Source: Halopseudomonas pelagia (lineage in GTDB: Bacteria > Pseudomonadota > Gammaproteobacteria > Pseudomonadales > Pseudomonadaceae). Taken from it: a stretch of DNA of 64,000 bases. The position numbers were made by a program, and so were the translations under genes. Shown in pieces: positions 1 to 64,000 of this stretch. The notes beneath the pieces were generated by a model. That model was not told the DNA's origin, did not search any database, and was given only the letters and a program-made list of their open reading frames with translations. Numbering within the stretch: the stretch's first letter is position 1; every line of letters starts with the position of its first letter. The stretch covers positions 4,030,001 through 4,094,000 of the forward strand of contig NZ_CP033116.1 of assembly GCF_009497895.1 (NCBI RefSeq). The letters are read 5' to 3'.

Positions 1-1398
1 GGCAGGCAATCGGGCAATCACGCCCAACGCACCACCGATGGTATCAATGGCGATTTCAGCCTGCTCCACCGGTACGCTGGCAGGAATGCTGTCGGTCATC
101 TGCCGACGGTATACCGCAGCGCCGATGCTGCCGATCACCGCAATGCCCATGGCCATACCCAGCTCCGTGGCGGTTTCCGAGGTTGCCGAAGCCGCGCCGG
201 CTTTCTCGGCTGGCGCCGAACCTATCACCAGATCAGTACCCAGGATCATCATCGGCATGATGCCCACGCCCATGATGATGGTGCCGGCGACCAACCACCA
301 GACGGTGGCCATGTCATTGACCAGCATCATGCACACGAACCCGAACACCGCGAGCAGCAAACCGCCGCTGACCAGATGCGACGGCTTGATCCGCCTCGCC
401 ATGCGCGGCACCAGTAGCGACAACAGCACCTGGATAACTGCCGAGGGCACCATCAGCACGCCGGCCCACAACGGCGACAACCTGAGCACACCCTGCAGGT
501 ATTGAAAGACCATCAGCCAGGTCCCTGACAACGCCAGGATGGTCAGCATCATGGCGACCACCGAGGTACTGAAAGCACGATTGGCAAACAGCCGCAGATC
601 GAACATTGGCTGAGTCAGCGCCCGCTGACGACGGATAAACACCCAGCCGATCAACACCCCGGCGAGCACCGCGACGCATACCACCAGGCTGATGCCATCG
701 CGTGCCAGCTCCTTGATGCCATACACAAGCGACAGGAAGGTCGAGATACACAGCAGCGCACTGGTGATATCCAGCCGCCCGGCTTTTCTATCTTTGCATT
801 CAGGCAACAGCAATGGCCCGGCGACCAGCAACAGCAACATGACCGGTACGCCCAGGAGAAATACCGACCCCCACCAGAAGAATTCCAGCAAGGCGCCGCC
901 CACCAATGGCCCCAGCGCGCTGCCGACCAGAAAGCCGGTCATCCACACGGTGATCGCGAAGGTACGTTCCGACGGCACCTCGAACAGTTCGCGAATCAGC
1001 GACAGCGTCGAGGGCATGAGCGTGGCGCCGGAGATACCCAGCAAAGCGCGGGTCAGAATCAGCATATTGGCCGAGGTGGAAAAGGCCGCCAGTACGGAAG
1101 CCACACCAAACGCCGCGGCGCCCATCAGCAGCAGTTTACGCCGGCCGATGCGGTCGCCCAATGTGCCCATGGTGATCAGGAAACCGGCAATCATGAAGCC
1201 GTAGATATCCAGAATCCACAGCAGTTGTGAGCTGGTTGGCTGCAAATCGGCGCTCAGATGCGGCGCCGCCAGATGCAGCACGGTCATGTCCAGCGCCAGT
1301 AACAGTGTCGGTAGAACCAGCACGGCCAAGCCCCACCACTCGCGGCGACCGGCGTAACGGGGAGCAACGACTTCGGAGGTGGGATGGGTGGCCAACAT
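1..1398 (-). CDS. DHA2-family MFS efflux transporter (SmvA/QacA-like), C-terminus off left edge
   Basis: Reading the minus strand from the ATG at 1398 gives an uninterrupted frame of 466 codons running off the window edge. The product starts MLATHPTSEV and continues with alternating hydrophobic segments. The first membrane helix carries LALDMTVLHLAAP, the helix-1 pattern of 14-TM drug:H+ antiporters of the DHA2 family, and the loop 2-3 motif is GTLGDRIGRRK (MFS motif A). Families of this type (QacA, SmvA, EmrB) expel cationic biocides, dyes or other drugs; the substrate here cannot be read from sequence. Typical length is about 500 residues, so only the last few tens are missing. It lies 80 bp downstream of the MalT-type regulator on the same strand, so co-transcription or local control is plausible. 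Confidence 0.88.
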   Translation of the reverse strand, partial: MLATHPTSEVVAPRYAGRREWWGLAVLVLPTLLLALDMTVLHLAAPHLSADLQPTSSQLLWILDIYGFMIAGFLITMGTLGDRIGRRKLLLMGAAAFGVASVLAAFSTSANMLILTRALLGISGATLMPSTLSLIRELFEVPSERTFAITVWMTGFLVGSALGPLVGGALLEFFWWGSVFLLGVPVMLLLLVAGPLLLPECKDRKAGRLDITSALLCISTFLSLVYGIKELARDGISLVVCVAVLAGVLIGWVFIRRQRALTQPMFDLRLFANRAFSTSVVAMMLTILALSGTWLMVFQYLQGVLRLSPLWAGVLMVPSAVIQVLLSLLVPRMARRIKPSHLVSGGLLLAVFGFVCMMLVNDMATVWWLVAGTIIMGVGIMPMMILGTDLVIGSAPAEKAGAASATSETATELGMAMGIAVIGSIGAAVYRRQMTDSIPASVPVEQAEIAIDTIGGALGVIARLPA

Positions 1399-1478
1399 GA
1401 CTTGTCTAGACGCCTTCAATCAGAATCAGGCGCTGCTTTATAACGCTTGCAGCCAGGTTGCGCAATCATGGCGCGGCG

Positions 1479-4214
1479 CTACTCGAGCAGACCCAGCACC
1501 TTGGCTTGTGCCACGGCCTGAGTGCGCCGCGCCACGCCCAACTTGTTATTGATACGCCGCGCATGGCTTTTCACGGTGTGCAGCGAAATGAACAGCGCCT
1601 CGCTGATCTGCTGATTGGAATAGCCCTGAGCGATGCAGCGCAGCACATCCAGCTCGCGGGTGCTGAGTGAGTCCTGCAGCGTGGCGGCAATAGTCTGCCC
1701 GTCAGGCCGGTCGATGGTCGGCAGAGTACCCAGCAACCGGTCACGCAGACGCGATGCTGGTGCGCGCGCTAACGAATCCACCAGACCAGGTGGCGCCTGA
1801 TGCAGCAGGGGCAAAAAGGGTCCGCTGATATTGTCTTCGACCGCCAGCGCCAGTGCGGCTAACAGAATCTTTTCCGCTTCCATCGGCCGCTGCAGGCGAT
1901 ACAGCATGCGCACCAGCAGCGCCATCACCGCCAGCGCCTGCAGATGCTGCCCGCCGTGCTGCAGCTGGCTTAACAGTGCGCGCAATACGCTTTCGGCCGC
2001 CACCTGCTCGCCGCGTGACCAGAGCAGCCGCGCATACACACGTTCAATCAATACCGGCAGGGCATGAAAAAACATCGGCGGCGCGGCGGGATTGTCCAGG
2101 CAATAAGTCTGACGCAGACGCGGCAGCCAATGTTCAGCCAGATCGTGACGGCCGGAGGTAATCCACAGATCGCTTTTCAGCGCGGTCCCCCAACCCAGGT
2201 AATACACCGGCGGAATATCCCACTGGTGCATCAGTCGCTCGGCCTCGGTCAAGGTTTCGAACGCGAGTCCATCTCCACCGCGCATCTGAGCTTGCATGCC
2301 GGCCAGAAGACAGTAACCCGGCAGCACGTGCACATCACGGCAATCCCGTGCTTCCTCAATGCCCTGGCGCAGCAGTTCCATGGCCTCGTCGTTATCACCC
2401 AAGAGGCCAAGCAGATAACCGTGATACACGGTTAACCGCGCGCGTACCGGCAAACCCTGCGGATGGACCATACCGGCCAGCAACCGGCGTTGACCGGCAA
2501 CCGCTTGCAACGCCCTGGCGACCTGGCCGCGCGCCTGCATCAGGCGTGCGCGCATCAGCACCGCCTGTGCTTCGAGCAACGGATCAGCCACCCGTTGCGC
2601 CAACTCAAGCGCCGAGCGTGCCCATTGCCGCGCGGCATCTATGTGCTGCGCGCACAGCTCGCTATCGGCCAAGGTAAGCATCGCCATCACCCGGCTGCCC
2701 GCTTCGCGATCATCCAGACACGCCAGGGCCTGATGAGCACAGAGCATGGCCTCTTCCAGATGCCCGGCCGAGCGTGCCAGAAACGCCTTGAGGGCCAATG
2801 CCTGGCCCAGCAGGCAGCGCTGCTGGTACGCATCCGGCTGCGGCAAAAAATGCTGCAACCGTTGCAGCATCGCGTGCGCTTCCTCCAACTGGCAGGCCAG
2901 CGCCAGGGTCCAGGCATGCACCATCACCAACCGCGCGGAGCTGCCCTGCAAGACCCCGGGTAACTCCGCCTTCCAGCGCAGCAGCGTGCCGACATGTTGC
3001 TCGGCCAATAACCTATCCAGCGATAAGTGTTGTACCAGGCTGGCCGCTTCATCCGGACGCTCAGCGGCAAGCGCCTGCTCCACGGCATCGGCAATCCGAC
3101 CCTGTTGGCGGAACCAGTCGCAGGCGCGCAGATGCATCTGCAATCGCTCGCGCGGATGTTCACTCGCGCCGCGCTCGCGCAGCACATCGGAGAACAGATG
3201 ATGGAAGCGATACCATTTGCCCTCGCGATCCAGGGGCACCAGAAACACCTGATGCTGGGTCAGATAGTGAATGATCTGCTGGCTGTCCTGCGCCTGGCGC
3301 ACGTGGTCGCACAGCTCGATGGTGAAACGATCAAACCAGGCTATTTGCTGCAGGAACTGCTGCACTGCCGGCGGCTGGTGCAGAATGACCTCTTCCAGCA
3401 GGTATTCGCCGATCAACTGTTCGGGCTGAGTATCCGTCGCATCACGCAGATGGAGTCGACCGCCGCGCGCGTGGTCGGCCTGCTGCGCGGTCATCGCCAA
3501 TAACCGCAGCCCGGCAATCCAGCCTTCGTTGCGTTGCAGAATATGCCGCAACCATTGTGGTTCCGCGCCAGCCAGGCCAGCACTGTCGAGAAAGGCAGCG
3601 GCCGCCTCTCGACTCAGACGCAAGTGCTTTTCGCCGACTTCCAGCAGTTGGTTGCCCAGCCGCAAACGGGCCAGATGCCAATCGGGCCGCCGTCGGCCAG
3701 TGATCAACAACTGAAAGCCCTGCGGCAGTTGCTCAAGCAGCAACGCACACAGCCGATCGGTCTGTGGCCCGCAGATCAGGTGGTAATCATCCAGCACCAG
3801 TAGCACTGGCGTATCGGCGTTATGCACACGGCGCAGATCCTGCAGAAGCGAGGTGACCAGTTGTTCGCTACCCAGCGGCTGATGGCTCTGCTGCTGGCCG
3901 AGAAGCTCAAGTTCCTTGTCGCCCAATGAGGGGTAGAGCGTGCGCAACCCTTGAATCAAGCTACGCAGTAGCTGCCCCTGCTCGCCATCCTGGGGATCCA
4001 GAGACAGCCAGATAGAGCGCCAGGGCGCAGAGAGCTGTTCGGAATACTCAATGGCTAACGTCGTTTTGCCAAAACCGGCGGGGGCGCAGACCAGAATCAG
4101 CCGACGTTGGGCGGCTTGCTGCAGAAGGGCTACCAGTGCAGGACGTGGCAAATGGTCCGGCGGAAGCGGCGGACGAAATATCTTGCCGGGGATGGGTGCG
4201 ATCGAGGTAGCCAT
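1479..4214 (-). CDS. MalT/AlkS-type LuxR-family ATP-dependent transcriptional activator
   Basis: About 911 residues from the ATG at 4214, which is preferred over an upstream start at 4283 because MATSIAPIPGKIFRPP is how MalT-type proteins begin. The N-terminal STAND NTPase has a Walker A loop CAPAGFGKTT near residue 40 and a Walker B-like LLVLDDYH. A TPR-rich middle follows, and a C-terminal LuxR helix-turn-helix is clear (LSTRELDVLRCIAQGYSNQQ, then TVKSHARRINNKLG). Proteins of this architecture bind ATP and an inducer and activate nearby catabolic operons; AlkS of alkane degraders belongs here. It sits between an efflux pump and a DUF1329/acyl-CoA ligase block, so it may control either; the inducer is unknown. 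Confidence 0.9.
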   Translation of the reverse strand: MATSIAPIPGKIFRPPLPPDHLPRPALVALLQQAAQRRLILVCAPAGFGKTTLAIEYSEQLSAPWRSIWLSLDPQDGEQGQLLRSLIQGLRTLYPSLGDKELELLGQQQSHQPLGSEQLVTSLLQDLRRVHNADTPVLLVLDDYHLICGPQTDRLCALLLEQLPQGFQLLITGRRRPDWHLARLRLGNQLLEVGEKHLRLSREAAAAFLDSAGLAGAEPQWLRHILQRNEGWIAGLRLLAMTAQQADHARGGRLHLRDATDTQPEQLIGEYLLEEVILHQPPAVQQFLQQIAWFDRFTIELCDHVRQAQDSQQIIHYLTQHQVFLVPLDREGKWYRFHHLFSDVLRERGASEHPRERLQMHLRACDWFRQQGRIADAVEQALAAERPDEAASLVQHLSLDRLLAEQHVGTLLRWKAELPGVLQGSSARLVMVHAWTLALACQLEEAHAMLQRLQHFLPQPDAYQQRCLLGQALALKAFLARSAGHLEEAMLCAHQALACLDDREAGSRVMAMLTLADSELCAQHIDAARQWARSALELAQRVADPLLEAQAVLMRARLMQARGQVARALQAVAGQRRLLAGMVHPQGLPVRARLTVYHGYLLGLLGDNDEAMELLRQGIEEARDCRDVHVLPGYCLLAGMQAQMRGGDGLAFETLTEAERLMHQWDIPPVYYLGWGTALKSDLWITSGRHDLAEHWLPRLRQTYCLDNPAAPPMFFHALPVLIERVYARLLWSRGEQVAAESVLRALLSQLQHGGQHLQALAVMALLVRMLYRLQRPMEAEKILLAALALAVEDNISGPFLPLLHQAPPGLVDSLARAPASRLRDRLLGTLPTIDRPDGQTIAATLQDSLSTRELDVLRCIAQGYSNQQISEALFISLHTVKSHARRINNKLGVARRTQAVAQAKVLGLLE

Positions 4215-4321
4215 GCCGCCAAGTGTATCGGCATGGTCCTCAGGCTGTCTTGTCGATTTGTAACAGACCCCAACCAGCATCAAGCTGGCTGAGGTGAATC
4301 GACATTAGCCGTAATGCAGTC

Positions 4322-5683
4322 TTAGCGAACGCCAGCTTGACGCAGAGCTGCGGGGGTGAAGTCGGTGGAGCTGGCTTTGTGCTCGTAGTTGTAATCGCCA
4401 GACTCCTCGTTGTTCATACCCATGGCCAGGTAACGGCCGGCAACCAGGTCATACAGCGTCTCGGCGGCGAAGCCAGGAACCTGCGCCTTGTAGCGGTGCA
4501 GAGCATGAGCCTCAGCTACACGCCAGAGCTCGCCACGGCCATCGTAATGATCGATGTGGCCAGCCTGCCAGGAATCCTCGTCAATGAAGAAATGACGCTT
4601 GGCGTAAATGTGACGCTCGCCTTCCTTGACGGTGGCAACCACTTCCCAGGTGCGATGCAGTTCATAGCGCGCCAGCTCGGGGTTGAGGTGGCCGGGCTGA
4701 ATCAGGTCATCGTACTTCACATCGGGCGAACCCATGCGATAGCTGTTGTAGGCGATGTACTGCTCTTTCTTGCCAACCAGTTCCCAGTCGTAACGATCAG
4801 GTGCGCCGTTGTACATGTCCAGGTTATCGGAAGTACGCATGCCGTCGGCTGCGGTGCCCGGGCCGTCATAGGACACTTGCGGAGCGCGACGTACGCGGCG
4901 TTGGCCGGCGTTGTAAATCCACGCCATACGCGGGGTGGCAACCTGGTCAACTGTTTCGTGCACCAGCAATACGTTCCCGGCCAGACGGCCTGGATCAGTT
5001 ACCTGCTGCTTGAAGTAGTAAAGGATATTACCCATGGTGTCGGCGTTGTAATCGGTCAGCCCCTGGGGCAGCACGTATTCTTCAACGAAACGAACGATGG
5101 TGTAGTTGCCATTGGTCTGCGGCGTCGCCTGAGTGACGATGCGCTGCAAAGAGTCACCACGGTAGCGAGTGATGTGGTTCCAGATCACTTCCAGCCCGTT
5201 GGATGGGATCGGAAAGGCGATGGCCATATCGTAACCGGTCACACCGTTACCACCCTGAACCAGCTTGGAGTTGGTGGCGTTGCGCTTGGCAGCTTCGTAG
5301 ATGGCGTCCGGCAGTGCGACACTGCGGCGGCTTTCGTAGACCGGCATCTTGAAGGTTTCAGGATAGCGCTTGAACATGGCGATCTGACCGGGAGCCAGAT
5401 TGTCCTGATATTCTTCGTAATTGGCCGCGGTGATCTCGAACAACGGCTTGTCGTCAGCGTAAGGATTCGCGCTGAAGCCCTTGGCATCAATGGCCGCGGC
5501 GTCAGTGGCCAAACCGCCGGTCCACTCGGGAATGGTGCCGGACGCATTACCGGCTTTCTCGGCACCAATGGGCGTGAGGCTATTGCCCAACTCGGCGGCC
5601 TGCTCTGCAGTGGCAGCCACGCTGGAGGCGCTGAAGGCCATGGCAGAAGCTACCAGGGCGCTATAGACCAAATTCAGTTTCAT
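4322..5683 (-). CDS. DUF1329 family secreted protein
   Basis: 453 residues. The first ~24 residues form a signal peptide (MKLNLVYSALVASAMAFSAS, then SVAAT), so the protein is exported. The rest matches the DUF1329 family, which is predicted to have a LolA/LolB-like beta-sheet fold able to bind lipids and is often found beside DUF1302 outer-membrane proteins, acyl-CoA ligases and LuxR/MalT regulators in Pseudomonas. Recognisable stretches are GGLATDAAAIDAKGF near the N-terminus and GMRTSDNLDMYNGAPDRYDW in the middle. No enzymatic residues are assigned. Its promoter region shares sequence with that of the acyl-CoA ligase upstream, which suggests co-regulation and a role in handling hydrophobic substrates (inference). 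Confidence 0.88.
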   Translation of the reverse strand: MKLNLVYSALVASAMAFSASSVAATAEQAAELGNSLTPIGAEKAGNASGTIPEWTGGLATDAAAIDAKGFSANPYADDKPLFEITAANYEEYQDNLAPGQIAMFKRYPETFKMPVYESRRSVALPDAIYEAAKRNATNSKLVQGGNGVTGYDMAIAFPIPSNGLEVIWNHITRYRGDSLQRIVTQATPQTNGNYTIVRFVEEYVLPQGLTDYNADTMGNILYYFKQQVTDPGRLAGNVLLVHETVDQVATPRMAWIYNAGQRRVRRAPQVSYDGPGTAADGMRTSDNLDMYNGAPDRYDWELVGKKEQYIAYNSYRMGSPDVKYDDLIQPGHLNPELARYELHRTWEVVATVKEGERHIYAKRHFFIDEDSWQAGHIDHYDGRGELWRVAEAHALHRYKAQVPGFAAETLYDLVAGRYLAMGMNNEESGDYNYEHKASSTDFTPAALRQAGVR

Positions 5684-5794
5684 AATCTTTCTCTACTAGC
5701 TGAGGCCGGCAATCAATGCCGACACAATGATCGGTCGTTCGGGCCGAGATTACCTGCAATATGACAATACAGTTAAGCCCACGAACAGCCGCGC

Positions 5795-5838
5795 ACTATA
5801 GCCAAGCGCCACGCGGGGGTGATCCGTCCAAAGTATGA
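5795..5838 (-). promoter_or_regulatory. Promoter of DUF1329 gene with shared upstream activator motif
   Basis: On the minus strand a -10-like TATAGT (5795-5800) sits inside GCTTGGCTATAGTGC, and TCATACTTTGG (5828-5838) lies 27 bp further upstream. Exactly the same two elements, with 28 bp between them, lie upstream of the acyl-CoA ligase gene. The distal motif centres near -45, a usual position for an activator that contacts RNA polymerase. No good -35 hexamer is present. Confidence 0.5.
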
Positions 5839-5892
5839 TTTTGTCTCACGCAGAAAAGAAGAAAAACACCAGAAAGGAGGCCCGAAAAGTCA

Positions 5893-5919
5893 GAGGGATG
5901 GCATCAATTGCCATCCCTC
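5893..5919 (-). terminator. Hairpin downstream of acyl-CoA ligase
   Basis: Perfect 11-bp stem, GAGGGATGGCA paired with TGCCATCCCTC around a 5-nt loop. On the minus strand a TTTT stretch follows five bases later. It lies just past the ligase stop and upstream of the DUF1329 promoter, so it probably insulates the two genes. Confidence 0.6.
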
Positions 5920-5980
5920 GACTGGGCCCGCCAGCGGCTTGACGTTAAGTGTTACCGCGCCATATTACCGCTGGTGCGCA

Positions 5981-7663
5981 TTAAAGCGTTGAAAGGAAAG
6001 GTGCTTCTGCTTCTTGCCATTGGGCGATGTCGCCACGGATGACCTTCTTGTTCAGCTTACCAACGCTGGTTTTGGGTATTTCGGTAACACAGGCGATCTG
6101 CGTAGGGATGGCCCATTTGTTGATGCGCCCTTCGTCGGCATATTGCTTGAGATGATCACGCAGAATACGCGCATCCATCTCCTTGCCAGCATGCGGCACG
6201 ATCAGCGCAAAGGGACGCTCGCCCCACTGCGGGTCAGGTACACCGACCACGGCGACTTCCTTCACGGCGGCGCATTTGCTGATCAGATCCTCCAGCTCCA
6301 GCGAGGAAATCCACTCACCGCCGGTCTTGATCACATCCTTGATCCGGTCGCGGATATCGATAAAACCCATCTCGTCGATGGAAGCTACATCACCGGTGTG
6401 CATCCAGCCATGAGCCCACAGCTCGTCGCTCTTCTCGGGCTCCTTGTAGTAACCCTGGGTCAACCAGGGCGAGCGCAGCACCAGCTCACCCTGAGTCTTG
6501 CCGTCATGCTCAAGGAAGTTACCCTCGGGATCCATCAAGCGCGCTTCGGCCAGGGGTACCGGCACACCGGCCTTGATGCTGTAAGCGGCCTGTTCGTCTT
6601 CACTGCCCTGCTCCACTTCCAGGTTGATGTAACCACTGGAGATCAACGGACAGGTTTCAGACATGCCATAAGCAGCAGACAGTTTCATGCCCTTGGCCTT
6701 GGCTGCATCGTAGAGGCTGCGGTTCAACGCGCTACCGCCGATGATGATCTTCATGCCGCCGAAGTCGTAATCCTGTGCGCCTTCGGCATTGAGCACCATT
6801 TGCAGAATGGTTGGCACGCAGTGGGAGAAGGTGACCTTCTCCTGCTTGATCAGTTTGCACAGCATTTCCGGCTCATAACGGCCCGGGTAGACCTGCTTGG
6901 TGCCCAGCAGTGTCGCGGTGTAGGGGATGCCCCAGGCATGCACGTGGAACATCGGCGTGATCGGCATATACACATCGCGGTTGCCGAACAGGCGCATGCT
7001 GTCCAGCCCACCCATCAGCGCGGCCTGAGTCATGGTGTGCAGCACCAACTGGCGATGGGTGAAATACACGCCCTTGGGGTTGCCGGTAGTACCGGTGGTG
7101 TAGAAGGTAGTGGCCACCGAATTCTCGTCAAAATCGGCGAACTCATAGGTCGGCTCTGCGGCGGCCAGCAGCTCTTCGTATTCACCTACCAGACCCGGCA
7201 GATCGGCGGTCTTCTCGTCGCCATCGGTCAGCAAAATGGTATTGGTAACCGTGGTGAGATCGTTCTCGATGGCCTTGTAGATCGGCAGAAACTCGGCATT
7301 GACCAGCACGAAAATATCTTCGGCGTGGTTCATGGTGTAGAGGATCTGATCGGGCGACAGGCGAATGTTGATGGTGTGCAGTACCGCGCCGAGCATCGGG
7401 ATGGCGAACATGCATTCCAGATAGCGGTGGCTGTCCCAATCCATCACCGCCACGGTGTCACCAGCTTTCACGCCGGCGGCGCTCAGGGCATTGGCCAGGC
7501 GGCAGATGCGCTGATTGAAGGTAGCGTAGTCGTAGCGGCTGATGTCGCGGTAGACGATTTCCTGGCTGCGCTCGTAGCGCTGGCCGGAGAGCAGAATGTT
7601 CTTGATCAGCAGCGGTGTCGAATGAGCACCGGGCGTCGGTTTGATCACGCGGGTATTGAGCAT
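5981..7663 (-). CDS. AMP-forming fatty acyl-CoA ligase (AlkK-like)
   Basis: 560 residues, the normal length for medium/long-chain acyl-CoA synthetases. The adenylate-forming signature YTTGTTGNPKGV is at residues ~188-199, followed by MFHVHAWGIPY, the AYGMSETCP motif, and the hinge/C-domain motif YKEPEKSDELWAHGWMHTGD then DRIKDVIKTGGEWISS. The catalytic lysine motif near the C-terminus is KTSVGKLNKK. The reaction is fatty acid + CoA + ATP to acyl-CoA + AMP + PPi, feeding beta-oxidation. It closely resembles AlkK of alkane utilisers. The divergent thiolase supports a fatty-acid oxidation role. Chain-length preference cannot be read from sequence. Confidence 0.93.
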   Translation of the reverse strand: MLNTRVIKPTPGAHSTPLLIKNILLSGQRYERSQEIVYRDISRYDYATFNQRICRLANALSAAGVKAGDTVAVMDWDSHRYLECMFAIPMLGAVLHTINIRLSPDQILYTMNHAEDIFVLVNAEFLPIYKAIENDLTTVTNTILLTDGDEKTADLPGLVGEYEELLAAAEPTYEFADFDENSVATTFYTTGTTGNPKGVYFTHRQLVLHTMTQAALMGGLDSMRLFGNRDVYMPITPMFHVHAWGIPYTATLLGTKQVYPGRYEPEMLCKLIKQEKVTFSHCVPTILQMVLNAEGAQDYDFGGMKIIIGGSALNRSLYDAAKAKGMKLSAAYGMSETCPLISSGYINLEVEQGSEDEQAAYSIKAGVPVPLAEARLMDPEGNFLEHDGKTQGELVLRSPWLTQGYYKEPEKSDELWAHGWMHTGDVASIDEMGFIDIRDRIKDVIKTGGEWISSLELEDLISKCAAVKEVAVVGVPDPQWGERPFALIVPHAGKEMDARILRDHLKQYADEGRINKWAIPTQIACVTEIPKTSVGKLNKKVIRGDIAQWQEAEAPFLSTL

Positions 7664-7730
7664 AATGTATGACCTGTTTGTTGGGCTTGTATGGTCTGGT
7701 CGCAGGCATCAAGGCCTATCGCTGCGCTGC

Positions 7731-7775
7731 ACTATAGCCAAGCAGAGGCGGGCGACCTATCACTCCAAAGTATGA
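7731..7775 (-). promoter_or_regulatory. Promoter of acyl-CoA ligase with shared upstream activator motif
   Basis: Minus-strand TATAGT (7731-7736) in GCTTGGCTATAGTGC, and TCATACTTTGG (7765-7775) 28 bp upstream: the same pair as before the DUF1329 gene. The matching geometry argues for a common activator, possibly the MalT-type regulator encoded nearby (inference). Confidence 0.5.
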
Positions 7776-7812
7776 ACCGGATCACACTCGGGATGCAGCG
7801 CTTTTTTAAGCG

Positions 7813-7818
7813 TATAAT
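7813..7818 (+). promoter_or_regulatory. Probable -10 element of thiolase promoter
   Basis: Consensus TATAAT about 60 bp before the thiolase start codon in an otherwise GC-rich intergenic region. No strong -35 hexamer is seen, so the promoter may need an activator. Confidence 0.45.
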
Positions 7819-7876
7819 GGCGCAAAATGTCGCTATATGACCATCAAACCAACATCAGTCATTTTCAGGAGCAAAC

Positions 7877-9058
7877 ATGTCCGACAACAGCATTGTCATC
7901 GTTAGCGGAGCGCGCACGCCCATGGGCGGATTTCAAGGCAGCCTGTCCAGCGTACCCGCTGTGGATCTGGGCGCGCTGGCGATTGCCGAAGCGGTCAAGC
8001 GTGCCGGCATCGCCGCCGAAGATGTGCAGGAAGTGATCATGGGCTGCGTATTGCCCGCCGGCCTGAAGCAGGGCCCAGCCCGCCAGGCCAGCCTGAATGC
8101 CGGCCTGCCCGCCGCAACCGGTTGCACCACGATCAACAAGCTCTGTGGTTCCGGCATGAAAGCCGTGATGCTCGCCCATGACCTGCTCAAGGCCGGCACC
8201 AACCAGGTGATGGTCGCTGGCGGCATGGAGAGCATGTCCAACGCGCCTTACCTGATGGAAAAAGCCCGCAGCGGCCTGCGCATGGGCCACGGCGAGATCA
8301 AGGACCACATGTTTCTTGATGGCCTGGAAGACGCCCGCACCGGTCGGCTGATGGGCTCCTTCGCCCAGGAAACCGCAGACAAGTACGGCATCAACCGCGA
8401 GGATATGGACGCCTACGCCATCGAGTCGCTGACCCGGGCAAAGAAAGCCATTGAAAGCGGCGCGCTGGACAGCGAAATCGTTCCGGTTACCGTGACCACG
8501 CGCAAGGGTGAAACCCTGGTCAAGGACGACGAGCAGCCGCACAACGCGAACCTGGAGAAGATCCCGGGCCTGAAACCGGCGTTCAGAAAAGACGGCAGCA
8601 TCACCGCCGCCAACGCCAGTTCGATCTCCGACGGCGCCAGCGCACTGGTCCTGATGACCGCCGCTGAAGCCGAAAAGCGTGGCCTCAAGCCGCTGGCCCG
8701 CATCGTTGGCCACGCAACCCAGAGCCAGGACCCGAGCGAGTTCACCATCGCGCCCATCGGCGCCATGACCAACCTGTTCAACAAGACCGGCTGGAACAAG
8801 GACGACGTTGACCTGTTTGAAATCAACGAAGCCTTTGCCATGGTCACCATGCTGGCGATGCGCGAGCATGGTCTGGACCACGCCAAGGTCAATATCTACG
8901 GCGGCGCCTGCGCCCAGGGCCACCCTGTAGGCTCTACTGGCTCGCGGATTATCGTGACTCTGATCAACGCCCTGCAGAAGACCGGCGGCAAGCGCGGTGT
9001 GGCGTCATTGTGTATTGGTGGCGGCGAAGCAACGGCGGTAGCCATCGAGCTAATCTGA
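7877..9058 (+). CDS. atoB: Acetyl-CoA C-acetyltransferase (thiolase II)
   Basis: 393 residues, the usual length of biosynthetic/degradative thiolases. The acyl-accepting cysteine is in NKLCGSGMKAV (Cys90), the active-site histidine in GGACAQGHPVG (His349) and the second cysteine in SLCIGGGEATA (Cys379). It condenses or cleaves acetoacetyl-CoA/acetyl-CoA at the last step of fatty-acid oxidation or the first step of ketone/PHB metabolism. The residue after CA in the histidine motif is Gln where most homologues have Leu; the catalytic set is intact. A good ribosome site (CAGGAGC) precedes the ATG. It is divergent from the acyl-CoA ligase with a 213-bp shared regulatory region. Confidence 0.92.
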   Translation: MSDNSIVIVSGARTPMGGFQGSLSSVPAVDLGALAIAEAVKRAGIAAEDVQEVIMGCVLPAGLKQGPARQASLNAGLPAATGCTTINKLCGSGMKAVMLAHDLLKAGTNQVMVAGGMESMSNAPYLMEKARSGLRMGHGEIKDHMFLDGLEDARTGRLMGSFAQETADKYGINREDMDAYAIESLTRAKKAIESGALDSEIVPVTVTTRKGETLVKDDEQPHNANLEKIPGLKPAFRKDGSITAANASSISDGASALVLMTAAEAEKRGLKPLARIVGHATQSQDPSEFTIAPIGAMTNLFNKTGWNKDDVDLFEINEAFAMVTMLAMREHGLDHAKVNIYGGACAQGHPVGSTGSRIIVTLINALQKTGGKRGVASLCIGGGEATAVAIELI

Positions 9059-9068
9059 GTTGTTAAAA

Positions 9069-9092
9069 AGGCAGGCTGCACGAGGCCTGCCT
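9069..9092 (+). terminator. Hairpin after thiolase
   Basis: AGGCAGGC pairs perfectly with GCCTGCCT across an 8-nt loop, 11 bp past the thiolase stop. The T-tract lies on the opposite strand, so it may stop minus-strand transcription at least as well; no minus-strand gene is seen immediately upstream. Confidence 0.4.
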
Positions 9093-9149
9093 GGTCTCAC
9101 GCCGAACCCCGAGGAGCGAAACGGTCTGGCGCCATCCAGAATTCATCTT

Positions 9150-9171
9150 CTTAGTGACTTAAGTCACTAAG
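9150..9171. promoter_or_regulatory. Perfect 22-bp palindrome, candidate operator
   Basis: CTTAGTGACTT is followed directly by its exact reverse complement with no spacer. It lies 58 bp upstream of the DUF2892 start codon. The symmetry and position fit a dimeric repressor or activator site; the cognate regulator is not identifiable in the window. Confidence 0.45.
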
Positions 9172-9229
9172 TGCCCCCTGACGCGCGCCTAAAGTGGCAA
9201 TACCACTCACGCGCGTCAGGAGATACAAA

Positions 9230-9442
9230 ATGAAAACCAACATAGGCACTACGGACAGAATCATTCGCGCCGCCGTAGGTCTGGCATTGATCGCCATGGT
9301 CTTTGTAGGCCCACAGATTGTCTGGGGTTGGATCGGCGTCGTACCACTCATAACCGCACTGGTCGGTATTTGCCCCGCCTACTCTTTGCTGGGTATAAAG
9401 ACCTGTAGAACCGGCCAGAGCTCGCACGGTATAAAACAGTAA
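9230..9442 (+). CDS. Small DUF2892 (YgaP-like) inner-membrane protein
   Basis: 70 residues from the ATG at 9230, chosen because CAGGAG sits just upstream; an in-frame ATG at 9194 lacks a ribosome site. The protein begins MKTNIGTTDRIIRAAVG and has two hydrophobic segments followed by GICPAYSLLGIKTC, the signature of DUF2892. In YgaP this region is the membrane anchor of a rhodanese; here it stands alone. Relatives are often induced with sulfur or redox stress genes, but the function is not established. The upstream palindrome suggests tight regulation. Confidence 0.85.
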   Translation: MKTNIGTTDRIIRAAVGLALIAMVFVGPQIVWGWIGVVPLITALVGICPAYSLLGIKTCRTGQSSHGIKQ

Positions 9443-9458
9443 AAGTGGCGACCTCTTT

Positions 9459-10118
9459 CTAAACCGGCCCGCTGCTCAGTGGGCGCGGTTGAAAGAACTT
9501 CGCCAACCAACTGAGCAACATGCCGTACAGCGGCACGAACAGCACCAGACTGATCACCAGTTTGATCAGATAATCCACCGTTGCGATTTCCACCCAGTTG
9601 GCCGCCATGAAAGGATCATCACTGCGCCAGAATGCCACCGAGAAAAACAGGTAGGTATCCAGCAGATTCCCCAGCACTGTCGAGGCCGCAGGGGCTATCC
9701 ACCACTGACGCATTTGCCGCAAGCGATCAAACACCTGCACATCCAGCAACTGCCCGAGCGCATAGGCAAGAAAGCTCGCCACCGCGATGCGAAACACGAA
9801 CAGGTTGAATTCACCCAGGGCCGCCAGACCACCGAAGCGCGCCTCGTGGAAGAGTACCGACACCACGTAGGACGCCACCAAAGCCGGGAACATGACCCGC
9901 GCAATCACCCGCCGTGCCGCGCCCTTGCCCATCAGCCGCACGGTAAGATCGGTGGCCAGAAAAATGAACGGGAAACTGAACGCACCCCAGGTCGTGTGCC
10001 AGCCAAACAAAGTGATCGGCAACTGCACCAGGTAGTTGCTGACGATAATGATAAGAATGTGAAACGCGATCAGGCCGGCTACTACAGAGCGGCTGACCGA
10101 AGAAGATATCAACGGCAT
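9459..10118 (-). CDS. yhhQ: 7-cyano-7-deazaguanine/preQ1 precursor transporter YhhQ
   Basis: 219 residues with about six membrane helices. It matches the VUT1/YhhQ family that imports queuosine precursors (preQ0/preQ1) for tRNA modification. Characteristic stretches are FPFIFLATDLTVRLMGK near residues 50-65 and the GNLLDTYLFFSVAFW motif near residue 150. The family assignment is supported by a probable preQ1-I riboswitch in the leader, whose 3' strand contains the ribosome binding site. Start at 10118 is fixed by the GGA Shine-Dalgarno six bases upstream. Confidence 0.93.
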   Translation of the reverse strand: MPLISSSVSRSVVAGLIAFHILIIIVSNYLVQLPITLFGWHTTWGAFSFPFIFLATDLTVRLMGKGAARRVIARVMFPALVASYVVSVLFHEARFGGLAALGEFNLFVFRIAVASFLAYALGQLLDVQVFDRLRQMRQWWIAPAASTVLGNLLDTYLFFSVAFWRSDDPFMAANWVEIATVDYLIKLVISLVLFVPLYGMLLSWLAKFFQPRPLSSGPV

Positions 10119-10124
10119 GTGATG

Positions 10125-10159
10125 TCCTTTTTAAGGTGAAATGGGGTTAGGGAACCCAT
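10125..10159 (-). ncRNA. Probable preQ1-I riboswitch of yhhQ
   Basis: On the minus strand AUGGG (10159-10155) pairs with CCCAU to form P1. The loop UUCCCUAAC ends in UAAC followed by CCC, as in the preQ1-I aptamer of Thermoanaerobacter. An A-rich tail UUCACCUUAAAAA leads to GGA, which can pair with UCC in the loop (P2 pseudoknot). That GGA is also the ribosome binding site of yhhQ, so ligand binding would block translation. The small size (35 nt), the A-rich L3 and the target gene all agree; it was found by eye, not with a covariance model. Confidence 0.75.
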
Positions 10160-10286
10160 TGGCGTAACCGGTATGGCTACGCGCGGCCGGCATTCTAGCG
10201 GTTTGTAGCGAAGAAAGGTACCTGAGCAGACCGGCGGATATCGGCAAGAGCATGGATAACCGCCTGGACTCGGGAAGGGCGACAGC

Positions 10287-11252
10287 TCAAAGCCCTAAAG
10301 CACCCCGGCGCAGCCAGCCATGCACAAACGCGAGTTTTTGCCGCGCGTGATCGGATAGCACGAAGGGGTAGATATCGGACAGGCCCATAGCGCGGTTGAC
10401 GTGATTCACACCCACGGTGAGCGTCGCGGCAATATGAATCAGCCGCTCGGCGTCAGGCTCCGAGTAGGGATCCCAGCCAGCGTCAGGTATCTGCGGTGAT
10501 GAGAGGCCTGTGGCCACAAAGCTGTCCGCGATGTCAGTCAGATGCAGCAGATGAGCGGCCGTCTCTGCCCAGTCCTCATGTGGGTGTGAGGAGGCGTAAC
10601 TGGTCAGGTAATGCTCTTTCCAGTTCTCCGGCGGACCGTTTGCATAGTGATGCTGCAGCGCCCCGGGGTAATCAATCATCACATCACCAAACATGCCTGC
10701 AAAGGCTTCAAGAAAGTCCTCGCGCAAACTTAACCGCCACCAGAGCATATGGGCGACCTCATGGCGCATATGGCCAATCATGGTGCGATAAGGCTCGTCC
10801 AACGCTTCACGGCGGGATGTCACCAACACGGGGTCGACTTCCGCCACACTGATGGTCACTACACCGCCGGCGTGCCCCATAGGCACCGGCGTTGCGCCCT
10901 CGGCGAGCAAATGAAATACCGGCCGCGCGCCCGGATCCTCTGGCCGAAACCAGTGCCAGCGCCCGAGATTATCCAGCGCCCAGCGTTTGGCTGCCTCGGT
11001 TTTCGCCCAGTTGGGTATGGCGTTGGGAATGGAGGTATCCGGCGCCAGACCGGTCATGCTGCACGACCGGCAAAACTCACCTTCAGCCGGCGCTATCCAG
11101 TTACAGCCGATAACATCCCGGTTTGCACAGAAGGGTGGCGTAGGTATGAAGGCCCGCGCCTGGGGATCGTAGGCAACAGGTATTCCCTGCGCTGTTGCAA
11201 GATTGTCGAACCAGAGGGAGCCGGCACCCACCGGATTGGAAAATACACGCAT
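10287..11252 (-). CDS. Putative zinc-binding metallopeptidase (COG4307-type)
   Basis: About 321 residues from ATG 11252; an ATG seven codons upstream is also possible. The gluzincin motif HEVAHMLWW is near residue 160, with downstream HPHEDWAETAAHLLHL, which likely supplies the third zinc ligand, as in the DUF2248/COG4307 peptidase-like family. Near the N-terminus CANRDVIGCNW and FCRSC give a zinc-ribbon-like cysteine set. Homologues usually begin with a CxxC pair, which is missing here (FSNPVGAGSLWFDN), so only the second half of the ribbon can bind metal. Cytoplasmic: no signal peptide. The biological substrate is unknown. Confidence 0.8.
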   Translation of the reverse strand: MRVFSNPVGAGSLWFDNLATAQGIPVAYDPQARAFIPTPPFCANRDVIGCNWIAPAEGEFCRSCSMTGLAPDTSIPNAIPNWAKTEAAKRWALDNLGRWHWFRPEDPGARPVFHLLAEGATPVPMGHAGGVVTISVAEVDPVLVTSRREALDEPYRTMIGHMRHEVAHMLWWRLSLREDFLEAFAGMFGDVMIDYPGALQHHYANGPPENWKEHYLTSYASSHPHEDWAETAAHLLHLTDIADSFVATGLSSPQIPDAGWDPYSEPDAERLIHIAATLTVGVNHVNRAMGLSDIYPFVLSDHARQKLAFVHGWLRRGALGL

Positions 11253-11446
11253 TAAGCAATATCCAGAAAACATGAGGGACCAGCATGGACCCCCACTCCG
11301 GCAGCTACAAGCTTATGGCCACAATCAATCGCCACTGTCCGACGGATCGCTGCAACTACCGCATCGCCAGCCTGGGAGTAGGCAGGTCGCCGCACCTCGG
11401 AACGCCTGTTATAGTCTGGACACAGACCCCTATGGCAGGCCGAGAA

Positions 11447-12625
11447 ATGTCACAAAGCATGGGATTGACCGAGCGCATTGAGCATATCCGCAAACTGTCC
11501 GCCCTGGACGCTGCCGAGGAACTGGTCCACCTGCCTGCGGATGACATCCAGTTTATTCTTTCGCGTTTGCCTGCCGACCAGGCTCTGCTGGTCGCCTCCC
11601 ACCTTGGCGAAGCAGCAGCACCGGGGGAAGCTGCCACTCGAGTGGTGCTTTCCGGAATGGAGGAGACCATCGGCGAATTGATGACGCCCGCAACAGCCAC
11701 CCTGCCGTCCAGCTATACCGTCGCCGAGGCCCTTACGTTCATGGTCAAGAGCGCTGACGTCTCCGAGATCAGCTACATTTTTATCACCGAGGCAGATCGC
11801 CTGGTCGGGCTGGTGGGCATGCGCGACCTGATTCTCGCCAAACCGTCCGAGGTTCTGGCCAGCATCATGGTGCTGGACCCCTTCGCTTTTCACCAGGACA
11901 CCTCGATCAAGAGCGCAGTCAGTGAAGTGCTGTACCGGCATTACCGCATATACCCGGTAGTGGATGATCAACACCGGATAGTGGGCGAGGTGCGTGGCTG
12001 GAAGCTGTATGAGCGCATCGTCTCGGAGCTTAGCGCCCAGGCCGGCTCACAATATGGTGTGGACAAGGAAGAGCAGATCAATACTCCGGTACTGACAGCC
12101 TTCCGCATGCGCCATCCGTGGCTGCAGGTAAACCTGATCACCGCCTTTGCTGCCGCCTTCGTTGTCGGCATGTTCGAGGGCACCATCGCGCAAATCGTCG
12201 CCCTCGCCGCCTTTCTGCCGGTACTCGCCGGCCAGAGCGGCAACACTGGCTGCCAGGCAATGGCGATTACCCTTCGCGGTATAACTCTGGGCAAAATTCA
12301 GGACTACCCGATCAGCCAACTGCTACGCAAGGAGATCCTGCTGGGTGCGCTCAATGGCGCCGCGGTGGGCGTTATTGCCGGAGCGGCAATGTTCGCTTAT
12401 GCCTTATTTACAGACTCCGCCAACCCGGCCATGCTCGGTTTCGTTATTTTTGTCGCGATGATCGGCGCCTGCATGACCAGCGGTATCTTCGGTGTCGCAA
12501 TACCATTGCTACTCAAACGCTTCGGCGCCGACCCCGCCACCGCCAGCAGCATATTCCTGACCACCTTTACCGACATTATTGGCATGGGCCTGATGCTGTT
12601 TCTGGCTACCTCGTTGGTGCTGTAA
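11447..12625 (+). CDS. mgtE: Magnesium transporter MgtE
   Basis: About 392 residues if started at ATG 11447; starts at 11432 (MAGREM) or further upstream are open. A short N-domain (EELVHLPADDIQFILSRLPA) is followed by a CBS pair (about residues 80-200) and a five-helix membrane domain with the selectivity-filter region GQSGNTGCQAMAITLRG. MgtE channels let Mg2+ in and close when the cytosolic CBS/N domains bind Mg2+. The N-domain is shorter than in the well-studied MgtE proteins. It is convergent with the C13 peptidase gene, with only five bases between the stop codons. Confidence 0.9.
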   Translation: MSQSMGLTERIEHIRKLSALDAAEELVHLPADDIQFILSRLPADQALLVASHLGEAAAPGEAATRVVLSGMEETIGELMTPATATLPSSYTVAEALTFMVKSADVSEISYIFITEADRLVGLVGMRDLILAKPSEVLASIMVLDPFAFHQDTSIKSAVSEVLYRHYRIYPVVDDQHRIVGEVRGWKLYERIVSELSAQAGSQYGVDKEEQINTPVLTAFRMRHPWLQVNLITAFAAAFVVGMFEGTIAQIVALAAFLPVLAGQSGNTGCQAMAITLRGITLGKIQDYPISQLLRKEILLGALNGAAVGVIAGAAMFAYALFTDSANPAMLGFVIFVAMIGACMTSGIFGVAIPLLLKRFGADPATASSIFLTTFTDIIGMGLMLFLATSLVL

Positions 12626-12630
12626 ACGCC

Positions 12631-14013
12631 TTACTGCTTGCTGAACGCGTCCTGCTCCAACCACTGCCGCAGGTTGTCCCCGAGATGGAATTGGGGGTAG
12701 GACCAGCTTTCTTCGTCCATCCCGATCTCTTCCTCCCAGGTGCGTATCTGCTCGGTGATCTGCTCGAACATAGCATCGGGTTCTGTCAGTGACAGGCCCA
12801 CGCTCTGATACAGCGCCTTGCTGAACCAGGTCATTTCCGAGTCATCACCACAGCCAAAGGACGTGCGATCCGCACGGGCGGAGGTCAGGATCAGGGTGTC
12901 ACTGTCCGCCAATTCGTCAAGCCACTGACCGGAATAACACGCAGAAACCACCAGCACTTTTCGACGCGCGCTCAGCGGTTCGAGCATTTTCGCAAAGACC
13001 TGGGGTGACAGGTTGGGCAGTTCTACCCCTGGCTGGCTCAGCAACAGATCGCCGTCTTCACCGCCATGGCTGACCAGGTGCACCACCAGCAGGTCTTCCT
13101 CCGGATTCATTTGCTCGTCCAGTGCCTTGAGCGCTGTGGCGATGGAAGGGCGAGTAGCCAGCGGCAAGGTCTCGTAATCCCGGTGGTTGAGCAGCATGAT
13201 CGCGCGACGCTCCAGATCAAACTGCGACTGCAGGCCCGCTCTGGCTACCTCGATGTCTCGCATGAAAACCGATTCCGTACCGTCCCCGCCTACCGCGAGA
13301 AAATATACGTCCGTCACACCAGGGCGCTCCGCCTCCAGGCTCTCGATCTGCCTGCTCAGGCGCTCACGATCCTCAACCAGAATTTGCTCGGTGAGGGGCG
13401 CAGGCCGGGCTGAGGGCTCCTGCTGCGCAGAATCATTACCCTCGACAAGCATGCCTTCTTCCCAGGTTCCGCTCAGGCTTTCCATACCCGCTGGGGCGTT
13501 GGTCGGGGTGTAGGTACCCTCACCGTGGTATTGCCAGTCGAGAAACTCCCCCTTATAGGTGCCGTATTCGGTTATGTGCTCACCCCGTACCGGCAAGTCC
13601 TCGGCAAATTCGGCCACATAGACGCTATCACCCACTTCATAGCGGCCAGGACCATGGAACTTGCCCTTCACAAAGGCACCTTCATAGCGGGTGCCGTCAT
13701 TGTCCAGCACGCCCTGCCCCGACATCAGGCCCTTCTGGAACTCGCCCTCGTAACGCCAACCCATCGCCGACTCCAGCACACCCTGACCGTGCCAGTAACC
13801 CTCATGGAATTGGCCGCGATAAATCATGCCGCTGGCAAATTGCTGAACGCCGTCACCCTGAAAAAGGCCGTCGCGAATCTCCCCGGAATAGGTACTGCCA
13901 TCCGGCAGCCGCGCATCCGGCGCCAACATCTCTGCGGGGTTGCAGGCAGCAAGCAGCAGAACGGCAGTCAATGACAGGGTGAATCGCAGGGGCCGCAGAA
14001 GAGTAAGCGTCAT
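12631..14013 (-). CDS. MORN-repeat lipoprotein with C13 (legumain/caspase-like) peptidase domain
   Basis: 460 residues. A lipobox LLAAC (Cys24) after a hydrophobic signal marks a lipoprotein. Residues ~40-175 hold about five MORN repeats (for example YSGEIRDGLFQGDG, YRGQFHEGYWHGQG, YEGEFQKGLMSGQG, YEGAFVKGKFHGPG, YKGEFLDWQYHGEG). Residues ~210-440 are a C13-family cysteine peptidase domain with catalytic His316 in VVHLVSHGG and Cys359 in VVSACYSG, spaced 43 residues apart as in clan CD. Clan CD enzymes cleave after Asn/Asp or mediate GPI transamidation in eukaryotes; the role of the bacterial members is unknown. MORN repeats could bind lipid or cell wall. The stop nearly abuts that of mgtE; the gene edge faces the cassette island. 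Confidence 0.88.
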   Translation of the reverse strand: MTLTLLRPLRFTLSLTAVLLLAACNPAEMLAPDARLPDGSTYSGEIRDGLFQGDGVQQFASGMIYRGQFHEGYWHGQGVLESAMGWRYEGEFQKGLMSGQGVLDNDGTRYEGAFVKGKFHGPGRYEVGDSVYVAEFAEDLPVRGEHITEYGTYKGEFLDWQYHGEGTYTPTNAPAGMESLSGTWEEGMLVEGNDSAQQEPSARPAPLTEQILVEDRERLSRQIESLEAERPGVTDVYFLAVGGDGTESVFMRDIEVARAGLQSQFDLERRAIMLLNHRDYETLPLATRPSIATALKALDEQMNPEEDLLVVHLVSHGGEDGDLLLSQPGVELPNLSPQVFAKMLEPLSARRKVLVVSACYSGQWLDELADSDTLILTSARADRTSFGCGDDSEMTWFSKALYQSVGLSLTEPDAMFEQITEQIRTWEEEIGMDEESWSYPQFHLGDNLRQWLEQDAFSKQ

Positions 14014-14046
14014 ATCTTGATCTTGATCGGGGTTGGTGCAGGGAGG

Positions 14047-14127
14047 TTAGCGGGTATGGCGTTCTGGGACCAGTGGGTACACCTCCCGAATGAATTCACC
14101 AGGATGCGACGGATTATGCATAGTCAT
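14047..14127 (-). pseudogene. higA: higA antitoxin fragment (N-terminus only)
   Basis: A 26-codon frame beginning MTMHNPSHPGEFIREVY, the conserved start of HigA-type XRE antitoxins (MxMHNPPHPGE). After residue ~17 the sequence no longer resembles HigA and a stop follows. The ATG overlaps the stop of the higB fragment (TAATG), the usual higB-higA arrangement. This is a decayed toxin-antitoxin module at the far end of the cassette array. Confidence 0.7.
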
Positions 14128-14197
14128 TAGCGATAATCCTCATAATCAAGAATGTAGGCGTTGGCGTCCTGAAATTCGAACGTCATACGCCAATCCC
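14128..14197 (-). pseudogene. higB: higB toxin fragment (C-terminus only)
   Basis: The last ~22 codons read RDWRMTFEFQDANAYILDYE then DYR, which matches the C-terminal strand of HigB/RelE-family toxins (NWRLTFxF...DYxDYH). Nothing upstream of RDW resembles HigB; instead the sequence runs into the 3' end of a LysE gene and a partial attC R box (GCCTAAC). The toxin is certainly non-functional. Confidence 0.65.
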
Positions 14198-14205
14198 GCC
14201 CTTGG

Positions 14206-14835
14206 TTAGGCACTAGCACGTTTGCTGCTTGCGAGCAGACCAGCAGCAACAAGAAACACGCCGCCGGTGATTCGATTGAAGAGCTTGGCGCGACGTGGTT
14301 GTTGGAGCCAGATTTTGGCTTTGGATGCCGAAAGCGCGTAGATGGTGAGCCACAACAACTCGAAAAATATGAATGTGACGCCGAGCAATAGAAACTGCGG
14401 GAGGTGAGGTTCACTCGGGATGATGAATTGCGGAAAGAGCGCGCCAAAAAAGAGCAGTGCCTTTGGATTGCTCGCTCCAACTAGGAAACCTTGAGTGAAG
14501 AGGCGTCTTCCTGTTGATGACTCAACGGCGCCAGAGACTGCAATTTCACTGGTAGAAGAAATGATGGAAGAAATACCGAGGTATGCGAGATAGGCCGCGC
14601 CCAACCACTTGAGTGCAGTGAACAGAATGTCCGACGCCGCAAGGGCTGCGCCCAAACCAAGTGCCGAGAGCGCCATGATGCAAACGATGGCGGTTGTACT
14701 GCCAAGCGAAGCAATTAGCGCTTTGCGCGCGCCGAGATTGACTGAAGTGGAAACGCACATCAGCACGCTCGGCCCGGGAGTGACCGTGAGAACCAGGACC
14801 GCCGCGACATAGAGCAGCCAAGTGGAGAAGGTCAT
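14206..14835 (-). CDS. LysE/RhtB-family amino-acid exporter (cassette 6)
   Basis: 209 residues with about six membrane helices. The N-terminal motif VTPGPSVLMCVSTSVNLGARK and the middle motif FLVGASNPKALLFFGALFPQFI define the LysE/RhtB export family, which pumps amino acids or homoserine-lactone-like compounds out of the cell. A good ribosome site (AAGGAAAT) precedes the ATG. Its stop codon TAG is followed after one base by GCCTAAC, an attC R box, but the rest of the attC is replaced by higB remnant. A second LysE-type gene of the same array lies at 17.8-18.4 kb; the two proteins are related but clearly diverged. Confidence 0.9.
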   Translation of the reverse strand: MTFSTWLLYVAAVLVLTVTPGPSVLMCVSTSVNLGARKALIASLGSTTAIVCIMALSALGLGAALAASDILFTALKWLGAAYLAYLGISSIISSTSEIAVSGAVESSTGRRLFTQGFLVGASNPKALLFFGALFPQFIIPSEPHLPQFLLLGVTFIFFELLWLTIYALSASKAKIWLQQPRRAKLFNRITGGVFLVAAGLLASSKRASA

Positions 14836-14867
14836 AGAAGATATTTCCTTGGTGGCAGTTGAATTGC

Positions 14868-14946
14868 GCCTTCACGTAAAGCGCACCGATGCCTTTGGCG
14901 TAGCGAAACGGAGACAAGGGCATCGGTGTGACGCGCTTGGTTAGCT
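14868..14946 (-). other. Degenerate attC site (after ParE cassette)
   Basis: Minus-strand R box AGCTAAC, which includes the stop codon of parE, is followed by CAAGCGC and a 10-bp perfect inner inverted repeat (CACCGATGCC / GGCATCGGTG). The distal R' box is poor (GTGAAGGC instead of GTTRRRY). The 79-bp span is close to the 76 bp of the two best attC sites. Confidence 0.55.
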
Positions 14947-15243
14947 GCCTCCCAGCATGAACGCACGAAGCTGCCGCTCCTCTCGCATGACGTAGAGGAC
15001 AAAAACCCGCTTTTCATCCTCACGATAAAAAATGCGGCAAGGTGGAACCACTATCTCTCTGTATACGGAATTAGGGAGTTCTGGAGGAATCCGTCCGGAC
15101 TGGGGAAAATCTTCCAAGCGCTCGATCTTTTCGAAAACGTCCTGAACCAGATGACTTGCGGCGGCAGGATTATCCAGAGCAATGTACTCGGCGATGGCAT
15201 CCAGCTCTTGAAGTGCGGGCTCCGTCCAGATTACTTCAGCCAT
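14941..15243 (-). CDS. parE: RelE/ParE-family toxin (cassette 5)
   Basis: 100 residues, starting MAEVIWTEPALQELDAIAEY and containing RIPPELPNSVYREIVVPPC then RIFYRED, the core of ParE/RelE toxins. ParE proteins poison gyrase; RelE relatives cut mRNA at the ribosome. The sequence pattern favours ParE. It overlaps the antitoxin gene by 13 bp, the usual coupled arrangement. The stop TAA forms part of the attC R box, so the gene fills its cassette to the end. Confidence 0.88.
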   Translation of the reverse strand: MAEVIWTEPALQELDAIAEYIALDNPAAASHLVQDVFEKIERLEDFPQSGRIPPELPNSVYREIVVPPCRIFYREDEKRVFVLYVMREERQLRAFMLGGS

Positions 15244-15488
15244 TTACTCATTTTCTCCCTGGCCTCACTCCGGCTGTACGTTCTTCCCTCAAGTACAGCA
15301 CGCTCTCCCCGTGAGAGCCCCTCAAGCAGCTCAAGTCGACGCTGCATGAACTCGTAATCCTGCACATCAACAAGGTATGCGGATGGCTGACCATGTTCCG
15401 TAATCAGTACCGGCTCCTTGGACAAGTGCAGGTCTGCCAGAATCTTTGTGGCCTGGCGCTTGAGGTTCGTAACAAGCTCAACTTTCAT
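15231..15488 (-). CDS. Phd/YefM-family antitoxin (cassette 5)
   Basis: 85 residues from ATG 15488, chosen over an upstream in-frame start because GGGTGA precedes it and MKVELVTNLKRQATKILADL is the family's N-terminus. The DNA-binding N-terminal half is followed by a toxin-binding tail (LLEGLSRGERAVLEGRTYSR). Translated first and overlapping the toxin. An internal promoter with an imperfect palindrome over the -10 lies immediately upstream, consistent with autorepression. Toxin-antitoxin cassettes with their own promoters are typical of large chromosomal integrons. Confidence 0.88.
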   Translation of the reverse strand: MKVELVTNLKRQATKILADLHLSKEPVLITEHGQPSAYLVDVQDYEFMQRRLELLEGLSRGERAVLEGRTYSRSEAREKMSKWLK

Positions 15489-15512
15489 GGGTTCACCCGG
15501 AATCAAACTATT

Positions 15513-15547
15513 AGTGCCACTATAGTAGCACTCCGCGAGAGTAGCAA
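15513..15547 (-). promoter_or_regulatory. Toxin-antitoxin cassette promoter and operator
   Basis: Minus strand: -35 TTGCTA (15547-15542), 17-bp spacer, -10 TATAGT (15524-15519). The palindrome AGTGCcACTATAGTaGCACT (15532-15513) covers the -10, a likely antitoxin binding site. Confidence 0.65.
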
Positions 15548-15551
15548 TCTC

Positions 15552-15627
15552 AGCTAACATTTGGTTAAGGGGCGGGCTTTAGCCCGTGCGAGTGAGCGAA
15601 GCGAACGGCTTGAGCCATTTGTTAGGT
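15552..15627 (-). other. attC site (after HSDR_N-like cassette)
   Basis: 76 bp. Minus strand: R'' ACCTAAC, L'' GGCTCAAG with an extra base, inner hairpin CGGGCTAAAGCCCG, L' CTTAACC, R' GTTAGCT. The arm pairing is imperfect in the way attC sites are. It is closely similar to the site at 16516-16591 (roughly 60 of 72 aligned bases by eye), as expected for one species-specific attC family. Confidence 0.82.
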
Positions 15628-15669
15628 GGCGAACTGGACATATTGATCGGCAGCTTTATGAAGAGTGCA

Positions 15670-16492
15670 TTAGCTAGTTTCTTCAGTAGTAGAGAATTTT
15701 GCTAGGTAGTAGTTTGTCAGCGCCTCTTTGGACGCTCGCGCATAAAGCTCGCCAAAACATGAAGAAAGCAACTCTCTTTCGCATGAAAATATCGGTGAGA
15801 GCTGATCAATTCTTCCTCGTGAAATGTGAAACAGTTGAACTGTTTTACTATCGGTTATCAAGAAAAAATCGCACTGAGTCCAAAGGCAATAGCTTTTCGC
15901 TTGGTTGTGTGCATTTAGAAGTTCTTGTTGCTTAAGTAGACGCCCTTCTTTTTTTGCCTCAACTGTTAATAATGGTTGATTTTTTAATGAGTCGTCACTG
16001 TTGTTGAACAAAGCGAAGTCTATGACAAGAGTTGTATTTCGTGAGCCATGAGCTGCAGGAACGGGCATGCCATCGTACCTATCGTCCTCCGCATAACCAA
16101 GGCGCGTTAGCAATGGGATGATGAACTTTGTTTCAACTTCTTTTTTCTGTTCGGAGCTTTAGTTCTGAAACCCTATCAAACCAGCCATCAGCATTCCATG
16201 TTGATAACGCAGATGGCGTTGGTTGCTCTGGAAGTGTATTACAGGACAAATATATCCAGTCCTGGTGAGATATTTCCCAGCGCTCTCCGAACCTAACAAT
16301 TGGAGGATTGATTGATAGTCCTTGACAAGTTAGCAATTCTGTAATTTTTGCAGTGTTAGTGTCTGATCTTTTTTCAATGCTAAACTTAGTCAGCAAGGTG
16401 CGCAATTTTAGACGTTTTGATCCTGTAGATGACTTCCCTACATCGCATCTAATCGATCTGGCAATATTTTCATCTGATTGTGTTAAAGACAT
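15670..16492 (-). pseudogene. Restriction-like protein with HSDR_N-type domain, frameshifted (cassette 4)
   Basis: Two abutting frames encode one protein of about 273 residues. The first (from ATG 16492, MSLTQSDENIARSIRCDVGK) ends SELKLRTEKRS; the second continues KEVETKFIIPLLTRLGYAED and then VIDFALF and LLTVEAKKEG, the nuclease-core pattern (D...ExK) of type I restriction R-subunit N-terminal domains. The break lies in a run of six A at about 16141-16148, and the 823-nt length fits one extra base. Stand-alone HSDR_N proteins are common in cassettes and defence loci; activity is not established. It may be a true mutation, a sequencing artefact, or expressed by slippage at the A run. AT-rich composition. 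Confidence 0.7.
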
Positions 16493-16515
16493 ACGCAGTC
16501 TCAATTAGAGGTGAC

Positions 16516-16591
16516 ATTTAACATTTGGTTAAGAGGCGGGCTTTAGCCCGTCCCAGTGAGCGGAGCGAGCGATTTGAACCATTTGTTACAT
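16516..16591 (-). other. attC site (after LysE cassette 3)
   Basis: 76 bp. Minus strand: R'' ATGTAAC, L'' GGTTCAAA with an extra base, inner hairpin CGGGCTAAAGCCCG, L' CTTAACC, R' GTTAAAT, which fits GTTRRRY exactly. The TAA of R'' is the original stop codon of the interrupted lysE gene. Confidence 0.85.
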
Positions 16592-16674
16592 CTTGTTTTC
16601 AGATAATCCCAGGGGTTCTACCCCGTTACTGCGGACACTTTTGAAAAAAGGCACAATGTGCCAAAGGAGTGTTC

Positions 16675-16962
16675 ATGTCCAAACGCAGAAGATACAGCCC
16701 CGAATTCAAGCGCGAAGCCATCGCGCTATCTCGCCAGCCAGGTGCCAATTGCCGCCAGGTGGCCTTAGAGATTGGAATTAATCCCAACCTGTTGTCCCGG
16801 TGGGCGCGTGAAGCCGAAGAATTGCCAAGCAAGGCCTTCAAGGGCTCGGGAACGCCGCGTGACGAAGAGCTTGCCCACTTGAAGCGGGAACTGGCACGGG
16901 TAAAAAAGGAACGTGATTTTTTGCGCGAAGCGGCAGTGTTCTTTGCAAAGGAGTCGTCCTGA
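16675..16962 (+). CDS. IS3-family transposase OrfA
   Basis: 95 residues from ATG 16675, which has AAAGGAG upstream. The helix-turn-helix region [20 protein letters not shown] and the C-terminal leucine-zipper-like [20 protein letters not shown] are typical of IS3 OrfA proteins, which bind the IS ends. It ends KESS just before the OrfB frame opens in the -1 phase. Confidence 0.92.
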
Positions 16963-17807
16963 GGTATCAGACGATTCAACACTGTCGCAGTCTTTTCCCG
17001 ATACGTCTTATGTGTCGTTGCCTGAAGGTATCGGCCAGCGGCTATTACGCTTGGGCATCTCGTCCGCAGTCCAGCAGGGCAAGAGCGAACGACCGTCTGC
17101 TGTCGCGTATCAGAGAGATTCACGATGACAGTGGCGGAATGCTTGGGTCGCCCCGAATGCACGAAGACTTGGCTGCCGAAGGCGTTGCAGCCAGCCTGAA
17201 TCGTGTTGCAAGGCTAATGGCCAAGCACGGCATTCAGGGGTGGCCCCGTAGGAAGCGAGGACGCCTCGGACGCGCATCAAATCGGCCACAAGGTATTCAA
17301 AATCACCTTGAACGGGATTTCTCCGCACTGGAACCTGATACCAAATGGGTCACTGACATTACGGAGATCTCCACCCAGGAAGGAAAACTATTTCTCTGCG
17401 TGGTTCTGGATTTATTCAGCAAGCTGATCGTTGGCTGGTCTATGCACCACCGGCAGGATCGGCAGATGGTAATCAGAGCTGTTCAAATGGCTGTCTGGCA
17501 ACGTCAGGGCGAAACCCCAGTAATACTGCATTCAGACCGAGGCAGTCAGTTTACCAGCGGTGATTACCAGCGATATCTAGGCAGTAACGATTTGGTCAGC
17601 AGCATGAGCGCGGTTGGCCATTGCGGAGACAACGCAGCCTGTGAGGGGTTCTTCGGCATGCTAAAACGAGAGCGAGTACACCATCGGCGTTACCGTACGC
17701 AGGACGAGGCAAGAGCTGATCTGTTTGAATACATCGAGCGGTTCCATAACCCCAGGATGCGACGTAGAGTTGCTGTTCAGGATCGGAAGCTCACAGCCGT
17801 TTTATAA
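16959..17807 (+). CDS. IS3-family transposase OrfB (DDE integrase core)
   Basis: The frame is open in the -1 phase relative to OrfA, with [20 protein letters not shown] as the natural N-terminus; expression may use frameshifting or a non-ATG start after AAAGGAG. DDE catalytic residues are in [20 protein letters not shown] and [14 protein letters not shown]. About 282 residues, intact to the stop at 17807, so the element looks potentially active. Confidence 0.9.
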
Positions 17808-18457
17808 CCGTCCGTGGAAACGGGGTAGAACCCCAGCCCAATTCCAAACCCTATAAAAGTTACGCCGCTAAACTTATTGAATAATTTGAATTTTATTGGA
17901 CTTTCAAACCAATGTCTAGATTTACTGCCAATGATTGCATAGGACATAAATATCACAAACTGCACCGCTGCCGAAGTTAAGCCGAGTGTAATAACCTGCG
18001 GAGTAAGTGCCTGCTGAGTATCAATGAACTGAGGGATCAGGGCACTAACATAAACTAGAGCTTTGGGGTTCGACGAAGTTACAAGAAAAGCCTGTCTAAA
18101 TAAAGTTAAATTATTTGAGCTGTGGTCTTTTGGCGAAACCTCCTTCTGCTTTAAGGTAATAGGAGACCTCCATATCTTCACACCTAAATAGATCAAATAT
18201 AAGGCGCCTAATATTTTTAGAGTGCTGAATAACTCACTTGATGCTGTGAGTGCAGCCCCTAAACCAAGTGAGCTTAGTATACTTAATAATTGGAAAGCAG
18301 TGACATTTCCACACACAGCTATAGAGGAGCGTTTAATTCCATGCTGGACTCCATTATTGATAGATAACATCACAGAGGGGCCAGGAGATAACAGAAATAC
18401 ACTCGTGATTGCCATAAATAAAAGATATTTATCGAGACTCATTTTTGTCTCCTAAAA

Positions 18458-18590
18458 ATATAACGCCGTGTTCAACGGCAGTTTGTAAGTTGTGGCTTTG
18501 TGGATTACTTTTGCGCAGCAAAACCACAAGGCTGCGACTTACAAACTGTCCAGCGCACGAAGTGCGCGATGTTGGAACACTTTGTTATGT
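18458..18590 (-). other. Long attC site (after cassette 2)
   Basis: 133 bp. Minus strand: R'' ACATAAC containing the stop codon of the cassette gene, L'' GTGTTCCAAC with an extra base, L' GTTGAACAC, R' GTTATAT. Long internal pairing (CAGTTTGTAAGT / ACTTACAAACTG) extends the stem, as in Vibrio-type repeats. Confidence 0.8.
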
Positions 18591-19007
18591 GTGTTTTCGC
18601 CTGTAGGGAAGAATTGCACAAGATTCCGACCAGACAAATGCATTTATATTTTCATATTCATGAGTTGTTGGCTCGCCGTACTGCGAACGTACTTTTTGTT
18701 CTTCGAAACTACCACCCCACTTCATGAGAATTGGGCCAACCTCTAAAAGTTCTCTGGACTTACCATCAGAACACAATATTGAAACCGTGCCAATAGAAGA
18801 AAGCTGTAGATACGTTGCTACTTCTTTTGTAATAAACCAACCCATTGTCATGTCCTCTAAATTAATAGAGAGCAGCTTATCTATTGCCATTTCTGAATGT
18901 ACGATACGAATGGGTTCAATAGGCGATTCATTTGGATTTGAAAAAAACCAATAATTCGTATTAAACGAATCAGCCGACTTTTGTTCTGGAAAATTAGTTA
19001 CACTCAT
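18585..19007 (-). CDS. Hypothetical cassette protein (cassette 2)
   Basis: 140 residues starting MSVTNFPEQKSADSFNTNYW. No signal peptide or clear membrane helix. I do not recognise the family. The ATG has AGGAA upstream, and the stop TAA is embedded in the following attC, so the gene occupies the whole cassette. Lower GC than flanking chromosomal genes. Confidence 0.75.
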   Translation of the reverse strand: MSVTNFPEQKSADSFNTNYWFFSNPNESPIEPIRIVHSEMAIDKLLSINLEDMTMGWFITKEVATYLQLSSIGTVSILCSDGKSRELLEVGPILMKWGGSFEEQKVRSQYGEPTTHEYENINAFVWSESCAILPYRRKHT

Positions 19008-19021
19008 ATGCGATTCCTAAA

Positions 19022-19111
19022 ACATAACGCCCCGCTAAACGGCGAGCGTTAGCGAGTCCGGTGGAGGCTGCGCTTTTCGCAGCCGGAACGTATTTGAGCG
19101 GTTTGTTATGC
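19022..19111 (-). other. attC site (after cassette 1)
   Basis: 90 bp. Minus strand: R'' GGCATAAC containing the original stop of the interrupted gene, L'' CCGCTCAAA, L' TTTAGCGG, R' GTTATGT; inner stem GGCTGCG / CGCAGCC. Confidence 0.8.
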
Positions 19112-19245
19112 CTTTTTCTCATGCACTGCTTTTATAGCTCTGTAACCATCAATTAATCGGCCACCCGGCGAGGATTTAGTAATAGAGCGAAATAGACCGT
19201 CAAGCTCGGCTACACCAGATTCTACGCGGATCATTTCATACGCTT

Positions 19246-20334
19246 GGCGGTCTCAGGGACCAAGTGCAACACATGAGATAGAGTGTTGCGATGAAAACCT
19301 ACACGCATTTAACCACTGATGAACGCGTCGTTCTGATGCTTATGCGAGACCAGGGATTGAGCCTGCGCTCAATCAGTCGCCACCTGGGCCGACACGCAAG
19401 CACGCTTAGCCGAGAGCTGAGACGCAACAGTCCTACCCGCCACTACGATGTCATCCAGGCTTGCGCTTTGGCGCGTGATAGGCGCACGAAGCAAAGAAGG
19501 CCTCCGCGTCTGCTGCCGAGTAGCGAGCTTTTCCAAGTCGTATGCGAAATGCTAAAACGGGGCTGGTCTCCTCAACAAATCGCGTCCAGACTGAAGCTTC
19601 AATGGCCTGACAGACCCGAGTTTCATGTGAGTCACGAGAGTATTTATCTGGCGATCTATGCCTACCCACGCGGCGAGTTGAAGCGGCAACTGATCAGCTA
19701 TCTGCGCCAAGGTCACGGTAAGCGTCGCCGCCGCACGGTAAGCCCTGGACGGCGTGAGCGCTATCCGGCAGACCTGAGCATTCATTTGCGGCCGCCAGAG
19801 GTAGAGGACCGCCTTATTCCTGGCCACTGGGAGAGCGATCTGATCATGGGTGCCAGCAATAGGTCAGCAGTGGCTACCATGGTCGAGCGCACCAGCCGCT
19901 TTGTCGTTCTAGCCAAGCTGGATGAGCCGACAGCTGAGTGCGCCGCTCAGGCGATAACCCGAGAGATGTCGCGTATGGCGCCCTCTCTGCTAAAAACCAT
20001 GACGCACGATCAAGGCAGTGAAATGGCCCGTCACCAAGATATAACGGCGAGCACTGGGCTGAAGATCTACTTCGCCGACCCTCATAGCCCTTGGCAGCGC
20101 GGCAGCAACGAAAATACCAATGGTTTGCTGCGCCAATACTTGCCAAAGGGTACTGATCTATCGGTGGTCAGCCAAGAGCGCCTTGATGAGATTGCCGAGC
20201 TGCTGAATACTCGTCCACGTCAGACGTTAGGCTGGAGATTCCCGGTAGAAGTGCTTATTGAACATCTTCAGCTCTCGGTGAGCAACAACCTTGAGACCAT
20301 TAACTAAGTGTTGCACTTCGATCCTGAGACCGCC
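19246..20334 (+). mobile_element. IS30-family insertion sequence, 1089 bp
   Basis: Terminal inverted repeats begin GGCGGTCTCAGG and extend with few mismatches through AAGTGCAACAC. A CTT duplication flanks it (19243-19245 and 20335-20337). One intact transposase gene fills it. Confidence 0.9.
19291..20307 (+). CDS. IS30-family transposase
   Basis: 338 residues. An N-terminal helix-turn-helix of the IS30 type (LSLRSISRHLGRHASTLSRE) is followed by a DDE core: HWESDLIMGA, KTMTHDQGSEMARH, and the C-terminal block PHSPWQRGSNENTNGLLRQY. Full length and uninterrupted, so potentially active. It is encoded on the strand opposite to the cassette genes. Confidence 0.94.
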   Translation: MKTYTHLTTDERVVLMLMRDQGLSLRSISRHLGRHASTLSRELRRNSPTRHYDVIQACALARDRRTKQRRPPRLLPSSELFQVVCEMLKRGWSPQQIASRLKLQWPDRPEFHVSHESIYLAIYAYPRGELKRQLISYLRQGHGKRRRRTVSPGRRERYPADLSIHLRPPEVEDRLIPGHWESDLIMGASNRSAVATMVERTSRFVVLAKLDEPTAECAAQAITREMSRMAPSLLKTMTHDQGSEMARHQDITASTGLKIYFADPHSPWQRGSNENTNGLLRQYLPKGTDLSVVSQERLDEIAELLNTRPRQTLGWRFPVEVLIEHLQLSVSNNLETIN

Positions 20335-20722
20335 CTTCTTTTACAGCTTGCCGAAAGTCTTTTAGCATCTCTTGATTGGTTGACTCTTCAAAGATATCGC
20401 TTGTTCCGACAAAGGCCAAGCAGCAATGAACAGTGACTTCTTCGTCGAGATAAAATTGATGATTATCCGTATATTCTGCAACTTTTAACCCTGCGTGAAA
20501 TGCCACTGCTTTCTTTTCGTCGATAGATAAATCTTTGTTTTCAATAAGCTCGCTTATTATGCTTGAAGCGAGCTGTATCTCGGACATCAAGCCTTCGTAG
20601 ATATTTAATCTTTTTTCAAAGACCTGAGCAGAATACTTTTCGATCCTAGAATTGCGTCTGTAGTATTCATTCAAGAGAACACCTATTAACAGACCCGCAA
20701 GACCGATTAGCGCACCTTCCAT

Positions 20723-21385
20723 AAATTACTCTCAATTCCCAATTTTAGGCATAACATTTATATATGAGTCACACCAACCAATATGTCGGTGATCGTTTTG
20801 TCTTTCCCAACCCAGCCCCAACATCTTCTACAACACCCGCAAACCGGCCCTCTCCGCCTATCGCCCAACTTTTACATCGCCGACAAAACGATCATCAAGC
20901 CTCATATCACCATTTTCCATCTTTCTGCTAACCAACTGTTTTTCAATCTAAAAATCCATGATCTCTGGCTAGCGCCCATATATCGGTCACTGCGATGATT
21001 TTTAACGTAAACCGGGCAGTTCTACGGCCCATTCAACCGCCAAAGGTTTTTCAGGCACGCTACCGCCCTATCCTCTTTGCGGACAAGTCGGGGGATTGCT
21101 TAGCTGTATTGGGAAAGGAATGCAGGCTGTCCGTGCCTGAGAGGCGGGATAAGATGTGCATTCCGTTGCTTGGCTCGAGAGTAGTCCAGGACGTCAGGGA
21201 TTGTCCAAGATCATTTACTGCAATTATCCCGCTGCGGCGCGCAAGCTAGGCTGCACAGCGGCTCGCCCGTGGTTTGCGCCGGCTTATACTCGGCCATTCA
21301 CCTTCACCCTGCCCCTTGCCGAATTGAAACAAGTGTTTAACACTGGCAGTCCTTTTTTCACCGCCCATATAGACAGGAGCTTTTC
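20723..21385. other. Intergenic region at the proximal end of the cassette array
   Basis: About 660 bp without a convincing gene. It holds a cassette core GTTATGC (minus strand, 20755-20749), then a 13-bp perfect inverted repeat (TGATCGTTTTGTC at 20790-20802 and its complement at 20882-20894), and the leader of the SDR gene. This is where an integrase gene would be expected; none of the short open frames resembles IntI. Confidence 0.5.
21326..21339. promoter_or_regulatory. PsrA-like operator upstream of SDR gene
   Basis: GAAAC-AAGT-GTTTA fits the G/CAAAC-N2to4-GTTTG/C motif reported for the Pseudomonas fatty-acid regulator PsrA at nine of ten arm positions. It lies 46 bp before the start of a 3-hydroxyacyl-CoA dehydrogenase-type gene. 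Confidence 0.4.
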
Positions 21386-22291
21386 ATGAGCGATATTCGT
21401 TTTGACGACAAGGTCGTTATCGTTACTGGTGCCGGCGGCGGCATCGGCCGTGCCCATGCTTTGCTGTTCGCCAAGCATGGCGCCAAAGTGATTGTGAACG
21501 ATCTGGGTGGCAGCACTCAGGGTGAAGGCTCCAACAGCGATGCCGCGCTGAAAGTGGTTGAAGAAATCAAAGCCGCTGGCGGTACTGCGGTAGCCAACCC
21601 GGACAACGTGATCGATGGTGAGAAAATCGTGCAGTGCGCGATGGACAACTTCGGCCGTGTTGACGTAGTCGTGAACAACGCCGGCATCCTGCGCGACAAG
21701 AGCTTCGCCAAGATGACTGATGCCGATTGGGATCTGGTTTATCGCGTTCACGTGGAAGGTGCCTACAAGGTCACCCACGCTGCTTGGCCCTACATGAAGG
21801 ACAGCAACTTCGGTCGCGTGATCTTCACTGCTTCTACCTCCGGCATCTATGGCAACTTCGGCCAGGCCAACTACGGCATGGCCAAGCTGGGCCTGTATGG
21901 CTTGACTCGCACCCTGGCGATCGAAGGCCGCAAGAACAACATTCTCGTTAATGCCATCGCCCCCACCGGCGGCACGCGTATGACCGAAGGCCTGTTCCCG
22001 GAAGGCGCGTTCGACAAGCTCAAGCCCGAGCTGGTCAGCCCGCTTGTCGCTTTCCTGTGCTCGGATGAGTGCAAGGAAACCGGCAGCCTGTTTGAAGTCG
22101 GCGGCGGCTGGATGGGCAAAGTACGTTGGGAGCGTTCACTGGGCATTGGCTTCAACCCCGATGAAGGCTTCACCCCGGAAGACGTGGCGGCCAACTTCGA
22201 CAAGCTGTGCGACTTCGAAGGCGCTGTGCATCCGAAGGACAACATCGAAGCACTGCGTGAGCTGATGGCTAATATCCAAAAATTCGCCTAA
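21386..22291 (+). CDS. SDR-family (3R)-hydroxyacyl-CoA dehydrogenase-type oxidoreductase
   Basis: 301 residues. The NAD-binding motif TGAGGGIGRAHA is at residues ~15-26, NNAG at ~97, the catalytic Ser in STSGIYGNFG and Tyr/Lys in YGMAK. Length and the insertions VNDLGGSTQGEGSNSDAA and GWMGKVRWERSLG match the dehydrogenase domain of peroxisomal multifunctional enzyme 2 (17beta-HSD4), which oxidises (3R)-hydroxyacyl-CoA. A role in fatty-acid or sterol side-chain oxidation is likely. A strong AGGAGC ribosome site precedes the ATG, and a strong terminator follows. Confidence 0.85.
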   Translation: MSDIRFDDKVVIVTGAGGGIGRAHALLFAKHGAKVIVNDLGGSTQGEGSNSDAALKVVEEIKAAGGTAVANPDNVIDGEKIVQCAMDNFGRVDVVVNNAGILRDKSFAKMTDADWDLVYRVHVEGAYKVTHAAWPYMKDSNFGRVIFTASTSGIYGNFGQANYGMAKLGLYGLTRTLAIEGRKNNILVNAIAPTGGTRMTEGLFPEGAFDKLKPELVSPLVAFLCSDECKETGSLFEVGGGWMGKVRWERSLGIGFNPDEGFTPEDVAANFDKLCDFEGAVHPKDNIEALRELMANIQKFA

Positions 22292-22310
22292 CGGCTCGTT
22301 TTTGGAGCGG

Positions 22311-22413
22311 CAAACTTCAAGCTGTAAGCCACAAGCTGATCGTAAAAAAGCCCGCCCTGGTGACAGAGGCGGGCTTTTTGCTTTTCTACTTGCAGCTTAC
22401 GGCTTGAAGCTTG
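22311..22413. repeat. Inverted heptamer-rich repeat flanking a terminator
   Basis: CAAACTTCAAGCTGTAAGCC (22311-22330) and the near-complement CAGCTTACGGCTTGAAGC (22393-22410) enclose the terminator hairpin. AAGCTTcAAGCtG-type tracts like this recur in Pseudomonas intergenic regions. Confidence 0.5.
22345..22379. terminator. Bidirectional terminator between SDR and speC
   Basis: AAAAAGCCCGCC pairs with GGCGGGCTTTTT around an 11-nt loop, with A and T tracts on both sides. It can stop both convergent genes. Confidence 0.9.
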
Positions 22414-22432
22414 CCGCTGCTGCGAAGCAGGC

Positions 22433-23596
22433 CTAGATGTAGAACGCTTCCAGCGGCGGGAAGCCGTTGAACTCGATGGCGCTGTAGCTGGTGGTGTAGG
22501 CACCGGTGGAGAGCCAGTACATGCGGTCACCGATAGCCAGATTCAGCGGCAGGCCGTATTTGTAACTTTCGTACATAATGTCGGCGCTGTCGCAGGTCGG
22601 GCCGGCGATGACGACGTCTTCCAGTTCGCCCTGCTTTTCGGTCCAGATCGGGAACTTGATCGATTCGTCCATGGTTTCGATCAGGCCGGAGAACTTGCCC
22701 ACATCGGTGTACACCCAACGCTCCAGCGCGGTGTGCGACTTGCGCGATATGAGCACCACTTCACTGACCAGCACGCCTGCATTACCGATCAGCGAGCGGC
22801 CAGGCTCGAGGATGATTTCGGGTAGGTCATCGCCGAAATCTTCCTGCAGGAAGCGGGTGATCTCCTCGGCATAGGTAGTCAGGGTGTTGGTCTTGGTGAT
22901 GTAGTTGGCCGGGAAGCCGCCACCCATGTTGATCATCTTCAGGGTGATGCCGTCTTCTTCCTTCAAGCGCTCGAAGATCACCTTGACCTTGGCGATGGCC
23001 GCATCCCAGGCGCCGATATCGCGCTGCTGCGAGCCGACATGGAAAGAGATGCCGTAGGGCTCCAGGCCCAGCTCGCGCGCCAGAACCAGCAGATCCATGG
23101 CCATGTCGGTCTGGCAGCCGAACTTGCGCGACAGCGGCCAATCAGCGGTGGTAGAGCCTTCGGTCAGAATGCGTACATAGATTTTCGAGCCCGGTGCGGC
23201 CTTGGCGATATTGCGCAGGTCGGCTTCGGAGTCGGTGGCATACAGACGCACGCCCTTCTCGTAGAAGGCGCGAATATGCTTGGACTTCTTGATGGTGTTG
23301 CCGAAGCTGATCTGCTCGGGCTTGACGCCCAGTGCCATGACCTTTTCCAGCTCGTAGATCGAGGCGATATCGAAATTGGCGCCCTTGTCCTTCAACAACC
23401 CCAGCACTTCATTGGACGGGTTGGCCTTGACCGCATAGTAGATCTTGCCGAAGGGAAAGCCTTCGACCAGCTCGTCATAGGCGCGGTCGATGGTCTTCAG
23501 GTCAACGACCAGAAAGGGGGTATCGTGCTGATCGGCGCAAGCCTTGATACGGCTGAAGGTTTCGCGGTCGAAGTATTCGTCTAACTTGATGGACAT
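22433..23596 (-). CDS. speC: Ornithine decarboxylase (PLP fold III, SpeC)
   Basis: 387 residues from ATG 23596 (MSIKLDEYFDRETFSRIKAC), the length of Pseudomonas SpeC; an upstream in-frame start lacks support. The PLP lysine is in YYAVKANP (Lys57), with the phosphate-binding MGGGFPANY, EPGRSLIG, and the substrate-binding GPTCDSADIMYE. It converts ornithine to putrescine, the first step of polyamine synthesis, in the cytoplasm; fold III enzymes work as dimers with shared active sites. Preceded by a long leader of unknown function. Confidence 0.93.
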   Translation of the reverse strand: MSIKLDEYFDRETFSRIKACADQHDTPFLVVDLKTIDRAYDELVEGFPFGKIYYAVKANPSNEVLGLLKDKGANFDIASIYELEKVMALGVKPEQISFGNTIKKSKHIRAFYEKGVRLYATDSEADLRNIAKAAPGSKIYVRILTEGSTTADWPLSRKFGCQTDMAMDLLVLARELGLEPYGISFHVGSQQRDIGAWDAAIAKVKVIFERLKEEDGITLKMINMGGGFPANYITKTNTLTTYAEEITRFLQEDFGDDLPEIILEPGRSLIGNAGVLVSEVVLISRKSHTALERWVYTDVGKFSGLIETMDESIKFPIWTEKQGELEDVVIAGPTCDSADIMYESYKYGLPLNLAIGDRMYWLSTGAYTTSYSAIEFNGFPPLEAFYI

Positions 23597-24264
23597 GGTT
23601 CGGCTCCAAAGCAACATTTCTGGGTTCGGGGCGCGTGGGGACGAGACTGATCAGATGCAGGGCAGACAAGTGCAGTCCATCACCTGCAATGCAGGAACGG
23701 CGCAGCACTTTCCGACGGAAAGGCACTGAATGTCATGGCCAACACACAACCCGGGGGTGCGAACGTCTGATCAGTATCCCCACTTTGGTTCGCCTACTTC
23801 CCAAGGCGTGCGCCGAAAGCAATAAGCCCGGAATATGCCGGTCTTGCTGTCTCGTCGTCAGTACTTGAGCCGTATGGATCGTGCCAGCCTCAACGTTCGA
23901 CGCGAACCTTAAAACCAAGCGACTCCGGGGTCAATAGGGACGGATCAATTCCTGCATTGTTTCACTTGTCTGTGACGCTACCCTTACAGACTAGACCCCG
24001 GATCGACACCCGGGTTCTATTGGCAGCCCCGCTTCCCGAGCGCGCACCAAAAGAAGGCGGGCAGCACCGTTTCTGCACATGCGACCTATAAACAGTCTGT
24101 GATGATGCCCCTCTGCGGAGCTCAAACGACGTCTTACTATTATCCAACTCACTGTTTTAAATGGCTTTGTTATATCCATATTTGACAATGTCACATATTG
24201 GCACGGTCCCTGCTGAATACGTTCTTGTATACAAGGCGATATTCGATCACTTATGGGAGGCCCG
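23597..24264. other. Long divergent intergenic region speC/atzF
   Basis: About 670 bp with no supported gene. It carries the sigma-54 promoter of atzF near its right end. The ~350 bp nearest speC (minus strand) contain several short stem-forming stretches, for example CCTGCATTGCAGG, but no known leader element that I can name. Confidence 0.5.
24199..24214 (+). promoter_or_regulatory. Sigma-54 promoter of atzF
   Basis: TGGCACG-N4-CTGCT matches the -24/-12 consensus TGGCACG-N4-TTGCT with GG and GC at the correct spacing. It lies 51 bp before the atzF start. This implies nitrogen control by NtrC and RpoN, fitting allophanate/urea use. Confidence 0.8.
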
Positions 24265-26043
24265 ATGGCAGAGCAATGTGGATGGACAATCAGCGAATGG
24301 CAGCAGGCCTATCAGAACGGTCTGGAGCCGCAGGCAGCGTTAACCCAGTTGCTTGCCGAATTTAGCGCTGACGATCCAGCCTTTATACATATTGTTGCTG
24401 CCGCCGAACTGAGTACCCAGCTGGCCCACCTGGCTACACTGCCTGATGCACAGCAACTGCCGCTTTACGGCATACCTTGTGTAGTAAAGGACAACATTGA
24501 CGTGGCCGGCCTGCCTACTACCGCCGCCTGCCCTGCCTACGGTTATATTGCCGACCAGGACGCCCATTGCGTCGCCTTGCTGCGGGCAGCAGGCGCCATT
24601 GTGCTGGCCAAGGCCAATCTGGACCAATTCGCTACCGGCCTGGTGGGCACGCGCTCGCCCTACGGCGCGGTGCCCAACAGCTTTGACCCCGAGTACATTT
24701 CAGGGGGGTCCAGCTCCGGCTCGTCCGTCAGTGTCGCGCGCGGGCTGGTGCCTTTCAGCCTGGGTACCGATACCGCCGGCTCCGGCCGCGTGCCTGCGGG
24801 CTTCAATAACCTGGTCGGCCTCAAACCCACGCGTGGACGTTTCAGCACCCGCGGTGTGGTGCCGGCCTGCCGCAGCCTGGACTGCGTATCCATTTTCGCG
24901 CTGAACATCGACGACGCCGAAACCGTGGCCAATGTGATGGAAAGCTTTGATGCCGCCGACGGCTACTCGCGGGTAGCGCCGCCATCCGCCAGGCTGATTG
25001 GCACCCAACCGCGCCTGGGCATTCCCGCCAGCCTGCCCTGGTTTGGCGATAGCCAGGCTGAAGCAGCCTGGCAGGCCAGCCTGACGCAGATGCGCGAAAT
25101 GGGTGCGCAATTGATCGAGCTGGACTTCACCCCCATGCAGCAACTGGCTGAACTGCTGTATGGCGGCCCCTGGGTAGCTGAACGCTACGCCGCGATTGCC
25201 GAATTCATGGACGCCAATGGCGACCAGATGAATCCGGTGGTACGCGGCATTCTCGCCAACGCGGAGAAATTCAGCGCCACTGACACTTACCGTGCGGAAT
25301 ACCGCCGCGCCGATCTGGCCCGCGAGATACAGACGCTGGTGCAATCGGTGGATGCGCTGCTGGTGCCTACGGCGCCGCGCATGCCTACCACTGCCCAGGT
25401 CGAACAGGACCCGGTTACGGTAAACAGCCAACTGGGCACCTGGACCAATTTCGTCAACCTCGCGGACTGCTCGGCGCTGGCGCTGCCCGCCGGCTTTCGC
25501 CAGGACGGCCTGCCCTTTGGCATTACCCTGATTGGCAGCGCCTGGCAGGATCGCGCCCTGGCCGACTTCGGTCGCCGCTGGCAGGCTTTTGCGCCGTGGA
25601 AAGCCGGGGCGACAGATCGAAATCTGCCTGCACCGAGCGTTGTGAACGCGCCAGCAGGTCATGTGCGTCTGGCCGTGGTCGGCGCGCACCTTAGCGGCAT
25701 GCCACTGAACACGCAACTCACCGAACGCCATGCGCGCTTCGTTGAAAGCACTTTAAGCGCCGACAACTACCGCCTTTATGCCCTGCCCAACACCACACCA
25801 CCCAAACCTGGGCTGATCCGTTCGGCCGAGGGCGCGGCGATCGCAGTGGAACTCTGGGATGTACCGGTTGAACTGTTTGGCAGTTTCGTCGCACTGGTGC
25901 CCGCTCCGCTGGGCATCGGCACGCTGACTTTGCAGGACGGCCGCGAGGTCAAGGGCTTTATTTGTGAAGGCGCTGCAGTGGAAGGCGCTACCGATATCAC
26001 TCACCTGGGCGGCTGGCGCGCCTATATCGCCTCACGGAACTGA
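24265..26043 (+). CDS. atzF: Allophanate hydrolase
   Basis: 592 residues from ATG 24265, which follows GGGAGG. Amidase-signature catalytic residues are visible: Lys75 in VVKDNIDV, the Ser-cis-Ser in ISGGSSSGSS near 149-151, and the nucleophile Ser173 in GTDTAGSGR. The C-terminal ~130 residues form the separate small domain found in AtzF/DUR1,2. It cleaves allophanate to two NH3 and two CO2. The ATGA overlap with the GntR gene shows an operon. No urea carboxylase lies next to it, so its allophanate source (urea carboxylase elsewhere, or s-triazine/biuret) is unknown. Confidence 0.93.
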   Translation: MAEQCGWTISEWQQAYQNGLEPQAALTQLLAEFSADDPAFIHIVAAAELSTQLAHLATLPDAQQLPLYGIPCVVKDNIDVAGLPTTAACPAYGYIADQDAHCVALLRAAGAIVLAKANLDQFATGLVGTRSPYGAVPNSFDPEYISGGSSSGSSVSVARGLVPFSLGTDTAGSGRVPAGFNNLVGLKPTRGRFSTRGVVPACRSLDCVSIFALNIDDAETVANVMESFDAADGYSRVAPPSARLIGTQPRLGIPASLPWFGDSQAEAAWQASLTQMREMGAQLIELDFTPMQQLAELLYGGPWVAERYAAIAEFMDANGDQMNPVVRGILANAEKFSATDTYRAEYRRADLAREIQTLVQSVDALLVPTAPRMPTTAQVEQDPVTVNSQLGTWTNFVNLADCSALALPAGFRQDGLPFGITLIGSAWQDRALADFGRRWQAFAPWKAGATDRNLPAPSVVNAPAGHVRLAVVGAHLSGMPLNTQLTERHARFVESTLSADNYRLYALPNTTPPKPGLIRSAEGAAIAVELWDVPVELFGSFVALVPAPLGIGTLTLQDGREVKGFICEGAAVEGATDITHLGGWRAYIASRN

Positions 26044-26789
26044 TGAACGCGGCCATGGACGGTACCCACCCCCTATTCAAGTCGAAGCAGACCGGCGAGC
26101 GCCGGCAGAACCTGCCCGAGCGGATCTATCGCCAGCTCAAGCAGCGCCTGTTCGATTTCGAGCTGCTCCCGGGTGATCGCTTTACCGAAAGCGAAGTGGC
26201 CGAGCTGGTCAATGCCAGCCGCACACCCGTGCGCGAAGCGTTGAACCGTTTACAGCGCGAGGGCTTTGTCGAGGTGTCGTTCCGCAGCGGCTGGCAGGTC
26301 AAACCCTTCGACTTTCAACAATACGAGCAGCTCTACGATGTACGCATCGCACTCGAGCTCGAAGCGATCAAATGCTTGTGCGCCATGCATCCGGCCGCTG
26401 ATCTGGAACCCCTCAAGCGCATCTGGCTGATCACCCCGCAAGCGCGCCTGAGTCACGGCGCCAGCGTCTGCGCCCTGGACGAACGCTTTCACGAGCAACT
26501 GGTCGAGGCCACCGGCAACCAGGAACTGGCGCGCATTCATCACGACATTACCGAGCGATTGCGCCTGGTACGGCGCATCGATTTCACGCAACGCGCGCGT
26601 ATCACCGCCACCTATGAGCAACACGGCGAGATTCTGCGCAGCATCATCGAGCGGCAGGCCGACCGAGCCCAGCAGCTGATGAAAGCGCATATAGAGGAAA
26701 GCAAGGCCGAGGTCCGCAAGATCACGCTGCACATGATCTTTCAGGCCCGGGAACACCTGAACACCGGCCAGCCCCTGAGCAGTGGGTAG
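26043..26789 (+). CDS. GntR-family (FadR/VanR-type FCD) transcriptional regulator
   Basis: 248 residues. Winged helix motif: FELLPGDRFTESEVAELVNA then SRTPVREALNRLQREGFVEV. The C-terminal FCD all-helical ligand domain has metal-site histidines in DERFHEQL and YEQHGEI. Its start overlaps the atzF stop, so it is translationally coupled and probably regulates this nitrogen operon. The ligand is unknown. Confidence 0.9.
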   Translation: MNAAMDGTHPLFKSKQTGERRQNLPERIYRQLKQRLFDFELLPGDRFTESEVAELVNASRTPVREALNRLQREGFVEVSFRSGWQVKPFDFQQYEQLYDVRIALELEAIKCLCAMHPAADLEPLKRIWLITPQARLSHGASVCALDERFHEQLVEATGNQELARIHHDITERLRLVRRIDFTQRARITATYEQHGEILRSIIERQADRAQQLMKAHIEESKAEVRKITLHMIFQAREHLNTGQPLSSG

Positions 26790-26901
26790 CCGAAAAAGAA
26801 GGGCTGACGGCATGCCGATCACCCCGACATAACGAGGATGCACCCGCAGTTGTAGAGCTTGATCACACAGTGGACATGAACATAAAAACGGAGATCGACC
26901 G

Positions 26902-28200
26902 ATGAAACTGAAGAAACTGGTAAAACGCGCTGGCGCCCTGGGCGTAGCCTGCAGCTTGGCGCTCAGCGCCCTGGCAGTGCAGGCCGAGGAAACCATCAAG
27001 GTAGGCGTATTGCATTCACTGACCGGGACCATGGCCATTTCGGAAACCACTCTGAGAGACACCATGCTGATGCTGATCGAAGAGCAGAACAAGAAGGGCG
27101 GCCTGCTCGGCAAGCAACTGGAAGCCGTGGACGTGGACCCCGCCTCTGACTGGCCATTATTTGCTGAACGCACTCGCGAATTGCTGGAGCAGCATGAAGT
27201 CGACGCCATCTTCGGCTGTTGGACCTCGGTATCGCGCAAATCCGTATTGCCGGTCATCGAAGAGCTGAACGGCATTCTGTTCTACCCGGTGCAGTACGAA
27301 GGTGAAGAGTCTTCGCGGAACGTGTTCTACACCGGCGCCGCACCGAACCAGCAGGCCATTCCGGCAGTGGATTACCTGAAGGATGAACTGGGCATCGAGC
27401 GCTGGGTACTGGCTGGTACCGACTATGTTTACCCGCGCACCACCAACCGCATTCTGGAATCCTATCTGAAGGCAAACGGCGTGGCCGAAGAAGACATCCT
27501 GATCAACTACACACCGTTCGGCCACTCCGATTGGCAGAACATCGTCTCCGAGATCAAGCGCTTCGGCAGCACCGGCAAAAAGACCGCAGTGGTATCCACC
27601 ATTAATGGTGACGCCAACGTGCCCTTCTATCGCGAACTGGGCAACCAGGACGTATCCGCTGAAGACATCCCGGTCATCGCCTTCTCTGTAGGTGAAGAAG
27701 AGCTGTCCGGTATCGACACCGCTCCGCTGGTCGGCCACATGGCCGCCTGGAACTACTTCATGAGTGAAGAAACTCCAGAGAACGAAGCCTTTATCAAGAC
27801 CTGGCACGAGTTCACCAAGGATAGCGACCGCGTCACCAACGACCCGATGGAAGCGCATTACATTGGCTTCAACATGTGGGTAAAAGCAGTCGAGAAAGCC
27901 GGCACTACCGACGTAGACAAGGTGATCGATGCCATGGTCGGGGTTGAAGTGCCTAACCTGACCGGTGGCATGAGCACCATGCTGCCGAACCATCACATCA
28001 CCAAACCGGTACTGATTGGCGAGATCCAGGACGATGGCCAGTTCCTGACCGTATCCAGCACCGATGATCTGGTACCAGGTGACGCCTGGTCCGATTTCCT
28101 GGAAGGCAGCAAGGACCTGGAATCCGACTGGACCGCACCCATCAATTGCGGCAACTACAACACCAAAACCAAAACCTGTCAGGGCGTTACCGCCGAATAA
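26902..28200 (+). CDS. urtA: Urea ABC transporter, periplasmic binding protein
   Basis: 432 residues with a signal peptide (MKLKKLVKRAGALGVACSLA, cleavage after VQAEE region). The body matches UrtA: VGVLHSLTGTMAISETTLRD, FGCWTSVSRKSVLPV, and YPVQYEGEESSRNVFYTGAA, which line the urea pocket. It delivers urea or short amides to the UrtBC channel. GGAGAT ribosome site upstream. First gene of urtABCDE. Confidence 0.95.
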   Translation: MKLKKLVKRAGALGVACSLALSALAVQAEETIKVGVLHSLTGTMAISETTLRDTMLMLIEEQNKKGGLLGKQLEAVDVDPASDWPLFAERTRELLEQHEVDAIFGCWTSVSRKSVLPVIEELNGILFYPVQYEGEESSRNVFYTGAAPNQQAIPAVDYLKDELGIERWVLAGTDYVYPRTTNRILESYLKANGVAEEDILINYTPFGHSDWQNIVSEIKRFGSTGKKTAVVSTINGDANVPFYRELGNQDVSAEDIPVIAFSVGEEELSGIDTAPLVGHMAAWNYFMSEETPENEAFIKTWHEFTKDSDRVTNDPMEAHYIGFNMWVKAVEKAGTTDVDKVIDAMVGVEVPNLTGGMSTMLPNHHITKPVLIGEIQDDGQFLTVSSTDDLVPGDAWSDFLEGSKDLESDWTAPINCGNYNTKTKTCQGVTAE

Positions 28201-28229
28201 ACCATTTGGCTAGCACCCACGCTGAAAGC

Positions 28230-28267
28230 CCGTCATTCCCATGCATTGCGTACCAAGGGAATGACGG
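28230..28267 (+). terminator. Attenuating/stabilising hairpin between urtA and urtB
   Basis: CCGTCATTCCC pairs perfectly with GGGAATGACGG (11 bp) around a 16-nt loop, without a T-run. Such stems after a binding-protein gene protect its mRNA or limit read-through so that more UrtA than permease is made. Confidence 0.6.
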
Positions 28268-28327
28268 CGTTAGCCCCCGGCCCCACCCGCCGAATACGGG
28301 CATGCCCAAGTTAACAGGACAAGTGTT

Positions 28328-29980
28328 ATGACCACTTACTGCCGAGCACCATTCAGGCCTGCGCTCACCTCCGTCGGCCTTTGGCTCATGTTGATGATCG
28401 GAGCACTATTGCCGCTGCACGCCAGCGCCCAGGCAACCGCAGATAGCGAGCCACCCGAGGTTGCCAGCTTCGAGCAACAGGTACAGCAATTGGTCCAGGG
28501 CAACCTGCGCCAGCGTGCCGAAACCGTCAGCCAACTGTTTCAGCAAGATGACGAGCGACTCATCGATATTCTCAACGCTCTGGTTGAAGGCGATCTGCTC
28601 GCCGACCGGAACGATCCACCGACCGTGGCCGTCCGCCAGGGCAAAAGCATTACCAACGCGCTGACCGGCGCGACATTGGAAAGCGACGAAGGCCTGCGCC
28701 GCGTGCCAGTCAACAACAGCCTGCGCACCCAACTGCGTGGCCAGTTGGCCGAACTGAATCTGACCCACGAAAGCGCCGACGTGCGCTATGACGCCGTACG
28801 CCGGTTTATCCGCGACGGCATTGATGCCGAAGGCATGGCTATGCTGATCGATCGCCAGGCAGAAGAAGAGTCTGGGCGTGTGCTGGACGCCATTGATACC
28901 GCGCTGGCGTTGTTCCAGATTCAGGGCGTTGACCGCGACATGCGCCTGCAAGCGATCAACTCACTGAGCGGATCGCTGGAGCAGGAGGCGCGCATTGCGC
29001 TGAACGACGTGGCAGATAACGACGCCGATCCGCAGTTGCGCGTCGCCGCTCAAGAGGCCATTGCCTCGATTCAAGGTCGGATCAAATTCTACCGTTTCAC
29101 CGAAAACCTGTTCTTCGGTCTGAGCCTCGGCTCTGTGCTGCTGCTGGCAGCCATCGGTCTGGCCATCACCTTTGGTGTAATGGGCGTGATCAACATGGCC
29201 CACGGCGAACTGATCATGCTCGGTGCCTACACCACCTGGGGCGTGCAAGCGCTGTTCCCAGGCCTGATTGAATGGAGCCTGCTGATCGCCATCCCCGCGG
29301 CCTTTTTGGTTACCGGGCTGATTGGCATTCTGATCGAACGCGGGGTGATCCGCTTTCTTTACGGCCGTCCCCTGGAAACCCTGCTGGCGACCTTCGGCTT
29401 GAGTCTGGTACTGCAGCAAGCCGTACGCAGCCTGTTCGGCCCGTTGAACCGCTCGGTCAGTTCACCGGACTGGATCAGCGGTACGCTGGTGATCAACCCG
29501 GTGCTGTCGCTGACCTACAACCGGCTGTACATCCTGCTCTTTGGCCTGATGGTGTTCTTTGCCCTGCTGCTGGTGATCAAACGCACCTCGCTGGGCCTCA
29601 AGGTCCGCGCCGTGTCGCAGAACCGCGCCATGGCCCGCGCCGTGGGTGTGCGCTCAAGCTGGGTAGATGCCCTGACCTTCGGTTTGGGTTCCGGCATTGC
29701 CGGGATCGCGGGCGTGGCGCTTTCGCAGATCACCAATGTCGGCCCGAACCTGGGCCAGGCCTACATCATCGATTCCTTCATGGTCGTGGTGTTTGGCGGC
29801 GTGGGTAATCTCTGGGGCACACTGGTCAGCGCGATGAGTCTGGGGCTGATCAACAACTTCCTCGAGCCCTACGCCGGCGCGATGCTGGCCAAGGTAATGG
29901 TGCTGATCATGCTGATCCTGTTCATTCAGAAGAAGCCCAAGGGTCTCTTCCCACAAAAAGGACGGGCGGCGGCGGACTGA
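28328..29980 (+). CDS. urtB: Urea ABC transporter permease UrtB
   Basis: 550 residues, long for a branched-chain-type permease because an N-terminal ~240-residue exported helical domain (signal peptide to ...LLPLHASAQA, then HEAT-like repeats) precedes the membrane domain, a known UrtB layout. The permease part starts FGLSLGSVLLLAAIGLAITF and contains GVMGVINMAHGELIMLGAYT. Forms the channel with UrtC. Confidence 0.94.
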   Translation: MTTYCRAPFRPALTSVGLWLMLMIGALLPLHASAQATADSEPPEVASFEQQVQQLVQGNLRQRAETVSQLFQQDDERLIDILNALVEGDLLADRNDPPTVAVRQGKSITNALTGATLESDEGLRRVPVNNSLRTQLRGQLAELNLTHESADVRYDAVRRFIRDGIDAEGMAMLIDRQAEEESGRVLDAIDTALALFQIQGVDRDMRLQAINSLSGSLEQEARIALNDVADNDADPQLRVAAQEAIASIQGRIKFYRFTENLFFGLSLGSVLLLAAIGLAITFGVMGVINMAHGELIMLGAYTTWGVQALFPGLIEWSLLIAIPAAFLVTGLIGILIERGVIRFLYGRPLETLLATFGLSLVLQQAVRSLFGPLNRSVSSPDWISGTLVINPVLSLTYNRLYILLFGLMVFFALLLVIKRTSLGLKVRAVSQNRAMARAVGVRSSWVDALTFGLGSGIAGIAGVALSQITNVGPNLGQAYIIDSFMVVVFGGVGNLWGTLVSAMSLGLINNFLEPYAGAMLAKVMVLIMLILFIQKKPKGLFPQKGRAAAD

Positions 29981-30031
29981 GTACTGACTCATCCGCCTGC
30001 CAATCAAGCCAATGACTATCGAGAGGGAAGT

Positions 30032-31129
30032 ATGCTGACCCAACGTTTATTACTCAGCGACCGCGGCGGTATGGTGGTGCTCGGCCTGGTCGTGTTGACC
30101 GCGATCATCGTGCCGTTCTGCAACCTGGCGCTGCCAACCGATTCACCGTTTTACGTATCCAACTTTACCGTGGGCCTGCTCGGCAAGTTTCTGTGCTTTG
30201 CCCTGCTGGCGCTGTCCGTCGATCTGATCTGGGGCTACTGCGGGATTCTCTCGCTGGGCCACGGCGCTTTCTTCAGCCTTGGCGGCTACGGCATGGGCAT
30301 GTACCTGATGCGCCAGATCGGTGACCGCGGCGTGTATGGCCACCCGGAGCTGATGGACTTCATGGTCGTGCTCAACTGGGAGTCCTTGCCCTGGTACTGG
30401 CAGGGCTTCGACATGTTCTGGTTCGCGGCGCTGATGATCCTGCTGGTGCCGGGCCTGCTGGCCCTGGTGTTTGGCTGGCTGGCATTCCGCTCGCGGGTCA
30501 CCGGGGTGTATTTCGCGATCATTACCCAGGCACTGACCTACGCGCTGATGCTGGCGTTCTTCCGTAACGAGATGGGCTTTGGCGGCAACAATGGCCTGAA
30601 TGACTTCAAGGACATTCTCGGCTTCGATCTGGCGGCGAAGACCACCCGCGTCGGCCTGTTTATCGCCTCGGCGATTGCGCTGGTGCTGGGCTACCTGGCC
30701 TGCCGCTACATCGTCACCTCGCGCATGGGCCGGGTGATCATCGCGATACGCGATGCTGAAAGCCGCACGCGTTTCTCTGGTTACAAGGTCGAGTCCTACA
30801 AGCTCTGGCTGTTCGTGTTTTCGGCGATGCTCGCCGGTGTCGCGGGCGCGCTTTACGTACCCCAGGTGGGCATCATCAACCCGGGCGAGTTCTCGCCATT
30901 GAACTCCATCGAGATGGTTGTCTGGGTCGCCACCGGCGGGCGCGGCACGCTGTTTGGCGCGATTATCGGCGCTTTCGCGGTCAACTACGCCAAGACCTTC
31001 TTCACCACCTTTTCCCCGGAAACCTGGCTGTTCATCCTCGGCAGCCTGTTTGTGCTGGTTACGTTGCTGCTGCCCAAGGGCCTGGTCGGCCTACTCGACC
31101 GCGTACGCCGCAAGGGAGACAAATCATGA
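30032..31129 (+). CDS. urtC: Urea ABC transporter permease UrtC
   Basis: 365 residues, about ten membrane helices, LivM-like. Signature regions are WGYCGILSLGHGAFFSLGGY and FGGNNGLNDFKDILGFD. The ribosome site GAGGGAAG precedes the ATG. It overlaps urtD by 4 bp (ATGA). Confidence 0.94.
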   Translation: MLTQRLLLSDRGGMVVLGLVVLTAIIVPFCNLALPTDSPFYVSNFTVGLLGKFLCFALLALSVDLIWGYCGILSLGHGAFFSLGGYGMGMYLMRQIGDRGVYGHPELMDFMVVLNWESLPWYWQGFDMFWFAALMILLVPGLLALVFGWLAFRSRVTGVYFAIITQALTYALMLAFFRNEMGFGGNNGLNDFKDILGFDLAAKTTRVGLFIASAIALVLGYLACRYIVTSRMGRVIIAIRDAESRTRFSGYKVESYKLWLFVFSAMLAGVAGALYVPQVGIINPGEFSPLNSIEMVVWVATGGRGTLFGAIIGAFAVNYAKTFFTTFSPETWLFILGSLFVLVTLLLPKGLVGLLDRVRRKGDKS

Positions 31130-31962
31130 AAAGCATAGAGCAACTGCGGGAAACCTGGCGCCGCGATCAGGTCTTCGATTTCGTGCAGCCAACCCCGGCC
31201 TTCGACAAGGCCATCGATACCAGTCATGGCCCGATTCTCTATGTTGAAGATGTCAGCGTCAGCTTTGACGGCTTCAAGGCGCTGAACAATCTCAACCTGT
31301 ACATCGACGATGGCGAACTGCGCTGCATCATCGGCCCCAATGGCGCCGGCAAGACCACCATGATGGATGTGATTACCGGCAAGACCAAACCCGACACCGG
31401 CAGCATCTGGTTCGGCCAACGCATCGATCTGCTCAAGCGCGCCGAGCATGAAATCGCCCGCGGCGGCATCGGCCGCAAATTCCAGAAGCCGACCATTTTC
31501 GAAGCCCTGAGCGTGTTCGAGAATCTGGAGCTGGCTACCGCCTCGAACAAGAAGGTCTGGTACACCCTGAACCACGACTTGAGCGGCGAGCAGCGCGACC
31601 GCATCGACGAAGTACTGCAGCAGATCGGTCTGACCGAGCACTACCAGCAGGAAGCCGGTGCGCTGTCCCATGGGCAGAAGCAATGGCTGGAGATCGGCAT
31701 GTTGCTGGTACAGAACCCGCGTGTCCTGCTGGTGGATGAGCCGGTCGCCGGGATGACTGGCGAAGAGGTCGAACACACTGCGCAACTGCTGACCTCGCTG
31801 GCCGGCCGGCATTCAGTGATCGTGGTCGAACACGATATGGCCTTCGTCCGTTCCATTGCCCGCAAGGTGACGGTGCTGCATCAGGGATCTGTGCTCGCCG
31901 AAGGCAGCATGGACCAGGTGCAGAACGACCCGCGGGTGATCGAAGTCTATCTGGGAGAATGA
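31126..31962 (+). CDS. urtD: Urea ABC transporter ATPase UrtD
   Basis: 278 residues. Walker A GPNGAGKTTMM, signature LSHGQKQWLEIGM and Walker B VLLVDEPVAGM are intact. LivG-type ATPase. The ~35-residue N-terminal extension (MKSIEQLRETWRRDQVFDFV) precedes the usual start of the domain and is common in UrtD. Overlaps urtC and urtE by 4 bp each. Confidence 0.94.
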   Translation: MKSIEQLRETWRRDQVFDFVQPTPAFDKAIDTSHGPILYVEDVSVSFDGFKALNNLNLYIDDGELRCIIGPNGAGKTTMMDVITGKTKPDTGSIWFGQRIDLLKRAEHEIARGGIGRKFQKPTIFEALSVFENLELATASNKKVWYTLNHDLSGEQRDRIDEVLQQIGLTEHYQQEAGALSHGQKQWLEIGMLLVQNPRVLLVDEPVAGMTGEEVEHTAQLLTSLAGRHSVIVVEHDMAFVRSIARKVTVLHQGSVLAEGSMDQVQNDPRVIEVYLGE

Positions 31963-32660
31963 CGGTGCTGCGTATCCAATCGGTAAATCAGTTTTACAAT
32001 CAGAGCCACATCCTCTGGGACCTGGATCTGCATCTCAAGGAAGGCACTTGCGGCTGCCTGCTGGGCCGCAATGGTGTGGGCAAGACCACCTTGCTCAAGT
32101 GCATTACCGGGCTGCTGCCGATCCGCGATGGGCAGATACTGCTCAATGGCACGGACATCACCCGGATGTCCACCGAGAACCGTGCCCGCAATGGCGTCGG
32201 TTACGTGCCCCAGGGTCGAGAGATCTTTCCGCTTTTGACCGTGGAGGAAAATCTGAAGATTTCCCTCGGCGCACGGGCGGATCGAGCGCGGCAGATTCCC
32301 GAGCAGATCTACCAGCTGTTTCCGGTACTCAAGGAAATGAAGCACCGCCGCGGTGGCGACCTCTCCGGCGGCCAGCAGCAACAGCTGGCCATCGGCCGAG
32401 CACTGGTGCTGGACCCCAAACTGCTGATTCTGGACGAACCCACCGAGGGCATTCAGCCAAACATCGTCCGCGATATCGGCGACGTGATCCGCAAGCTGAA
32501 CAATGACATGGGCCTTACTGTGTTGCTGGTCGAGCAGAAACTGCCGTTCGCCCGCCGCGTTGCCGATGATTTCTTCATCATGGAGCGCGGCCGCGTGGTG
32601 GCGGACGGGCCGATTGGCGAGTTGAGCGACGACCTGGTCCAGCAGTACCTGACGGTGTAA
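31959..32660 (+). CDS. urtE: Urea ABC transporter ATPase UrtE
   Basis: 233 residues. Walker A GRNGVGKTTLLK, signature LSGGQQQQLAIGRAL, Walker B LLILDEPTEGI. LivF-type partner of UrtD. Last gene of the operon, followed by two hairpins. Confidence 0.94.
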   Translation: MTVLRIQSVNQFYNQSHILWDLDLHLKEGTCGCLLGRNGVGKTTLLKCITGLLPIRDGQILLNGTDITRMSTENRARNGVGYVPQGREIFPLLTVEENLKISLGARADRARQIPEQIYQLFPVLKEMKHRRGGDLSGGQQQQLAIGRALVLDPKLLILDEPTEGIQPNIVRDIGDVIRKLNNDMGLTVLLVEQKLPFARRVADDFFIMERGRVVADGPIGELSDDLVQQYLTV

Positions 32661-32666
32661 CCATTC

Positions 32667-32723
32667 GATGGGTGGCTATCCACCCATCACCTTTGCAATC
32701 ACGGGTGGCAAACCACCCGTTTT
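32667..32723 (+). terminator. Tandem terminator hairpins after urtE
   Basis: First stem GATGGGTGG/CCACCCATC (32667-32688). Second stem ACGGGTGG/CCACCCGT with a 4-nt loop (32701-32720) followed by TTTT, an intrinsic terminator that separates the urea operon from the TRAP operon. Confidence 0.85.
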
Positions 32724-32772
32724 GTATCTCATAAATCTATATAACCCCTCTAGAACAGGGCGCTAAGCGCCT

Positions 32773-32788
32773 TGGCCCGTCGATTGCA
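32773..32788 (+). promoter_or_regulatory. Sigma-54 promoter of TAXI-TRAP operon
   Basis: TGGCCCG-N4-TTGCA, with the invariant GG and GC at -24/-12 spacing. It lies 73 bp before the TAXI binding-protein gene. The operon is followed by a DctB/DctD-like sensor and sigma-54 activator, which would act here. Confidence 0.8.
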
Positions 32789-32861
32789 ACAACTCCAGAA
32801 CGCGTTGGACCTGAGTACCACGCCAACAGACCAATAAAGACAAAAACTCTGGAGTCATAAC

Positions 32862-33848
32862 ATGCACAAGCTTCGCACCCTGGCCTTGGCCACCGTTTCA
32901 GCCACCGTCCTTCTGTCCAGCAGCCTAACCGTCGCGCAAGATCGTGCTGGCTGGCCGTCCAATTTCACCATCGGCACCGCCAGCCAGGGCGGCACTTATT
33001 TCGCCTACGGCTCTGGCTGGTCCAATTTTATCGCCGAGCAGACCGGGGTTTCCGGTGGTGCCGAGGTGACCGGCGGGCCAGTGCAGAACATGGCTCTGGT
33101 GCATACCGGCGATCTGGCCTTCGGCATGGTAACCATGGGGCCGGCGCAAGATGCCGTAGAGGGCAAAAGCCCGCTGGCACCGGGCATGGCAATGGACAAT
33201 GTCTGCGCCATGTTCCCTCTGTACGAAACACCCTTCTCCTTGGCCGCGCTGTCCAGCTCAGGCATCAGCAGCATCTCCGATATCAAGCCCGATGCGCGTA
33301 TCGGCTTCGGCCCCGCCGGCTCCAGTTCGGATGAATATTTTCCGAAAATGCTGGAAACATTGGGCGTGAAATTCGTTCGCCGTAACGGCAGCTGGGACGA
33401 TCTGGGCAGCCAGTTGCAGGATGGCCTGCTGGATGCGGTAGGCTTTGCCGCTGGCGTGCCGATCCCGACGGTCAGCCAGCTTGAAGTGCAGACCAAGGTC
33501 AATATCATCGGCTTCAACGAAGAGGAAATGGCGACCATTCTCGCCGCCTACCCGGTGTCCGAATTCATCATCCCTGCCGATACCTACAGCTCCCTGAGCG
33601 AAGACTCCCACGCCGTATCGATGTGGAACTTCACCGTGGCCAATTGCGACCTGCCGGAAAGCTTTGTGTATGAAGTGACCAAGCTGACCATGGAAAACAA
33701 CGAGCGCATGCAGTCCATTCACCAGGCGGCTGTAACCAGCACGCCCGAGCACCTGGACAAGAATACCGTGTTGCCCTGGCACCCCGGTGCAGCGCGCTAT
33801 TTCACCGAGCAAGGCCATAACCTCGACTCGGCTCCGATCAAGGACTGA
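32862..33848 (+). CDS. TAXI-family TRAP transporter solute-binding protein
   Basis: 328 residues with a signal peptide (MHKLRTLALATVSATVLLSS, cleaved near VAQ). TAXI-family marks are TIGTASQGGTYFAYGSGWSN near the mature N-terminus, the TGGPVQNMALVHTGDLAFGM block, and IGFGPAGSSSDEYFPKMLE. TAXI-TRAP systems import small organic acids or other solutes using an ion gradient; glutamate/glutamine and alpha-ketoglutarate have been proposed for family members. Ligand not deducible. Preceded by a sigma-54 promoter. Confidence 0.92.
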   Translation: MHKLRTLALATVSATVLLSSSLTVAQDRAGWPSNFTIGTASQGGTYFAYGSGWSNFIAEQTGVSGGAEVTGGPVQNMALVHTGDLAFGMVTMGPAQDAVEGKSPLAPGMAMDNVCAMFPLYETPFSLAALSSSGISSISDIKPDARIGFGPAGSSSDEYFPKMLETLGVKFVRRNGSWDDLGSQLQDGLLDAVGFAAGVPIPTVSQLEVQTKVNIIGFNEEEMATILAAYPVSEFIIPADTYSSLSEDSHAVSMWNFTVANCDLPESFVYEVTKLTMENNERMQSIHQAAVTSTPEHLDKNTVLPWHPGAARYFTEQGHNLDSAPIKD

Positions 33849-33869
33849 TTCGTCAGCTAACGTGATCAG

Positions 33870-33889
33870 CGGGCTGCTCTGGCAGCCCG
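33870..33889 (+). terminator. Hairpin between TRAP binding protein and permease
   Basis: CGGGCTGC/GCAGCCCG with a 4-nt loop, no long T-run. Probably limits read-through so that the binding protein is made in excess. Confidence 0.55.
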
Positions 33890-33916
33890 TTCACCTCTCC
33901 GGTCTACAGGTGCACC

Positions 33917-36118
33917 ATGACAAAAACACACAAAGCTGTCAGCGAGCATGAGCCGCTGATTCCGTCCCATGGCGAGCCGCTGACGCCCATCGTGATTGAA
34001 GGCGTGGATGATGAGCCGGTGGAATCCAACCGTCGCCTGTTTGGCGGCTGGATGTTACGCGCCGTCACGGCGCTGGCGATTCTCTACTCGGCTTTCCATT
34101 TGTATGTATTGAATATCTCGCCAATGGAGTCGTGGAGCTTTCGCATTGTCCACGTCACCGGCGCGCTGATTCTGGGCTACCTGTTTTTCTCCGGCTCACG
34201 CTTTGCTACCGCGGAGGACGGCCGACCCGCGCAGCGCTGGACCAATTTTGCCGCCCTGGCGCTGATGGTTCCCGCGACCTACGCTCTGGTGCAAACGGGG
34301 GTGATGTATCGCCTGATGCAAAGCGGCACCATGCGCATGACCCCTGAACTGGAATCCTGGCATTATGGCTGGCCGTTGTTGGCTGCTACCGGGCTGGGAA
34401 TCATCTTGAGCTGGTTTCACCGCCGCGAGCGCGCCAGCTTCAGCTTGCCCGATCTACAGCTGATCATCTGCTCGATCGCCGCCGCAAGCTATCTGCTGAT
34501 CATCTATAACTCGCCATTGCGTATGAGCACCGGCACCTCCTTCTCGCCGGTGGGCATTTCCTTCGCCGCCGTGGCCGGAACCGCGCTGATCATGGAAATG
34601 ACCCGCCGGGTGGCCGGCATGGCATTGGTTATCATCGCGCTATGCTTTCTCGCTTATGTGTTCAGCGGGCCCTACATGCCCGGCTTTCTAGGTTACCCCG
34701 GGCTGGGCGTGAAGCGCTTCTTCAGCCAGGTCTACACCGATATTGGCGTGCTCGGACCGACCACGGCGGTATCCTCCACCTACATCATCCTGTTCATCAT
34801 TTTTGCCGCGTTTTTGCAGGCATCAAAAGTCGGCGAATACTTCGTCAATTTCGCCTTTGCCTGTGCCGGTCGTTCGCGTGGTGGCCCAGCCAAGGTGTCG
34901 ATTTTCGCCTCCGGTCTGATGGGCATGATCAACGGCACCAGCGCGGGTAACGTGGTCGCCACCGGCTCGCTGACCATACCCCTGATGAAGAAGGTCGGTT
35001 ACAGCAAGAAGACTGCCGGTGCGGTTGAGGCCGCCGCCTCCACCGGTGGGCAGATCATGCCGCCAATCATGGGTGCTGGCGCTTTCATCATGGCCGAAAT
35101 CACCGGCATCCCTTACACCGAGATCGCCATGGCGGCGGTTATTCCGGCCATCCTGTATTTCGTCTCCGTGTACTTCATGGTCGACTTCGAAGCCGCGAAA
35201 ACCGGCATGCGCGGCATGCGCAAGGATGAGCTGCCGCAACTCGGCAAGCTGATCCGCCAGGTGTATCTGTTCATCCCCATCGTGATATTGATCGTCGCGC
35301 TGTTCATGGGCTACTCGGTGATCCGTGCGGGTACCCTGGCGACCATTTCTGCTGCCGTGGTCAGTTGGCTGTCGCCGAACAAGATGGGGCTGGCTGGCAT
35401 TCTCAAGGCTCTGGAGCTGGCCGGCATCATGGCGATTCAGATCATCGTGGTCTGCGCCTGTGCCGGCGTGATTGTCGGGGTCATCTCGCTAACTGGTGTC
35501 GGCTCACGTTTCTCCTCCCTGCTGCTCGGCGTCGCCGACGCCAGCCAGTTCCTGGCGTTGGTGTTCGCCATGCTGATTTCGATCATGCTGGGTATGGGCA
35601 TGCCCACCACGGCAGCCTATGCGGTGGCGGCTTCGGTGGTCGCCCCCGGTCTGATTCAGCTGGGCATCGACCCGCTGACAGCGCATTTCTTTGTGTTCTA
35701 CTTCGCGGTGGTGTCGGCCATTACGCCGCCAGTAGCGCTGGCGTCTTTCGCCGCAGCCGGGATCTCCGGGGCGAACCCGATGGAAACCTCAATGGAGTCG
35801 TTCAAGATCGGCCTAGCCGCGTTTATCGTACCGTTCATGTTCTTCTACAACGGCGCGCTGTTGATGAACGATACCTGGCTGGCCATTGCCCAGGCGCTGA
35901 TCACCGCGACCGTGGGGGTGTATCTGCTCTCCGCAGCGGTGCAGGGCTGGTTTGCCAATCACGCCGCTTCCTGGCTGGTGCGAATAACGCTGGTAGCCGC
36001 CGCACTGCTGATGATCGAAGGCGGCTTGTTGACCGACGTGCTGGGTGTTGCCGCAGCGTTGATCGCTTTTGCGCTACAGAAGAAGCGCGGCCGCACTGTC
36101 GCACCTCATACGCTCTAG
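33917..36118 (+). CDS. TRAP transporter fused permease (DctQM-type, TAXI-associated)
   Basis: 733 residues, the length of fused small (4-TM) and large (12-TM) TRAP subunits. DctM-type motifs: SGLMGMINGTSAGNVVATGS, AAASTGGQIMPPIMGAGAFI, GMGMPTTAAYAVAASVVAPG, and FYFAVVSAITPPVALASFAA. The N-terminal ~40 residues are cytoplasmic. It imports the TAXI protein's ligand with Na+ or H+. Followed by a strong terminator hairpin before the sensor kinase gene. Confidence 0.93.
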   Translation: MTKTHKAVSEHEPLIPSHGEPLTPIVIEGVDDEPVESNRRLFGGWMLRAVTALAILYSAFHLYVLNISPMESWSFRIVHVTGALILGYLFFSGSRFATAEDGRPAQRWTNFAALALMVPATYALVQTGVMYRLMQSGTMRMTPELESWHYGWPLLAATGLGIILSWFHRRERASFSLPDLQLIICSIAAASYLLIIYNSPLRMSTGTSFSPVGISFAAVAGTALIMEMTRRVAGMALVIIALCFLAYVFSGPYMPGFLGYPGLGVKRFFSQVYTDIGVLGPTTAVSSTYIILFIIFAAFLQASKVGEYFVNFAFACAGRSRGGPAKVSIFASGLMGMINGTSAGNVVATGSLTIPLMKKVGYSKKTAGAVEAAASTGGQIMPPIMGAGAFIMAEITGIPYTEIAMAAVIPAILYFVSVYFMVDFEAAKTGMRGMRKDELPQLGKLIRQVYLFIPIVILIVALFMGYSVIRAGTLATISAAVVSWLSPNKMGLAGILKALELAGIMAIQIIVVCACAGVIVGVISLTGVGSRFSSLLLGVADASQFLALVFAMLISIMLGMGMPTTAAYAVAASVVAPGLIQLGIDPLTAHFFVFYFAVVSAITPPVALASFAAAGISGANPMETSMESFKIGLAAFIVPFMFFYNGALLMNDTWLAIAQALITATVGVYLLSAAVQGWFANHAASWLVRITLVAAALLMIEGGLLTDVLGVAAALIAFALQKKRGRTVAPHTL

Positions 36119-36124
36119 CCAGAT

Positions 36125-36155
36125 AACAACCCGTCAGCTTGGCTGGCGGGTTGTT
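36125..36155 (+). terminator. Terminator after TRAP permease
   Basis: AACAACCCGTCAGC and GCTGGCGGGTTGTT form a 14-bp stem (one G-T pair) with a 3-nt loop. It separates the transporter from the two-component genes, which may be read at a lower level. Confidence 0.7.
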
Positions 36156-36207
36156 CATACCCTCAGGGCCAGCTAATCTCAGCCCTGTTCTCTCTGGGCC
36201 AACAAAA

Positions 36208-38031
36208 ATGAAACATCCGTTCTGGATTGCCCTGTGCTTCAGTCTGGCCGGCCTTGCCGCCTGGCAGACCGGCACCTTGTTCGGCTATCGGCAGGTTGAG
36301 CGCGAAAGTCAGGACGAGTCGTTTCGCTACAGCCAACTGATCAGTAACGAAATCAAACGCTATGAGCCGATCGTCACCCTGGCCGCACAACATCCACAGC
36401 TGCGCCAGGCGCTGACCTCCCCAGGAAACCCGGCACTGATCGACACAGCCAACCAGATCATGCAATTGATGGCGAATATCGTCGCCAGTTCCGATATATA
36501 CCTGATGGATCATCAGGGCCTGACCATAGCTGCGAGCAATTACCAGCAAAGCGCCAATTTCATTGGCCGGAATTTCAGCTTCCGCCCGTATTTTCAAAAT
36601 GCATTCAAATCCAACACCCCGGCATTCTATTTCGCTCTGGGTACCACTTCGGATATGCGCGGTCTGTACTTTGCCCATGCGGTAATGGCACCCGATGACA
36701 GCACCAGGCCTATCGGTGTGATCGCGATGAAGATCCAGGTGGCCGAGCTGGAGGCTCAGTGGCGCCGGCCGACCTCGTTCAACCAGGCAGAAATGCTGAT
36801 CACCGATGCCCAGGGCATCAGCTTCCTCGCCAGCCGGCCGAACTGGCTGTACCGCGCCTTCGAACCCCTGACCGATGAAGGTCAGGCGGTACTGCAAAGC
36901 GAACAACGCTACGCCTCACAGCAACTCAGACCAATGAACATCACTCACCTTGGCACGCCGCCGGGGGCATCACCTAACGTCGAGCGGGTGGTCATCGAAG
37001 AGCAAGGCGAGCATCAGGATTACCTCAGTCTGCAAACCCCGCTGCCCAATGGCGACTGGACGCTGAGAGTCTTGATCGGCACCCGCTCGGTATTCTGGAC
37101 GCAGGTGCGCTTTCTGATCACCGGTCTGATTCTGCTGTCCGGGCTGATGCTGGCCTGGCTGTACCTGCGCGAACGACAGCGTCGCGAGGCTGAACTGGCG
37201 CAACGCAGCGAACAGCTCGAGCGCAGCGTCAAGGAACGGACCGCGGATCTCAAGGCATCCAACCAGCAATTGCTGGACGAAATACGCGAACGCGAGCGCG
37301 CCGAGAAGGAGTTGAAGGAAACCCAGCGCGAACTGATTCAGGCCGCCAAACTGGCGGTGCTGGGGCAGATGTCCGCAGGCTTGAATCACGAGATGAATCA
37401 GCCGTTGACCGCCATTCAGGCCTATGCGCGCAACAGCCAGCGTTTTCTGCAGCGTGGCGAACAGGATGTGGTGGATGCGAATCTAGGCGAGATCGTCAGC
37501 CTGTGCGACAAGATGGCCGAGCTCACCCGGCAGTTCAAGGTGTTCGCGCGCAAATCCGAAGGCTTGCCATCCCAGGTGGATCTGCGTTTGCCGATTGATG
37601 CCGCACTTAAGATCATCCGCGCCCAGGACAGCAGCAATGGCATACTGATCGAGTGGCAGCGCCCCGCTACAGCGGTGATGGTGCACGGCGACCTGATCCG
37701 CATAGAGCAGGTAATGGTCAACCTGATTGCCAACGCGGTTCAGGCCGTCGAGCGCAGCACCGCACCCGAGATTCATATACAGCTCAAGGTCCAGGGGCAG
37801 CAGATCGAGTGTCTGGTGCGTGATAACGGCTCCGGCCTGCCGGCCAATACCGAACAGATCTTCGAGCCGTTCTTCACTACCAAGTCGATGAAACAGGGCC
37901 TGGGTCTGGGGCTGTCGATATCGCGTCAGATCATGGATGCACTGGGAGGCAGACTGGTTGGGCAGAATCGGCCAGATACCCAGGGCGCCGAGTTTATACT
38001 GACCTTTCAAACGCGCTCAAAAACGGATTAA
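36208..38031 (+). CDS. DctB-like sensor histidine kinase
   Basis: 607 residues from ATG 36208 (MKHPFWIALCFSLAGLAAW); an upstream in-frame start lies in the terminator. N-terminal membrane helix, a periplasmic dCache-type sensor (about residues 30-290, with the SDIYLMDHQGLTIAASNY and FRPYFQNA blocks of C4-dicarboxylate kinases), second helix near 305-325, coiled coil, then HisKA with His394 in GLNHEMNQPLTAIQAYARNS and HATPase with NLIANAVQAVE, DNGSGL and GLGLGLSIS. Sits 3 bp before its response regulator. Likely senses the TRAP substrate. Confidence 0.92.
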   Translation: MKHPFWIALCFSLAGLAAWQTGTLFGYRQVERESQDESFRYSQLISNEIKRYEPIVTLAAQHPQLRQALTSPGNPALIDTANQIMQLMANIVASSDIYLMDHQGLTIAASNYQQSANFIGRNFSFRPYFQNAFKSNTPAFYFALGTTSDMRGLYFAHAVMAPDDSTRPIGVIAMKIQVAELEAQWRRPTSFNQAEMLITDAQGISFLASRPNWLYRAFEPLTDEGQAVLQSEQRYASQQLRPMNITHLGTPPGASPNVERVVIEEQGEHQDYLSLQTPLPNGDWTLRVLIGTRSVFWTQVRFLITGLILLSGLMLAWLYLRERQRREAELAQRSEQLERSVKERTADLKASNQQLLDEIRERERAEKELKETQRELIQAAKLAVLGQMSAGLNHEMNQPLTAIQAYARNSQRFLQRGEQDVVDANLGEIVSLCDKMAELTRQFKVFARKSEGLPSQVDLRLPIDAALKIIRAQDSSNGILIEWQRPATAVMVHGDLIRIEQVMVNLIANAVQAVERSTAPEIHIQLKVQGQQIECLVRDNGSGLPANTEQIFEPFFTTKSMKQGLGLGLSISRQIMDALGGRLVGQNRPDTQGAEFILTFQTRSKTD

Positions 38032-38034
38032 CCC

Positions 38035-39387
38035 ATGCCAGCACCAGACATCCTGTTTATCGACGACGATGCGGACATTCGCCAGGTCGTGGCGCAAACC
38101 TTGTCGCTTGAGGATCTCAGCGTTCGCTGTTTTAGCGACGGCGCCAGCGCGCTGGCGTATATCGACCGGGAATTTGCCGGTATTGTGCTGTGCGACTACC
38201 ACATGCCCGGCCTGGACGGATTGGCCGTACTGCAGGCGGTCCAGGCGCTGGACGCGAGCATCCCAGTGATTATTCTGACCGGCCAGGGCGATATCAGCAC
38301 TGCCGTCAGCGCCATGCGCCAGGGCGCTTATGACTTTATCGAGAAGCCCTTTCACCATGACGGTTTGATCGAAATACTCAAACGTGCGCTGGAAAAGCGC
38401 CAGTTGGCCCTGGAAAACCGCCAGCTCAAGGCACAACTACGCACACTGACACGACCTGGGCCCCGGCTGCTGGGCTCCTCGCCGAGCATGCAGCGGGTGA
38501 TCTCCATGCTGGATCCGTTACTCGACACCAATGCCGATATCCTGCTGCGCGGCGAAACCGGCTCCGGCAAGGATGCCATTGCCCGTTACATCCATGAGAA
38601 CAGCAATCGCAGCGAGCACAATTTTGTTGCCATCAATTGTGGCGCGGTACCGGAAAGCCTGATCGAGAGCGAGCTGTTCGGTCATGAGGCCGGCGCCTTT
38701 ACCGGTGCCGAGAAGCGCCGGATCGGCAAGTTTGAATACGCGCACAAAGGCACCTTGTTTCTCGACGAGCTGGAAAGCATGCCGCTGGCCCTGCAGGTAA
38801 AACTGCTGCGCGTTCTGGAAGAACGCAAGGTGGAAAGACTCGGGAGCAATCAGCAGATAGCGGTGGACGTGCGCATCATCGCCGCCACCAAGTCGGATTT
38901 AAAGGCGCAAAGCGATGCCGGTGAATTCCGCGCGGATCTGTTCTACCGGCTCAACGTGGTGCAGATCGATATTCCGCCGCTGCGCGAGCGCAAGCAGGAT
39001 GTGCCCTTGCTGTTCCACCACTTTGCCCTGATTGCCGCCTCTCGCTACGACCGCGAAAGCATTCCGCTGGACGCCGGCCAGGCCGCGGCATTGATGCAGC
39101 ATGATTGGCCGGGCAATGTCCGTGAGTTGCGCAATCTGGCTGAACGCTATGTCCTGATGGGTGCCTCGGCGCTGACGGCGCCGCAGTCTGATCGCCCGGC
39201 CAGCGGCTCCAACCAGCAAACCCTGGCAGAGATGCTTGATGCCTACGAACAGAGTCTGATTTCCAGCGCCTTGCAAGCTTGCCAGGGCAGCATCAAGGAA
39301 GTGATGATGCAACTCGGGCTGGCACGCAAAACCCTGTACGACAAGATGAAGAGGCATGGCCTGGACAAGGCCGACTTCAAGGACTGA
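38035..39387 (+). CDS. DctD-like sigma-54-dependent response regulator
   Basis: 450 residues. Receiver domain with phospho-acceptor Asp54 (VLCDYHMPGLDG) and switch Lys in FIEKPFHHDG. AAA+ domain with Walker A GETGSGKDA, the sigma-54 contact loop GAFTGA, and FLDELESM. C-terminal Fis-type helix-turn-helix (SIKEVMMQLGLARKTLYDKM). With the sigma-54 promoter upstream of the TAXI gene, this forms a closed regulatory unit for the transporter. Confidence 0.93.
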   Translation: MPAPDILFIDDDADIRQVVAQTLSLEDLSVRCFSDGASALAYIDREFAGIVLCDYHMPGLDGLAVLQAVQALDASIPVIILTGQGDISTAVSAMRQGAYDFIEKPFHHDGLIEILKRALEKRQLALENRQLKAQLRTLTRPGPRLLGSSPSMQRVISMLDPLLDTNADILLRGETGSGKDAIARYIHENSNRSEHNFVAINCGAVPESLIESELFGHEAGAFTGAEKRRIGKFEYAHKGTLFLDELESMPLALQVKLLRVLEERKVERLGSNQQIAVDVRIIAATKSDLKAQSDAGEFRADLFYRLNVVQIDIPPLRERKQDVPLLFHHFALIAASRYDRESIPLDAGQAAALMQHDWPGNVRELRNLAERYVLMGASALTAPQSDRPASGSNQQTLAEMLDAYEQSLISSALQACQGSIKEVMMQLGLARKTLYDKMKRHGLDKADFKD

Positions 39388-39575
39388 AATACAACCAGAT
39401 GACCGACGCCATACGCAACGTTAATGACTATGAAGCTGTCACCTAGCCTGACCGACCGCGCCAAAGTGACTACCTAAAGAACAGCAGCCCGATTGCTTGC
39501 GTCGCAGCAAGGGACATTTGCCCGGTTCACATCTAAACTGGGCGAACGACTTGCAGTCCTGCCAATGGTGTAGTC

Positions 39576-40661
39576 ATGGAAAAGAGAAGATGGCCACGAA
39601 AGGCCGCCGAGTTTAATGCCGTACTCAGCCTGAGTCTGAATGACAACTTCCGTTGCATCATTCGTGATTTCAGTCAGGCTGGCATGCTCGTCAGCCTGGA
39701 CGATCTGGTGCTGGCTCGGCTAAAACGCAGCACAGGGTCAAGCCAGGCAAGGCCCGCGAGTATCTGCCTGGAACTGCCCGACCGCAGCATTGCCATGGAT
39801 GTGGAGGTGGTACGCTTCACCGATCAGGGCGCAGGTCTGCGGCTGGTGGTGCCAAGCCAGGAAAACTACACGGCGCTACAGCAAGCGACCCAAGGCAACC
39901 GCGCCAGCTCGGCAGCGCTACCGCGCAAACTGCTGGCCGGGCAGCAGCAACTCAGCCCGGAACGCAGGGAGAACCTGGCAAAGAGCACCAATCTGGCGTT
40001 CAAGCTGTTTTTGGAAGATCACTTCACCGGCTATTTCGGCGAACTGGAAACCGCCCTGCTGATTGAAGCCGACCGGCAAAAGACCCAGGCCCTGCAACAA
40101 CCCTTCTTTGATGCCATCGCGCTGTTTCGAAAGCAACGCCAGCGGGTGCTTGGCGCGACGGTCAACCGCATAGGCGAAACAGCACTGGATATTGCGCTGG
40201 GCCGGCAGGTTCCGGAGCAGGTCGCCGAGCAGAACGAGGGCAAGGTGCACACGCTGGCGCTGGTCGACAAGCATGATTTCGAGGATTGGCTGGTCGTGCG
40301 CGTCGCCATATCGCGAACTGAGCTGCAGCTGCGCGACAGCTTGATAGAACTGCAACTGCGCATTGATGCCGCTTTCGGCAATCGCGGCGCCAGCCGAACT
40401 TTCAACCCTTACTCACCTTCGGCGCTGTGCAACACCTTTTTCGAAGTGATTCGTCATCTCGGGCTTAACAACAAGGTTATCGAGGTGGTTTTCAAGGTGC
40501 TGCAGGAGCGCATCCTTGCGCAGTTGGAAATCGCCTATCAGGAACTCAACAAACTCCTGGTCGACGCCGATATTCTTCCCGGTCTGGACGTGAATCACTA
40601 TTTGGCTTCGCAAGCTCAGCAGCCTCGTTCGGCCCGCCCGCCCCCGCGGTGGCGGCAGTAG
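39576..40661 (+). CDS. PilZ-DUF1631 protein, N-terminal part of a frameshifted GGDEF-EAL gene
   Basis: 361 residues. N-terminal PilZ-type region (residues ~1-95, RxxxR-like KRRWPRKAAEF and IRDFSQAGMLVSL) followed by DUF1631. It is collinear with the first ~360 residues of the 1297-residue paralogue at 46.9 kb and ends where that protein continues. The frame is lost in the C-rich tract 40633-40645 and a TAG follows. Span 39576-43444 is 3869 nt, consistent with one missing base. It may be a split gene, a pseudogene or a sequencing error. Confidence 0.85.
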   Translation: MEKRRWPRKAAEFNAVLSLSLNDNFRCIIRDFSQAGMLVSLDDLVLARLKRSTGSSQARPASICLELPDRSIAMDVEVVRFTDQGAGLRLVVPSQENYTALQQATQGNRASSAALPRKLLAGQQQLSPERRENLAKSTNLAFKLFLEDHFTGYFGELETALLIEADRQKTQALQQPFFDAIALFRKQRQRVLGATVNRIGETALDIALGRQVPEQVAEQNEGKVHTLALVDKHDFEDWLVVRVAISRTELQLRDSLIELQLRIDAAFGNRGASRTFNPYSPSALCNTFFEVIRHLGLNNKVIEVVFKVLQERILAQLEIAYQELNKLLVDADILPGLDVNHYLASQAQQPRSARPPPRWRQ

Positions 40662-40666
40662 AGAAC

Positions 40667-43444
40667 ATGGCCGAAGCGCCTGCCGCCCCTGCGTCGGCGC
40701 CACAGCCAACGGCCGCTGAGGCTGACCACCAGCCGCCACCGGAGTCCGCCTCAGAGGCTTACCCTGCATCGGGCACTGGCCAGGCGTTCGGTGCAGCCAG
40801 CCAATTGATGAATATCCAGCGGCAGTTGACTCACCCACGTCAGCAACTGGTTGAGAACAGCTCGAGCACGGGCATGCAGCCATCCTCCACCGCGCTAACC
40901 GCGCTGAATGATATCAAGGCGCGGATGCTGCAAGGTCAGGTCAGCTTTACTGGCCCTGGCGCGCTCAAGCAGCAACTGATGCAGGCCAGCGGCGGCGCGC
41001 GGATGGAGCTGAGCGAGTTCGAACATGACTCGGTCGAAATGATCGAAACGCTGTTTGATAGCATTGTGCAGAACGAGCGGGTAGCAAGTGACCTCAAGGA
41101 GGAACTGCGCAAACTGCAGGTACCGCTGTTGAAGATCATGCTCAAGGATCCGGAGCTGTTCAGTGGCGATTTTCATCCAGCGCGCCAGGCGGTGAATTAT
41201 CTCGCGCTGCTATCGGATCAGGGCAGTATCAACCTGGAGGCCAACAAAGGCCCGATACTTGAAAGCATCCGACATATTCTGGAGAGCGAGGACGACACTC
41301 AGGCGTTCAGCCAGAGTCTGGAAAATCTGGATGAGCTGGTCTCCCGGGAAAAACGTTTTATAGAACGCAACCTCAGCCGTATTCGTGAAACCTGCGCAGG
41401 TCAGCAACGCCTGATCCAGGCCAACCGGCAGATCGAGCGCCAATTGAGCGAGCTGTTTGATCGTCCGGTGCCGACCGTACTGATCGATCTGGTTAATCAC
41501 GGCTGGAAGGATCTGATGCGCCTGAGCTACCTGCGCGAAGGGATCAGCAGTGCCTCCTGGACGATGAGCCTGACAGTGTTAACCCAATTGCTCTGGCATC
41601 TGCTACCGCAGAGCAACAAGGCACGGCAACCGCTGCAAACCCCGGACCAGTTGCTCAAACTGCTGGGCAAGGGGCTCTCCAAAGTGCCCGAAGACGGTTA
41701 CGCGCACGCCGACATGATCGAGCAGATTGCCCAGTTGCTGAGCAGCGGCATACAAGACACCACACCAATGGCGCTCTACAGCTCGGCGGAGCTGAACAGC
41801 GATGTGCTCGATGCGCGCCTGGCTGCCCAGATCGATACCGATATAGGGCTGGTACGCTGGCTCAAACGCGCCCGTAACCTGAAAGTCTCGCAATGGTTCG
41901 AGCTGACTCGGGATCAGCAACCCACTCAGCTGTATCAATTGGTATGGATGGCCGATGACGCCAGCCAGTTCATGTTCGCCAATCACCATGGCACCAAAAC
42001 CGTAGGCCTGTCACTTGAGCAGGTTGCCCAGTTGCTGCGCGACGGTCACCTGGAGCTGATTCACGACACCGCCATGCCCGCAGTTGAACAGGGGCTGGAT
42101 GCGCTGGTGCAGAAAATCTATGACAAACTGGCCTTCGATTCTTCTCACGATCAACTGACTGGCCTGCTGACGCGCAAGGAGTTTTCCCGCTGCCTGGCTC
42201 AGTGTGTAGCCCAGGCGCAGCAGGAGCAGACCACCTACACGCTGATCTTCCTCGATATTCAGCAGTTCAAGGTGATCAACAATACCTGTGGCTATGAAAC
42301 CGGCGACCGCTTCCTCAACGAACTGGCGCGGCGCATCAGCAGCTTTGTCGACACCGAGGCGCTGGTTGGTCGGGTCGGCCCCGATCAGTTCGCGATTCTC
42401 GCCCCCATGGAAGCGGAGAAAGCCGGCTACCGGCTGGCCACGGAGCTGAAAACCGCGATCGAAACCACACGTTTCGTACATGAGCATCATAGTTTCGTCA
42501 TCAATACTGTCGTGGCAATGCTGGGCTTCGATCATGAAAATCAGCGGGTCATGGACCTATTGCGCTCGGTTGAAGCTGCCGCTGAAATATCCAAACGTTC
42601 CGGCTATAAGGACATTCAACTGGTACTGCCTGGCGATGAACGCCTCGAAGAGCTGGATGAGGTGATGACCTGGGTCACCCGCATCAACCGTGCACTGGAT
42701 GAAAACAACCTGAAACTGCGCTGCCAGAAAATCGCCCCGCTGCATCAGCAGGACGCCGCTCTGCCCCACTACGAAGTGCTGCTCACGGTGATTGATGACC
42801 AGGGCGAGCACATGCCGCCGGCGGACTTCATCAAGGTGGCAGAAGATTACAATCGCATGGGCTCGGTCGACCGCTGGGTAATCGAAACCGTGTTGCGCTG
42901 GATGATGGAGCATCAGGATCAGATGCACCTGTTCGGCGGCTTCTCGATCAACCTGTCGGGTCATTCGATGAACGATGATTCCTTCCTCGACTACCTGTTT
43001 GACGCGCTGGTGCGCTACCAGGTACCGCGGGACAAGTTGATTTTCGAGATCACCGAAACCACCGCCGTGGCCAATCTGGAAGACGCCGCCGACTTTATCA
43101 ACGAGATGCGCAGTATCGGCTGCCGTTTTTCCCTGGACGATTTTGGCGTGGGTCAGTCTTCATACTCTTACCTCAAACGGTTGCCGGTGGATTTCATCAA
43201 GATCGACGGCGCCTTTGTACGCGACATCACCCGCAGCGATGTGGACTTCGCGCTGGTGCGCTCGATCACCGAGATGGGTCACTACCTGAACAAGAAAGTC
43301 ATTGCTGAATACGTTGCCGCCGAAGATATTCTGGAAACCGTCAGGAGCATTGGCGTGGACTACGCTCAAGGCCATGTGCATGGGCTGCCAGGCTTGCTTG
43401 ACAATCTGGACCTGAAAAGCCCGCTAGCGCAGCAACCGGCCTGA
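40667..43444 (+). CDS. DUF1631-GGDEF-EAL protein, C-terminal part of a frameshifted gene
   Basis: About 925 residues from ATG 40667 (an in-frame GTG at 40649 is also possible). The rest of DUF1631 is followed by a GGDEF domain with the degenerate motif GPDQF and an EAL domain with EVL, INLSG, FEITE, DDFGVG and FIKIDG. The GGDEF site is unlikely to make c-di-GMP. The C-terminal motif QGHVHGLPG replaces the usual QG...KP. ATG 40667 lies six bases past the stop of the first part, so coupled translation could still give two polypeptides. Paralogue of the 46.9-kb gene. Confidence 0.85.
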   Translation: MAEAPAAPASAPQPTAAEADHQPPPESASEAYPASGTGQAFGAASQLMNIQRQLTHPRQQLVENSSSTGMQPSSTALTALNDIKARMLQGQVSFTGPGALKQQLMQASGGARMELSEFEHDSVEMIETLFDSIVQNERVASDLKEELRKLQVPLLKIMLKDPELFSGDFHPARQAVNYLALLSDQGSINLEANKGPILESIRHILESEDDTQAFSQSLENLDELVSREKRFIERNLSRIRETCAGQQRLIQANRQIERQLSELFDRPVPTVLIDLVNHGWKDLMRLSYLREGISSASWTMSLTVLTQLLWHLLPQSNKARQPLQTPDQLLKLLGKGLSKVPEDGYAHADMIEQIAQLLSSGIQDTTPMALYSSAELNSDVLDARLAAQIDTDIGLVRWLKRARNLKVSQWFELTRDQQPTQLYQLVWMADDASQFMFANHHGTKTVGLSLEQVAQLLRDGHLELIHDTAMPAVEQGLDALVQKIYDKLAFDSSHDQLTGLLTRKEFSRCLAQCVAQAQQEQTTYTLIFLDIQQFKVINNTCGYETGDRFLNELARRISSFVDTEALVGRVGPDQFAILAPMEAEKAGYRLATELKTAIETTRFVHEHHSFVINTVVAMLGFDHENQRVMDLLRSVEAAAEISKRSGYKDIQLVLPGDERLEELDEVMTWVTRINRALDENNLKLRCQKIAPLHQQDAALPHYEVLLTVIDDQGEHMPPADFIKVAEDYNRMGSVDRWVIETVLRWMMEHQDQMHLFGGFSINLSGHSMNDDSFLDYLFDALVRYQVPRDKLIFEITETTAVANLEDAADFINEMRSIGCRFSLDDFGVGQSSYSYLKRLPVDFIKIDGAFVRDITRSDVDFALVRSITEMGHYLNKKVIAEYVAAEDILETVRSIGVDYAQGHVHGLPGLLDNLDLKSPLAQQPA

Positions 43445-43454
43445 GCCTGAGCAC

Positions 43455-43477
43455 ATGCCTGGCGCGCCACCAGGCAT
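43455..43477 (+). terminator. Hairpin after GGDEF-EAL gene
   Basis: ATGCCTGG/CCAGGCAT stem with a 7-nt loop just past the stop; no T-run. Confidence 0.45.
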
Positions 43478-43566
43478 ACAACCGTTACCAGACGTGTAGC
43501 AGCATGACCACCCATCACTTGCTGTGTACTATTGGGGCAGTGCCTACCCTGTTTCAGAGCTGACCC

Positions 43567-45114
43567 ATGACCTCTTCAGAGCAAGACTCCTTGAATCCAG
43601 CCCCCCTAGACGTAGTGGTTATTGGCGGTGGCGTCAACGGCACCGGCATCGCGCTGGATGCAGCCGGCCGCGGTCTCAAGGTAATGCTCTGCGAGATGAA
43701 CGACCTGGCCTCGGCCACGTCTTCCAGCAGCAGCAAGCTGATTCATGGCGGGCTGCGTTATCTGGAGTTCTATGAATTTCGTCTGGTCCGGGAGGCATTG
43801 GCCGAACGCGAATCGCTGCTGCGCAATGCACCGCACATTATGTGGCCGATGCGTTTCTGCCTGCCCCATCAGCCCCACCTGCGCCCGGCCTGGATGATCC
43901 GTATCGGTCTGTTCCTGTATGACCATCTGGCCCGCCGTGAACTGCTGCCGGCGTCGAAAGGCATCCGTTTCAACACCGACAGCCCGCTGGTCAAGAGCAT
44001 TACCCGTGGATTCCTGTATTCCGATGGCTGGGTAGATGACGCGAGGCTGGTGGTGCTTTGCGCCAAGGCTGCAGCCGCCAGGGGTGCACTCATCCGCACC
44101 CGCTCGCGCTGTGTCAGTGCGGTGCGCGAAGGCACGCTGTGGCGGGTGCTGATGGAAGACCTGCATAGTGGTGAGCAATCCGAATACCGGTGCCGCGCCC
44201 TGGTCAACGCCGCGGGGCCCTGGGTCAGTAAGGTACTTACTCAAGCCGTGGGTCAGACTGCGGCCAAACAGATACGCATGGTCAAGGGCAGCCATATTGT
44301 CGTGCCGCGGATGAACATCGGCGAGCACGCTTATATTCTGCAGAACAGTGATGGCCGTATCGTGTTTGTGATTCCCTATGAGGATGATTTTTCATTGATC
44401 GGCACCACCGATGTCGATTACCAGGGTGATCCCTCCCAGGTGAGCATTTCCACCGAGGAAATCGATTATTTGCTGGCGGTGGTCAACAGCCATTTCCGTG
44501 ACACCATCAGCGCCAGTGACATCGTCTGGAGTTTTTCCGGCGTCAGACCGCTGATGGACGACGAGTCGGCCACCGCACAGAAAGCCTCGCGCGACTACAG
44601 CTTCGAGCTGGACGCACCAGCAGGAGCGGCGCCACTGCTGTCGATCTTTGGCGGCAAAATCACCACTTATCGCAAACTGGCAGAAGCCGCGACGGACAGT
44701 CTGTGCCAGTTCTTTGCCGACGCCGGCCCGGCCTGGACCAGCAAGGCGACGCTGCCCGGCGGCGACTTTCTCGATCAACCCAGCCTGCAACGCGAGCTCG
44801 CCGAGCAATATCCGTGGCTCCCGGCCAAAGTACTCAAACGTTGGGTGCGCACCTATGGCACCTTGTGCCGGCATATCCTCGCAGATTGCGATAGCCTGGA
44901 AAGCCTTGGCGAGCACTACGGCGCGGGGCTGTATGAGCAGGAAGTCAGCTATCTGGTGCGCGAAGAATGGGCTTGCACTGTCAACGACATTTTGTGGCGG
45001 CGCACCAAGCTGGGATTGCATCTGCAACACTCGGCCCATCCGGCTTTGGAGCACAAGATTGCGCAACTGCTTGGCAGCCGCGCCACCGCCCCGGCAGAGA
45101 CAGAAAGTCCATAG
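43567..45114 (+). CDS. glpD: Aerobic glycerol-3-phosphate dehydrogenase
   Basis: 515 residues, the normal GlpD length. FAD-binding [20 protein letters not shown] near residue 20; further motifs [46 protein letters not shown] and [14 protein letters not shown]. Membrane-associated flavoprotein oxidising glycerol-3-phosphate to dihydroxyacetone phosphate and passing electrons to quinone. No glpF, glpK or glpR neighbours here; it lies between two c-di-GMP-type genes and prfC. Confidence 0.95.
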
Positions 45115-45196
45115 CGCTTTGCCGACGAATGATCTGGCTCAATGGGTTATAATCGCCGGTCGAAACCCACCCGTTATTCCATCCGCAAGGTTTTCA

Positions 45197-46780
<1,584 letters not shown>

Positions 46781-46908
46781 GTCTCCGAGGATCGCGCTGT
46801 ACTCCCATAGTTTTGTCAGGTTTGGACGCGAATTGACTGTTTTTTCCAACCAATGCGTCTAAACTCCTGAGATGAAGTTTTCACGGCAGTTTGCCGAGGT
46901 GCTGAGCT

Positions 46909-49900
46909 GTGGATAAGCGACAATTCGCCCGTCAGAGCGTCTCTATTGATGCGGAGTGTCATTTCGGCTCAGGAAATGACCGCAGCTGTCGTATACGCGA
47001 TTTCAGCCAGGGCGGCATGCTTATTACCCTCGACCTGCCCCCTCAGGCCGATCCCCTGCTGTCTTTGCCCCGGCGCAAGGGCGCCCCTGCAATTGTCAGC
47101 TTTCGCCTGCACAATCGCCGCGTCAGCATCAATGTTCTGGTCGCTCATGTGTCCGAGCACGGCATCGGCCTGCGCATGCGTGAACATCGCCCCGCCGATC
47201 TGGCGATGTTGCAGCAGGCCGCTCAGCAAGCCAGCGAGCATCAGTCGAAGCTTTCCTGGCACCCTGCGGCAGGCCAAACGCTGCTTGAACCCGCACAAAA
47301 AATCACGCTGATCAATTCGGCCAACAGTATTATCAGCCGCTTTCTCGACAATCAGTTCGAAGGCTTTTTCAGCCAACTTGAACTCACTTTGTTACAGGAA
47401 GCGGATTACAAGAAAACCCACGCTGGGCAGCAAGCCTTTCTTGATGCAATGACGCTGATTCGGGCGCAAAAGGCCAAACTGAGTCGGCACTGCATTGCCG
47501 GCATTACCGCCAATGCCGACGCCGTAGCCAAGGGCCTGGGTCCCGAGCCGCACATGGACGCCCAGGGCGATCTAGCCGACACCGCGTCCGCCAGTGCCCT
47601 TTCCCTGGTGGCGAAAGACGAGTTCGAGGACTGGCTCGTAGTGCGTGTGGCGATCTCGAAGGCAGAAGTCCAACTGCGCGAACTGCTGCTGGAATTACAG
47701 TTGCGACTCGACGCCGCCCTGCTCACCTCTGGTGCCGCGGCGGTGTATAACCCCTATTCCCCCGCTGCTTTGGCGATGGGTTGGGCGGCAGCGCTGCGTC
47801 CACTGCAGTTGAGCAACGACCTGCTACGGGTCGTATTTGGCCTGTTTTACGATAACGTGCTGGCGCAACTGGACAGTGCTTATGTGTCACTGAACAAGCT
47901 GTTTATCGAGACCGGCATTCTTCCTGACATTGATGTCACCCGCTACCTGGCTCAGCAAAAACTCAAGCGCGACAACGCCGCCACTGAAACTCGTCAGCAG
48001 CACTTCGAAGTCAAGGAGAGCAGCCCCGAGTCACACTCGGCGGCAGCCGATACCAGCCAGACGAGCCGCGACGATGCGAATGGCAGCGAAACCTCAGGCA
48101 ATCGCGTCGGCAAGGGGATCAAGGCGGCGTTTAATACCGTCTCACGCTTGTGGAGCATGCAGCGCCAGTTGCATAGCGAGCATCCGGAAGAACTGCGTCA
48201 GTCAGCTCAGGTCCTGCCACCGCAGATTACCGCCCGCGACACGCAAGATGCGCTGCGACAGCTGCAAAAGCAGCTGCTCGACGGCAACGCCCAGTTGGGC
48301 AGCCCGGGCGCACTCAAGCAGTATTTGATGCAGGCCGGCCATGCTGTCGGCGGCATCAGCGAGTACGAACAGGACTCAGCCGATATGGTCGAGAGCCTGT
48401 TTGACAACATCGTGCACAACGAGCGGGTGCTGGACGATCTGCGCGCCGAGCTGCGTAAGCTCGAGGTACCGATACTCAAGGTCATGCTGCGCGACCCGGA
48501 GCTGTTTTCCGCCGAATACCATCCGGCCCGCCAGGCCGTGAATTACCTGGCGCTGTTGTCCGATCGGCGCAGCATCAATATTGTCGACAACCGCCCGGTC
48601 ATTATTGACGCCATCAGCACCATCCTGAAAAACGAGGGTGAAGAAGATGAAGGCTTCAAACAAGTTCTCGGGGATCTGGACGAACTGGTAGGCCGGGAAA
48701 AACATTACTTCGAACGCAACCTTACCCGGGTAACCGAGGCTTGCGAAGGCCAGCAACGCATTACCCAGGCCAATCTGTTGATCGAATGGGAGCTGGAACG
48801 GCTACTGGCACCGCAACCGGTAGGTAAACCGATACTGGATCTGGTCAACCAGGGCTGGAAGGAACTGATGCGTCTGAGCTACTTCCGCGAGGGCACCTCC
48901 AGCCTGGCCTGGGAGATGACCCTGGTGGTGCTTGATCAACTGATCGTGCGCACCGTACCCGGCGCCTGGGACGAGTCGCGTTTGCGCTTCAGCAGTCACA
49001 AGTTGCTGACGCTGATTCGCAAGGGCCTGTCGAAAATCCCCGACTCCAATGCCAGCCATAAAACCGTGGTGCAAAATCTGGAGAAGTTGCTGGACTACCC
49101 GCACAGCACGGATTTTGCCACGGTTCAGTATGTCAGTCCGCTGCATAGCAACAACTCGATCGCCGGGCAATCAGCTGAGCTCCCACCGGATAAGACCTTG
49201 CAACGCTGGATCAAGCGCGCCAAGGCGCTCCAGGTCGGCCAATGGTTGCAGCGTCACGTTCTCGGTAGTGAGTCCCAACTGTACTATCTGACCTGGGTGG
49301 CCGATGAATTCAGCCGCTACGTGTTCAGCAATCACCGCGGGATGAAGGCCGAGGAGATGTCTCTGGATCAGGTCGCGCATTTACTGCGTGACGGCAACCT
49401 GACAGTCCTCAATGACGCCGGTGCGCCCGCTCTGGAGCAGGGCCTGGATGCCCTGGTGCAGAAAGTCTATGACAAGCTGGCGCTGGACGCCGCGCAGGAT
49501 CAACTGACTGGTCTCAAGGCACGGCGTGAATTTCTCCGCTGGCTGACACAGAGTGTGACCCGCGCGCGGGACAGCAGTGATCGCTTTAGCCTGATCTTTA
49601 TCGACATTCTGCAATTCAAATTGATCAACAACACCTGCGGTTATGAGGTCGGCGATACCTTTCTGCGTAATATTGCCGAACAGATTCTCAGCCGGCTCGA
49701 CAAGAACGCCATTGCCGGACGCGTTGGTGTCGACCAGTTCGCCGTACTGCTGCCATCACTCACCTACAACGACGGTTTTATGCTGGCAATGCAGCTCAAG
49801 GCGGCGCTGGAAGAACAGCGCTTCGAGAGTGGCCAGCACAGCTTTATCATCTCCTCGGCAGTAGCCTTGATCAATGTTGACGACAAGAGCCCCGAACCGA

Positions 49901-50802
49901 TGGAGCTGTTGCGCATGGTCGAGTCCGCCGCCGACATGTGTAAAAAATCCGGGCATAAAGATATTCAGGTGATCAAACCCGGCGATACACGCTTTCGCGA
50001 ACGCGATGACATGATTTCCTGGGTCACGCGCATCAACCGCGCGCTGGATGAAAATCGCCTGAAATTGCGCTGCCAGAAAATCCAGCCGATCGGCGATACT
50101 GATCCGGTACATACGCATTATGAAATTCTGCTCACCGTAGTTGATGATAACGGCGAACACCTGGCGCCTTCTGACTTCATCAAGGCGGCAGAAGAATACA
50201 ACCGCATGGGTGCGGTGGATCGCTGGGTTATTGGCACTGTGCTGCAATGGATGGTGGCCAACCCGCAGAAACTGGCCCGTTTCGGCGGCTTCTCAATCAA
50301 CCTGTCTGGCTGCTCGCTGAATGACGAATCCTTCCTCGACTATGTGTTCGAGATGCTGGTGCGCTACGACGTGCCGAGAGAAAAGCTGATTTTCGAAATT
50401 ACCGAAACAGCGGCGATTGACAACCTGGCCGACGCTGCCGATTTCATTAACGAAATGAAGGAAATCGGGTGTCGTTTCTCGCTGGATGACTTTGGTGCCG
50501 GCCAGTCATCCTATGCTTACCTCAAGCAGCTGCCGGTAGACTTTATCAAGATTGATGGCGCCTTTATTCGACAGATTACCGAGGATGACTTCGACTACGC
50601 CCTGGTGCGCTCCATCACCGAGATGGGCCACTTTCTCGACAAGTCCATCGTCGCCGAATATGTATCCAGTGAAGCCATCCTCGATCTGGTCACCGAGATT
50701 GGGGTGGATTACGCCCAGGGCTTTCACCTTGGCAAACCCATTCTGCTCGAACAACTGCTGGCGACCACCGAGATACCCCCGGCCAGCCGCAATCCCGCCT
50801 GA
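46909..50802 (+). CDS. PilZ-DUF1631-GGDEF-EAL c-di-GMP signalling protein
   Basis: 1297 residues from GTG 46909 with GAGG upstream. Order: PilZ-type domain (~1-95; KRQFARQSVSIDAE, RIRDFSQGGMLITL), DUF1631 (~100-780), GGDEF (~870-1020) with degenerate GVDQF, EAL (~1040-1280) with EIL, INLSG, FEITE, DDFGAGQSSYAYLK, FIKIDG and the C-terminal QGFHLGKP. Likely binds c-di-GMP through PilZ and may hydrolyse it through EAL; cyclase activity is improbable. Cytoplasmic, no membrane helix. The EAL second-motif region reads IVAEYV where AEGVE is usual. Intact paralogue of the broken 39.6-43.4 kb gene. Confidence 0.92.
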   Translation: MDKRQFARQSVSIDAECHFGSGNDRSCRIRDFSQGGMLITLDLPPQADPLLSLPRRKGAPAIVSFRLHNRRVSINVLVAHVSEHGIGLRMREHRPADLAMLQQAAQQASEHQSKLSWHPAAGQTLLEPAQKITLINSANSIISRFLDNQFEGFFSQLELTLLQEADYKKTHAGQQAFLDAMTLIRAQKAKLSRHCIAGITANADAVAKGLGPEPHMDAQGDLADTASASALSLVAKDEFEDWLVVRVAISKAEVQLRELLLELQLRLDAALLTSGAAAVYNPYSPAALAMGWAAALRPLQLSNDLLRVVFGLFYDNVLAQLDSAYVSLNKLFIETGILPDIDVTRYLAQQKLKRDNAATETRQQHFEVKESSPESHSAAADTSQTSRDDANGSETSGNRVGKGIKAAFNTVSRLWSMQRQLHSEHPEELRQSAQVLPPQITARDTQDALRQLQKQLLDGNAQLGSPGALKQYLMQAGHAVGGISEYEQDSADMVESLFDNIVHNERVLDDLRAELRKLEVPILKVMLRDPELFSAEYHPARQAVNYLALLSDRRSINIVDNRPVIIDAISTILKNEGEEDEGFKQVLGDLDELVGREKHYFERNLTRVTEACEGQQRITQANLLIEWELERLLAPQPVGKPILDLVNQGWKELMRLSYFREGTSSLAWEMTLVVLDQLIVRTVPGAWDESRLRFSSHKLLTLIRKGLSKIPDSNASHKTVVQNLEKLLDYPHSTDFATVQYVSPLHSNNSIAGQSAELPPDKTLQRWIKRAKALQVGQWLQRHVLGSESQLYYLTWVADEFSRYVFSNHRGMKAEEMSLDQVAHLLRDGNLTVLNDAGAPALEQGLDALVQKVYDKLALDAAQDQLTGLKARREFLRWLTQSVTRARDSSDRFSLIFIDILQFKLINNTCGYEVGDTFLRNIAEQILSRLDKNAIAGRVGVDQFAVLLPSLTYNDGFMLAMQLKAALEEQRFESGQHSFIISSAVALINVDDKSPEPMELLRMVESAADMCKKSGHKDIQVIKPGDTRFRERDDMISWVTRINRALDENRLKLRCQKIQPIGDTDPVHTHYEILLTVVDDNGEHLAPSDFIKAAEEYNRMGAVDRWVIGTVLQWMVANPQKLARFGGFSINLSGCSLNDESFLDYVFEMLVRYDVPREKLIFEITETAAIDNLADAADFINEMKEIGCRFSLDDFGAGQSSYAYLKQLPVDFIKIDGAFIRQITEDDFDYALVRSITEMGHFLDKSIVAEYVSSEAILDLVTEIGVDYAQGFHLGKPILLEQLLATTEIPPASRNPA

Positions 50803-50805
50803 TTT

Positions 50806-51600
50806 ATGCGTTATATCGATACCCATACGCACCTGGATTTTCCCGATTTCGATGCCGACCGCCAGCAGGTATTGCAACGCAGCGAGCACGCAGGCGTCGA
50901 GCGGCTGATCATACTCGGCGTCTACCAGAAGAACTGGGACAGGCTCTGGCAGTTGGTTGAAGCCGATAGTCGCCTGTTCGGCGCCTTTGGCCTGCACCCG
51001 GTGTACCTGGAGCAACACCAGCCGAGCCATCTGGACGATCTCGCCCAGCGCCTTGAGCGCCTGGCAGCGCATCCGCAATGCTGCGCCGTGGGTGAAATCG
51101 GCCTGGATTACTTTCTGCCCGAGCCGGATCGCCAGCGCCAACAGACGCTCCTCGACGCCCAGCTAAGCCTGGCCGCCAGCGCCAATCTACCGGTGCTGCT
51201 CCATGTGCGCCGCGCGCACGCCGACACCATCGCCATGTTGAAACGTCACCGCCTGCCGCGCGCCGGCATCGTGCATGCCTTTGCTGGCAGCCAGGAAGAG
51301 GCAAAGGAATATATCCGCCTGGGCTTCAAGCTCGGACTGGGCGGCGCGGCTACCTGGCCGCAGGCGACCAAGCTGCGACGTACCCTGGCCGCGCTACCGA
51401 TCGACAGCCTGGTGCTGGAAACCGATGCGCCGGATATGGCGCCACACTTCCAGGCCCACCAGCGAAACAGCCCGGAATATCTGCCGCAAATCTGCCGCGA
51501 ACTCGCGGCTCTGCGGGGCGAGCCGGTCGAGATCTTTGCTCAGGCTTGCCTGCATAACAGTTGTGAATTATTCAGCTGGCCCACCGCTGCGGTGATCTGA
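50806..51600 (+). CDS. TatD-family metal-dependent hydrolase
   Basis: 264 residues. Metal ligands in DTHTHLDFPDF (N-terminus), the Glu in GEIGLDY, the His in LLHVRRAHADT and HAFAGS, and LETDAPDM near the end, as in TatD/YcfH. Family members are DNases or deacylases of uncertain substrate. It follows the GGDEF-EAL stop by only 3 bp, so it may be co-transcribed. Confidence 0.92.
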   Translation: MRYIDTHTHLDFPDFDADRQQVLQRSEHAGVERLIILGVYQKNWDRLWQLVEADSRLFGAFGLHPVYLEQHQPSHLDDLAQRLERLAAHPQCCAVGEIGLDYFLPEPDRQRQQTLLDAQLSLAASANLPVLLHVRRAHADTIAMLKRHRLPRAGIVHAFAGSQEEAKEYIRLGFKLGLGGAATWPQATKLRRTLAALPIDSLVLETDAPDMAPHFQAHQRNSPEYLPQICRELAALRGEPVEIFAQACLHNSCELFSWPTAAVI

Positions 51601-51661
51601 GCCCACGGGTCTGGTAGAGTCAGTGCTTATGCCTGCATTGAGTTGCAAACAGGAGATTCGC

Positions 51662-52126
51662 GTGGCCTTAGGCATTGCACTGTTTCTGATCTGGGTAGTT
51701 CTACTGCTGCGTTTTCCCAGGGTCATGCTGCCGATCAGCGGCGCAGTCGCGGTATTAGCGTTGCTGGCAGCAGCAGCGTTGGGATTGCGTCACTGGTACA
51801 CCGGCAATCTGGTTGATCACCTGCATACCAGCGTCGCCTTCCAACCCGATGACTGTGCGTTCGGCAAACCGCTGCGCGTGTCGATAGAAAATCGCAGTGA
51901 TCGTACTGCCACTCAAATTCGCTGGCAGTTGACCGCGACCCAGCCAGACTACAATACCAACCTGGTGGATATCGGCATCACCGACGCCACCTACCAGACC
52001 GAGCAGGCGTTGCCTCCCGGCCAGCAATGGCACGGCTGCTATAGAGTACCGCCTCTGCGTAGCGGCGCTCACGCGGCCGACCTGGACTACCGGCTGGACC
52101 GGCTGGATGCGGATTTTCAGGATTAA
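51662..52126 (+). CDS. Small membrane-anchored hypothetical protein
   Basis: About 154 residues from GTG 51662, preceded by CAGGAG; in-frame ATGs at 51623 and 51629 have no good ribosome site. Two N-terminal hydrophobic segments (ALGIALFLIWVVLLLRF and ISGAVAVLALLAAAALGL) are followed by an extracytoplasmic beta-rich region resembling an Ig/FxxN-type domain (PLRVSIENRSDRTATQIRWQ). The family is not one I can name. Confidence 0.75.
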   Translation: MALGIALFLIWVVLLLRFPRVMLPISGAVAVLALLAAAALGLRHWYTGNLVDHLHTSVAFQPDDCAFGKPLRVSIENRSDRTATQIRWQLTATQPDYNTNLVDIGITDATYQTEQALPPGQQWHGCYRVPPLRSGAHAADLDYRLDRLDADFQD

Positions 52127-52175
52127 TGCTACGGCGGCACGCCACAAACCCTGTCATAAAATAAGGTAGAACAAC

Positions 52176-53000
52176 ATGACTCAACCTGTTGCATTGATTA
52201 CCGGCTGCTCGAGCGGCATCGGCCAGGCGCTGGCCTTTGCCTGCCTTGAACAGGGCTATCAGGTCTGGGCTACCGCCCGGAACCCCGAGAGCCTCGCACC
52301 GCTGCTTGCCAAGGGCGCGATAGCCGTTACGCTGGACGTCAACAATGCACAGCAGATTGCCGCCTGTGCTGAGCGCTTGCGTCAGGAAGCGGGGCGTCTG
52401 GATCTGCTGGTCAACAATGCTGGGTACGGCGCCATGGGCCCGATGCTGGATGCCGATCACGCCACCCTGCTCAAGCAGTTCGATACCAACGTATTTGCAC
52501 CGGTGCAGATGGTGCGCGCCACGGTGGATCTGTTGCGCGACAGCAAAGGTCTGATCGTCAATATCGGCAGTGTATCGGGCGTCACCACCACGCCATTTTC
52601 AGGTGTGTATTGTGCGTCCAAGGCCGCCCTGCATGCCATTTCGGATGCACTGCGGCTGGAGCTGACGCCCTTCTCCATTGGCGTGTTGACGGTCATGCCG
52701 GGCGCTATCGCTTCGGATTTCGGCAACAATGCCAGCGCGGCTATCACCATGGCCGCTGACTCCTGGTACAAGCCTTGGGAAAAAGCGGTGCAGGCGCGCG
52801 CTCAGGCTTCGCAGAAAGCCAGCTCGACCAGCGCGACGGACTTTGCCAAGGAGTTAATGGGCTACGTCAACAGCCCGCTGCGTCCCGAAATCGTGCTGAT
52901 CGGCGCCAACAGCAGAAACATGGTGCGACTAAAGCGCTGGTTGCCGACCTCGATACTCGACGCCCGGCTGCTCAAGCGCTTTGGCCTGAGCAAGCCCTGA
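52176..53000 (+). CDS. SDR-family oxidoreductase
   Basis: 274 residues. NAD(P) motif TGCSSGIG at ~9-16, NNAGYG at ~85, catalytic Ser in GSVSG and YCASK. Classical SDR resembling retinol/hydroxysteroid dehydrogenase-like proteins of bacteria (TVMPGAIASDFGNNAS region). Substrate unknown. It is convergent with the leucine-dehydrogenase-type gene. Confidence 0.88.
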   Translation: MTQPVALITGCSSGIGQALAFACLEQGYQVWATARNPESLAPLLAKGAIAVTLDVNNAQQIAACAERLRQEAGRLDLLVNNAGYGAMGPMLDADHATLLKQFDTNVFAPVQMVRATVDLLRDSKGLIVNIGSVSGVTTTPFSGVYCASKAALHAISDALRLELTPFSIGVLTVMPGAIASDFGNNASAAITMAADSWYKPWEKAVQARAQASQKASSTSATDFAKELMGYVNSPLRPEIVLIGANSRNMVRLKRWLPTSILDARLLKRFGLSKP

Positions 53001-53032
53001 AGACCTGTACCTGAGGGCGGATCAACGGCCGC

Positions 53033-54055
53033 TCAATCGCCGTAAAGGATCGCTTCGGCCTGATGGTCGGCGATCTCCGCGGGCGAGCGTCCCTCGGCTA
53101 TGCTCTGGGCAAAGATGCTGTCCAGGCGCGCGCCGATCAGCTTGACCCGCTGGGCAATGTCGCCAGCTACGACGCCCCGGTGGGTCAACGCCACGTAGAG
53201 GAGCCCGCCCGCGTTGATCACATAATCCGGCGCATAAAGGATGCCTCGCGCATCCAGCAGATCCGCCGCGTCCCGATCCACCAGTTGGTTGTTGGCCGCA
53301 CCGGCGACGGCAGCGCAACGTAGCCGGTTGATGGTATGCGAATCCAGCACGCCGCCCAGGCCGCAGGGCACGAAGATGTCACAGGGCGATTCGTAGACCG
53401 CGTCGGCCGCGACCGGTTTGACGCCCAGTTCATCCACCGCCAGCCGTACCTTGCCAGCATCCAGATCAGACACCAGCAGGTCCGCACCCTCGGCCACCAG
53501 CAGCTCGGCCAATGCATAACCGACGTTACCCAACCCCTGCAACATGATCCGCACTCCGCTGAGATCATCCCGGCCCAGCTTGGCCCGAGCGACACTGCGA
53601 ATGCCCATCAGTACCCCCAGCGCGGTATGCGGGGACGGATCACCGGCCTGGGTGGTGCTGGTCACATGCCCGGTCTGCTGGGCAATGCAATCCATGTCTT
53701 CGGGGCTGGTGCCGCTGTCCACGGCAGTGATGTAGCCGCCGCGCAGCGACTCGATGCAGCGCCCGAACGCCTCGAACAACGCGGCGCGGTTGGGCACATG
53801 CGCTGGGCGGAGGATCACTGCTTTACCGCCACCTTGTTCCAGCCCGGCGAGCGCAGCCTTGTAACTCATGCCCCGGGCCAGCCGAATCGCATCAGCGACA
53901 GCTTGATCGGTAGTGGCGTAAGGCATATAGCGACAGCCACCCAAGGCAGGTCCCAGACGCGTATTGTGAATGGCAATAATCGCTTCAAGACCTGTCTGCT
54001 CATCGGCAAACAAATGTACCGCCTGCATCCTGTCGGAACGCATCGCTGCAAACAT
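53033..54055 (-). CDS. Glu/Leu/Phe/Val dehydrogenase (leucine dehydrogenase type)
   Basis: 340 residues from ATG 54055; a start 21 codons upstream lacks support. Motifs: IAIHNTRLGPALGGCRYMPY, MSYKAALAGLEQGGGKAVI with the catalytic Lys, DSGTSPEDMDCIAQQT, and the Rossmann GLGNVGYALAELL. Oxidatively deaminates leucine/valine with NAD. Near-identical organisation in other pseudomonads. Confidence 0.9.
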   Translation of the reverse strand: MFAAMRSDRMQAVHLFADEQTGLEAIIAIHNTRLGPALGGCRYMPYATTDQAVADAIRLARGMSYKAALAGLEQGGGKAVILRPAHVPNRAALFEAFGRCIESLRGGYITAVDSGTSPEDMDCIAQQTGHVTSTTQAGDPSPHTALGVLMGIRSVARAKLGRDDLSGVRIMLQGLGNVGYALAELLVAEGADLLVSDLDAGKVRLAVDELGVKPVAADAVYESPCDIFVPCGLGGVLDSHTINRLRCAAVAGAANNQLVDRDAADLLDARGILYAPDYVINAGGLLYVALTHRGVVAGDIAQRVKLIGARLDSIFAQSIAEGRSPAEIADHQAEAILYGD

Positions 54056-54145
54056 GATGACACCGCCCTGCTCAAAGAACCTGTGTATCACCCTAGCTGC
54101 TTTAACGCCAAACCCCAAGCTATAGTCAGTATTCGCCGAGTCCCG

Positions 54146-54700
54146 TCAGCGTCTTACCGGGCGCTTCTGTAATTTGCGCTGCAGCGTGCGCCGGTGCATA
54201 CCCAGCGCCCGCGCTGTTGCTGAGATATTGCCCTCATGCTCGGCCAATACGCGCTGAATATGTTCCCACTGCAACCGGTCGACCGACATCGGATGTTCCG
54301 GCACCAGGGTGTCCGGGTCGGCCTGCTCGGACAGCAGGGCGGTGAGCACATCATCCGCATCGGCAGGTTTGCACAGGTAGTTGCAGGCGCCGCGCTTGAT
54401 CGCCTCGACCGCCGTGGTGATGCTGGAATAGCCGGTCAGAATCACTACTCGCAACTCCGGATACAGCTCCAACAGCTGCGGCAACAGCACCAGCCCTGAA
54501 TCCCCTTCCATCTTCAGATCCAGCACGGCGTAATCCGGCTGCTCCGCGCGCGCCAGCTGCATGGCTTCCTCGGCACCGCCGGCCGTATTCACCCGCAGCC
54601 CCCGCCGCGACAGGGCCCGGGCCATTACGCGGGTAAAGGTGGGGTCATCGTCAACGAGCAACAGTAACGGCTGCTCTTCCTGCTCTGCTATTTCACTCAT
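54146..54700 (-). CDS. roxR: RoxR/RegA-type redox response regulator
   Basis: 184 residues. Receiver with Asp61 (YAVLDLKMEGDSG) and Lys in LCKPADADD; short linker; Fis-type helix-turn-helix GNISATARALGMHRRTLQRK as in RegA/PrrA/ActR. Overlaps the sensor stop by 8 bp. In Pseudomonas aeruginosa RoxSR controls the cyanide-insensitive oxidase and redox homeostasis. Confidence 0.92.
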   Translation of the reverse strand: MSEIAEQEEQPLLLLVDDDPTFTRVMARALSRRGLRVNTAGGAEEAMQLARAEQPDYAVLDLKMEGDSGLVLLPQLLELYPELRVVILTGYSSITTAVEAIKRGACNYLCKPADADDVLTALLSEQADPDTLVPEHPMSVDRLQWEHIQRVLAEHEGNISATARALGMHRRTLQRKLQKRPVRR

Positions 54701-55967
54701 TCTCTGTCTCCCATGCGATCGGCAAGATCACTTCGGCCAGCGTGCCGCCGCCATCCTGGTTGAAAAGTTTTACGCTGCCGCCCAGACGTTGAACCGCAGC
54801 ATGGCTGAGGAACAGGCCTAGACCGAAGCCCTTCTTGCCTTTGGTAGTCACAAAGGCAGTGCCGATATGCTCGGCGATATGCAATGGCACGCCGGGGCCG
54901 AAATCCCGCACCGACAGACGCAGGCGGCGCTGATCCCACTCCAGCGCTATCTGAATGCCTTCAGGACAGGCGTCAGCGGCATTGTTCAGCAAATTGAGCA
55001 CCGCCTGGCCCAGCTCCGGGCTGGCCTTGATCAGCGGTGCAGCCTTCTCCGGTAGCGGCAGCAGTTGCCAGGACACCTCAGGCCGCATCAGTTGCCAGCG
55101 CGCCAACAGGCTTTTCAGCCACAGATCGACCGGCTCATCATGATGCGGTTGCTGACGGCTGTGCTCGGCGCGGCGGACCATATGCTGCAGGCTGTCCTTG
55201 CACATCTTCACCTGCTCCTGCAGCAGGGCCAGGTCTTCCTGCAACTGGGGATCGGGATAGTCGGTGCGCAGATCCTTGAGCAACACGCTCATGGTCGATA
55301 GCGGCGTGGACAGCTCATGCGCCGCGCCGGCGGCAACGCTGGCGATGCCCAACAACTGATTATCGCGAATACTCTGCTCGCGCCGCTCGGCCAGATGCTC
55401 CGCATGCCGCCGCAGTGCTGCGGCCATGCGCACGACAAACAAGCTGATCAAGCCGGCACTCATCGCCAGGTTCAGCCACATGCCGATCATGTACAGATTG
55501 ATCAAGCCGGTAGACAGCTTGAACTCGAAAGCCGCCAGCGGCTCGTACCAGATCAGCAGCACGCTGTAGGCTGATACTGCCAACCCCGCCAATACCGCAG
55601 TGTAGAACCAGGGCAAGGTCGCCGCAGCAATGGTCAGAGGCACCAGATAATAGGAAACAAAGGGATTGGTCGGCCCGCCCGAATAGTACAGCAGGACACT
55701 GTGCACCAGCATATCGAAGGATAGTTGCACCCCGTATTCGAAATCCGTCACCGGCCAACGCCGCGACAGTCTCAACAACGTGAGTATGCTGACCATCGCC
55801 GAGATCCCAAGGATCAATAGCAACGGCGTCCACGGCAGCTCGAACCAACCGCTGACGTAGGCTCCCATCACCGACAGACTTTGCACCAACAGCACCAGCA
55901 AGCGAATCAATATCAACCGCCACAGGTTCTGGCGGGTGGGTGACAGCGCCAGCGTGTTGGGGCTCAT
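54693..55967 (-). CDS. roxS: RoxS/RegB-type redox sensor histidine kinase
   Basis: About 424 residues from ATG 55967 (MSPNTLALSPTRQNLWRLIL); an ATG two codons upstream is equally possible. Six membrane helices with the quinone-sensing motif GGPTNPF, then the H-box AAGAAHELSTPLSTMSVLLK and ATPase motifs NLLNNAAD and GFGLGLFLSHAA. Senses the quinone pool and phosphorylates RoxR. Confidence 0.92.
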   Translation of the reverse strand: MSPNTLALSPTRQNLWRLILIRLLVLLVQSLSVMGAYVSGWFELPWTPLLLILGISAMVSILTLLRLSRRWPVTDFEYGVQLSFDMLVHSVLLYYSGGPTNPFVSYYLVPLTIAAATLPWFYTAVLAGLAVSAYSVLLIWYEPLAAFEFKLSTGLINLYMIGMWLNLAMSAGLISLFVVRMAAALRRHAEHLAERREQSIRDNQLLGIASVAAGAAHELSTPLSTMSVLLKDLRTDYPDPQLQEDLALLQEQVKMCKDSLQHMVRRAEHSRQQPHHDEPVDLWLKSLLARWQLMRPEVSWQLLPLPEKAAPLIKASPELGQAVLNLLNNAADACPEGIQIALEWDQRRLRLSVRDFGPGVPLHIAEHIGTAFVTTKGKKGFGLGLFLSHAAVQRLGGSVKLFNQDGGGTLAEVILPIAWETENE

Positions 55968-56186
55968 GAACATCCGTTGGGGCACGTAGCAAACTCCTGA
56001 AATGAATGGCGTACGATACCAGAGCATGAGGTTAACAGCGTCGCACAAAAAACCTTGGCGGGGTACGCTTGAGCTATTACCAGATGCGCGGAATTATCAG
56101 GTCTGGTACCGGTCTTACATTCGACTGCATCACGGGCCACTACGCCACATCAAAAGCCCGATTTCACCTCAGAAGGAACTTACGCT

Positions 56187-56891
56187 ATGCGCTTAGCAAC
56201 AATTGCACCGATTTGTCTTGGCCTGGGGCTGGCACTCAACGCCCAGGGTCTGCTGGCAGAAGAAGTTCGTTACAACCAGGTATCCCTGCGTGCCGAAGTG
56301 CAGCAGGCGGTCAGCCACGACACCCTCCAGGTCCGCCTGTACGCCGAAGAACAAGCCAAGGACGCTGGCAAACTCGCTACCAGCATCACCGAACGCCTGA
56401 ACAAAGCGCTGGATATTGCCCGCCAGACCGAGGGCGTTAGCGTCTCCAGCGGCAATCGCAGTAGCCAACCGGTTTATGACGAAAAAGGGGAGAAGATCAT
56501 TGCCTGGCGTGAGCGTGGCGACATTCTGCTCGAAAGCACCGATTTCGCCAGTCTGTCTACGCTCACCGGCAAACTGATGGATGAGCTCAACCTGGACGAC
56601 ATGCAATTCAGCCTGTCCCCCGAGAGCCGTCGCAGCACCGAAGACGAGTTGATTCGCGAAGCCATAGAAGCCTTCAAGGCCCGTGCCGATATAGCCACGC
56701 GCAGCCTGGGCGGGACCGACTACAAGATCGTCAATCTGAACCTGAACAGTCAGTTCATGCAGCCGCCGATGTATCGCGGCGCGAAAGTGGCCATGATGGC
56801 CGACGCCGAGTCAGCCAGCCCTTCGGTTGAAGGTGGGCAGGCCGATGTCACCGTCAGTGCCGACGGCATCATCGAAGTCGATCTGCCCTGA
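56187..56891 (+). CDS. SIMPL domain (DUF541) periplasmic protein
   Basis: 234 residues with a signal peptide (MRLATIAPICLGLGLALNAQ, cleaved near LLAEE). The rest is one SIMPL/DUF541 domain, which forms ring oligomers in characterised members of the family. Molecular function unknown. Convergent with the 71-residue gene below. Confidence 0.88.
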   Translation: MRLATIAPICLGLGLALNAQGLLAEEVRYNQVSLRAEVQQAVSHDTLQVRLYAEEQAKDAGKLATSITERLNKALDIARQTEGVSVSSGNRSSQPVYDEKGEKIIAWRERGDILLESTDFASLSTLTGKLMDELNLDDMQFSLSPESRRSTEDELIREAIEAFKARADIATRSLGGTDYKIVNLNLNSQFMQPPMYRGAKVAMMADAESASPSVEGGQADVTVSADGIIEVDLP

Positions 56892-56906
56892 ACCTTTCGC
56901 CCTGTC

Positions 56907-57122
56907 TTACGGCCGCATAAAGGCGTAATCCGCATCCTCGTCGAGGTTCTCGGCGAGGAAGTGCAGCTCATGCGCAATATCGCTGATGCTCCGCTTACGG
57001 CGATATACCGCGATCACCTCATTCATCAACGCCTTGGCCAGTTCCTGCTCGTTGAAGCCCTGCGCCTGCGCCGTTAGCAGATTGTCCTGCATCAACTGCG
57101 CCGCCAACTTATATACCGACAT
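56907..57122 (-). CDS. Conserved small hypothetical protein
   Basis: 71 residues, MSVYKLAAQLMQDNLLTAQA, then FNEQELAKALMNEVIAVYRR. Helical and acidic at the C-terminus, no membrane segment. The AGGAGG ribosome site is strong. No family name that I can assign. Confidence 0.8.
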   Translation of the reverse strand: MSVYKLAAQLMQDNLLTAQAQGFNEQELAKALMNEVIAVYRRKRSISDIAHELHFLAENLDEDADYAFMRP

Positions 57123-57186
57123 GATCAGCCCTCCTGTTGAAAAGCCTATTTCAGCACACTATTGAGCCGGAGAATGTTGATCTGGC

Positions 57187-57873
57187 TCAGCTTTTATCAT
57201 TCGGATCGAAGGGTTCCTGCAGGTAGCGGTCGCTATCGAAGGTGTCGACCCAGTCCGGGTAGAAGACCACCAGACCCGCCACTACGGTGCCGTTGATAAA
57301 GGCTTCGGGGAACGCGACCAGCAGCAGATAACCAAACACCTCCAGCAATGGCGCCGGCATGACCAACTCGCCGGACCAGGTCAGCATTCCCATACCCGCG
57401 AGGACAGTGACCACGGCGCTGACACCGGCGGCAAAAAAGCCACTGATAAAAATGTACATGAACAGATTGCTTGGCTTGAAGCGTTCCAGCCCCTGACTGA
57501 TCAGCAGGGTAACCGTTACCGGCAGCAACACACGCAGAATGCCGTTGGCGCCCAGGGCCGCAGGGTCGTCCCAACCAATCACTACCATCCCAAGCTGCGC
57601 CAGCGTTCCGGCAATGATCGCAAGCTGCCAGTTCAGCAGCAACGTGACCGCAGTCAAGCCGATAAAATGAAAAGTCAGGCCATTGTCGAAGTCGCGCCGG
57701 ACCAGCCACAACACCGCCAGTAGAAACATGCTGCCGAACAGCAAATGCTGACGGCGATTATCCGCCAGCAGCTCTATCCACGACACCCTGAACAACGCCC
57801 AGAGCACCGCGCCGCCATACAGCAGCATGGCCAAAACGCACTGGGTGGTGGTCAACAAACTGGCTGCCAACAT
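57187..57873 (-). CDS. CbiM-like energy-coupling factor transporter permease
   Basis: 228 residues from ATG 57873; upstream in-frame starts are less likely. Six or seven membrane helices, with GLTFHFIGLTAVTLLLNWQL and FPEAFINGTVVAGLVVFYPD matching the CbiM/ECF permease family that imports Co or Ni with other ECF subunits. No ATPase or CbiQ gene is adjacent, so it may be a stand-alone member. Confidence 0.8.
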   Translation of the reverse strand: MLAASLLTTTQCVLAMLLYGGAVLWALFRVSWIELLADNRRQHLLFGSMFLLAVLWLVRRDFDNGLTFHFIGLTAVTLLLNWQLAIIAGTLAQLGMVVIGWDDPAALGANGILRVLLPVTVTLLISQGLERFKPSNLFMYIFISGFFAAGVSAVVTVLAGMGMLTWSGELVMPAPLLEVFGYLLLVAFPEAFINGTVVAGLVVFYPDWVDTFDSDRYLQEPFDPNDKS

Positions 57874-58101
57874 ACTTTGCTCTCTGCGCTGACTAATCCA
57901 AGGATGATAGCAGCACCGCCAGCGCATCTCACTGACAGGTTGTCGCAGGGGCAGCCCCTGAATTTGCGCGCCACCCGCTCCCTGCTGCGACGGCCAGCAA
58001 AGCAACGGATGCATTCCACGCGGGCAGGGACTAGAATGAGCCCATAGTCAGTCAAGCCTGAACGCAGCAACGTACTGCACCCTGATAAAAAAGGTCCCAA
58101 C

Positions 58102-58278
58102 ATGCCCAGCCGCCTGTATCCCGAAGACCAGAAAAAGGTAGATGAATATCTCAATCTGCCAACCCAGAAAGTTGAGCGCAAACCCTTCAAGGTCTGGCTG
58201 CTGCTGCTGGTGATTCTTGGCACGGTTATCGGTATGGGCCTGCTCTCGCGCCTGCTCGGCAACCTGGTTCTGGGCTAA
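58102..58278 (+). CDS. DUF3094 family small membrane protein
   Basis: 58 residues: MPSRLYPEDQKKVDEYLNLP, then a C-terminal membrane helix VWLLLLVILGTVIGMGLLSR. This is the DUF3094 protein conserved in Pseudomonas, often next to ndh as here. Function unknown. Confidence 0.85.
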   Translation: MPSRLYPEDQKKVDEYLNLPTQKVERKPFKVWLLLLVILGTVIGMGLLSRLLGNLVLG

Positions 58279-58350
58279 GCTCGCACCCCGAGCACCTGTG
58301 TTCCCCGCGCTTGCACTGACGCCCGGTTTATTTCTTACTGAGTCAAGTCC

Positions 58351-59733
58351 ATGTCGCACGCTGAATCGTCGTACGCTGAATCGCAGGTTGCATTACCCCG
58401 CATACTGATTGTAGGTGGTGGCGCCGGAGGTCTGGAGCTGGCAACCCGCCTGGGTCGCCGTTTAGGCAAAAAGAAACGCGCCCGCATCACCTTGGTCGAT
58501 GCCAACATGACGCATATCTGGAAGCCACTGTTGCATGAGGTGGCCGCCGGCTCGCTGAACTCCACGGACGACGAGCTCAACTATGTCGCCCAGGCCAAAT
58601 GGAATCACTTCCACTTCCAACTCGGCGCCATGACCCACCTTGATCGCGAGCGACGCATCATACGTCTGCAGTCAATAGCCGACGAACAAGGCCTGGAGCT
58701 GATTCCCGAGCGGGAAATCGGCTATGACTACCTGGTACTCGCGGTGGGCAGCACCACCAACGATTTCAATACACCGGGCGCGGCCGAGCATTGCCTGTTT
58801 CTGGATACCCGGGCCCAGGCCGAACGCTTCCACCGCTTACTGCTGAATCAATACATGAAGGCCCAGGCCAGCGGTGACGAGGACAGCATTCCATTGCCCG
58901 GCAGCCGACCAGCAAACCCGATGATGCGCAATGGCGAGAAGATCAACGTTGCCATCATCGGCGCCGGCGCCACCGGGGTAGAACTGGCGGCTGAGTTGCA
59001 TCACGCTGCCCGTCTGCTGCAGGCTTACGGATTGGACCGCATCAGCCCGGAAGATTTGAACATCAACCTGATCGAAGCCAGCGGTCGGGTCTTGCCCGCC
59101 CTGCCCGAACGCATCAGCGATCCAGTCACCGCCACACTGGAAAGGCTCGGGGTGAAGCTGCATACCGGTTCGCCGGTTAAAGAAGTCACCGCCGACAGCC
59201 TGCTGCTGGATAATGGCGAGCGCATCCCGGCTTCGCTCAAGGTCTGGGCCGCCGGCATCCGCGCCCCGCGCTTTCTCACCGAACTGGGGCTGGAAACCAA
59301 CCGGATCAATCAACTGGCGGTTTACAACACGTTGCAAACCACCCTGGATGATCGCATCTTTGCCTTCGGTGACTGCGCTGCCTGCCCTTCCGGCGAGGAA
59401 GGGAAGTTCGTACCGCCGCGAGCCCAGGCTGCCCACCAGCAGGCTACCCTGCTGGGCAAGAACCTGACCCGGCTGATCGAAGGCAAGGAACTGCTGACCT
59501 ACAAGTATCGCGATTATGGCTCGCTGATTTCGCTGGCCAGCTTCAGCGCGGTCGGCAACTTGATGGGCAACCTGACCGGCAGCGTCATGCTCGAGGGTAA
59601 ACTGGCGCGGCTGTTCTATATCTCCCTGTACCGCATGCATCAGATGGCGCTGTACGGCGTGCCACGCACTCTGCTGCTGATGCTCAGCGATCGCATAGGC
59701 CGCAGTACCGAACCGCGATTGAAGCTGCACTGA
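58351..59733 (+). CDS. ndh: Type II NADH:quinone dehydrogenase
   Basis: 460 residues. FAD motif ILIVGGGAGGLELATRLGRR, NAD motif VAIIGAGATGVELAAELHHA, the VWAAGI and FAFGDCAA blocks, and a C-terminal amphipathic membrane-anchoring helix region. Non-proton-pumping oxidation of NADH to quinone at the inner membrane. Confidence 0.95.
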   Translation: MSHAESSYAESQVALPRILIVGGGAGGLELATRLGRRLGKKKRARITLVDANMTHIWKPLLHEVAAGSLNSTDDELNYVAQAKWNHFHFQLGAMTHLDRERRIIRLQSIADEQGLELIPEREIGYDYLVLAVGSTTNDFNTPGAAEHCLFLDTRAQAERFHRLLLNQYMKAQASGDEDSIPLPGSRPANPMMRNGEKINVAIIGAGATGVELAAELHHAARLLQAYGLDRISPEDLNINLIEASGRVLPALPERISDPVTATLERLGVKLHTGSPVKEVTADSLLLDNGERIPASLKVWAAGIRAPRFLTELGLETNRINQLAVYNTLQTTLDDRIFAFGDCAACPSGEEGKFVPPRAQAAHQQATLLGKNLTRLIEGKELLTYKYRDYGSLISLASFSAVGNLMGNLTGSVMLEGKLARLFYISLYRMHQMALYGVPRTLLLMLSDRIGRSTEPRLKLH

Positions 59734-59737
59734 GCAC

Positions 59738-59762
59738 CACTGGCGGACTTAGTCCGCCAGTG
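59738..59762. terminator. Palindromic terminator between convergent ndh and DUF2891
   Basis: CACTGGCGGACT and AGTCCGCCAGTG form a perfect 12-bp stem around one base. It overlaps the last codons of the DUF2891 gene and serves both convergent genes. Confidence 0.6.
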
Positions 59763-60756
59763 CCAGCAGCGCGAAAGTGGTTAGCCAATGCTCGCCCATA
59801 TAGTCATCCTGAAGATGCGCCAGCCCCGCCTGCAAGTGGGTGCTGGCAACACTTTCAAGCAGCGCTTTACGAGCGTCGGCTGCCGGCAAATCGGCCGCCA
59901 ACCGGCGCATGCACCAGGCCCGGCTCAAATTCAATCCGTCCAGATGCGCCAGCCGGCCATCACTGCGATCGGTAACGCCCACCGGGCTCAACAAGCAGCT
60001 CGGCTGTCCCGCCGCCAGATCGGGTAAAAACCGCGAGAACCAGACCCCGAAATCCGCCCCCGGCAGGACGCGCTGCATCAATAATGCCTGCTGCCAACTG
60101 GGCGACAGAAAATCCTCACCGCCGGGCTCCCAGGGTCGACTGTCCTGATCGTCGAGAAAGTAGTACCGGGCTCTGGCGTAAATGATCTGCTGTAGGGCCT
60201 GATCGCCTGCCTGGTGCGCGTAGTCCAGCGCCAGCGTCAGGGCAAAGGCGGTGTTGGAATGGCTGCCGCTGCGTATCGGAAAAGCCAGCTTCGGCAGGTA
60301 GCGGGTAAAGCGCACGGCTAGCTCCTCTGCCAACGGCTGTAAATTGCGCCTCCAGCGCTCACCAGCGCCCGTCGGCAACAAAGCCAGCTCTTGGGCCAGC
60401 TTCAGTAACCAGGCCCAGCCATAAGGCCGTTCAAAGCCCTGGCGGCCCGGCAGCATAAAGTAGTCCAGCTCGCCAGCCACCTTACCGGCGGTCAATTGCT
60501 CGTTAAACAGTTCGGTAATCGCCGCCGCCTCAGGCAGCTCAGGATGAATACGCAGCAGATGCGTCAGCAGCCAATAGCTGTGTACGCAGGAGTGCCAGTC
60601 ATAGCTGCCATAGAAAATCGGATGCTGCTGATGCGGCAAGGCGAGGTCGCCGGGCGAATTCAACCGCAGGTTTCCCGAATGGGGATACTCGCGGCGCACA
60701 TGGCCCAGAGCGATCTGTGCAAAGTGGCTGGCGCTGTCGGCGGTCAGAATAAACAT
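59749..60756 (-). CDS. DUF2891 family protein
   Basis: 335 residues from ATG 60756. Matches DUF2891: HPIFYGSYDWHSCVHSYWLL near residue 50, PYGWAWLLKLAQEL, and a C-terminal YMGEHWLTTFALLAL. Likely an alpha/alpha-barrel fold; activity unknown. Confidence 0.85.
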   Translation of the reverse strand: MFILTADSASHFAQIALGHVRREYPHSGNLRLNSPGDLALPHQQHPIFYGSYDWHSCVHSYWLLTHLLRIHPELPEAAAITELFNEQLTAGKVAGELDYFMLPGRQGFERPYGWAWLLKLAQELALLPTGAGERWRRNLQPLAEELAVRFTRYLPKLAFPIRSGSHSNTAFALTLALDYAHQAGDQALQQIIYARARYYFLDDQDSRPWEPGGEDFLSPSWQQALLMQRVLPGADFGVWFSRFLPDLAAGQPSCLLSPVGVTDRSDGRLAHLDGLNLSRAWCMRRLAADLPAADARKALLESVASTHLQAGLAHLQDDYMGEHWLTTFALLALAD

Positions 60757-60927
60757 GAGGGCAATTCGAAATACAGGGCTGAATACAAGGCCGGCACTCT
60801 CCACAAATCAGTGGGGATACCATAGAGGCTGAGCATCAAGGGCACAAGCCAGACACGCGCAATTGCGGATAGCCAGGGTAGTAAAAACAGAGGGGGGATG
60901 ACGCGAGAAGCAGAGAACGGTTTTGAG

Positions 60928-61003
60928 TGGTGGGTCGTGTAGGATTCGAACCTACGACCAATTGGTTAAAAGCCAACTGCTCTACCAACTGAGCTAACGA
61001 CCC
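60928..61003 (-). tRNA. tRNA-Lys (UUU)
   Basis: 76 nt including an encoded CCA. Acceptor GGGTCGT/ACGACCC, D-arm GCTCAGTTGGTAGAGC, anticodon loop CTTTTAA with UUU, T-arm TAGGTTCGAATCCTA. Confidence 0.97.
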
Positions 61004-61028
61004 ATGCTCAAAAAACCGGTAAAAAAAG

Positions 61029-61105
61029 TGGTCGGGGTAGAGGGATTCGAACTCTCGACATCCTGCTCCCAAAGCAGGCGCGCTACCAGGCTGCGCTATA
61101 CCCCG
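61029..61105 (-). tRNA. tRNA-Pro (UGG)
   Basis: 77 nt with encoded CCA. Acceptor CGGGGTA/TACCCCG, anticodon loop TTTGGGA with UGG, T-arm GAGAGTTCGAATCCCTC. Confidence 0.97.
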
Positions 61106-61118
61106 ATCATGTTCCAAG

Positions 61119-61194
61119 TGGCTCCGCGACCAGGACTCGAACCTGGGACCCAATGATTAACAGTCATTTGCTCTACCAACTGAGCTATCGCGGA
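61119..61194 (-). tRNA. tRNA-Asn (GUU)
   Basis: 76 nt with encoded CCA. Acceptor TCCGCGA/TCGCGGA, anticodon loop CTGTTAA with GUU, T-arm CCAGGTTCGAGTCCTGG. First gene of the Asn-Pro-Lys transcript. Confidence 0.97.
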
Positions 61195-61258
61195 ATTACT
61201 TCTAACACCCTGACAGCAGTAGGTAAGTTGCGTTACATATCCCCTGTCAAGGCGCGCC

Positions 61259-61286
61259 ATTTTACCGGCCAGCGTCAGACTGTCAA
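61259..61286 (-). promoter_or_regulatory. Promoter of the tRNA cluster
   Basis: Minus-strand TTGACA (61286-61281), 16-bp spacer, TAAAAT (61264-61259), then a GC-rich discriminator GGCGCGCC typical of stringently controlled stable-RNA promoters. It lies about 60 bp before tRNA-Asn. Confidence 0.85.
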
Positions 61287-61403
61287 CCCCAAAATGATGC
61301 ATTAACCAACAACATACGAATACAGGCCGAAAAATGCGCGCTTGAGCCATGCCAAAGGTAAGCGCAGCAAAGCCGAACTGTTACAACCCAGTGCCCCATA
61401 ACG

Positions 61404-61428
61404 AAAAAGCCCGCTGGTTAAGCGGGCT
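61404..61428 (-). terminator. Terminator of pckA
   Basis: AGCCCGCT/AGCGGGCT stem; on the minus strand it is followed by TTTTT. 22 bp past the pckA stop. Confidence 0.88.
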
Positions 61429-61449
61429 ATTTCATACGGCTGAAACCAC

Positions 61450-62994
61450 TTAGAGCTTCGGACCCGCTGCGACTATGTCGTCTGCAACTTCAAACTTCTT
61501 GAAGTTCTCAACAAACAAGGTTGCCAAGGCAGTAGCTGCTGCGTCGTATTCTGCACCGTCTGCCCAGGTGTTGCGTGGGTTCAGCAGCGCGGTGTCAACA
61601 CCTGGCACTGATTTTGGCACATCCAGATTGATCACTGGCAAATGCTCGGTTTCGGTGCCAATCAGAGCGCCGGACTGAATGGCTGCAATAATGCCACGCG
61701 TGGTCGGTATGCTGAACCGATTACCCTTGCCGTACGGGCCGCCAGTCCAACCGGTATTGACCAGGTAGACCTTGCTCCCGAACGCGTTGATACGCTTGAT
61801 CAGCAGCTCGGCATACTCGCCTGCCGGACGCGGGAAGAACGGCGCACCGAAACAGGTGGAGAAAGTCGACTTGATGCCACCACCCGAGCCCATCTCGGTG
61901 GAGCCCACCAGCGCGGTATAACCAGACAGAAAGTGATAGGCGGCCTGTTCGTTGTTCAGAATCGACACGGGCGGCAACACGCCAGTCAGGTCACAGGTCA
62001 GGAAGATGATCGCATTCGGCTCGCCGGCACGGTTGGCTTCAACACGCTTCTCGACGTGCTCCAACGGGTAGGCAACGCGGGTGTTCTGCGTCAGGCTGAC
62101 GTCGGCGTAATCGGCTACACGGCTCTGCTGATCGATAACCACGTTCTCTATGATCGAACCGAACTTGATGGCATTCCAGATTACCGGCTCGTTCTTCTGC
62201 GACAGATCAATACACTTGGCGTAACAGCCGCCTTCAATATTGAACACTGAACCGGTGGCCCAACCGTGCTCGTCATCACCGATCAGGTTACGCGCCGGAT
62301 CGGCGGACAGTGTGGTCTTGCCGGTGCCGGAAAGGCCAAAAAACAGGGTGGTGTCGCCTTCGTCGCCAACGTTGGCGGCGCAATGCATCGGCAGCACATC
62401 TTTGGCAGGCAGCAGGAAGTTCTGTACCGAGAACATGGCTTTCTTCATCTCGCCGGCGTACTGCATACCGGCGAGCAGCACTTTGCGCTCGGCGAAATTG
62501 ATGATCACACAGCCATCGCTGTTGGTGCCATCACGCTCTGGCTCACAAACGAAGTGCGGCGCATTGATGATGTGCCAACGATCCTTGGCAGCCGGATTGA
62601 ACTGCTCGGGATTGATGAACAGGGTACGCCCGAACAGGTTGTGCCAGGCGGTTTCCGTCGCCATGACCACGGGCAAATAATGCTCGGGGTCAGCACCTAC
62701 GTGCACATGGGAGACGAAGCTGGTGCGCTCGGCCAGGTAGGTAGCGACGCGCTTCCACAGGGCATCGAACTTGTCCGCCGGGAAGGGTCGGTTGATCGGC
62801 CCCCAGGCGATGGAAGCCTGCGTGGAAGGCTCTTCCACAATGAAGCGGTCCATTGGCGAGCGACCGGTACGCTCACCAGTTTTGACTACCAGAGCGCCGT
62901 TATCAGCCAACTGGCCTTCATTCCCTTGAATCGCCAACTCGATGAGATGAGCGATGCTCAGATCGGTGTGAACAGTGTGGATACTTTGCGTCAT
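61450..62994 (-). CDS. pckA: Phosphoenolpyruvate carboxykinase (ATP)
   Basis: 514 residues. P-loop [13 protein letters not shown], metal/substrate motifs [34 protein letters not shown], and [13 protein letters not shown]. It converts oxaloacetate + ATP to PEP, the entry to gluconeogenesis. Downstream of hslO as in other pseudomonads. Confidence 0.96.
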
Positions 62995-63216
62995 CGAAAC
63001 TCATCCTCTTCGGCTGTGACCGAAATCTTCATAAGACCGGTCATTCGGTCTCAGCTCTGTAATTACGCTTGAAAGTACGCTGGCTCAGCGCTCAGGCGCG
63101 CCATTATGCCAAAAAAAGCTTTAGCGTGCTAAGTCTGTTGCGCCAACGGTCTGCATGAAACTGATAGTTATCGGCTATCTGGATGGAGCACCCGTATCGC
63201 AGGTGCTCCGTCGCGT

Positions 63217-64000
63217 TCAATGCAGGCTGCGGGCATGCTTTTGAGCGGCACTGAACAGATCAATCAGTTCCGCCTCGGCGAAGCGATAACGGGCATTGCA
63301 GAACTGACAGTCGACTTCTATTTCGCCGCCCTGTTCCGCCAGCAGCGCCAACGCATCCTCGCGCCCCAGACTGACCAGCGCATTGCCCGATCGTTCAGCC
63401 GAACAGCTACATTCGAAGCGCACTGTAGCCGGGTCGAACAGGCGCAGGTCCTCCTGATGGAACAACCGGTGCAGCAGGGTCTGGTTGTCCAGTGAAAGCA
63501 ACTCTTCCGCAGTCAGGGTATTGGCCAGAATGCTCAGGTGTTCCCAGGTCGCATCGCGGTCTTCAGGGTCGATCTGGCGGTCAGCCGGCAATGCCTGCAG
63601 CAGGAAACCACGAGCAGTGCGACCGTCGGCCTGCAATCTGAAGCGCGTCGGCAACTGTTCGGAGTTATCAAAATAAGCGCTCAGCGCATCCGCCAGCGAA
63701 TGTCCTTCCAGCGGAACGATACCCTGATAGCGCTGACCTTCCTGTGGATCAATGGTGATGGTCAGTATGCCGTCGGGCATCAACTCGGGCAGCGAGTCGC
63801 CCTGAATATCTTCACTATAGCGCGCAATACCACGCAGGGCCTGATCGCTGGAGCATTCCACCATCAAGGTCGACAGCGGGCCGGAGGAGCGCGCCTGAAG
63901 TATCAACAGCCCGTCGAACTTGATCGTGGTCGACAACAGCACAGTTGCGGCCAGCATCTCGCCGAGCAACGCCTTTACCGATTCCGGATAGTCATGTTTG
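63217..64000 (-). CDS. hslO: Redox-regulated chaperone Hsp33, N-terminus off right edge
   Basis: The frame is open to the window end; the visible start HDYPESVKALLGEMLAATVL is about 30-40 residues into Hsp33. The C-terminal zinc switch has FECSCSAERS and DCQFCNARY (CxC...CxxC). Activated by disulphide formation under oxidative stress. The gene order hslO-pckA is usual in pseudomonads. Confidence 0.94.
   Translation of the reverse strand, partial: KHDYPESVKALLGEMLAATVLLSTTIKFDGLLILQARSSGPLSTLMVECSSDQALRGIARYSEDIQGDSLPELMPDGILTITIDPQEGQRYQGIVPLEGHSLADALSAYFDNSEQLPTRFRLQADGRTARGFLLQALPADRQIDPEDRDATWEHLSILANTLTAEELLSLDNQTLLHRLFHQEDLRLFDPATVRFECSCSAERSGNALVSLGREDALALLAEQGGEIEVDCQFCNARYRFAEAELIDLFSAAQKHARSLH

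Follow-up and report, generated by a model that had tools for sequence, protein, structure and literature searches.

An integron cassette array of Halopseudomonas pelagia that has its own attI and no integrase gene in cis

A cluster of attC sites that has no integron integrase is called a CALIN (PMC9024848). In Shewanella, the prophage M16-3 is described as carrying a complete integron as well as a CALIN, both of which have an attI (PMC9892861), and in Xanthomonas the CALINs situated away from ilvD are found at conserved loci and can reportedly be mobilized in trans (PMC12444791). The array that we describe here lies in a window of 64,000 nucleotides (the whole stretch of H. pelagia DNA that was analysed), and like a CALIN as defined in PMC9024848 it has two or more attC sites on one strand and no intI nearby. 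We could confirm from its sequence that it is an integron gene-cassette array with six cassettes, that it lacks intI and that it possesses an insertion site, attI, of its own (Table 1).

Table 1. Features of the cassette array and its platform (positions in the window; R1, attC covariance model; R2, attI model)
Feature	Position	Strand	Evidence or remark
Platform, leader plus attI, at the array head	20755..21209	-	G|TT crossover at 20755
GGGCGGTAGCGTGCCTG, motif at the outer end of Halopseudomonas integron platforms	21052..21068	-	
attI core, made of two conserved blocks with fixed spacing	20750..20919	-	R2, 126.1 bits, E 2.6e-36 (match by construction, the window copy being part of R2)
Cassette 1, ORF of unknown function, interrupted by IS30	19028..20754	-	no Pfam family
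IS30-family insertion	19246..20334	+	transposase 19291-20307, 27-bp inverted repeats
attC of cassette 1	19022..19111	-	R1, 46.8 bits
Cassette 2, 140-aa protein of unknown function	18464..19027	-	no Pfam, NCBIfam or PADLOC match
attC of cassette 2, 133 bp	18458..18590	-	R1, 31.0 bits
Cassette 3, LysE-family exporter, interrupted near 3' end by IS3	16522..18463	-	PF01810, 2.7e-36
IS3-family insertion	16612..17834	+	
attC of cassette 3	16516..16591	-	R1, 38.0 bits
Cassette 4, HSDR_N_2-like gene, frameshifted	15558..16521	-	PF13588, 1.7e-6; frames 16504-16133 and 16113-15670
attC of cassette 4	15552..15627	-	R1, 37.0 bits
Cassette 5, Phd antitoxin and ParE toxin	14875..15557	-	PF02604, PF05016
attC of cassette 5, non-canonical, R' box without GTT	14869..14946	-	R1, 7.4 bits only
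Cassette 6, second LysE-family exporter, then remnant; truncated array end	14077..14874	-	PF01810, 1.6e-33

The covariance model R1 was built with 12 pairs from 34 of 47 available attC sites, which came from other genomes, with none from the window. It gave four matches of 31.0-46.8 bits (E 1.6e-10 to 1.9e-6 over a 7.5-kb stretch with filters off), which all fall on the minus strand, separate genes that point the same way and have R and L boxes that pair; these are the four good sites, near 15.55, 16.52, 18.46 and 19.02 kb, that a preliminary description of this DNA had proposed. A separate scan of our own design scored the same sites 24.4-30.7, while in the rest of the window two matches reach 24 and none reaches 25; in block-shuffled window sequence the background is 0.13 per 10 kb at a score of 24 and 0.08 at a score of 25. 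A whole-genome search at E<=10 found at least nine attC matches, four at the window array and five elsewhere. The search is non-exhaustive, with 150 of 2619 first-look candidates scored and a weak site of the purL-linked array missed.

The fifth, degenerate site, that of cassette 5, scores low with R1 but has other support, as the sequence of the shared Phd-ParE cassette stops there in three species. Two other species (G010 and G029) have this cassette in their arrays at about 91% identity, and the 3' end of the shared sequence matches on all three platforms; it is the one cassette of the six for which behaviour as a mobile unit, bounded by attC, is seen. By eye, the stop codon TAA lies within R'' in cassettes 1, 2, 3, 5 and 6, that is in five and not four as counted before, and the stop codon of cassette 4 stands about 50 bases ahead of R''. 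The remnant after the LysE gene of cassette 6 we take, by eye, to be HigB/HigA-like, and the IS3 of cassette 3 has a 100% identical copy in the purL-linked array.

The true head of the array is the attI crossover, from which the leader extends to about 21209, and the far end of the array lies near 14077, where homology with H. laoshanensis starts again. The same interval in H. laoshanensis, the one relative compared, holds another attI without intI and with different cassettes, and between the shared flanks other genes are found than in the window. The platform of this relative belongs to another leader subgroup, and turnover at the window's own platform is therefore not demonstrated by the comparison. 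That there is no integron, and that the hairpins arose by chance between ordinary genes, is hardly credible and was ruled out, being contradicted by the E-values, the agreement in strand, the shared cassette with its matched ends and the replacement in the relative.

Judged by homology, it is an attI that heads the array: attI and leader are homologous to the attI adjoining intact integrases in congeners, and the attI block is common to the intI-linked attI of G011 and G029. The platform is also 81-83% identical over 439-456 bp to the purL-adjacent platforms, likewise without intI, of G000, G011 and G023. Model R2 consists of 13 sequences, the window copy included, which are 13 of the 14 type-A copies that it finds, so the type-A count is partly by construction. 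As the array keeps its attI platform, we regard it as an integron without intI and not as a bare attC cluster. The preliminary description, which left it open whether the array was an orphan or had lost its integrase, was right that this is an integron cassette array without an integrase gene and overlooked the attI and leader at the head. An ordinary CALIN, which arises when cassettes insert at a secondary (attG-like) site of the chromosome, would also have no intI nearby, and CALINs distant from intI are known (PMC12444791); a cluster of three attC sites at 1.466 Mb in G000, absent among the matches listed for either attI model, may qualify as one. The full-length attI and leader make this origin very improbable for the window array, however, and for it we rejected the explanation.

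Across nine intI-less type-A leaders 12 columns, GGCGGTAGCGTG, are invariant. In many complete integrons the outer motif directly follows the 3' end of intI, by which we take it to be the outer end of the platform; that the shared leader of 453 bp is a MITE-like mobile repeat was rejected for that reason. The motif occurs in several genomes in a different context too (L118, L120, L121, L125, L129, L135) and alone is thus no marker of an integron. It might be that the leader carries a promoter which expresses the first cassette; promoter-like boxes can be seen by eye only, and the sigma-70 consensus has no minus-strand match in the window leader. No Rfam family matched up to E 1 between 20600 and 21380, and five other loci gave sub-threshold matches only, besides 4.5S RNA. 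In the consensus fold of the leader the covariation term is only -0.76, and 9 of 38 pairs have changed on both sides, which speaks weakly for a structured RNA.

An integrase search found none over the cut-off in this genome, and between 13500 and 22000 in the window there is no intI-like match below E 0.3 (best tblastn E 0.36). On this ground we rejected the idea that an intI remnant is hidden close to the window attI, and the earlier claim that no integrase gene lies on either flank holds in cis and, at the cut-off, for the whole genome. The sole relic found is a fragment of 83 codons at a distance of 1.18 Mb from the array, between rimO and rho and adjoining another attI. This fragment is 95% identical over 83 aa to the intact IntI of G011.

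By its sequence, the window locus is a member of a dispersed family of platforms in Halopseudomonas that have attI and no intI. At least 75 cases were resolved, spread over 32 of 37 genomes, a lower bound like our other counts since the attI searches scored a subset of the first-look candidates. At least 100 matches came from the search for type-B attI: 24 adjoin intI or a fragment (judged among the integrase matches listed, and counting one in G027 at 1.4 kb from intI), five weak ones (G010:C66, G013:C22, G001:3203139, G012:2486636 and G030:C43) were left out, and 71 were examined. Without four that have less than 400 bp upstream and two with intI fragments, 65 remain, to which we added nine of type A and the rimO-rho platform of G023, recognized by eye without a model match; an inner partial attI copy in the G011 array is not included. 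All 162 attC matches in the 71 loci share the strand of attI and lie downstream of it, and 18 of the loci have no attC within the examined stretch, seven of these with less than 1.5 kb downstream. Over about 1.5 kb, as far as attI, the purL-linked platforms of G000, G011 and G023 are colinear, yet they have different cassettes, and there is no intI-like match in these loci.

These could all be plain degraded integrons, each once complete, which exchanged cassettes earlier and lost intI separately, without any activity in trans. Given where the outer motif stands in complete integrons, the platforms do resemble platforms minus intI, and fragments of intI are present in G000, G018, G024, G013 and others. 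Yet an intI-like remnant was seen at only 2 of the 71 type-B attI away from intI (4 of the 71 having less than 400 bp upstream) and none was found at the type-A loci without intI, and many flank-sharing platforms align for about 700 bp through the intI-less leader, in a group of up to nine genomes, as if the intI-less state had been inherited. We consider separate degradation unlikely.

Alignments show, genus-wide, that the sequence adjoining attI in flank-sharing platforms without intI changes just past the crossover. No similarity is left past attI in 80 of 80 pairs with common flanks beyond -500, in 14 groups, where the pairs of L214 (only 14 bases past the crossover) and L223 (about 130) are little informative; a broader count, 96 of 96, includes about ten pairs that share the outer leader only and not the position, e.g. 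the window against G023 and against G011. Over 83 within-group pairs identity is about 0.85 before the crossover and at chance level just past it (0.87 at the G, 0.81 at +3, 0.28 at +4), with the crossover set by hand at TGTT, which inflates the values from -1 to +2 and not the drop after +3, and with L208, L223, L232 and L236 off by at least one base or without GTT. In G029, segments of 348-957 bp are common to complete and intI-less arrays. New arrays could also come with transfer of flanking DNA, though this would not leave a break at the crossover, and intI could have been lost separately at each platform after its cassettes had changed.

What we hold to be the likely explanation is that the window locus is a platform of leader, attI and six cassettes, without intI and one of a dispersed family, whose cassettes were exchanged by an integrase in trans. 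This integrase would be encoded at one complete integron, excise cassettes anywhere and insert them at any cognate attI. The enzyme that served this genome is probably the one left as a relic between rimO and rho; after its loss the arrays would have been frozen and then hit by IS elements, frameshift and truncation, and the window platform would be one of the trans-served ones, now stranded and decaying. In 13 of the 32 platform-bearing genomes, G000 included, there is no integrase over the cut-off, so a supply in trans there would be past or unseen; some integrases over the cut-off are split or have stops, and G011 has a type-B platform yet no type-B integrase among the matches listed.

We also lean, with less assurance, towards a distributed integron in Halopseudomonas and parts of other genera of Pseudomonadales: one integrase would serve several intI-less attI platforms scattered at fixed chromosomal sites, and many CALINs would be active satellites instead of dead integrons. 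Should many CALINs have an attI of their own and be served in trans, the integron would be a genome-wide network. It would offer several first-cassette positions, at each of which a different gene could be expressed, and removal of one gene should halt cassette exchange at several loci per genome.

In print we found an attI-bearing CALIN published for one prophage, and no genus-wide set of intI-less attI platforms. The sedentary chromosomal integron, in the form of the complete integrons of congeners, is like the window array in attC type, attI families and outer motif, whereas the window array has no intI in cis. A CALIN in the sense of PMC9024848 differs in that the window array has its own attI and leader. 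The Xanthomonas CALINs share with our platforms the conserved chromosomal positions, but the latter have attI, which PMC12444791, in what it presents of the former, does not describe for them. A close case is Shewanella M16-3, with an attI-bearing CALIN and a complete integron in one genome (PMC9892861); that is one prophage, and in Halopseudomonas the chromosomal platforms number in the dozens, with many of them placed at shared sites and with turnover of their cassettes.

The array in the window, which the preliminary description had read as a six-cassette cluster of attC sites without an integron integrase (CALIN), is headed by an attI that was missed there. Its counterparts, with the 3' end ..TATAAATGTTA, lie upstream of intact integrase genes in two Halopseudomonas genomes, G011 and G029, as well as of the window genome's own integrase relic. 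This relic has 83 codons, lies between rimO and rho, and is 95% identical to the integrase of G011, where the intact gene adjoins rimO. The rimO-rho locus is a fossil integron, with no attC among the listed matches between attI and rho. Apart from the relic, nothing in the genome exceeds the integron-integrase cut-off, and the earlier claim that the array has no integrase stands.

The contents that had been proposed (LysE twice, toxin-antitoxin, restriction-like, two unknowns) are matched by the cassettes in the table, and both flanks are ordinary chromosome: one carries genes for an SDR and a decarboxylase, the other MgtE and a MORN/C13-peptidase gene. An attC model (R1) trained on 34 sites, all from other genomes, recovered the four good attC sites described before, every one on the minus strand. 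The fifth, degenerate site was below its reach (7.4 bits), but the stretch of the Phd-ParE cassette shared by three species ends there; this cassette recurs, about 91% identical, in arrays of G010 and G029. This non-canonical attC is kept together with its cassette in three species and could perhaps still be used by the integrase. Across the 4.55-Mb single-contig genome, of which the window is 4,030,001-4,094,000, R1 gave at least nine matches at E<=10, four of them in the window array and, among those listed, three at 1.466 Mb, one beside purL (1.220 Mb) and a weak one past rho (2.872 Mb). Of 2619 first-look candidates 150 were scored, and a weak second site in the purL array, which a separate locus search found, was overlooked. 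The three sites at 1.466 Mb form a small attC cluster, where no attI is among the matches listed by either attI model.

Features of the window array and of other loci carrying attI or attC sites (G000, window genome; L, fetched loci)
Feature	Position	Strand	Remarks
Leader region	window 21052-21209		invariant GGCGGTAGCGTG motif; possible hairpin, GGCA..GGAC..GCC with ..UGCC
attI	window, array begins at 20755	minus	heads array
Cassette 1			ORF of unknown function; head of array; interrupted by IS30
Cassette 2			ORF, 140 aa, unknown function
Cassette 3			LysE-family exporter; interrupted by IS3
Cassette 4			HSDR_N_2-like gene; carries frameshift
Cassette 5			Phd-ParE
Cassette 6			another LysE-family exporter; array truncated after it
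Non-canonical attC	window 14869-14946		R' box ACGTRA replaces GTTR
Fossil integron	G000:C1:2869968-2870454 (L002)		intI fragment and attI
attC cluster	G000:C1:1466020-1467095 (L023; 1.466 Mb)		three sites
intI-less attI, G029	L058 959-1055		
First insert, G028	L028 near 18200		

A comparison with related strains had been suggested, and H. laoshanensis (G023, identical to strain Y22 over 14,901 bases) holds a different insert between the same flanks, at 90-95% identity. It has an intI-less attI with a leader of a different subgroup and at least two attC; the common position by itself is no proof that the two platforms (leader plus attI) share descent. Downstream of purL the window genome has a second platform of the window kind, colinear in G011 and G023 over about 1.5 kb at 86-91%, while G031 has the flank and conserved blocks in common. 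No intI-like match was found at these purL loci, their attC arrays are on the correct strand, and the first cassettes differ between genomes. In G032 the identical spot is occupied by a complete integron, one of a different type.

The motif and hairpin region of the intI-less leaders may represent either an RNA leader or the platform end; covariation support for the hairpin is weak. The same 17-base motif was also seen elsewhere in several congeners (L118, L120, L121, L125, L129, L135), where another conserved sequence, ..GACTGTAAATCCTG or nearly so, comes before it and the next 1.5 kb downstream gives no match to intI or type-A attI; there it is perhaps a small RNA.

Platforms without intI are widespread in the 37 genomes of the genus surveyed (the window genome and 36 others). 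The type-A attI model (R2) gave at least 14 matches in six genomes, 13 of the 14 being themselves in the model. The type-B model (R3), built from 12 attI adjoining intI or its fragments, gave at least 100 in 34 genomes; removal of 24 beside intI and five weak ones left 71 loci, all fetched, 67 with at least 400 bp upstream. An intI-like remnant was present in two of the 71, and 65 loci in 29 genomes resolved as intI-free. Together with nine type-A platforms and the one in G023 this makes at least 75 intI-less platforms in 32 of the 37 genomes, all survey counts being lower bounds, and at least 23 genomes have two or more. Nineteen of the 32 have an integrase over the cut-off, not always intact, and 13 do not. 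One intI-less attI of G029 lies directly downstream of the 4.5S (small SRP) RNA gene, and in G028 the first insert, directly after attI, looks like another tyrosine recombinase gene.

All 162 attC matches (E<=0.1) around the 71 type-B loci are on the attI strand and downstream of attI, with at least one attC in 53 loci and at least two in 41. Since the attC and attI models come from different sites, their agreement is mutual support. Of the 68 loci whose upstream sequence is long enough, 27 have the outer motif (at most 3 mismatches, within 120 bp), against none of 60 control windows.

Eighty pairs of loci share flanks (at least 100 bp aligned beyond -500, counted from the attI crossover); they fall into 14 groups, the largest with nine genomes. 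Downstream similarity was found in none of the 80 (up to 700 bp searched, E<=1e-5; for two loci the downstream sequence is short); a more permissive count gives 96 of 96, about ten of these pairs having only the outer leader in common. The search was positive in 23 other pairs, so the method works. Per-position ungapped identity was taken over 83 within-group pairs, one of which (window and H. laoshanensis) was picked by position. Immediately ahead of the crossover it is 0.86-0.88; it is still 0.81 at +3, falls to 0.28 at +4 and stays at 0.17-0.43 as far as +39. Further upstream it ranges from 0.42 to 0.84, since the comparison allowed no gaps.

A break at the crossover, with flank and often an intI-less leader in common, is what is predicted if cassettes were inserted at these attI by an integrase acting in trans, and is not predicted by transfer of flanks through homologous recombination. 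The main rival, a possible one, is that intI was lost separately at each platform after the cassettes had changed. Insertion in trans also agrees with segments in G029, cassettes or otherwise, that are 90-98% identical between complete and intI-less arrays; other common segments in G029, G032 and G000 are certain or probable IS copies.

R3 found attI-like sites across the order in at least 23 of 390 genomes and at least eight of 143 genera, up to six per genome. Of ten out-of-genus loci examined, six show no intI-like match anywhere in the locus, and attC sites are present at five of the six. Titles and abstract openings from a mainly open-access search, preprints excluded, told of no dispersed attI platforms. 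We drew on parts of PMC9024848, PMC12444791, PMC9892861, PMC3607928 and PMC12901181, and the portion used of one of these describes a comparable arrangement, an attI-bearing CALIN in one Shewanella prophage (PMC9892861).
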